Assembly: GCA_016191955.1 (NCBI GenBank)
Contig: JACPVC010000067.1
Coordinates: 1-32,318, forward strand
Reading direction: 5' to 3'
From: Chloroflexota bacterium
Lineage (GTDB): Bacteria; Chloroflexota; Anaerolineae; Anaerolineales; Villigracilaceae
DNA length: 32,318 nt
Of this stretch, positions 1 to 32,318 are shown piece after piece (the first letter of the stretch is position 1; each line of letters begins with the position of its first letter). Below the pieces are notes generated by a model. The model saw only the letters and a list, made by a program, of their open reading frames with translations, had not been told where the DNA came from and did not search any database. The position numbers and the translations under genes were made by a program.

Positions 1-129
1 ATCCTGATCCGTGAAACTGAAGCTTGGACGGTCCAACGGAACAATAAACAGGCTACGGTCAATTGGCAATTTGCAACTGAGGATGCTCGCCTCAAACTTA
101 AACGCCTCTACCCATCAATTCATGCTTGA
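1..129 (+). mobile_element. C-terminal fragment of an IS630-like transposase (truncated by window edge)
   Basis: Frame 1 from base 1 reads ILIRETEAWTVQRNNKQATVNWQFATEDARLKLKRLYPSIHA*, resembling the C-terminus of IS630-type DDE transposases (NWxFTTxxARxKLKxLYPS). The listed ORF 11..229 is in another frame. Confidence 0.6.
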
Positions 130-212
130 CACGCTACTAGTAAATCAAGCTTATTTGGATAAATCCCAGCTGGCGCGCTTTTTCTTTTACCGCTTGAGTA
201 AGGCCGATCAAT

Positions 213-854
213 TTATTGGACGACGATGACCACAACAAGGATGTAGTCTTTTGATCCAAAGGGGATGCCCTTGGAGTTCACCATTTGCCAATATCCCTTG
301 TATTCGCCCGGCGTGGTGGGGGCCTTGAACTGAACGGAGACTTCCACTTCCTGCCCGGGGGCGACAAGCGCGGCGAGCGGAACGGGCTGCGCGCTCATGC
401 GTTCGTTGGGCGGCGCGCTGTAGGAGAAGATGGCTTTGTAACTTGTATCCCAGGTGCAGATGCCGGTGTTCTTGATCTTCCAGGTCTTTGTGAAATCCTG
501 CCCCGGCGTCATAGGTGTGCCATCGGGGATGGTTACATCGAGAGTGGCAAGGTCGAAGGAATAATCGTCACACAGGGCATCGGGCGTGAGAGCCGCCTGG
601 GTTGGGTCGAGGGTGAAGATGGCTGCGGCGGTTTCAGAAGGCGGGATCAATTCTGTTTGCTGGGTAGGCGTTTCGGTGGGCAGCGGCTGGGAAGTGGGGG
701 TGGAGAACACCGCGGTCAATGTGAATTCAGCGATCACCGTGCTTGCTGCTGAAGTGCGGATGGCGTTCACATCAGGCGTTGGCTCGATTGGCACAGCGGG
801 AGCGCATGCCGCAAGTAGAAGCGCTGCTAGGAGAAATGCGAGAGTTTTTTTCAT
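213..854 (-). CDS. Lipoprotein with NBR1-type Ig-like (FW) domain
   Basis: Lipobox signal MKKTLAFLLAALLLAACAP, Thr/Pro-rich linker, then PGQDFTKTWKIKNTGICTWDTSYKAIF...PGQEVEVSVQFKAPTTPGEYKGYWQM typical of the NBR1 Ig-like domain. Start set at the lipoprotein Met. Confidence 0.82.
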   Translation of the reverse strand: MKKTLAFLLAALLLAACAPAVPIEPTPDVNAIRTSAASTVIAEFTLTAVFSTPTSQPLPTETPTQQTELIPPSETAAAIFTLDPTQAALTPDALCDDYSFDLATLDVTIPDGTPMTPGQDFTKTWKIKNTGICTWDTSYKAIFSYSAPPNERMSAQPVPLAALVAPGQEVEVSVQFKAPTTPGEYKGYWQMVNSKGIPFGSKDYILVVVIVVQ

Positions 855-868
855 GGTGTCCCTGCTTT

Positions 869-1609
869 CTAACCTCTTACAGAAATGATCTTGATCCACA
901 CCAGCGAGCCAAAGTATTGCCCGGCATCATCTTTGATTTTAAAGTACCAAATATATTCACCGGGGTCTTTGGGCACTCTCATCGGGACCGCGAACGTTCC
1001 AGTTTCGCCCGGTTTTACGAATGGACCGGTTTTGGGAATGATATAGTCCTTTGAGGGAAGCACGTATTTGGGTCCTGTGGAGAATTCTTCAACAAAGGCA
1101 AAGGTATAGCCTTCATCCCAGGTGCAGGTTCCCGTATTTAGGAAATCCCAGCTTTTGGTGAACTCTGTGTTGAAAAGTATTGTCTTTCCATCATACGGTT
1201 GAGACTCGCTAACGAGGTAGCCATCGTTACAACCGTTCTTGGTCGTGGTGGTACTGTATATGCCAACAGTGGCTGTGAAGGACAGTCCGCCTGGTTGCGG
1301 AGTCAGCCCGGGCTGTTGGGTGTTGAAGGTGAAAGGTGTGTTCGTGGGAATGCCAAACGCGCTGGATGTTGGGATGGCAGGCGGCGTATTTGTGGGGGCA
1401 ATGGTATTGGTTGAGAGCGGTGTTGGCGGAACAGCGGCAGCGGTCTGAGTTGCCTGTTCGGCAACCTGGGTAAGGACTTGTCCGAATGCCTGTGTTTGAA
1501 TTGCGCCGGTATCCTGCGTGGGAGGCGGGGTCGCTCCGAAATTGCAGGAACTTAATAGCACAGCTGCGAGAGTGAATCCCATCAGCCAGCGAAACTTGCG
1601 AAAATTCAT
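869..1609 (-). CDS. Lipoprotein with NBR1-type Ig-like (FW) domain
   Basis: Lipobox MNFRKFRWLMGFTLAAVLLSSCNFG, Thr/Pro linker, FTKSWDFLNTGTCTWDEGYTFAF...PGETGTFAVPMRVPKDPGEYIWYFKIKDDAG. Tandem paralogue of the gene at 213-854. Confidence 0.82.
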   Translation of the reverse strand: MNFRKFRWLMGFTLAAVLLSSCNFGATPPPTQDTGAIQTQAFGQVLTQVAEQATQTAAAVPPTPLSTNTIAPTNTPPAIPTSSAFGIPTNTPFTFNTQQPGLTPQPGGLSFTATVGIYSTTTTKNGCNDGYLVSESQPYDGKTILFNTEFTKSWDFLNTGTCTWDEGYTFAFVEEFSTGPKYVLPSKDYIIPKTGPFVKPGETGTFAVPMRVPKDPGEYIWYFKIKDDAGQYFGSLVWIKIISVRG

Positions 1610-1947
1610 GGTAGAACCTCCAAAAATGGTTAACTTTATTATAACGCAACCAAGAGAGGGTTTTATAAGTGCGAATTGCCTTACGGAAAATGTTACCAAG
1701 CGGGGTAACGTTGTCTCAGGGAAAATTAAAGGCTACCTTTTCTCAATCCTGCCAAATTTTGTTGCCAAATTGACCTGAAAATTGCCAAGCTTTGGAAACC
1801 TTCTCAGTAAGATTGCATAATGTATTATCAGTAAGGGAGCCGGGGGATGGTTCGTCTTAAGTTCCGACGAGCTTGAATTCAGTTTTTGCTTGTGTTACAA
1901 TATAGAACAAGAGTTCTATTTCCCTTCCCATCATCGCGAGGAACATA

Positions 1948-2967
1948 ATGAAAGACCAACTTTACAATGAGACAAACGCACGGCTTCTACAGGCTCAGGT
2001 GAACTTGAATCAGTGGCTTGAGACAGCCCCTGAAAACAAGCGCAAGACCTGCCTTGGGCTTCAGGATGAAACTTGTGTTGAAGAACATTTGCATGTGATC
2101 GACGAGACGCTTGAAAAGATCAAGGACGGCGAGTTTGGGGTTTGCAAAGTTTGCCATGAGATGGTTGAGACGCAGTTGCTGCAAATGGATTACACCTCTG
2201 CAGTGTGCCTCGGTCATTTTTCGGATGAGGAACTTCGCCAGTTGGAAGGCGAGCTGCAGATGTCGCAGATCATTCAGCGCGGGTTGTTGCCTAAAAAGAT
2301 TCCCTCCCTGACAGGGATGAACATTTCCGCGTTCAGTCGTCCGGCACAGATCGTGGGCGGCGATTACTTCGACTTTGTGGATTTCAAAGATGGGACACAT
2401 GGCATCGTGATCGCAGATGTGAGCGGGCACGGCGTCTCGGCTGGGATGTTTATGAGTAGCCTGCAAACGGCGTTCAATACGCTGATCCCCGAAACGGATT
2501 CGCCCATCTCCACATTGGAGCGGATCAACCGGCTTTACATTCACAACATCAACTTCACAACCTTTGTGACGATCTTTCTTGGGAAATACGACTCGAAGAC
2601 CCGCACGCTGACATACGCGAATGCGGGTCACAGTTCGGCGTATCTGTACCGCAGCAAAACGGACGAGGAAATTTGGCTCCGTCCGACGGGGCCTGCCGTC
2701 GGGTTGGCGGAGCGGTTCTCTCTGCATATGGAGGAAGTTAAACTGCAACCCGGCGATATTTTCATCCTGTATACGGATGGCATCACCGAAGCGGCGAACC
2801 AGGACGGACAGTTGTGGGGCGAAGAGCAATTGGCAAATATTATCCGCTTGAACGCGAATGCCTCGGCGGAACAGATGATCCAGTCCATTTTGAAGGCGTT
2901 GGGCGAGTATACGAATGGCGCCCCCCTGGCAGACGATGTGACTCTGGTCATTTCCAAGGCTGTATAA
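1948..2967 (+). CDS. PP2C-like SpoIIE/RsbU-family serine phosphatase with N-terminal DksA/TraR-like zinc finger
   Basis: SpoIIE motifs GGDYFDFVDF, IADVSGHGVSAGMFMSSLQTAF, YANAGHSSAYL, LYTDGITEAANQDG, ADDVTLVI. N-terminal LEKIKDGEFGVCKVCHEMVETQLLQMDYTSAVCLGHF resembles a DksA/TraR finger. Confidence 0.85.
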   Translation: MKDQLYNETNARLLQAQVNLNQWLETAPENKRKTCLGLQDETCVEEHLHVIDETLEKIKDGEFGVCKVCHEMVETQLLQMDYTSAVCLGHFSDEELRQLEGELQMSQIIQRGLLPKKIPSLTGMNISAFSRPAQIVGGDYFDFVDFKDGTHGIVIADVSGHGVSAGMFMSSLQTAFNTLIPETDSPISTLERINRLYIHNINFTTFVTIFLGKYDSKTRTLTYANAGHSSAYLYRSKTDEEIWLRPTGPAVGLAERFSLHMEEVKLQPGDIFILYTDGITEAANQDGQLWGEEQLANIIRLNANASAEQMIQSILKALGEYTNGAPLADDVTLVISKAV

Positions 2968-3016
2968 AAGACATATTGCAAAATCTGAGCACTCTCGTTA
3001 TAATGTCCATCCGTTC

Positions 3017-3090
3017 GGGCGGGTAGCTCAGTTGGTTAGAGCACACGGTTGACATCCGTGAGGTCGTAGGTTCGAGCCCTATCTCGCCCA
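3017..3090 (+). tRNA. tRNA-Val (anticodon GAC)
   Basis: GGGCGGGTAGCTCAGTTGGTTAGAGCACACGGTTGACATCCGTGAGGTCGTAGGTTCGAGCCCTATCTCGCCCA folds as a cloverleaf; anticodon loop TTGACAT, T-arm GGTTCGAGCCC, no encoded CCA. Confidence 0.95.
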
Positions 3091-3091
3091 C

Positions 3092-3127
3092 ACAGCCACT
3101 TCTTATTGAAGTGGCTGTTCTTCTTAT
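3092..3127 (+). terminator. Intrinsic terminator downstream of tRNA-Val
   Basis: Perfect 11-bp stem ACAGCCACTTC-TTATT-GAAGTGGCTGT followed by a T-rich stretch. Confidence 0.75.
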
Positions 3128-3808
3128 TTATATTTGATTGAAGTACGTAGAGTAGACGCCAATTAACCGCTCGTACAAATATGTGTCACCATATGTAATT
3201 GTGCAAACTCCATGATATTCCCCGGTGATCTGGGTGTGTTTGGAACGTGGGTCAAATTGAGTCTTTGTGAATTGGGTCGGAGAGCATGAGAGTTGATTTG
3301 CCCACCAAACTATCATCTGGTCTTCGAGTGAGCGCGCGGCTTCTATAAGATTCAAACGCAAAGCCATTTCAGATCTCTCTACTTCATATAGTTTTTCAAC
3401 AGCCCATAAGAAATATCGTAACACCGCCGGGTCGGTATTTGCGATCTGAACGCGATTGCCGGTCTTGTCTCCTTCTCCAAGATATAGCATGGAAAGTGCA
3501 AGTTCGTGGACGGCGTCGTTATCCGGGATTTGAGAGGCAATTTCAACCCCGGTTTGAAAAGCCTGGTCTCGCGCTTCCTTAAACCGCTTTTTATTTGTTA
3601 TACGTGCCTGGGCAACAAACGCGGTTTGATTGTTTTCGATTCGCTGTTGAATTCGTTCTTCCTGTTCGAGCGTGAGAGAAATGTTTTTGAGCCAGTTCGA
3701 CAAGGTGCTCTTACTCACGCCAATTTGTCCAGATATTTCATTATAGGAATAACCAAGATCACGTCGAAGTTGCTCTGCCAGCAGGCGTTTTTCAGATTTT
3801 GCTCTCAT
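3128..3808 (-). CDS. HTH protein with LAGLIDADG-like C-terminal region
   Basis: N-terminal HTH (LRRDLGYSYNEISGQIGVSKSTLSNWLKNISL); C-terminal ALSMLYLGEGDKTGNRVQIANTDPAVLRYFLWAV resembles LAGLIDADG-like folds. Start at the Met preceded by GGGAG. Confidence 0.6.
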   Translation of the reverse strand: MRAKSEKRLLAEQLRRDLGYSYNEISGQIGVSKSTLSNWLKNISLTLEQEERIQQRIENNQTAFVAQARITNKKRFKEARDQAFQTGVEIASQIPDNDAVHELALSMLYLGEGDKTGNRVQIANTDPAVLRYFLWAVEKLYEVERSEMALRLNLIEAARSLEDQMIVWWANQLSCSPTQFTKTQFDPRSKHTQITGEYHGVCTITYGDTYLYERLIGVYSTYFNQI

Positions 3809-3884
3809 TTTTTCTCCCGATGCAAGCAGCATTGCCTTTTTAGGTTGATGTGATTATAATTCCGCCATTCAATAATGATAACGC

Positions 3885-4150
3885 ATTGACCGAGACGAGT
3901 ATGTGGTCAAGTCTCTAACAGGGAGAAGAGAGCAACAATTGAGAATCTCTTCAAGGGACAAACACAGAAAACCACTCGAGAGCGTTGAACAGAACAGTGA
4001 CCAGGTATCAGCGGTCAGCTAGTAAGTGAAACGGGTTGCTCCGTTAGAAGCTCAAGAGATGTAATGCGAGATGGTATCTCGCGCTACAAATCGGGTGGAA
4101 CCGCGTGAGATCAAACTCTCGTCCCGTGATTGGGCGAGAGTTTTTTTATT
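3885..4150 (+). promoter_or_regulatory. T-box riboswitch leader (thrS)
   Basis: Canonical T-box core GGGTGGAACCGCG at 4093-4105, then a terminator hairpin CTCTCGTCCC..GGGCGAGAG plus T7, upstream of thrS. The 5' boundary is approximate. Confidence 0.9.
4117..4147 (+). terminator. T-box controlled terminator
   Basis: CTCTCGTCCCGTGATTGGGCGAGAG hairpin followed by TTTTTTT. Confidence 0.85.
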
Positions 4151-4183
4151 TTTCATCCCCATTCGGGGATATAGGAGGCTGCT

Positions 4184-4246
4184 ATGAAGACCGATACTCG
4201 TGAGCGCCTCGGAGGCTTGATTCTGCTTTCCTCTGAGACGCGGTAA
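4184..4246 (+). CDS. Small ORF between T-box and thrS (MKTDTRERLGGLILLSSETR)
   Basis: ATG at 4184 preceded by AGGAGG at about 7 nt; 20 sense codons, stop TAA at 4244-4246. Below the ORF-track length cutoff. Confidence 0.5.
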   Translation: MKTDTRERLGGLILLSSETR

Positions 4247-4315
4247 TGTCCCCGAAGCAGAATCAGACCAAAGCTCGCACTGAGCAAAGTCGAAGTGTTA
4301 AGAAAGGAAGCGAAA

Positions 4316-6127
4316 ATGTCACAACAAGTTATGGAAAAATACGAAGAGTCTTATCTTTACAAGATCCGTCACTCGGCAGCGCATGTGATGGCGCAGGCCG
4401 TGCTGGAGACGTTCCCGGATGGGAAGATTACGATTGGTCCGCCGGTGGAGAATGGGTTCTATTACGATTTCGACCTGCCGCGCAACCTGACGCCGGAAGA
4501 TTTGGAAGCCATCGAAAAGCGCATGCGCCAGATCGTGCAAGGCAAACATGATTTCAAGAAGACGATCATCTCGGCGGAGGAGGCGAAGAAAATCTTTGCC
4601 GACCAGCCATATAAACTGGAGTTGATCGAAGGCTTGGAAAAAGGCGGCTTCGATGAGTACGGCAATCCGCTCAAGGAAAAGCCGGAGATTTCGATCTACC
4701 GGCAAGATTCGTTCACGGACTTGTGCCGCGGTCCGCATGTGGCGAACACGAAGGAGATCAAGCAAGACGCATTCAAGTTGATGTCCATTGCGGGTGCGTA
4801 TTGGCGCGGCGATGAGAACAATAAAATGCTCCAACGCGTATATGGTACGGCGTGGGAGAACAAAAAACAACTTGAAGAGCATCTGCACCAGTTGGAAGAA
4901 GCAAAGAAGCGCGATCACCGCAAGCTGGGCAAGGAACTGGAAATCTTCATCTTCGATGAGGAAGTGGGTCCAGGTCTGCCTTTGTGGCTGCCAAACGGCG
5001 GCGTGATGATCGAAGAGTTGGAAAAGCTTGCCAAGGAAATGGAAGAGAAGGCAGGCTATGACCGCGTCAAGACGCCGAGCGTGACGAAGGAGGATTTATT
5101 CATCCGTTCCGGTCACCTGCCGTACTATGCCGAGAGCATGTATCCGCCGATGGAATTGGAAGGCGTGAAGTATTACATCAAGCCGATGAACTGCCCGATG
5201 CACCACAAGATCTTCGGCTCGAAGGGACGTTCCTATCGTGACCTGCCCGTGCGCCTCGCGGAATACGGAACGTGTTACCGCTACGAAAAATCAGGCGAAC
5301 TCTTTGGCTTGATGCGTGTCCGCTCGATGCAGATGAACGATGCCCACATCTACTGTTCCGAGGAACAATTCGAGCAGGAGTTCATGGGCGTGATCGCTCT
5401 GTATCACAAATACTTTGAACTGTTCGGCATCGACAAGTATGTGATGCGTCTGTCGCTGCATGCCAAATCCGGGCTGGGTAAAAAGTATGTGGACAATGAA
5501 CGCCTCTGGGTCAAGACGGAGGACATGGTGCGCCGCGCCATGAATAATGGCGGTGTTCCTTATGTGGAACGCGAAGATGAAGCTGCCTTCTACGGTCCGA
5601 AGATCGATGTGCAGATTTGGTCTGCCATCGGGCGCGAGTTCTCGCTCGCCACGAATCAAGTGGACTTTGCCGTCCCTGCCCGCTTCGACTTGAAATTCAC
5701 GAACAGCGAAGGTCACGACGAAGTGCCGTTGTGCATCCACCGCGCGCCGCTTTCCACGCATGAACGCATGGTGGGTTTCCTGCTCGAGCATTACGCAGGC
5801 AACTTCCCGGTCTGGCTCTCGCCGGAGCAGGTGCGCGTCATCTCCATCACGGATGAACAGAACGAGTACGCGGAAAAGATCGCGAAGGAATTGCGCGAGA
5901 ACAGCATCCGCGCCAGCGCGGACCTTTCGTCCCAGCGCATGAACGCCAAGATTCGCAATGCGCAGATGATGAAAACGCCCTACATGATCGTGGTCGGCAA
6001 GAACGAGATGGAAGCCGATCAGGTCTCGCTGCGCGTGCGCGATGGCAGCCAGCAGAATGGATTTGCGCTGAGTGAGTTCATTGCACGGGCGAAGGACAAG
6101 ATCACAAGACGCGCTTCTGAACTTTAG
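4316..6127 (+). CDS. thrS: Threonyl-tRNA synthetase (no N-terminal TGS domain)
   Basis: Class II aaRS motifs: MNCPMHHKIFGSKGRSYRDLPVRLAEYGTCYRYEKSGELFGLMRVR, IHRAPLSTHERMVGFLLEHYAG, plus anticodon-binding domain. N-terminus begins directly at the editing (SAD) domain RHSAAHVMAQAV. Confidence 0.96.
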   Translation: MSQQVMEKYEESYLYKIRHSAAHVMAQAVLETFPDGKITIGPPVENGFYYDFDLPRNLTPEDLEAIEKRMRQIVQGKHDFKKTIISAEEAKKIFADQPYKLELIEGLEKGGFDEYGNPLKEKPEISIYRQDSFTDLCRGPHVANTKEIKQDAFKLMSIAGAYWRGDENNKMLQRVYGTAWENKKQLEEHLHQLEEAKKRDHRKLGKELEIFIFDEEVGPGLPLWLPNGGVMIEELEKLAKEMEEKAGYDRVKTPSVTKEDLFIRSGHLPYYAESMYPPMELEGVKYYIKPMNCPMHHKIFGSKGRSYRDLPVRLAEYGTCYRYEKSGELFGLMRVRSMQMNDAHIYCSEEQFEQEFMGVIALYHKYFELFGIDKYVMRLSLHAKSGLGKKYVDNERLWVKTEDMVRRAMNNGGVPYVEREDEAAFYGPKIDVQIWSAIGREFSLATNQVDFAVPARFDLKFTNSEGHDEVPLCIHRAPLSTHERMVGFLLEHYAGNFPVWLSPEQVRVISITDEQNEYAEKIAKELRENSIRASADLSSQRMNAKIRNAQMMKTPYMIVVGKNEMEADQVSLRVRDGSQQNGFALSEFIARAKDKITRRASEL

Positions 6128-6142
6128 GCAATAGAAAGACAT

Positions 6143-6190
6143 AACTCACCCCGAAACATTATTTGTAATGTTTCGGGGTGAGTTCGTTTT
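6143..6190 (+). terminator. Intrinsic terminator after thrS
   Basis: Perfect long inverted repeat AACTCACCCCGAAACATTA / TAATGTTTCGGGGTGAGTT followed by a T-rich stretch. Confidence 0.88.
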
Positions 6191-6254
6191 TAAGAATGCT
6201 GAATACACATTTTTTTTCGCGCTCGTCAGCGTTCCATTTTAGGTTTCACTTACG

Positions 6255-6369
6255 AACTGATGTTACGTACTTGCGCTTCAACTACGAGCGGGACGAGCAC
6301 CCGCTCTCTGCTCAGCGCGCAGTCGAAGGGCAAGGGACGCAAGAAAGTAGAAATCGCGTAACATCAGTT
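6255..6369. repeat. Inverted-repeat-bounded intergenic element
   Basis: 13-bp perfect inverted repeat AACTGATGTTACG (6255-6267) / CGTAACATCAGTT (6357-6369); inner TTGCG/CGCAA also complementary. Confidence 0.55.
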
Positions 6370-7702
6370 ACGATGGAAATAACTTCTCGAACACCTCAGG
6401 GCAATACTTTTGCACCATGTCAGACGAAATGCCATTCTCCTTGCATATCTCGGCATAAAAGTCCACGCTTGGGCGTTTGATCCGTTTCTGGGTGTCCACA
6501 TCCAATCCCCAGAGTCCGAAGCGGTACTTCCATCCGAAACTCCACTCGAAATTATCCACCAGCGACCAGTGGAAGTAGCCCTTGATGGGCCAGTTGAAAT
6601 TGACCGCGCGCCACATCTGGTGGATATGCTGCGCAGTGTAGCGCGGACGAATGGAGTCATCCGCCGAGTTCACGCCGTTTTCAGCGATAAGGATAGGCAG
6701 GTTCGGGAAGTTGCGTACAACCCACTTCAAGCCCTCAAACATTCCATCCGGTTCGAGGGCAAGGAAAGCGTCATCACTCAGTTCGGCATCCTTGCGAAAA
6801 AAGTGACGACCGAACAAGGTGTCCGCGTGCCGCAGATCAAACGTGACATATTCCCGTGTGTAGTAATTGAAACCGAAATAATCTTGCGTGCCTTTGGCTT
6901 CCGGGATTCTCACCGAACCGATGGGAGAGCGCATAACACCATCTGCCAACGCCAGGGGGAAACTCTCGTTGATCGCCTGAAAGAAACTTCTCGCCAGCAG
7001 CCGATCCAAAGGGGACCAGGCATATTGCGGCGCAATCGAACGATAATGATGCGCGATCCCCACACGCGCTTCCGGCTGCAATAAATGGATGGCACGATAG
7101 GCGGCTGCATGCCCGCGGATCAGATTCGCTTGCACCTGCATCGCCAGCTTCATATTATTTTTACCAGGCGGGAAGGAGTCTACGCCCGTGGTAATATAGC
7201 CATTTAAAGCATAGCCCGTCGGTTCGTTGATGGTACACCACAGCGTGCAATATTCCTTCAAAGCGTCCACTGTTTTACGAACGAATTTCTCGAACAACGG
7301 AACCACAGCTTCTGTTTCCCAGCCACCTACTTCTTCGAGCCACAACGGATCGGTGAAATGATGGAGAGTGACCATCGGAGTCATGCCACGTTCCTTCAAG
7401 CCGCGCAGCATAGCGCGATACTTTTCAAGGGCTTCTTCATCCCATGTATCCGGCGTCGGCTGAATGCGGCTCCACTCCACTGAAAGGCGATGCGCGTTCT
7501 GCCCAGCTTCGACAGCGCGGTCGAAATCTTCGCGCCAGCGCCCGCCCCACCAATCGGCGGCGACGGCAGCCGAGCCGTCTGTATGACCCTCTTGCTCCCA
7601 CTTCCACCAATTATTATTTGTGTTGTTGCCTTCTACCTGATGCGCGGCGGTTGCCGTCCCCCATAAAAATCCTTTTGGAAAATGATAGGCGCCTTGTGGC
7701 AT
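6368..7702 (-). CDS. Glycoside hydrolase family 1 beta-glucosidase
   Basis: GH1 signatures: FPKGFLWGTATAAHQVEG, WCTINEPTGYALNGY (acid/base), PILIAENGVNSADD (nucleophile), GYFHWSLVDNFEWSFGWKYRFGLWGLDVDT. Confidence 0.95.
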   Translation of the reverse strand: MPQGAYHFPKGFLWGTATAAHQVEGNNTNNNWWKWEQEGHTDGSAAVAADWWGGRWREDFDRAVEAGQNAHRLSVEWSRIQPTPDTWDEEALEKYRAMLRGLKERGMTPMVTLHHFTDPLWLEEVGGWETEAVVPLFEKFVRKTVDALKEYCTLWCTINEPTGYALNGYITTGVDSFPPGKNNMKLAMQVQANLIRGHAAAYRAIHLLQPEARVGIAHHYRSIAPQYAWSPLDRLLARSFFQAINESFPLALADGVMRSPIGSVRIPEAKGTQDYFGFNYYTREYVTFDLRHADTLFGRHFFRKDAELSDDAFLALEPDGMFEGLKWVVRNFPNLPILIAENGVNSADDSIRPRYTAQHIHQMWRAVNFNWPIKGYFHWSLVDNFEWSFGWKYRFGLWGLDVDTQKRIKRPSVDFYAEICKENGISSDMVQKYCPEVFEKLFPS

Positions 7703-7712
7703 GTTTGTCTCC

Positions 7713-7749
7713 GTGATACGTAATGCGTAACACGTAATTACGCATTACG
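7713..7749. repeat. Palindromic intergenic repeat (TTACGCATTACGTATCAC family)
   Basis: CGTAATGCGTAA / TTACGCATTACG inverted repeat. The 18-mer at 7713-7730 recurs inverted at 30534-30551. Confidence 0.6.
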
Positions 7750-8466
7750 GTTTAAATACGCCAAATACAACGCTACCGACCCCGCTACAGCAGCATTCAA
7801 CGATTCAATTTTTCCGCGCATCGGCAGTTTCAACACGATGTCGCATTTCTTGCGCGTGAGTTCATGCAGACCTTCCCCTTCAGACCCGACGACGAGACCT
7901 AGCGCGCCTTTGAGATGACGCGACCCCGCCTCGACCTCCGCCCCGGCTTGGTCCAACCCAACCAGCCAGACGTCTGCATCCTTGAGCGCGTCCATCGCTT
8001 GCGAAAGATTCGACTTGGCGATCAACATGTGCTCGCTCGCCCCCGAGGACGCATTGACCGCAGACGGAGTCACCTCCACCGAGCGCGCCAGCGGGATGAT
8101 GATGCCATGTACGCCCACCGCCTCCGCCGTGCGGATGAGCGTGCCAAAATTCTGCGGGTCTTGCAAAGAGTCGAGGATGAGAATGAAAGGCAGTTCGCCT
8201 TTGATGCTGTCGAGAATATCGACCAAATCAGAATACGGGTAACCGCTGACTTCCGCCACCACGCCCTGATGGTTCTGGTTGACCTTGTCCAACTTGCCAC
8301 GCGGCACGCGGTTGACCCTGATCTTCTGCTGCCCAGCCAGTTTGACGATCTCTGCCAGTGTGCCCTTCTCCTGTGCCCCCTCGGCGATTTCAACGGAAAA
8401 TATCTGCCTGCGTCTGGCGCGCAAGGCTTCATGGACGGCATTGCGAGAATAGATGAATTCTTTCAT
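7738..8466 (-). CDS. rlmB: TrmH-family RNA 2'-O-methyltransferase (RlmB-like)
   Basis: SpoU motifs: LILDSLQDPQNFGTLIRTAEAVGVHGIIIP, LVVGSEGEGLHELTRKKCDIVLKLPMRGKIESLNAAVAGSVALY; N-terminal substrate-binding domain EFIYSRNAVHEALRA. Confidence 0.9.
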   Translation of the reverse strand: MKEFIYSRNAVHEALRARRRQIFSVEIAEGAQEKGTLAEIVKLAGQQKIRVNRVPRGKLDKVNQNHQGVVAEVSGYPYSDLVDILDSIKGELPFILILDSLQDPQNFGTLIRTAEAVGVHGIIIPLARSVEVTPSAVNASSGASEHMLIAKSNLSQAMDALKDADVWLVGLDQAGAEVEAGSRHLKGALGLVVGSEGEGLHELTRKKCDIVLKLPMRGKIESLNAAVAGSVALYLAYLNRNA

Positions 8467-8657
8467 AAGCGGGTGTATTTTACTTGATAACTCGCTTTGC
8501 ATAGTTCAATCCCGGAGGCGTCGCCGTGGCGCCGTGCGACAGATGGCATGAATTTTACAAACTATGACACCCCTTCGGGGTCATTGTACTTTCTATATAA
8601 GGTATGTCACAAAACCGGTTCTTTCGAGATAGAATCAAAACATTCCAAGGAGATGCA

Positions 8658-9500
8658 ATGAAGAACAATTTCCTCTTTTTATCAACGATCCTTTTTGTCA
8701 CCATGCTCGCTTGCTCACTTACCGGCACGCCCGCGCCGAACGTATCCGTCCCGCCTGCGAGCACGGAAGCTCAGGCTGTTGTGCCAACCTTCACGCCCAT
8801 CCCTAGTTTCACGCCCGAAGCACCGACGGCTGCGGCGGCGTTAAGCTCCGGGTTGACGATGCAATCGTCGCCGGTGGAAGAGGCGGGGGCGGAACCGCCC
8901 TACACCATCAAAGCTCAGGTCCCATACCTGCAAGGCTCCGATGATGTGCGAGTCCAGAACTTCAACACCTATCTCAAACAGATCGTCCAGAACGAGATCG
9001 ACGGATTCAAGATCAACACGCTTGCCTTTGCCACCACCCCGCCGCTCGTGAACGGAAGTTCACTGGAAATCCAATACAGCGTCCTCGGTCAGCGCGGCGA
9101 TATTTGGAGCATTCAGTTCCTGGTCTATTTCTATGCCGATGGTGCGGCGCACCCCGGACATTACAGCATATCGGTCAATTACGATCTCGCGAACGGACGG
9201 GAATTAAATCTTGACGAACTCTTCCTGCCCGGCGTCGATTATCTAACCGTCATTGCAGACCTATGCAAAGCCGAACTCGCGACGCGCGACATCGGTTTCG
9301 AGAGCTTCTCTGGTGGGGCTGACCCGCTGCCTGAAAACTACCAACGTTGGAATCTCTCCAACGAAGGTTTCCTCGTCATCACCTTCGACGAATATCAAGT
9401 TGCGCCGTATGCTGTTGGTCCGCAGACGGTGATGATCCCGTTCTCTGCCCTGCAAAGCATAATTGACCCAAACGGCGTCATAGCTTTGTTCGCGCAATAA
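8658..9500 (+). CDS. Lipoprotein with DUF3298/RsiV-PdaC-like domain
   Basis: Lipobox FVTMLACSLTG; VQNFNTYLKQIVQNEIDGF...YFYADGAAHPGHYSISVNYDLANGRELNLDELF...FVITFDEYQVAPYAVGPQTVMIPFSAL matches the DUF4163/DUF3298 layout. Confidence 0.75.
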   Translation: MKNNFLFLSTILFVTMLACSLTGTPAPNVSVPPASTEAQAVVPTFTPIPSFTPEAPTAAAALSSGLTMQSSPVEEAGAEPPYTIKAQVPYLQGSDDVRVQNFNTYLKQIVQNEIDGFKINTLAFATTPPLVNGSSLEIQYSVLGQRGDIWSIQFLVYFYADGAAHPGHYSISVNYDLANGRELNLDELFLPGVDYLTVIADLCKAELATRDIGFESFSGGADPLPENYQRWNLSNEGFLVITFDEYQVAPYAVGPQTVMIPFSALQSIIDPNGVIALFAQ

Positions 9501-9509
9501 GCCGACTGC

Positions 9510-10904
9510 ATGATTACATTTTCCGAATTTTTCAAACTGAATCAGGAGATCATCCTCTTCGTTTACGGGCTGGTCTTCTTCCTGCTCGGCTTTGCCATCA
9601 TCCTGCAAACACGCCGTTCCTCCCAGCTCGACCTGGCGCGCAACTTGCGCTGGCTGGCGGCTTTTGGCATCACGCACGGGATTTACGAATGGGGTGACCT
9701 GTTCATTCCAATTCAAGCAGAATATTTGAGTGAAACGACCGCGCAACTGATGCATTTTTTTCACAAGATTCTGTTGGCAGTATCGTTTCTCTGCCTTTTT
9801 GAATTTGGGATTGCGGTCATCCCATCCAGCAGACGCTCGCGTTGGCTTCATAAGGAAACAGTTCTCGTATTTGTAGTTTGGGTCACTTTTGCATTTATTA
9901 TTTTTCCAGGCGATTCCCTGGATTCTGAATGGAGGCGCACAACCAACGCCTTCGCAAGGTACTTCATTGGGCTTCCCGGCGGTCTGCTAGCCGCTTATGG
10001 GTTGCGCGCGCATACCCTTCAACGCATTGCCCCGCTCAATGTGCCCAAGATCGTGCAAATGTTTCGTATTGCCGGAGTCTCCCTGGCGCTATATACATTG
10101 CTTGCCGGTACAACTCCACCTCCCGTCGATTTCTTTCCGGGAAATATTTTAAACACTCAAACATTCGAGGATTTCACAGGCGTGCCACCCATGGTGTTCC
10201 GTTCGTTGTTTGGGGCTGTTGTCGCCCTCACCATCATCCGCGCATTGGAGATCTTCGACCTTGAGACTGAGCGCCGCATCGAGCAATTGGAACAGCAGCA
10301 GATCATCAACGCCGAACACGAACGTCTTGCCCGCGACCTGCACGATGGCGCGATCCAAAAAGTGTATACAGCGGGATTATTAGTCGAGTCTGCGGAACAT
10401 ATCGCCGACCCGGAAAGCGAACTAGGCAAGCGCCTCAAACGCGCCGTGGGCGTGCTCAGCGATTCGATCCTGGACCTACGCCGAAACCTTGCCGAACTAC
10501 ACGCCCACACGCAAACGTCCAGCGAGCCGCTTGCGGTGCTGTTGCATGAGATTGCGGTGAACCCAAACTATAATTCGATGGTGAAGGTGACGGTTCAAAC
10601 CGAACTGCCCGGTGAAAAATCGATGTCTGAAAGGCGGACGGGGCATTTGCTGGCAATCGTCAACGAGGCGATGGCGAACGCCGTCCGCCACGCGAAAGCC
10701 GAGAGTGTGCAGATCCAAGCCAAAGACGGGGGGGAGGCGCTCCGCATCCAAATTCAGGATAACGGCAAAGGGCTGCCATCCGAATTAAAGGATGGGTATG
10801 GGCTGCGAAATATGCGTGACCGCACGCGCCTGCTCAACGGCAAGATCGAATTTGAAAACAACAGGGGCTTGCTTATAACTCTTGAAGTTCCCTGGAAGGA
10901 TTAG
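9510..10904 (+). CDS. Membrane histidine kinase, NarL/LiaS type (HisKA_3)
   Basis: Hydrophobic N-terminal segments; EHERLARDLHDGAIQKVYTAGLL (HisKA_3); NEAMANAVRHAKAESV and DNGKGLPSELKDGYGLRNMRDRTRLLNGKIEF (HATPase). Confidence 0.93.
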   Translation: MITFSEFFKLNQEIILFVYGLVFFLLGFAIILQTRRSSQLDLARNLRWLAAFGITHGIYEWGDLFIPIQAEYLSETTAQLMHFFHKILLAVSFLCLFEFGIAVIPSSRRSRWLHKETVLVFVVWVTFAFIIFPGDSLDSEWRRTTNAFARYFIGLPGGLLAAYGLRAHTLQRIAPLNVPKIVQMFRIAGVSLALYTLLAGTTPPPVDFFPGNILNTQTFEDFTGVPPMVFRSLFGAVVALTIIRALEIFDLETERRIEQLEQQQIINAEHERLARDLHDGAIQKVYTAGLLVESAEHIADPESELGKRLKRAVGVLSDSILDLRRNLAELHAHTQTSSEPLAVLLHEIAVNPNYNSMVKVTVQTELPGEKSMSERRTGHLLAIVNEAMANAVRHAKAESVQIQAKDGGEALRIQIQDNGKGLPSELKDGYGLRNMRDRTRLLNGKIEFENNRGLLITLEVPWKD

Positions 10905-11567
10905 ATGACCAAGACCCGCATTCTTTTAGTGGACGACCATGATATTGTCCGCCTTGGGTTGATGACGCTGCTCAACGACCAGCCGGATATGGAAGTGATC
11001 GGCGAAGCCAGCACCGCCGCCGAAGCCGTGCGCGCCGTGGAGTCGCTTTCGCCGGATGTGGTGTTGATGGATATTCGCCTGCCGGGCGAGGGCGGCATTG
11101 AAGCCACGCGTCAGGTCACGGCTGGGTTTCCAAAGGTCAAGGTGGTGATGCTCACTTCCTTCGCGGACGATGAACTCGTGATGCGCGCGATCAATGCAGG
11201 GGCGGTTGGGTATGTGCTGAAACAAGTCGGGAATGAAGAGCTGATTCGCGCGGTCCAGGCTGCGGCTAGGGGCGAAGCGCTGCTCGATCCATCGACCACG
11301 GCGCGGCTGCTGTCGCGAGTCCGTGAGGCGGAGAGGAAAGCGAAGGAGGATGCCTTCCGCGAATTATCAGACCGTGAAATGGATGTGTTGATGCATCTCG
11401 CGAAGGGCAAGACGAATGCCGAGATCGGCAAGCTGTTGAATTTGAGTGAAAAGACGGTGGGGAATTATGTGAGTAATATGCTGGAGAAATTGCATCTGAG
11501 CAATCGCATCGAGCTGGCGGCGTATGCGTACGAACATCATTTATTTGAAAGGGTGGGGCGGGAGTGA
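10905..11567 (+). CDS. NarL/LuxR-family response regulator
   Basis: Receiver ILLVDDHDIVRLGLMTLL...DVVLMDIRLPGEGGIEA; HTH ELSDREMDVLMHLAKGKTNAEIGKLLNLSEKTVGNYVSNMLEKL. Starts one base after the kinase stop. Confidence 0.95.
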   Translation: MTKTRILLVDDHDIVRLGLMTLLNDQPDMEVIGEASTAAEAVRAVESLSPDVVLMDIRLPGEGGIEATRQVTAGFPKVKVVMLTSFADDELVMRAINAGAVGYVLKQVGNEELIRAVQAAARGEALLDPSTTARLLSRVREAERKAKEDAFRELSDREMDVLMHLAKGKTNAEIGKLLNLSEKTVGNYVSNMLEKLHLSNRIELAAYAYEHHLFERVGRE

Positions 11568-11577
11568 TATGAAAAAT

Positions 11578-11665
11578 GTGCGTCGCACCATCATTAATGA
11601 GATTCGTTCAACCCGTAGATTCGTCTACTTAAGAAGATAAATATTACCCGTCTGGTGCGACGCAC
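11578..11665. repeat. Inverted repeat of palindromic GGTGCGWCGCACC units
   Basis: GTGCGTCGCACCA (11578-11590) and TGGTGCGACGCAC (11653-11665) are reverse complements; each is itself nearly palindromic. Confidence 0.6.
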
Positions 11666-11693
11666 CCTACCGTATGAGACCGGAATAAAAATG

Positions 11694-11727
11694 AAGTAGC
11701 GCAAGATGTCATCTTGCGCTACTTTTT
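11694..11727. terminator. Terminator between convergent genes
   Basis: AGTAGCGCAAGATG-ACATCTTGCGCTACT type inverted repeat followed by TTTTT. Confidence 0.8.
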
Positions 11728-11748
11728 CAAGGAGAAGAACGTTACGAA

Positions 11749-12930
11749 TTAGCGGGGCATGAAGACCATGCTGGAGACGCCGTATTGGAAAGCGTGGCGT
11801 ACCTGTGCGTTTTCGAAGATCGCAAGCCCGAAGAAGTACTGGGCGGTCAGGTCATCGAACTGCACATCGGTTTCGGAGCCGGTGACGAGTGCGCGGCTGA
11901 ATTCGAGGGTCCACTTGCCGTCTGCCCATACCCATCCGGCAGAGATCTGACCGCGGTCGCCGACGATCTCAGACTTGATGATGGCGGGGATGATGGTGCC
12001 CGCAGGCATGGCATCGAGTTCTTCCTTGGTTACGGCAACTTTTTCGCTGTCGAGGATGAAGCCGGGGAAACCGGTGGTCGTATCGATGCTCGGGGAGGTG
12101 AAACCGGGCATGGATTTATCGGCGACGGTCTTGGTCGAGTCGGCGGGGTCGGGCATGCTGGCGAAGTTATCGGCATAACCGCCGGAGTCCTTCGCATCGC
12201 TGTGGCGACCAGCTTCGATGGTCTTGGCTTGAGCTTCAGGCGAGGAAGTATCGAGGGTCGTCCAGTCGAGATATTGATCGTCGATCTGGTTCAGGTTGCG
12301 GACGGATTTCCAGTGCCAGATGTCGCCGAATTCGCCTTCGGTTTCAGTATACTTGTTGCCGTAAGGCTTCAGGTCAGGATTCTCGCCGTCATGGCAAGCC
12401 ACTGCACAACCTTTTTCGTTGAAGTTGGCAATGCTGTTGTTGATGTTCCAGATCATGGCGAACTTGTCTTCGTAGTTCAGGTTGTTGTCGCCGCCTTTGT
12501 CGTTCGGGTCCTTGTCCTGTTTCCAGGTGCCATCTTCCTGTTTGACCCAGGGATAGCGATACCAGGATTGGGTGGGGTCTTCGTAGCTGAGGACGAAGTA
12601 AACGGTATCTTCGGTGTACACGGCTTTGAGTTCAGCAGTGGTTTCGAAGTTATTGAAACCGTTGGCAACTTCGATCTCGATTGCTTCGGCATTCGCCCAA
12701 GCAGCATCATCCGCCACGCCATCGAGCGTCGGGGCGGTATCTACGGGGTAGGCAACCAACGCGCCCTTGGGTCCTTCAAAGGCAGGCATGGGTTCAGCGG
12801 TCGGCGCCTCGGTGGCGGCTTCGGTCGCAACAGGTTCGACAACCGGGGCTTCCGTGGCGGGGGTGCCACAGGCGGAAAGGACCAGCGACGCAAGCACGAA
12901 CAATGAAATTACGAGCAGTAGCTTTTTCAT
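11749..12930 (-). CDS. Lipoprotein with ethylbenzene dehydrogenase-type heme-binding domain
   Basis: Lipobox LVLSACGTP; APTLDGVADDAAWANAEAIEIEV, AVYTEDTVYFVLSYEDPTQSW, GCAVACHDGEN (CX3CH), DIWHWKSVRNLNQIDDQYLD. Confidence 0.78.
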   Translation of the reverse strand: MKKLLLVISLFVLASLVLSACGTPATEAPVVEPVATEAATEAPTAEPMPAFEGPKGALVAYPVDTAPTLDGVADDAAWANAEAIEIEVANGFNNFETTAELKAVYTEDTVYFVLSYEDPTQSWYRYPWVKQEDGTWKQDKDPNDKGGDNNLNYEDKFAMIWNINNSIANFNEKGCAVACHDGENPDLKPYGNKYTETEGEFGDIWHWKSVRNLNQIDDQYLDWTTLDTSSPEAQAKTIEAGRHSDAKDSGGYADNFASMPDPADSTKTVADKSMPGFTSPSIDTTTGFPGFILDSEKVAVTKEELDAMPAGTIIPAIIKSEIVGDRGQISAGWVWADGKWTLEFSRALVTGSETDVQFDDLTAQYFFGLAIFENAQVRHAFQYGVSSMVFMPR

Positions 12931-13177
12931 ACAGACTCCTTATATATTGAATTTGCCGTAAAAGAGAGAGGAGCGCCCAATGATTAGTAACTTTATTACA
13001 TTCAAATCCTATGGGTTAGTACTGAAACACATCTAATTTGAGCATAAATGTCATATATAGCCTGAAGTTCAGGCACTGGCTTCATCACCAAGTACTCATC
13101 ATCATTTAAGTTTATTGTATAAAGGTTGTGGACAATCGGTCAGAGGCATTCTCCCCTGATTTGGTAGGGGAAGTTCG

Positions 13178-13293
13178 GCATGGTCTTTTTACGGCGGGCA
13201 TAGTTTGCTCTCTGCGCCGGGGACGGCGGCTTGAGCTTGAACCGCCGATAACCTTTGCTTGCACATGTTTAGCATGGTCTTTTTACAGCGGGC
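13178..13293. repeat. Direct-repeat-flanked block upstream of chrB-like gene
   Basis: GCATGGTCTTTTTACGGCGGGC at 13178-13199 repeats with one mismatch at 13272-13293. Confidence 0.65.
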
Positions 13294-13337
13294 TGGCATA
13301 TAATTCACAAGCAACGATCCCGAAAAGGAGAAATACC

Positions 13338-13775
13338 ATGATATGGATCACACGCTCTCACGTTCACGTTGACCGGGTCGCCTGCCCGTGGCTCATCACC
13401 CGCTTCGTCGATAACGAAGCGGAGTTTTTATTCGTCCCCGCCAACCAGATCGAAAAAGTTGCAAAAGAGACCGGCGCCATTCCCTTCGATGCGCCCGGAG
13501 TCGAACTGGGTCATGTGGATGGACGCTGTTCCTTCGAGTCCATCATCGTCAAATACGGTTTGAAGGAACCCGGGCTTTTACGTCTGGCAAAGATCGTCCA
13601 TGCGGCGGATGTGGTGGAGGATATTGACAGCGATCCCATCGCGCGCGGGCTTGAAGCGATTGCATCCGGCTACAGCCTGCGCTTCCCTGAAGATATGGAA
13701 AACCTTGAGCATCAATTCGAAGTGTACGATGCGCTATATGCCTGGTGCAGATTGGATGTAGCGAGAACAAAATGA
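13338..13775 (+). CDS. ChrB C-terminal domain protein (chromate resistance-like)
   Basis: MIWITRSHVHVDRVACPWLITRFVDNEAEFLFVP...PFDAPGVELGHVDGRCSFESIIVKYGL...HAADVVEDI typical of ChrB_C; AAGGAG ribosome-binding site before ATG 13338. Confidence 0.85.
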   Translation: MIWITRSHVHVDRVACPWLITRFVDNEAEFLFVPANQIEKVAKETGAIPFDAPGVELGHVDGRCSFESIIVKYGLKEPGLLRLAKIVHAADVVEDIDSDPIARGLEAIASGYSLRFPEDMENLEHQFEVYDALYAWCRLDVARTK

Positions 13776-14986
13776 CCCTTACGCTCGACGTCCCCCTGCT
13801 TTTCACCACGCGCATCATCCGCATGTTCTGTTACGGGTTCCTATCCGTCGTCCTTGTGTTGTATCTTTCCGAGGCGGGTCTGACCGAACAACAAGCAGGC
13901 TTGCTTTTCACCTTCACCCTAGCCGGGGATGCAGGTATTTCGCTCTGGCTCACCACCCATGCCGACGGCTTCGGGCGCAAGCGCACACTTATCATCGGCG
14001 CGTTACTTATGCTCGGCGCAGGCATCGTTTTTCTGCTCACCAACAATCTCATCATCCTGATTCTCGCCGCGGTTGTCGGTGTCATCAGCCCGAGCGGAAA
14101 TGAGATCGGTCCCTTCCTCTCGGTGGAGCAGGCAGGGCTGAGTCAACTCTTGCCGAATAATTTACGCACCAAAGTCTTCGCCTGGTACAACCTCGCCGGT
14201 TCCTTCTCCACTGCCATCGGCGCGCTGATGGGCGGCTGGCTGGCTCAGTTGCTGCAAACAGCCGGCTGGTCTGCATTGGATGCGTATCGTTACATCCTGA
14301 CGGGCTATGCGGTCGGGGGCTTGCTGATTGCGATCCTCTTTTTGCAAATCTCCCCCGCCATTGAGGCGCGCAATGAAGCCACTGAAAAGAAAAAGATTCT
14401 GGGCTTGCATGAATCGCGCAAGGTTGTCTTCAAACTCTCCGCCTTCTTTGCGCTCGACGCCTTTGCGGGCGGTCTCATCGTGCAGAGCATGATCGCCTAC
14501 TGGTTCCACGTCAAATTCGGCGTGGACACGGGCATTCTCGGCAGCATCTTCTTCGGCGCGAACATCCTCGCGGGTATCTCGTCGCTGCTCGCCGTCAAAG
14601 TCGCAGAAAAGATCGGGCTGGTCAACACGATGGTCTTCACCCACATCCCCTCCAACATCCTTTTGATCCTCGTGCCGCTGATGCCTTCCCTGCCCCTCGC
14701 CATCGGGACTCTGCTCCTGCGCTTTAGCATCTCTCAAATGGACGTGCCCACGCGTCAATCCTACACGATGGCTGTTGTGGCTCCAGACGAACGGTCCGCC
14801 GCCTCAGGCGTGACCGCTATCGCGCGTTCAGTCGGCGCTTCCCTTTCCCCTGCGCTCACCGGCATCTTCTTCAGCATCCCCGCCCTGTTCAGCGCTCCCT
14901 TCTTCATTTGCGGCGGGTTGAAGATCGTATATGATTTGCTGCTCTGGCGCGAGTTCAGCGCCGTCAAACCGCCGGAAGAGAAATAA
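13772..14986 (+). CDS. MFS transporter
   Basis: Polytopic, MFS layout (LWLTTHADGFGRKRTLIIGALLM). ATGA overlap with the upstream gene's stop. Confidence 0.88.
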   Translation: MTLTLDVPLLFTTRIIRMFCYGFLSVVLVLYLSEAGLTEQQAGLLFTFTLAGDAGISLWLTTHADGFGRKRTLIIGALLMLGAGIVFLLTNNLIILILAAVVGVISPSGNEIGPFLSVEQAGLSQLLPNNLRTKVFAWYNLAGSFSTAIGALMGGWLAQLLQTAGWSALDAYRYILTGYAVGGLLIAILFLQISPAIEARNEATEKKKILGLHESRKVVFKLSAFFALDAFAGGLIVQSMIAYWFHVKFGVDTGILGSIFFGANILAGISSLLAVKVAEKIGLVNTMVFTHIPSNILLILVPLMPSLPLAIGTLLLRFSISQMDVPTRQSYTMAVVAPDERSAASGVTAIARSVGASLSPALTGIFFSIPALFSAPFFICGGLKIVYDLLLWREFSAVKPPEEK

Positions 14987-14991
14987 CATAG

Positions 14992-15244
14992 GACTTACGC
15001 AAAACCATAGTGTGCAAGCAAAACATGTCAGGTAATATGCTCCCAGCGCCGTCCTCGGCGCGGGATTTCCCTCATAAAACGCCGCCGAGGACGGCCGGCG
15101 GCTTGAGCAGAGATGCTGACAACCTTTGCTTGCACACAAACCCTACGAACAAGCCACGAATTTCGCGAATTCACGCGAATTGTTTAAAAATTCGTGACAA
15201 TTCGCGTAATTCGCGGCAAAAGATTTTGAACCGCGTAAGTCCTA
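14992..15244. repeat. MITE-like element with terminal inverted repeats
   Basis: TAGGACTTACGC at about 14991-15001 and GCGTAAGTCCTA at about 15233-15244 are inverted. The interior holds a large hairpin (GTGTGCAAGCAAA...TTTGCTTGCACAC; GCCGTCCTCGGCG...CGCCGAGGACGGC) and no long ORF. Confidence 0.65.
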
Positions 15245-15250
15245 AATATT

Positions 15251-15318
15251 AACCGCGAAGCCCGCTAAGAACGCGAAGGGAACCAAAAAAACTTGGCGAC
15301 CTTAGCGCGCTTGGCGGT
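15251..15318. repeat. Palindromic intergenic repeat
   Basis: ACCGCGAAGCCCGCTAAGAACGCGAAG versus CTTGGCGACCTTAGCGCGCTTGGCGGT, imperfect inverted arms of about 27 nt. Confidence 0.6.
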
Positions 15319-15336
15319 AGAAAAGGAATTAAAACC

Positions 15337-15660
15337 ATGTACACTGCACCGAAATCACAAGTATTGCATCTCGCCGAAATGGTCAACTATCAGGAAGGCT
15401 CTGTCGTCAGCCGCCAAGTTACGAAGGAAGAGGCGGGTAACGTTACCCTGTTCGCCTTCGATGCCGAACAGGGCTTGAGCGAACACAAAGCCCCCTTCGA
15501 TGCTCTCGTCCATATCCTTGAAGGCGAAGCGGAAGTGACCATCTCCGGCATGCCGTATCGATTATCCGCCGGCGATGCCATCATCATGCCTGCCAATGAA
15601 CCGCACGCGCTCAAAGCCATTCAAAAATTCAAGATGCTGTTGACGATGATTCGTGCATAA
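15337..15660 (+). CDS. Cupin domain protein
   Basis: LFAFDAEQGLSEHKAPFDALVHILEGEAEVTISGMPYRLSAGDAIIMPANEPHALKAIQKFKMLLTMI. Confidence 0.9.
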   Translation: MYTAPKSQVLHLAEMVNYQEGSVVSRQVTKEEAGNVTLFAFDAEQGLSEHKAPFDALVHILEGEAEVTISGMPYRLSAGDAIIMPANEPHALKAIQKFKMLLTMIRA

Positions 15661-15681
15661 CTTCATCCTCTCAAATAAAAA

Positions 15682-15715
15682 GAAGACGGCATGTCCGTCT
15701 TCTTTTTATCTTGAT
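15682..15715. terminator. Intrinsic terminator between cupin and radical SAM gene
   Basis: AAGAAGACGGCATGTCCGTCTTCTTTTT hairpin. Confidence 0.8.
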
Positions 15716-15720
15716 CATCT

Positions 15721-17169
15721 TTACAACTTCACAACCACTTCAGGGTCGTCTTGATATTTCAATAATCGCAGCCCCTCAAGGCGCACGGCTTCGGGGAATA
15801 AAGCCTTATAAATATTGCAATTCGGCGATTTGACGTCATACCGCCCAGTCGCACGGTGGGTAGTCAATGGACAGCCCCCAGCGCACCAATGTTTCCATTC
15901 GCAGGTTTTGCAACCTTCTTTTTCCAAGACAGGCAGGTTTTGGATCCCAATCTGGTCGGCTCGAATCAGCGCCAACGGATCAGCCGCATGCACGTCGGTA
16001 ACTGGTTTACGAATCTGCATCTGGCACTTGGCAACCTGCCCGTTCTGGTCGAAGACGAGATAGTTTTGCCCGACCCCGCAGGTATGGGTGTGGGATGCGG
16101 TCAAATTAGAGCGGTCTACGACTCCGCCGAGGAAACTGCGGCGTGGAGGGTTTTGTTCGATGACCTTAAATGCCGCCAGCATTCCATTGATGATCTTCTT
16201 TTCATCCAATTGCATGTCTTCGTGCGAAGCGGAGAGTTCATTCTCGCGATAGAAATTCAGGCTGAAGGGCATGTCCCTTTCCAAAATCCACGCCATTACC
16301 TGCGGCAAACCTTCTGCGGTACGACTGCTGACCGTCACTGAAATGCTGGGGACGAGTCCATGCGCAAGCGCCAGGTCCACGGCTTCTGACACATCGGCAA
16401 ATGTCCCGCGTCCGCCTGCGTAGGGACGGTGACTATCGTGATATTGCCCCAATCCATCCAGCGAGATCATCAGGCGCAAGCCAAGCGACTTCAACGTCTC
16501 GATCATCTCAGCAGTTAACAACGTTCCGTTGCTTAGTACAACGCCTTCCAACTCAATTCCATTTGCTTCCGAAAGTTGCCCGGCATAAGTATATAACTCT
16601 TCGATCAACGAGAAGCGCAAAAGCGGTTCCCCGCCCGCGTATTTAAGTTTCACTTGTTTGAAGCCATTTGCCAATGCCGAGCGGAAAATAGCATCCACTG
16701 CCGCCCGCCCGGTCTCTGAAGACATATCCTCGCGGACGTGGGGAAGGTAGCAATATGAACAGCGCAGGTTGCAGCGGTCCGTGAGGTGGAGCCAGGCACT
16801 TAGACTTGCAAAGAATGGAAATGATTCCGCTTTTTGCATATCATTTTCCACTGCCAAGAATCCTAGGTCAATCATTTTTTTGACAACTTCTTTATCCTCC
16901 TGGGGAGTAATATGTCTTGAATTAGAAAATGAGTTTAGGATGTTCCAACCCGTTGATGTCAAGATGGCTAGACCATTTCCAAGTTGGGGATTAAAAACCA
17001 ATTTATAGCCCGAGTAAATCTCCTGATAATCCAACTTCAAAGCTCTTATTAGAACACCTTGGAGAATCTGATTCTCAGGAACAAACGCGATCTTTGTTGA
17101 ACAGGCACAATCATTTTCTTCAAGTCTCAGATTCTGGGGCACGAGGATTTTCACTTTACGTGTTTTCAT
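15721..17169 (-). CDS. Radical SAM/SPASM peptide-maturase-like protein
   Basis: CX3CX2C motif (CNLRCSYCYLP), KYAGGEPLLRFSLIEEL, and C-terminal SPASM cysteines (CGVGQNYLVFDQNGQVAKCQM...CKTCEWKHWCAGGCPLTTHRATG...SPNC). The N-terminal region looks PqqD/RRE-like. Confidence 0.88.
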   Translation of the reverse strand: MKTRKVKILVPQNLRLEENDCACSTKIAFVPENQILQGVLIRALKLDYQEIYSGYKLVFNPQLGNGLAILTSTGWNILNSFSNSRHITPQEDKEVVKKMIDLGFLAVENDMQKAESFPFFASLSAWLHLTDRCNLRCSYCYLPHVREDMSSETGRAAVDAIFRSALANGFKQVKLKYAGGEPLLRFSLIEELYTYAGQLSEANGIELEGVVLSNGTLLTAEMIETLKSLGLRLMISLDGLGQYHDSHRPYAGGRGTFADVSEAVDLALAHGLVPSISVTVSSRTAEGLPQVMAWILERDMPFSLNFYRENELSASHEDMQLDEKKIINGMLAAFKVIEQNPPRRSFLGGVVDRSNLTASHTHTCGVGQNYLVFDQNGQVAKCQMQIRKPVTDVHAADPLALIRADQIGIQNLPVLEKEGCKTCEWKHWCAGGCPLTTHRATGRYDVKSPNCNIYKALFPEAVRLEGLRLLKYQDDPEVVVKL

Positions 17170-17213
17170 TACATCACCATATTGGATCCTTTTCAGTGTA
17201 ACTTCACAGAAAA

Positions 17214-20200
17214 CTACTCGTGTAAAAGTTTCTTTAACAACTGTTGTTCAAAAATCCTCTGCTCATCTGAGATATGATATTCATCATGAGTTCTTTCCAT
17301 GCTTTCTCGAACCCATTTCATTTCTTGAGAATTGAGCGTGGAAAGGCGCTTGTAAATATTTTCTCGCCCTTTCTTGAAGTCGCGAAAATCTTCACTATAT
17401 AAAGTGTTGTACGCTATTGACAAGGTCCAGTTATGCGCTGCCTGCTGCAATTTCTGCTTTGCCAATGGCGAATCTTTAGACGTATTCAGATATTCATCAA
17501 AGAACATCGCTCCAAGCAATACATTTGCCTTGCCAAGTTGAACCCAATGCCAAGGATTAAGCATTTCTCGAACGACCCCATGCTCCTTAGTAAATAGATA
17601 TTCATCCCCAATATGGTTACGTACATTCTTTGTAAGTATTCCTCGCGCCTTTTCAAAATCACCTGCGTAGTAATACAACCATGCCATATTAACTAATGCA
17701 TCAATGGCACGATATTCATATCCTGTTTCTCTTGCCACCTTCACTGCTTTCTCATATGCAATGCGGCTAAGCCCGATATGATGTATCCGCTCTGGGCGGT
17801 CCTTGGGTAAGGAATGTATCCATTCGCGGTATACACATCCAAGCTCAATATACGCCTCAACCAGACGCAACGGTTCTTTCTTTACCTTTTCTGTAAATAT
17901 CGATGCTGCTTCTTCTGCAAGTTCAACTGCTCGGGTGAGATATTCAAACTTCTTCTTTTCATCGTATACAAAAAGATCAGTGTTTGTCGTTCGCCGTAAA
18001 GATTCTGCCAGGGCAAGGCATGCCAATCCGATCCCGCGCGCCTCCTCCTGACGGCGGAATATCTCCAACGCCTGCTCGCAGTGGAATTGTGCGGTTTCCG
18101 GTTTCCCATACCGAATCTCGATCAGTCCCATCGTGTTGAGGCTAAGCCCGATCAGATATGGCTTTCCTAACTGGCGCCTCAAATTCAACGCATCTTTGCA
18201 ATGTGAAAGCGCTATATCAAAGTCACCCTCCTCCGCCTCTGCCCATGAAAGATCATTTAGCGTAAGCGCTGCCATCACCTCAAATTTCAATTCGCGCCAG
18301 AGTGGCACCGACATTAAGTACCACTTTGTAGCCCGCCCGAACTCACCTTGCATTCTCGATAAGTACCCGTGCCAATACAGAGCATATGCTTTTAAGAACT
18401 TGAGCCGCCATTGTTCAAGGCTATTTCTGGATGGCAATTTCTCTACAGCATTTAGAATATCGTTCAGCAAGACTCGTGCTTTCTCTTGTTCTCCGCCTCT
18501 ATATACCAATACCCAAGTCTCCCAGATTTTAAGTTCCAGATCCAAATAACTACCGGGATTCAATAGGTTCTTGCCGAATGTATTACGAAAATTCCCAGTT
18601 CGTCGTTCTGCCTCATCAAGTTTATCTTCTGTCAGGCTGGATCGGATCCAACGGATACCCATATGTGCTACTATGTCTTCCCAGGTCAGCCCTTCCACAG
18701 GCAAATACTTGTATGCATACCGCAATAATTCATCCTGCAAGAGCAACCAGAGGTTTTCTTCACGGCTTTGGAAGGCTTCCTCGGCATATTCCAGGTACAA
18801 CTTAAATCCATCTGTAGGGTTCACCCGCAGGGTGTAATATACATGCTCAACCTGATAAGCCTGCAAACGGGTACGCCTTGTGCTCAACCTCTCCTCCTCA
18901 CGAGCAATGCCCGCTAGGCTTAAGTGGTGCATTTTTTCCTTTTCCGGGGCATACCGCGTTGAATCCAGTTCCATTTCCTGTGTCTGGATTTCTCCACGTA
19001 TCTCCTTGATCTTCCATTCGTAGAAGTCAAGGATGTCTTTATCTATTCTTTCTTTCTGGGTTTTTATTGTCTCACTACGGTGCATCTCTTCCATCAGACT
19101 GTACATCTCGTCCTGGAAGAAGACCAGATCATCTGCGGAACGGATCTTCACAAAAGACAGCCGTTTCTTCGGCTGGCGAAGTTCATCAATGGATTCCTTT
19201 GCCTCCTGTTTATCTTCATCGCTGGGCTCATGATGCTGGCGAACCCATGCAAGCAGTTGCGCCCCCATTCCTTTCGGCGTCCATGATAATGCCTCCACCA
19301 CCTCGTCCGACGGGCGCAAACACTTCTGGATCGCCTCGATGATCCGGTCTCTCAGTTCCTTGCGGAATTCACCAGGTTCCCTTTGCTCGAGGAAAGGAAG
19401 TTCATCAGTGATCGCTACATAATCAATCAGTAACGCTAGCACGAATGGCTCACCCTGCGTCAGGTCATGGATCGTCCGCCTCGTTTCTTTGGGAATGCTC
19501 TGTATCCGCTTTGCACTTTGCGGGTTTTCCTTGCGGGTCGCTTTTGCCATTACATCGAAGTATTCCAGTGTCTCTTCAAGGTCAAATCTTGGCAGCGGAT
19601 ACGATATGACCTTTGCACCGGTTTCATTCAATTTATCCAAAAGTTCATCCGGCATTTTGGGCAGTTCGGGTGGACGTCCTGCAATCAGCACTGTTACATT
19701 TCGCAGGCGGCTGATCAATCCCTGTGCCAGCCAACGTGCTACCATGGTCAGGCTGTCCGGTAATCCCAATGCAGTTTGAGACGGGTCTTTTTGGAATCTC
19801 AGAACCTCTGCTGTATCGAACACCAGGACCACCTTATCATATTTCCATCCCAGTTCGTTCAACTCTTTCACAAACACCTCGATCATCTCCTGTTTCGAAG
19901 CCTCGGAAGGCGTTTCACCTTTCTCGTATTTTATGTGGATTAGTTGAGCACGTCTCTCAAGATATTTCTTGAAATGCTTTTTCCCTAGCGACTCTACAAT
20001 CTCATCGATCAATCCCTCTGGGTTGTGTGTGTGGGTGTGATACAAGTCCACCAGGCGGCTAACAATCAGGATATGTGTCTTTTTCTGCAACCGGTTTTGC
20101 TTGTTCCAGAACTTGACCACTTCCTCAAGCAGGCGGGTCTTGCCCATCCCGCCCCTAGCGGTGATGTAGATCACCTGTGTCTTTTTTGTTTTGCCCTCGA

Positions 20201-20297
20201 TCGCTTTTTGGATGATCCCCAGGATTTTCTTACGCCCCACCAGCTCGGGAGTCGCGCGGGCGCTGGCATATTCCACTCCATATCCGTGTATTTTCAT
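17214..20297 (-). CDS. STAND-like NTPase with C-terminal TPR repeats
   Basis: Walker A ARGGMGKT, Walker B-like KVVLVFDTAE; C-terminal TPR-like helical repeats (LTLNDLSWAEAEEGDFDIALSHCKDAL, LNTMGLIEIRYGKPETAQFHCEQAL). Confidence 0.85.
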   Translation of the reverse strand: MKIHGYGVEYASARATPELVGRKKILGIIQKAIEGKTKKTQVIYITARGGMGKTRLLEEVVKFWNKQNRLQKKTHILIVSRLVDLYHTHTHNPEGLIDEIVESLGKKHFKKYLERRAQLIHIKYEKGETPSEASKQEMIEVFVKELNELGWKYDKVVLVFDTAEVLRFQKDPSQTALGLPDSLTMVARWLAQGLISRLRNVTVLIAGRPPELPKMPDELLDKLNETGAKVISYPLPRFDLEETLEYFDVMAKATRKENPQSAKRIQSIPKETRRTIHDLTQGEPFVLALLIDYVAITDELPFLEQREPGEFRKELRDRIIEAIQKCLRPSDEVVEALSWTPKGMGAQLLAWVRQHHEPSDEDKQEAKESIDELRQPKKRLSFVKIRSADDLVFFQDEMYSLMEEMHRSETIKTQKERIDKDILDFYEWKIKEIRGEIQTQEMELDSTRYAPEKEKMHHLSLAGIAREEERLSTRRTRLQAYQVEHVYYTLRVNPTDGFKLYLEYAEEAFQSREENLWLLLQDELLRYAYKYLPVEGLTWEDIVAHMGIRWIRSSLTEDKLDEAERRTGNFRNTFGKNLLNPGSYLDLELKIWETWVLVYRGGEQEKARVLLNDILNAVEKLPSRNSLEQWRLKFLKAYALYWHGYLSRMQGEFGRATKWYLMSVPLWRELKFEVMAALTLNDLSWAEAEEGDFDIALSHCKDALNLRRQLGKPYLIGLSLNTMGLIEIRYGKPETAQFHCEQALEIFRRQEEARGIGLACLALAESLRRTTNTDLFVYDEKKKFEYLTRAVELAEEAASIFTEKVKKEPLRLVEAYIELGCVYREWIHSLPKDRPERIHHIGLSRIAYEKAVKVARETGYEYRAIDALVNMAWLYYYAGDFEKARGILTKNVRNHIGDEYLFTKEHGVVREMLNPWHWVQLGKANVLLGAMFFDEYLNTSKDSPLAKQKLQQAAHNWTLSIAYNTLYSEDFRDFKKGRENIYKRLSTLNSQEMKWVRESMERTHDEYHISDEQRIFEQQLLKKLLHE

Positions 20298-20300
20298 GGC

Positions 20301-21497
20301 TTAACCCTCCAGGTCATTGCAATTCAGTCCCGCCGATTGCAGGCGCTGTTTATGGTGGTTGGATTTGTTCCAATACAGATCCGAGTTATACTTCTGCCCC
20401 CACTCCTGATACATCCCCAGCGCTGTGCAGTGCAGTTTCGTCCACAATTCTGGGTCGCGCATCTGAAGCTCCTTCTCGAACAGATCTCGTATGCTTTCAT
20501 CCATCGCCCAGTGTTTCTTCTCACGATCCCAGTCTACTAATCCACCAGGACCGACTTGGATCCGATTCAATTCCAAAAACACTTCCTTAACCCTGCCCTC
20601 GTCCCACCCAAAACTAAGATTAGGATGACTTTGAAATAATGGAACCACATCCTCCTGGAAAAACCCTCGCAGGATGGAAATCGCCTCCAACATTGGGTAA
20701 TACCTCTCTTGAATTTCGTTTTCCTTCTTTATATCATCCAACAATGACTCGACAGCCTTTGTTTCATTTGGAATATTGGGTGGGTCGCCACTTACGTGCT
20801 TCACCAGCTTGACAGTATTTCCCGGCACTCCATTTCCCATTTTCCAAATCTTTTCTGCCAATTCCCCAGCCCCCGGTTTTAAGGATTCCATGTGAATTCT
20901 AGTTTTTTCCTCATCAAATAGAGGCAGCAGGAAGGTATTGAAAGGTGTGGGGCGTATGGCAAAATCGTTAAACACGGGAGGCTTCGATCTGCCTGCCGTG
21001 ACTAGAATAGCACGATCATTGTCATGAAGAAACTTAACCAATAGATAATCTTCAAGCTCTCGCAAATCCTCTTGAGAAGGAATGTTGATCTCATCCAAAA
21101 ACAAGATAGTTATCTGATTTTTTCCATTAATTTTTCGTTGAACATGTGAGACAAACTTCTGCCTATTTTGACTGTCATCCTTTTTGAGCACCATATCTTT
21201 GCAATCGCAGAATTCGTTATGTACTGCGACCAATAGCTCATTGATAAAACCCTTTTCTCTTTTCTTCAAAGAGTCCAGTGGAATGAGCAAAGATGCATAC
21301 TCAGCCCGTTCAATAGTTAATTTGTGTTTGCATTTCTCGAGCAAACAGCTCTTCCCAATCCCGGAGGGACCGACAAAATGAAAGACCCGCTCTTTTGGAG
21401 CAAATGGCTTTCTCTTTGCCAAGTCGAAAACCCTGTTCACAACAAGACCAACTTCTTTTTCGCGATTGATGAAATTGTCAAGAGCAAAATCTGACAT
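20301..21497 (-). CDS. STAND-like AAA ATPase
   Basis: Walker A GPSGIGKS, Walker B ITILFLDEIN, sensor-like ILVTAGRSKPP. SD-like GGGGAGG before the start. Confidence 0.8.
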   Translation of the reverse strand: MSDFALDNFINREKEVGLVVNRVFDLAKRKPFAPKERVFHFVGPSGIGKSCLLEKCKHKLTIERAEYASLLIPLDSLKKREKGFINELLVAVHNEFCDCKDMVLKKDDSQNRQKFVSHVQRKINGKNQITILFLDEINIPSQEDLRELEDYLLVKFLHDNDRAILVTAGRSKPPVFNDFAIRPTPFNTFLLPLFDEEKTRIHMESLKPGAGELAEKIWKMGNGVPGNTVKLVKHVSGDPPNIPNETKAVESLLDDIKKENEIQERYYPMLEAISILRGFFQEDVVPLFQSHPNLSFGWDEGRVKEVFLELNRIQVGPGGLVDWDREKKHWAMDESIRDLFEKELQMRDPELWTKLHCTALGMYQEWGQKYNSDLYWNKSNHHKQRLQSAGLNCNDLEG

Positions 21498-21592
21498 TCG
21501 AAAACCTCCCCATCGCAGTAATGCGAGTGGCGATAGCCCTAATTAGGCTGTCAATAATGGTTACACCTACCGGTAGAACCGGTTTGGGCAAA

Positions 21593-22897
21593 TCATTTTT
21601 TCACAGAATACTCTCTGCGAATCCACTCACGCACTGCTGTAACATCCTGGGGGGTAAGTTTTTCGTGTACCTGTCCGTCCTGGATATGGCAAACAAATAA
21701 ATAATCCATTGCCTTGATCAGGCTGCGCGGGCTGAGTTTCTTATGCCGGCGCAACTCACCGATCAATACCTCTTCTAGTGAACGTTCAGAGGCTCGCAGG
21801 GCGCGGTCACTGATAGCCGCAAGGCTGTCAAACTTGCCACCGCTGGCTTCTTGCAGGCGTCGCCGAATGACTTCACTGAGCGCATCTGCATCCCACTTTA
21901 TAGTAATGATTTTGCTCTTCAAAGTCAATGGACGAAAATTAGTCGTTTGGTCTACAAATTGTTTTAGCTCTTTAGGCAGGAAATATTTTGTATAGACACC
22001 CCTATTGGACCAGGAAATCGCATTGTCTAGTAGCCAAGATATGGAAAGTAGTGCATTATGAGGGTTGTTTTCAGTTTCAGGAAAAGCATCTACACCGTCT
22101 ACTAAAATATAAATCGCCTCAAATTTCAATTTATTAAGGATTAGGTCAAATAGTGCTTCAAGCCTATGTTCTTCATCCGGTTTTCCCGGTTCGGGAATAT
22201 AGCGGGTTAGTTTTTTGTAAAGATACAGGATATCTTCTTTATCCGGCGGGTTGGGGAGCGAACGAGCAGTTGGGTCAAAGGCGGCAAGGATTGGTTCTAA
22301 GCTTCCTGCGGTCTTCATTTGATCAAAATAAAAAGCAATGGGGAAATCTAAATCCCAGGATATGGTTTGGATAAAGATATTTCTGAGAGCATCATTCATT
22401 TCGTCGAGCGCGTAAGGTGAATAGGCCAAATAAATGAACAATTCACGAGCGGCATAACGAAGCAAATCAGCCTGTTGACGAAGCGCCCGACTTTTCTCCC
22501 CTTGGGAAACACCCGGCTCGGTGGGCTTGAAAATGATGGGGAAGATGCGGCGTTTGTTCCAGCCGGCACGGCATTCACGTGCCAAACGGACACGAAAAGC
22601 GGTCTTACCTCCACCAGCAGGCGCAAACACAAATGAGATCTGATCGCCGTTTATTTTTTTAAACTGATTATGATCTATTAAGTAAAAGGGAATGAAAGGA
22701 TCTTCGCCCGCGTCTATGTATCCGAAAGGATTTAGGTTCAATCCCATATGAGTGAGCCATTGTTTTAGGTTATCTGTTGGAAGGGTAGTTCTTTTATTTG
22801 ACGACGGCATAACATGAAAACCTGATCGAGCAGGCACCACAGGGAATGGATCGGATTGTTGGATGGTGATTTTCGGTTCTACTAAAGGCACTACCAT
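21593..22897 (-). CDS. P-loop ATPase
   Basis: Walker A APAGGGKT, Walker B AIYILVDGVDAF, C-terminal IKWDADALSEVIRRRLQEA...SPRSLIKAMDYLF. Confidence 0.75.
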   Translation of the reverse strand: MVVPLVEPKITIQQSDPFPVVPARSGFHVMPSSNKRTTLPTDNLKQWLTHMGLNLNPFGYIDAGEDPFIPFYLIDHNQFKKINGDQISFVFAPAGGGKTAFRVRLARECRAGWNKRRIFPIIFKPTEPGVSQGEKSRALRQQADLLRYAARELFIYLAYSPYALDEMNDALRNIFIQTISWDLDFPIAFYFDQMKTAGSLEPILAAFDPTARSLPNPPDKEDILYLYKKLTRYIPEPGKPDEEHRLEALFDLILNKLKFEAIYILVDGVDAFPETENNPHNALLSISWLLDNAISWSNRGVYTKYFLPKELKQFVDQTTNFRPLTLKSKIITIKWDADALSEVIRRRLQEASGGKFDSLAAISDRALRASERSLEEVLIGELRRHKKLSPRSLIKAMDYLFVCHIQDGQVHEKLTPQDVTAVREWIRREYSVKK

Positions 22898-23024
22898 AAG
22901 TGTTCCTGTTCATCTCCCAGTTTGGCAAATCTGCAAAGAACGCTCGGCATGATTATTGTAGTCTTCATCCTGTTCGCAATATTAAACCTGTCTTGCACTA
23001 ATCTTACAGAAAACTGACAAGGTT

Positions 23025-24392
23025 TTAGTCGTCCTCGTGGAATGCCTGCAGTGACAGCCGGTAGCCGCGATCCTTCTTCGTGGTGAGGAAAACTGGGTTC
23101 TTGGGTAACGGTTCGAACGTTTTCCTCAATCGGAAGATGGCAGTGTTGACCAGGTCTTCATATTGGAAGACATCGTCAGATGTAGCATCTCCGCCCTGTC
23201 CCTGGTTGACAAAGGGTAGGTAGGCTTTATTGTAAATATCGCGTTTGGAACAGTAGCGTCCTTCGTTCTTGTGGAGGTAGGAAAAGAACGCCAACTCCTC
23301 CTGCGACAGGGTGTATGGCAATTTCATCCCAACCACGATCTGACTTGTTTCCAGATTGAACCTGAGCCGCAGGGAAGACCGTTTACGGGCGGCAGTCCAT
23401 TCTGTTTCATCGAGTACCCATTCTCTCTTTTCCAGCCTGGAGAGACCTTCAGCGTTGTAGATTTCCCAGAAGGTAGCAAAAATGGGGCGGAAGTACTCCA
23501 GCCAACCACGTGGGGACATACCGCCGCATCCTTCCAGCCAGGGGAATAGTTGGTTGGCAGGGTAGATTTGATCTGCCCGCATCTGCCCATTATCCAGGGC
23601 GAAGCGAAGACGCCTCTCAATCATGGCCTGGAGTTGTTTCGCATCCCATGCAATGCGCGTCTCTGATGCTCGTTCCTTTCTTATAGCGGTGGTTTCCCCA
23701 AGCTCGCCTTCTAATTCGAGCGGAAGGAATATTTTCAGATGAAAATTGGGAATTTCAAAAAAAGATAATGTGGAGAGGATGGACTGCAAGATGTTGGTTG
23801 CTGTCTGTTTACGTGTCTCAGAGTTCAAATCAATCTGATCCACCATAACCCATAACCCGCCAGGGAAGCCGATTTGTTCCAGACTCTTGATCAGTTCGAC
23901 TGCGATCACATTGAGAGGCGTATTTTGATTCGTGAGACGTATTTTCAGCGACGGAACTTTTTTGGCGAGGATCGTCTTGTTTTCACTTGGCAGGAAGCGG
24001 TGAAGGAAATCGATCAGGAAACTATATTTTGCCCCATCTTCGGCGCGCTTCTTGAAATCATTGGGGAGTTCCTCAAGGACCTGGCACGCACAGGCGGAAA
24101 GTATGCTTGTAAATTGGGCGTTTGCCAGAACAGTGTTGGCAGGCTGTGGGTTTTCTGTGAAATCAGGTGTCCAGTGGACAGGTAGGCATTCCAACTGGTT
24201 ACGGGCATGCTCTTCTAATGCGAGCATAAGGGTGGTCTTGCCTGTGCCCGGTTTGGCGTAGATCAAATTGGAATGAGGTCCCTTGAAGAAATCGAAATCT
24301 GGCGGCGGGACAAAGGCATGTTGAACCAGCCAGGGCATTTCTGCCTCGGCGGTTTTGGTCATGAAAACGCTCAAGCCTTTGCCAGTGGTCAT
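23025..24392 (-). CDS. P-loop ATPase fused to C-terminal OmpR-type winged helix
   Basis: Walker A AKPGTGKT, Walker B GGLWVMVDQID. C-terminal LSQEELAFFSYLHKNEGRYCSKRDIYNKAY...FQYEDLVNTAIFRLRKTFEPLPKNPVFLTTKKDRGYRLSL fits Trans_reg_C. Confidence 0.8.
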   Translation of the reverse strand: MTTGKGLSVFMTKTAEAEMPWLVQHAFVPPPDFDFFKGPHSNLIYAKPGTGKTTLMLALEEHARNQLECLPVHWTPDFTENPQPANTVLANAQFTSILSACACQVLEELPNDFKKRAEDGAKYSFLIDFLHRFLPSENKTILAKKVPSLKIRLTNQNTPLNVIAVELIKSLEQIGFPGGLWVMVDQIDLNSETRKQTATNILQSILSTLSFFEIPNFHLKIFLPLELEGELGETTAIRKERASETRIAWDAKQLQAMIERRLRFALDNGQMRADQIYPANQLFPWLEGCGGMSPRGWLEYFRPIFATFWEIYNAEGLSRLEKREWVLDETEWTAARKRSSLRLRFNLETSQIVVGMKLPYTLSQEELAFFSYLHKNEGRYCSKRDIYNKAYLPFVNQGQGGDATSDDVFQYEDLVNTAIFRLRKTFEPLPKNPVFLTTKKDRGYRLSLQAFHEDD

Positions 24393-24474
24393 AGAATTAT
24401 GCTAATTGTACAGCCAAGTTGCTTCGAAGAAAACCAATGTGCAAATAAGAAACTTTACTTTTCTCGCCAGTTTA

Positions 24475-25679
24475 TCACTCACAATTCATTCCAGCCAATT
24501 GCAGACACCGCTGATGATAAGTGGATTTATTTCGATATATATCCGAGTTGTATTTCTCTCCCCAATCCTGATACATCTCAAACGCCGTACAGTGTAGTTT
24601 CCTCCACAGCTCCGGCTCGCGCATCTGGAGTTCCCTTTCAAACAGGTCTCGTGTACTCTCCTCCATGATCCAGTTCTTCTTCTCCTGATCCCAGTTCACC
24701 AATCCACCGAAGCCGACTTGGATCCGATTCAGTTCCAGAAACACACCCTTAACCCTGCTCTCATCCCATCCTACGCTGAGTTGCGGGTGTTTCTCAAATA
24801 AGAGAGCGATATCCGCCGGAAAAAATCCTTGCAGGATAGAGATCGCCTCCAGCATCGGGCGGTATCGTTCTTCGATTTTGTTTGTTTTCTTTATATTATC
24901 CAGCAATGAATGGACAGCCTGCGCTGCATTTGGAATGTCTAGTGGATCGCCAACTATGTGTTGCACCAGCTTCACGGTGTTTCCGGGGACGCCGTGTCCC
25001 AGTTTCATGACCTTTCCAGCCAATTTTCCCGACCCTGGTTTTAAGGATTCCATCTGCTTGCTGGTTATCTCCTCATCAAAGACAGAAAGAGGAAAAATAT
25101 TGAACGGCCTAGGACGCAGAGCAAAGTCGTTGAATATGGCAGGTTGCGATCTGCCTGCTGTGACTAAGACAGCACGGTTATTATTGTGAAGCAATTTCAC
25201 CAACAGGTACTCTTCAATCTCTTGTATATCCTTTTTAGAAGGAGCATTGACTTCATCCAACAAAAGGACTGGGAAAATCTGTTCATGCAAAGAAATAGCA
25301 CGCGTGATCATCGAAGCATATTCCCAGCGTGAAGCCAACGGCTCTTTCAAGACTGGATTAGCAAAAACTTTTTGAAACTTGCAAAATTCCTCATATACTG
25401 TTTTGAGGAATTCATCAACGAATCCTTGCTTAATACCTTTGAGTGCATTCAGGCGTACAAAGATCGGGGCAACGTTTCGTTTTTGTATTCTTCGGCAAGG
25501 AGAAGTGAATAGATTCTTTTCAACAAAGAACTTTTTCCGATTCCCAAAGGTCCTACGAAATGGAATACCCGCTCCTTCGAATCAAACGGCTTTCCCTTTA
25601 ACATGTCGGAAACCCTGTTTGTAACGAGACCAGTCTCGTAGTGGCGGTCGATGAAATTATCCGAGTCAAAGTCAGACAT
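24475..25679 (-). pseudogene. Frameshifted paralogue of the STAND-like ATPase at 20301-21497
   Basis: ORFs 25449..25679 and 24475..25350 are colinear with the 398-aa protein. Manual translation joins them as EEYKN/RNVAPIFVRLNALKGIKQGFVDEFLKTVYEEFCKF... after a -1 change near the A5 run (25480-25484). Confidence 0.8.
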
Positions 25680-25682
25680 GGT

Positions 25683-28010
25683 TCACTTCTTTCCTGCAAG
25701 ACCAGAGAGCACCTGGTCAAAATCGCTCTTCTTCAAAGTTTCCCCGTCTTGAATCTGTAGCCCATCCATATAGTCCATCAGGCGAAGGAGAAGCCTCACT
25801 AGTCGACGCGGCGAAGAATCCGCCGCCTGAACCAGATTCCCAGCAGGGTTATCCACGCTCCTATCCCACAGGGTCTCGAACTTATATTTCATTTTCCTAT
25901 TCAGCAGTTTCATCAACTGGTCGTTATTCCAGGTCAGGTCGCCAGCATGGCGGATGCCGCCAAGATCACCGACTGCTTCTTTTGCAGTGAGAGGAGCAAA
26001 AATATTAACGGCTACATTCTGCCTGGATAGTGACACCGCCAGTCCTGCCATCTCTTTTATCTTATTAACCACATCTTCACGAGGTGAGGAAGCGGGGATG
26101 TCCCACAAAAAACAGATTTGGTCGAATCCAGACGGGTACGCAAAATTGAGAAAACTAAGCATCTCATCCTTGGTCATTTTCGTTAGAGTTTTCGACGGCT
26201 TGAACTTTCTGATGTATTCAATCACCTGCTCGATGTCAGTGATGCTGCTGTTTATGGAAGAACTATAGAGATTGAAACGCAATGTCTCCAAATTACGGGC
26301 ATGCCACAACATTAGCCTTCCCATTGCGGTTTTTCGGGAATCAGAGGAGGTAATGAACTTCCGCGGGTTATCGGCGGTGAAATTGATCAGAGCGCGGGCA
26401 ATCGTTCCCATGCTCCAATCTTTTAATTCCACTCCCGATTCGTAAGGTGCGTATACTGGAAAGACGTCTGCTTTTGTTGATGTTGTATATTGATCCATCA
26501 GCCATAAAGTAGAGGATGTCTTCCCCATTCCCTCCCCGCCGAATACGATCAGCGTATCGGGTTTTTTGATCTGCCCGAAAACAGGAAGTTCCATCACCGA
26601 CTGTTTTGACCGATCCTCCAACTCCGCATATTCAGAACCCAGCGAGAAATTGGCGTCCACCGGTTCAGAAAAACATGCAAACAGCCAGCGCAGAACCTTA
26701 TCTGGTAATTTTCTTTCCCTGCCCGATTCTATTTTCCGCCAATCAGTATCCGGTATCAAAACTTCGAATATCGTGGTTGCGGATCTATCGTCAGGGAAAT
26801 TTCTTCTATGATCTTCAATAATGTCGTGGATATTGGCGTCACGAAGCAATTGTCCACCTTCTTCAGGTGCAAAATTATTGAAAATTATAGGCAGATTTTC
26901 GTGCTGAATAGCAAAATCATGAAGCATATCTGTAACGAGTGGTTTCAACTCGTTCCAGCGCTTGCTCACGGTCAGCAAACATTGTGCTTCTTCCTCTGTC
27001 AGAGGATGGTTTTTACGATCATCTTTGCAAACTAATTTGCAGAATGGAGCGAGCGACCGCGAATGATAAAAGTTGTCCACTTGCCCATACGAATTAGACA
27101 CGTCACAAACCGCATGCAAAACCTCTGCTGCTCGTTTCGCGTCAAAGTAGTGATTTCTGCTTTTGAGATGTTCCAGAATGATCTGCTGTAATTTGTCTTC
27201 CCAGCCAAATGTTTCCACCATTTTTTTCTTAAGCGAAAATTCCGAGTCTTCCGCTTCATCGCGATCCAGCTTTGAAAAACCATCCAGTGTATCAACGGGG
27301 TTTTCTTTCCATTGTTCACGGAACTCATTCTTTCTTTTTTCTCGATCTTCCCTGGAACGATCCTGTTGTGTTTTCGTATATTGCATCACTAGTGTCCCAG
27401 CCCCGGAAAGTAAACTGGCAATAAAGAGAATCATTGCATTTCTCTCGTTTGCCGGATCGTTGACAATGGATTGGAGGGCTATCCAGGAAATTGTTTCTAC
27501 TCCAATTTCAACTGTTACAGAATCCTGCATTTGCAGCGAGGTAATCACGACGTTCTTGCGAACCAATAATTTCCGTCCGTGTTCCGACCGGGCGTTGACC
27601 AGGCTGATCTTGATTTCTTCCGGTTCCATGTCATTGCCTGAGCCTGAGGAAATCGCCTCCAGTTGGGTACTATATTCCTGTGCTTTTGGTTGTTTAACAA
27701 TAAGCCCCGGGGGAATATCAATTGTGAAAGTAGCCTGGTCTCCGTTTGGGTTGCCAGCGAGGATCAATATCATCTCTGTGGATTTATTGTCCCCTAGGAT
27801 CAGATTGGGGTATATCACCCGCAGAGTTTGTCCATTGGTTAATTCTATTTTTTCAGTTTCTATTGAGTACGTTTGAAATGGGATATAGAAGGTCACTAGG
27901 GACCAAAGGGTCAACGCCACAATTGAAAATACTGCAACAAAGAAAGAAGCGACTAGAAACCCTTTTTCCAGCCAGGCAGATAGCTTCCAAGATGATAGAA
28001 ATTTTTTCAT
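25683..28010 (-). CDS. Membrane-anchored P-loop NTPase with extracytoplasmic domain
   Basis: TM1 (FLVASFFVAVFSIVALTLWSLV), about 150-aa likely external region, second TM (MILFIASLLSGAGTLVMQY), charged cytoplasmic linker, Walker A GGEGMGKT, FDQICFLWDIP. Confidence 0.78.
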   Translation of the reverse strand: MKKFLSSWKLSAWLEKGFLVASFFVAVFSIVALTLWSLVTFYIPFQTYSIETEKIELTNGQTLRVIYPNLILGDNKSTEMILILAGNPNGDQATFTIDIPPGLIVKQPKAQEYSTQLEAISSGSGNDMEPEEIKISLVNARSEHGRKLLVRKNVVITSLQMQDSVTVEIGVETISWIALQSIVNDPANERNAMILFIASLLSGAGTLVMQYTKTQQDRSREDREKRKNEFREQWKENPVDTLDGFSKLDRDEAEDSEFSLKKKMVETFGWEDKLQQIILEHLKSRNHYFDAKRAAEVLHAVCDVSNSYGQVDNFYHSRSLAPFCKLVCKDDRKNHPLTEEEAQCLLTVSKRWNELKPLVTDMLHDFAIQHENLPIIFNNFAPEEGGQLLRDANIHDIIEDHRRNFPDDRSATTIFEVLIPDTDWRKIESGRERKLPDKVLRWLFACFSEPVDANFSLGSEYAELEDRSKQSVMELPVFGQIKKPDTLIVFGGEGMGKTSSTLWLMDQYTTSTKADVFPVYAPYESGVELKDWSMGTIARALINFTADNPRKFITSSDSRKTAMGRLMLWHARNLETLRFNLYSSSINSSITDIEQVIEYIRKFKPSKTLTKMTKDEMLSFLNFAYPSGFDQICFLWDIPASSPREDVVNKIKEMAGLAVSLSRQNVAVNIFAPLTAKEAVGDLGGIRHAGDLTWNNDQLMKLLNRKMKYKFETLWDRSVDNPAGNLVQAADSSPRRLVRLLLRLMDYMDGLQIQDGETLKKSDFDQVLSGLAGKK

Positions 28011-28182
28011 AACTCCCCCTTTGCAATTCTTGCGTCGGGCGTCATCTTACTATCATTATTCAGCATGTTACAACTCCCCAAGTTGGGTGGTGAATGGATA
28101 TGTTGCCGGCTCCTGGCACGCCTGTCCTAACTTTGAAACTATTATATATCAATTCAACCGCAAAGCAGGCACATCAAATCCA

Positions 28183-28201
28183 TGTCAGATTCCTGTCAGA
28201 T
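28183..28201. promoter_or_regulatory. Candidate direct-repeat regulator site (TGTCAGATTCC TGTCAGAT)
   Basis: Two identical 8-mers with exact 11-bp period in the divergent intergenic region. Confidence 0.4.
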
Positions 28202-28496
28202 AGCGGATAGAAAAGTTCAATCCAAACGTCCGATTCGAACCGCTAATCCCCTGTAAACTATAGTCAACTCAGGTAACAAGAAAGGAAGTGATGCCTATTG
28301 CAAATGACCTAATTGAGCACCCTGCATCCCACCAATTATTGGAAAGTTATCTTTGAAAACGAAAGGAGATTTAGTCAAACAAATCAGAGGATCGTCTCGG
28401 GCTAATGATAAATAATTGAGAGGAAGTCGCCCCAGGTGACTGGTGCCTCAAACAAAAATATAAAATCTGCCTTGTAGCTCGACCCTCTTGTATATA

Positions 28497-28535
28497 GGCA
28501 CAGATAGACAGTTTGTCATCTGTGCCTTTTGTTTT
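28497..28535. terminator. Intergenic terminator-like hairpin
   Basis: GGCACAGATAGACAGTTTGTCATCTGTGCC followed by TTTTGTTTT, not adjacent to any called gene end. Confidence 0.55.
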
Positions 28536-28725
28536 GTGGGACAGGGCGCTTTGCAAATACGATAATTTTTCTGTCAGATTGCCGTCATTCCTCAAAATGA
28601 TTTTGTAAGTATTGATTAAGAAAGATTCAATCCGAGCGCATGTTAGCTGAAATTTATGATAGCTCGATACATGTAACAATATTAGCGACAAACAAACTTC
28701 CGCATTTGCGGAGAAAAGGAGAAAC

Positions 28726-29421
28726 ATGTATCAGCAATATCCAAACCCAATCACATCAGCCGCCAAATGGATCTTCTTCGGCTTCTTCGGGATTATCCTG
28801 ATGGGATTTCTATTAGGGGCGAATCTCAAGGAAGCTACCTGGCTCAATTCCGGAATCGCGGCCGCCCAAGCTGAGAAGACAAGGATGGAGACCGCCCATC
28901 AAAGTGAAATGAATAAATTGCAAGAGCAATTGACTGCAGCGCAAACTGACGCCGAAATTCAGCGGATTAGAAGGGAACAGGAACGACTGAACGCTCAGCA
29001 TGCGCACGATCTCCAGGTCTTGAATCAGGATATCGCGAATCGTCAGCGCTGGGCAGATTTCAAGATCAACGCTGCAACTATTTTGAGCATTGGAGCTGGG
29101 GTTTTAGCAGCCCTCAGTATCTTTACCCTGGTTGTGGCGAAGTCGGTTGCAATGGTACGCGCTGTTCCGAGTGCAGTGCCTGTTATCCCTGCACGCCGGA
29201 CTGTCCCTGAAATCCAGAAAATTCCCTCAGTGCCGGAGCGAGAACCATATGATCCCTGGGCTTCGCCAGATTATCGCCGGCAACAACGCGATGCGGCAAA
29301 AAAGGAAGAACGGAAAGAGCGTGAAGAAGTGCAAGCACTTGCAAATCGGATGAAATCATTTAGTGATCCTGCGCGGATGAGTAGCGCCGAGTATTACAAA
29401 CATCCGTTGGCTGGTGATTGA
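28726..29421 (+). CDS. TM-coiled-coil-TM protein of unknown function
   Basis: TM near N-terminus (WIFFGFFGIILMGFLLGA), heptad-rich segment, second TM (AATILSIGAGVLAALSIFTLVVA), charged tail. GGAG before ATG. Confidence 0.75.
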   Translation: MYQQYPNPITSAAKWIFFGFFGIILMGFLLGANLKEATWLNSGIAAAQAEKTRMETAHQSEMNKLQEQLTAAQTDAEIQRIRREQERLNAQHAHDLQVLNQDIANRQRWADFKINAATILSIGAGVLAALSIFTLVVAKSVAMVRAVPSAVPVIPARRTVPEIQKIPSVPEREPYDPWASPDYRRQQRDAAKKEERKEREEVQALANRMKSFSDPARMSSAEYYKHPLAGD

Positions 29422-29590
29422 ATTAAGCCTACCGAGTCAGGGTCGCGGTTTACAAAGCACCTCCTCCTGCCTCGCAAGCATGAAAATCTGAAATGAAGGA
29501 GAAAAAGGCGTATTAGGTCTAGCCATCCAACATAAATACAAATGAATAACAGGAGGCAAAACTACAAATAAATAAATTAAACAAATCCAT

Positions 29591-29625
29591 AAAAGATGAC
29601 CTTGTGTAAAAGAGGTCATCTTTTT
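29591..29625. terminator. Bidirectional terminator
   Basis: AAAAGATGACCT...AGGTCATCTTTTT between convergent genes. Confidence 0.8.
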
Positions 29626-29626
29626 A

Positions 29627-30517
29627 TCAAAAATGCATCACACTCGGCTTCAACCCCAACTCATCGATCAACCCGTTCAACTCCTCATCCGTCAGCCTGC
29701 GCCCTTTTCCTGCGTAAGCGGTGAGCATGGCTTCGGTGGTGTTTGTGCCGAAGGAACGCCCGTCGTATCTTGGCGTGGTGGTAATGACAGTTTCCACGCC
29801 GCGTTCTTTGAGCAAGGCGATATTCTCTTCGGTGGTAGTGTTCGTGACTACGGTCTTGCCCGCCAGACTCTTCGGCATGTACTTGCGCATGAAGAGGAAA
29901 TCCCCGGCTATTAAATCTGACTCTTCAAAATATTTGACATACTTCGGCTCGTGCTCGGCGCCATCACTGCCGTAGAAGATCATGCTCATGGGGAAGTGAC
30001 TGACAATGGGCAGCATGACTCGTGCAACTCGTTTAAAGGATGGGATTCCATATAAAGGAATTGGTACACCCAACGCCACCATCAAATCCCCCGAAACGAT
30101 TTGATCTGAGACTTCGGCAACGGCTTCTGCAAGTCCGAGTCTGTCCACAGCGACGGGGATGAATGCTTGTTTGAAACGAATATTTCCCAGCTCTGCTTTT
30201 GCTAGTTCAAAGACGCGCCGTTCGAGGGTGTGTTTGAGTCCGCGACCGTCACAGAGTGGAGTCTGTTTGACGCCAGAGACAAGCTTGAGCGCGGCATGAA
30301 GCGGGTATTCCTTTTCATCCAAACGGAGATACAAATCTACGCCGCCTACGCCGAAGGCATCCACTTTGCCGTCGAGGTCAAGATACATCTGACGCGCCTT
30401 TTCCACATCACCATCTGTGCCGATGCGTTCGACTTGGATTTCCACGCCATTGAGATTGACAATTACGCTCTTATCGCGCTTTGAACTCCCTAAGCTGATT
30501 CCCACCGCATGTTTCAT
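29627..30517 (-). CDS. Conserved hypothetical protein (homologues may be annotated as quinate 5-dehydrogenase)
   Basis: MKHAVGISLGSSKRDKSVIVNLNGVEIQVERIGTDGDVEKARQMYLDLDGKVDAFGVGGVDLYL. Conserved family recognised only by recollection; function uncertain. Confidence 0.55.
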   Translation of the reverse strand: MKHAVGISLGSSKRDKSVIVNLNGVEIQVERIGTDGDVEKARQMYLDLDGKVDAFGVGGVDLYLRLDEKEYPLHAALKLVSGVKQTPLCDGRGLKHTLERRVFELAKAELGNIRFKQAFIPVAVDRLGLAEAVAEVSDQIVSGDLMVALGVPIPLYGIPSFKRVARVMLPIVSHFPMSMIFYGSDGAEHEPKYVKYFEESDLIAGDFLFMRKYMPKSLAGKTVVTNTTTEENIALLKERGVETVITTTPRYDGRSFGTNTTEAMLTAYAGKGRRLTDEELNGLIDELGLKPSVMHF

Positions 30518-30533
30518 TTTCGCTCCCGTTTTT

Positions 30534-30567
30534 TACGCATTACGTATCACGAACTACGCACTTACGA
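30534..30567. repeat. Second copy of TTACGCATTACGTATCAC repeat
   Basis: Exact 18-bp match, inverted, to 7713-7730. Confidence 0.6.
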
Positions 30568-31189
30568 ACGGATTGAATTGTTTCTCATGCCCAACTGTCG
30601 TTTCAGGACCATGACCGGAAAGCAGGCGGGTTTCATCGGGCAGGGTGTAAATCTGCGAGCGGATGCTGTTCTCCAGCGTCGCAAAGTCGCCGCCGGGCAG
30701 GTCGGTGCGACCGACGCTTTCGTTGAAGATCAAGTCGCCGCAGAAGCAAATGTTTTCTTTGGGAACGTACAACACGCAATGCCCGCGCGTGTGCCCCGGC
30801 GTAAAGCGGACTTCGAACTCATTCGAGCCAAGCAAAAGTTTCATGCCGTGAACGAAGTCAATCGTCGGTTCGGGACCCGGGTCTATATCCAAGCCAAAGA
30901 CTGCGCCGCCGCCCCCCGCCCGCCAGAGGACATGGTCATCGGGATGCAGCGCCACATGTGGGAGCGGGTTCAGCGCATCGGCAATTGCCGCCGCGCCGCC
31001 AATATGATCGAAGTGGGCATGCGTGTACCAGAGATGACCGATGCGCCAGCCGCGCTTCTGTGCCTCCGTCAGAATGATGTGACCATCCCATGAAGGGTCG
31101 ATGACCGCTGCTTCTTTTGTCTCAGGGTCGGCGACGAGATAGGTGTTGGTTGTGGCAGGTCCGAGTGTGAACGAAATGATCTCAAACAT
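30554..31189 (-). CDS. MBL-fold metallo-hydrolase (glyoxalase II-like)
   Basis: TNTYLVADPETKEAAVIDPSWDG, WYTHAHFDHIGGAAAIADAL, FTPGHTRGHCVLYVPKENICFCGDLIFNESVGRTDLPGGD. Confidence 0.93.
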   Translation of the reverse strand: MFEIISFTLGPATTNTYLVADPETKEAAVIDPSWDGHIILTEAQKRGWRIGHLWYTHAHFDHIGGAAAIADALNPLPHVALHPDDHVLWRAGGGGAVFGLDIDPGPEPTIDFVHGMKLLLGSNEFEVRFTPGHTRGHCVLYVPKENICFCGDLIFNESVGRTDLPGGDFATLENSIRSQIYTLPDETRLLSGHGPETTVGHEKQFNPFVSA

Positions 31190-31202
31190 ACGATATGTCT
31201 TT

Positions 31203-32318
31203 CTATGAAGAAGAAGCAGCTACTGCCTGTTCTTCAACGTTTCGCGGGGCGAAGAAATAACTGACCATGATCGAAACCGTTATCAAACCAATTGCCAATG
31301 GGTAGATAATGAAAGGATCGCGGTCGAAGATAAAACCGGCGATGGGCGGCGCAATGATGAACACCACTGAGCTGACTGTTTCCATTGCGCCGTAGGAAAG
31401 TCCCATTTGGGAGCCGTGTACGAGTTCGCGGGCTTGAGCCATTGCCATTGGGCGAGCGGCGCGGAACCCGCCAAGCAGAAAATATCCCAGCATGAAAACA
31501 GGCAAGCCAGCCCCTTGCCAGATCAAGGCTGCGAACAGGATCACCAGCAATTGCGCCAGAACAAACCCACGGCGCGGGTGGAGGCGGCTGAGCGCGATCA
31601 TCATCACCGAATTGCCCAACGCGCCCGCAGAGAAGATCCAGCCGGTTTCGGTCAATGTCAATTCACGCACGCCCTTAAGAAAGTTAGGCGTCAATGGTTG
31701 GGCAAGATAGAGGGCAAAGACTACAAACGCATAGATCATCAGAAAATTGACGAAGCGCACATTCTTCAAAAGATTCGGCGGAGGCGCAGAGGGGTCATGC
31801 GTATCGAGCGGCTGCGATTGAATGAACATCAAGCACAGGTTCGAGATCACAAAGACGGCGAAGGCAACCAGGTAGCTTGTGTTCATCCCATAATATTCGG
31901 CGACCCAACCACCGCTGACGGGTCCGAGCGCCATGCCGAGGCTGAACATGGCAGAGATCAGCGAAAGCACAGTGCCCACTTCCAATTTGCCGCGCGCCGC
32001 CGTCACATAACTGCTCAACGGCGAAGCGACAAGTGCCGTCAGCCCATAACCGAATAAACCAACCAGATAAAGAGGCAGGTTTTTCGCAAGACCCATGATC
32101 AATGTACAGGCAGTACCCACCAGCCATGCTGTAATCAACAAAGGACGCCTGCCGATGCGGTCTGCGAGATGACCGCTGGGCAGGTGCGTGATCGCCATGA
32201 AAAAGCCGAATGCTCCCAAAGCAAGCCCCACCTGCTGCTTGCTCAACAGAAATTCGCTTTCCAAACGGATCGGCACAAAATTGAAAAACATCCCCTCGCC
32301 GAATCCCCAGAAGAGCAG
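31203..32318 (-). CDS. MFS transporter (5' end truncated by window edge)
   Basis: Frame is open to the window edge (LLFWGFGEGMFFNFVPIRL...); MFS motif HLPSGHLADRIGRRPLLITAW. Confidence 0.88.
   Translation of the reverse strand: MLFWGFGEGMFFNFVPIRLESEFLLSKQQVGLALGAFGFFMAITHLPSGHLADRIGRRPLLITAWLVGTACTLIMGLAKNLPLYLVGLFGYGLTALVASPLSSYVTAARGKLEVGTVLSLISAMFSLGMALGPVSGGWVAEYYGMNTSYLVAFAVFVISNLCLMFIQSQPLDTHDPSAPPPNLLKNVRFVNFLMIYAFVVFALYLAQPLTPNFLKGVRELTLTETGWIFSAGALGNSVMMIALSRLHPRRGFVLAQLLVILFAALIWQGAGLPVFMLGYFLLGGFRAARPMAMAQARELVHGSQMGLSYGAMETVSSVVFIIAPPIAGFIFDRDPFIIYPLAIGLITVSIMVSYFFAPRNVEEQAVAASSS

Follow-up and report, generated by a model that had tools for sequence, protein, structure and literature searches.

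A radical SAM/SPASM enzyme as the conserved partner of STAND NTPases in Chloroflexota: a probable, undescribed self-defense circuit

STAND proteins are switch-like ATP-binding proteins that resemble the immune receptors of plants and animals. A conflict role was predicted by Kaur et al. (2020) for the FxSxx/radical SAM (rSAM)/AP-ATPase-TPR systems and for the VMAP ternary systems, which occur in multicellular prokaryotes, including Chloroflexi (PMC7159879). TPR proteins of the HaaT/FxsT type go with some rSAM peptides (NCBIfam name; PMC7159879), and DS-41 is among the systems that have been validated against phage (DefensePredictor, PMC13092281). Our literature search on the gene combination described here found the FxSxx/VMAP precedent alone. 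The FxSxx/rSAM/AP-ATPase-TPR arrangement is the nearest precedent for our locus, whose rSAM belongs to another rSAM family.

The window, i.e., the whole stretch of 32,318 nucleotides analyzed here, carries at positions 15721-28010 seven genes on the minus strand, which display six distinct Walker A sequences and one radical SAM/SPASM gene (Table 1) and are separated by gaps of 3, 82, 127, 95, 3, and 44 nt; the ORF list of the window matches the initial annotation exactly on strand, Walker A sequences, and gaps. We favor, with more confidence than doubt, the view that the block functions as a single module, namely an NLR-like (STAND) conflict circuit with a radical SAM arm, and it is probably an undescribed self-defense circuit. 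The STAND-TPR gene lies 44 nt from the rSAM gene and the rSAM stop 60 nt from a convergent cupin gene. Between the latter two, a perfect inverted repeat, AAAAAGAAGACGG-CATGT-CCGTCTTCTTTTT (15677-15707), was read from the sequence and could mark the end of the operon; it is absent from the terminator-scan listing, and promoter matches in the block were not above shuffles (20 versus 18.3). The flanks are housekeeping-like (threonyl-tRNA synthetase, GH1, SpoU, histidine kinase), with no evident defense island. Homologs of the divergently encoded two-TM protein are found directly 3' of the rSAM gene in loci L037, L156, L164, and L165; the protein occurs in 11 of 60 family genomes, with several copies far from any rSAM found.

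Table 1. Features of the seven-gene block and its surroundings in the window
Feature	Position	Strand	Remarks
Membrane NTPase gene	25683-28010	-	775 aa, Walker A GGEGMGKT
Broken NTPase gene	24475-25679	-	Walker A GPLGIGKS
wHTH-ATPase gene	23025-24392	-	Walker A AKPGTGKT
P-loop ATPase gene	21593-22897	-	Walker A APAGGGKT
AAA3 gene	20301-21497	-	Walker A GPSGIGKS
STAND-TPR gene	17214-20297	-	1027 aa, Walker A ARGGMGKT
Radical SAM/SPASM gene	15721-17169	-	482 aa, CNLRCSYC
rSAM domains	15721..17169	-	disordered N-tail, RRE-like domain, rSAM core, 7-Cys SPASM
Putative RRE/PqqD-like domain, rSAM residues 40-115	16825..17052	-	three-strand then helical pattern, AF2 model
N-terminal tail, rSAM residues 1-30	17080..17169	-	E-N-D-C-A-C motif; DCAC codons 17101-17112
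Two-TM coiled protein, possible accessory	28726..29421	+	divergent from operon

The readings of single NTPases in the initial annotation, namely a frameshifted gene, a membrane-anchored NTPase, a winged-helix-fused ATPase, and a STAND-TPR protein, were all borne out. The broken gene is about 55 to 60% identical to AAA3 (60% in one comparison; in a second, 56% over 369 columns for one reading frame and 50% over 96 columns for a further frame) and is interrupted by a single frameshift near codon 60, suggesting either a pseudogene or an assembly error. It duplicates AAA3, so the set of NTPases is not made up of six unrelated members. This duplication had escaped the initial annotation, as had the cysteine motif in the rSAM tail described below. 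The P-loop ATPase, the wHTH-ATPase, and the C terminus of the membrane NTPase all match NF053860 and NF047389 (NCBIfam) below the curated cutoffs of 370 and 75 bits, respectively: NF053860 gave 86.5, 72.6, and 27.1 bits for the three NTPases (1.9e-24 for the P-loop ATPase, 3e-20 for the wHTH-ATPase, and a weak 1.9e-6 for the membrane protein), and NF047389 gave 60 and 68.9 bits (2.2e-16 for the P-loop ATPase and 4.6e-19 for the wHTH-ATPase). The P-loop ATPase keeps its position in about 20 loci, and the C-terminal winged helix of its relative is genuine (PF00486, 29.9 bits; cutoff, 26.2). The membrane protein has hydrophobic segments at residues 12-45 and 191-211 and a C-terminal NTPase domain; its counterparts occupy an equivalent position in L010, L012, L014, L037, L164, and L283, with a caspase-domain fusion in L024, making it a candidate membrane effector or sensor of the window version. 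AlphaFold gave no usable fold for it (pLDDT 39 from a four-sequence alignment).

AAA3 is an AAA/STAND-like NTPase (AAA_22, 27.9 bits; cutoff, 27). Loci L010 and L030 carry it as a fusion with the STAND-TPR protein, and we propose that it is the partner NTPase of the latter. The STAND-TPR protein itself shows what defines a STAND NTPase with TPRs, i.e., a P-loop, a Walker B (VVLVFD), a GxP-type motif (GEP), and superstructure repeats (TPR_12, 1.7e-15), with AAA_22 at its cutoff and NACHT below it (Pfam). Searches within the order with AAA3 or the membrane NTPase alone returned almost no matches because these genes diverge fast, which leaves the rSAM as the usable probe.

Using the rSAM, 71 loci were fetched, of which 68 were unique and 60 could be tested for STAND-TPR adjacency. 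A STAND-TPR gene adjoins the rSAM gene in 59 of these 60 loci (53 upstream on the same strand and 6 convergent), the sole exception having the full ATPase module on a different contig of the same genome, whereas only 2 of 56 loci of unrelated rSAMs had a STAND-TPR gene, and one of these two (L053) is itself a genuine member. The order wHTH-ATPase, ATPase, (AAA), STAND-TPR, rSAM is kept in most of the 27 listed Chloroflexota loci. The rSAM is patchily distributed, being present in 43 of the 399 genomes of Chloroflexota; of the 15 genomes with the wHTH-ATPase, 14 also have it (Fisher P = 4.6e-14). Furthermore, genome G064 carries a complete module (L283) with no adjacent rSAM and the rSAM elsewhere (L151), and the gene that comes after the module in G160 encodes another radical SAM/SPASM protein. 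Neighborhood conservation, which the initial annotation had named as a check, thus came out in its favor, and we are highly confident that the rSAM acts together with the STAND module.

The exchange of effectors and adaptors is a hallmark of biological-conflict systems. Upstream in the relatives of our locus sit TIR (L020, L022, L028, and L137), trypsin (L017, L026, and L029), caspase (L024), CHAT (L134 and L141), and SIR2 (L136, L138, and L145) effectors, as well as EAD7/EAD9/bDLD1 adaptors of the EAD/Death-like type (L032, L141, L017, L019, and L284). Such interchangeability in homologous loci supports a conflict function, which we consider very probable; the initial proposal of a signal-sensing or conflict module with a peptide-modification arm is likewise supported by the conserved neighborhood and by these sister-locus domains. 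No toxin domain was recognized in the window version, which counts against this view together with the housekeeping-like flanks, the lack of a significant PADLOC model for the NTPases, and the lack of high-identity rSAM copies on plasmids or viral contigs. The effector-fused NTPases of the TIR, CHAT, and trypsin loci give weak matches or none to the AAA3 profile and may therefore be analogues. Modules are also exchanged: the rSAM cores of the window and L130 share 85% identity, whereas their STAND-TPR proteins are 26% identical; in other rSAM pairs with 83 to 86% core identity, the STAND-TPR proteins are 73 to 86% identical.

The rSAM (PF04055, 6.4e-17) finds its best named family in the PapB ranthipeptide maturases (NF047865, 145.7 bits, 1.9e-42; cutoff, 340) and its best PDB matches in CteB (5wgg/5why; 1.5e-41 for 5wgg). 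Its AF2 model (pLDDT 86.6) retrieved CteB, TigE, and anSME as top Foldseek matches. The closest structures are thioether-forming or peptide-modifying SPASM enzymes. Residues 40-115, within which the CteB profile match begins, appear to form an RRE/PqqD-like domain, and the SPASM region has seven conserved cysteines (C364, C382, C420, C423, C429, C433, and C451). With its CX3CX2C motif, 7-Cys SPASM, RRE-like domain, and CteB/anSME-like fold, the protein fits the peptide-modifying rSAM/SPASM superfamily, its catalysis being predicted, and we consider peptide modification likely. Plasmids and viral contigs yielded no close relatives (at best about 24 to 30% identity over most of the length), and an origin as prophage or plasmid cargo was rejected for want of high-identity copies there.

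The N-terminal tail of the rSAM carries a D-C motif in 48 of 56 family members (1,000 shuffles: mean, 15.3; maximum, 26) and [DE]CxC in 35 of 56 (shuffles: mean, 1.2; maximum, 5), compared with 3 of 47 and 2 of 47, respectively, in unrelated rSAMs. Tails change faster than the rSAM cores, and in the AF2 model, the disordered tail (residues 14-20 and 22-27, pLDDT <50) adjoins the RRE-like fold. No convincing separate DCAC precursor was found in the loci, nor by exact pattern in the genome of the window. Based on the motif, the disorder, and this lack of another precursor, the tail could plausibly be the substrate of its own enzyme, a view to which we give slightly less than even credence; tails with EC or QCDAC in place of DC (e.g., L147/L149 and L020) count against it.

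The same motif lends itself to another reading, in which the module is still a conflict switch but the DCxC tail acts in redox chemistry or binds a metal or cluster, with either the STAND-TPR protein or some other protein as the true substrate; the tail would, for example, supply the missing ligand of an auxiliary Fe-S site and let the rSAM respond to the status of SAM, iron, or oxygen. CxC pairs are indeed widespread as redox and metal motifs, C21 is invariant across 22 aligned rSAMs, and seven SPASM cysteines could leave a coordination site free. However, the number of motif copies (0 to 5 per tail) and their position vary, the flanks diverge quickly (core/tail, e.g., 97/50 and 92/44), several tails have a single cysteine (DCR or EC), and the model leaves the tail unpacked; we regard this reading as possible but rather unlikely. 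The resemblance of the rSAM to peptide maturases, together with the association of HaaT/FxsT-type TPR proteins with some rSAM peptides, would also suit a RiPP cluster for a secreted or signaling ranthipeptide, in which the NTPases would be accessories for immunity or export, but the precursor searches speak against it, as does a Pfam scan of the seven genes in which neither an exporter nor a peptidase turned up, and we hold it to be quite improbable.

The STAND proteins could instead regulate signaling or transcription in a nonimmune process such as development or stress (cf. AfsR and MalT), and the winged-helix ATPase might then be the output. The winged helix on one ATPase, the housekeeping flanks, and the weak similarity of the TPR region to HaaT, FimS, and AfsR-type models (NCBIfam) agree with such a role, but the patchy presence, the module exchange, and the swapping of effector domains (TIR, SIR2, caspase, CHAT, and trypsin) and EAD/bDLD adaptors in sister loci do not, which makes a nonimmune regulator improbable in our eyes. 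That unrelated NTPases came to lie beside an rSAM by chance has next to no probability, and this reading was rejected on the adjacency, the unrelated-rSAM control, the kept order, and the genome cooccurrence.

Returning to a conflict circuit with a peptide-modifying arm, our working hypothesis is that the STAND-TPR protein serves as switch and scaffold, off until a trigger binds, and that, once activated, it would oligomerize with AAA3 and, in the window version, with the two related ATPases and the membrane NTPase. The winged helix would let one of these ATPases bind DNA, and the membrane NTPase would be the output arm, which would damage or seal the infected cell; in sister loci a TIR, SIR2, caspase, CHAT, or trypsin domain would take its place. 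The rSAM/SPASM enzyme would use thioether-type chemistry to modify Cys/Asp in a peptide, with its own N-terminal tail as the likeliest target, and the ligand that sets the switch would be this tail in its modified form or, where modification fails, in its unmodified form. That the rSAM modifies its own RiPP-like tail, in cis or between subunits, as a ligand or guard signal for the NLR-like STAND protein is a tentative proposal, which we would not call probable. If it is true, an infection that depletes SAM, iron, or reductant or stops protein synthesis could trip the receptor. With an rSAM maturase as the partner that NLR-like switches keep most constantly, the system would show post-translational peptide chemistry feeding an immune receptor; the tail motif offers a directly testable substrate. 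In addition, Chloroflexota, a phylum in which defense is little studied, would gain a conflict system of phylum-wide occurrence, and this would be a clear case of one accessory enzyme passed among different STAND modules.

How does this family compare with described systems? PADLOC gave no significant matching model for the window NTPases, with weak partial matches at most, among them that of its viperin model to the rSAM domain (9.3e-16 over 117 residues). Two window ATPases match both DS-41 (NF053860, DS41_1 anti-phage) and the Sll1717 type (NF047389) but lie below the curated cutoffs and in another gene context. PapB/CteB-type ranthipeptide/sactipeptide maturases share the RRE-like, rSAM, and SPASM architecture, whereas the window enzyme is far under the PapB and SCIFF cutoffs, bears a Cys motif in cis, and neighbors STAND NTPases. 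Membership in the FxsB, PapB, DS-41, or Sll1717 families was rejected on these subthreshold scores. The EAD/bDLD STAND systems (PMC7159879, PMC8195603) have in common with our family EAD7, EAD9, and bDLD1, the TIR, caspase, trypsin, and CHAT effectors, and STAND switches; homologous loci show the interchangeable effectors and adaptors of that type, with none recognized in the window copy. The constant partner in our family, however, is a radical SAM/SPASM gene, and the phrase "radical SAM" is absent from PMC8195603. The FxsB/FxSxx systems, which the initial annotation had invoked, likewise couple a radical SAM/SPASM enzyme to an AP-ATPase (STAND) with TPRs and to TIR effectors, and they stand as a functional precedent but not as the family to which the window rSAM belongs (64.2 bits versus a TIGR04269 cutoff of 370). 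The vWA, MoxR, VMAP, and metallopeptidase domains are absent from the seven window genes (Pfam scan), and no FxSxx peptide is seen at the operon end, where gaps of 44 and 60 nt leave no room for one. In turn, the window system differs from that precedent by the DCxC tail of its rSAM, the additional paired ATPases, and the membrane NTPase.

The seven minus-strand genes that the initial annotation placed at 15721-28010 were borne out exactly by the ORFs of the window, contig C31 of a Chloroflexota assembly of 4.34 Mb that is 92.7% complete. AAA3 is duplicated in the frameshifted AAA gene, whose reading frame is broken once, near codon 60. Both the wHTH-ATPase and its related ATPase, together with the C-terminus of the membrane NTPase, form a single broad group; its relatives are NF053860 (DS41_1, anti-phage) and NF047389 (Sll1717), with all scores below the curated cut-offs. 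The window also holds a MITE-like non-coding element, in which perfect 12-nt terminal inverted repeats (TAGGACTTACGC/GCGTAAGTCCTA) flank 232 nt and parts of which recur at some 70 other sites of the assembly (~70-97% identity), and, divergent from the operon, a gene for a two-TM coiled protein. The latter family lies just 3' of the radical SAM/SPASM gene (rSAM) in loci L037, L156, L164, and L165 and occurs in 11/60 family genomes, at times apart from any rSAM found.

Operon genes and other elements, with positions in the window unless a fetched locus (L-number) is named
Feature	Position	Strand	Transcription order
Membrane NTPase	25683-28010	minus	first
Frameshifted AAA gene	24475-25679	minus	second
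Winged-helix P-loop ATPase (wHTH-ATPase)	23025-24392	minus	third
ATPase related to wHTH-ATPase	21593-22897	minus	fourth
AAA/STAND-like NTPase (AAA3)	20301-21497	minus	fifth
STAND-TPR protein	17214-20297	minus	sixth
Radical SAM/SPASM enzyme (rSAM)	15721-17169	minus	last
MITE-like element	14989-15244
Two-TM coiled protein	28726-29421	plus
Tandem repeats	L012:3586-4507
Nucleoside-phosphorylase-domain gene	L143:7441-9135
Other radical SAM/SPASM gene	L284:9753-11087

AAA3 and the membrane NTPase, used as queries within the order, gave almost no matches; at the phylum level, AAA3 retrieved loci with the same neighbours. The slowest-evolving member, rSAM, then served as the probe for homologous loci. 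It is present in 43 of 399 Chloroflexota genomes and in 24 clear named loci of GTDB species genomes, mostly Chloroflexota, and in the phyla of the Nostoc and Actinomycetota loci it was found in 1/245 and 1/248 genomes, in each case the seed genome itself. A cyanobacterial member that the phylum sample had missed (L053, a Pseudanabaenales MAG) has a truncated rSAM with an ESDCDCACS tail and a STAND-TPR gene on the same contig.

Neighbours in 71 fetched loci (68 unique), from a largely MAG-derived set in which loci of related genomes are not independent, were classified by profiles grown from the window proteins. The proposed conservation of the neighbourhood held: 59 unique loci have STAND-TPR next to rSAM, 53 of them with STAND-TPR upstream in the same orientation and 6 with the two genes convergent. 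Five of the six loci lacking it end at a contig edge on the relevant side, and the sixth (L151) is a true orphan; around unrelated rSAMs, STAND-TPR was found in 2/56 control loci, one being the genuine member L053. The order wHTH-ATPase, ATPase, (AAA3), STAND-TPR, rSAM is kept in most of the 27 loci with these ATPases, and AAA3 and STAND-TPR are fused as a single polypeptide in L010 and L030. The loci having been picked by rSAM similarity, the module-without-rSAM direction was tested through the wHTH-ATPase only, whose profile matched 15/399 genomes; rSAM is also present in 14 of these (Fisher p 4.6e-14), in 13 of them within ~11 kb on the same contig. Between convergent rSAM and STAND-TPR genes, L012 (genome G303) carries 3-4 tandem 266-nt repeats that are at least 90% alike.

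Two genomes are exceptions. G064 has a complete module without rSAM on one contig (L283) and, on another, the orphan rSAM, which carries two GDCACDSP repeats; this split suggests a function in trans. G160 is without a window-type rSAM; after its module comes a radical SAM/SPASM gene of another family (L284; mycofactocin/PqqE-like scores), a possible non-orthologous replacement, with a C-terminus that is PqqD-like by eye. Both exceptions, with one case each, point to a need of the module for a radical SAM activity.

Little of the N-terminal tail of rSAM (~20-60 residues) is conserved beyond D-C, which mostly takes the form D-C-x-C: the window tail has ENDCACS, that of L014 has GNDCAC/EDDCAC/ESDCAC/DIDCAC, Roseiflexus has ETDCF...ETDCAC, and L150 has three DCR repeats. 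D-C occurs in 48/56 tails, where 1000 shuffles gave 15.3 on average and 26 at most, and [DE]CxC in 35/56 (shuffles 1.2, at most 5), compared with 3/47 and 2/47 unrelated rSAMs. Tails diverge faster than cores (core/tail identities 97/50 and 92/44). In the AlphaFold model of the window rSAM, which is of good overall quality (pLDDT 86.6), residues 14-20 and 22-27 are disordered, and the tail is followed by a three-strand, helical domain, which we read as an RRE/PqqD-like fold, then by the rSAM and SPASM domains; the nearest structures (CteB, TigE, anSME, and ChlB) are all peptide- or protein-modifying. No similar peptide was found in other genes of the loci, and a search of the own genome for the exact DCAC pattern gave none that was convincing. 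C21 is invariant in the 22-sequence rSAM alignment, like the catalytic Cys. With the RRE-like domain next to it, the repeated, fast-evolving Cys/Asp peptide resembles a RiPP core that has been fused with its maturase. The main rival reading is that the Cys tail is a redox or cluster-ligand element rather than a RiPP core.

In homologous loci, the upstream genes are swapped for effectors with Pfam support: TIR (L020, 1.6e-27; L022, 8e-27; L028, 9.2e-20; L137, 9.4e-12), trypsin (L026; L017; L029, 4.7e-27), CHAT (L134, 1.7e-32; L141), SIR2 (L145, L136, and L138), and, in L024, a caspase domain (7.8e-13) joined to the counterpart of the membrane NTPase. Adaptors are EAD7 (L032, L141, and L284), bDLD1 (L019), and EAD9, borne in L017 by the trypsin and the neighbouring NTPase alike. 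Such swapping is a mark of counter-invader systems in EAD theory (PMC7159879, PMC8195603). Because the effector-bearing NTPases match the AAA3 profile weakly or not at all, we call them position-equivalent rather than orthologous to AAA3. In the clade of L143, L145, L147, and L149, the gene directly 3' of rSAM encodes a nucleoside-phosphorylase domain (PF01048; 2.2e-21 in L143, the locus scanned) and is possibly a further effector or a nucleotide sensor. In the rSAM tree, the window groups with L130, from the same family, and L014. The window and L130 rSAMs have cores 85% identical but STAND-TPRs only 26% identical, and their upstream genes differ too, whereas the STAND-TPRs of other pairs with similarly close cores (83-86%) share 73-86% identity; rSAM has thus become linked with another STAND module after the two diverged. 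Rapid divergence and exchange are as expected for immune-like loci.

Our working model is that the STAND-TPR protein would act as a switch with AAA3 as its partner, and the swappable upstream gene as the effector. No known toxin domain was recognised in the window version of the operon. There, the strongest candidate for the effector is the two-segment membrane NTPase, since its L024 counterpart bears a fused caspase domain. The predicted activity of rSAM is to modify a Cys/Asp peptide, for which its own tail is the leading candidate and which would then license or restrain the switch.

We found no paper in the open-access literature describing this gene combination. Kaur et al. 2020 (PMC7159879) reported rSAM-SPASM peptide processing linked to TIR/AP-ATPase-TPR genes, both as part of VMAP ternary systems and as standalone forms in actinobacteria, and the present system would work along similar lines. 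However, the window rSAM is of another family than FxsB (64 bits against the FxsB cut-off of 370), vWA/MoxR/VMAP or peptidase components were not found among the seven window genes, and the peptide seems to be borne in cis, on rSAM.
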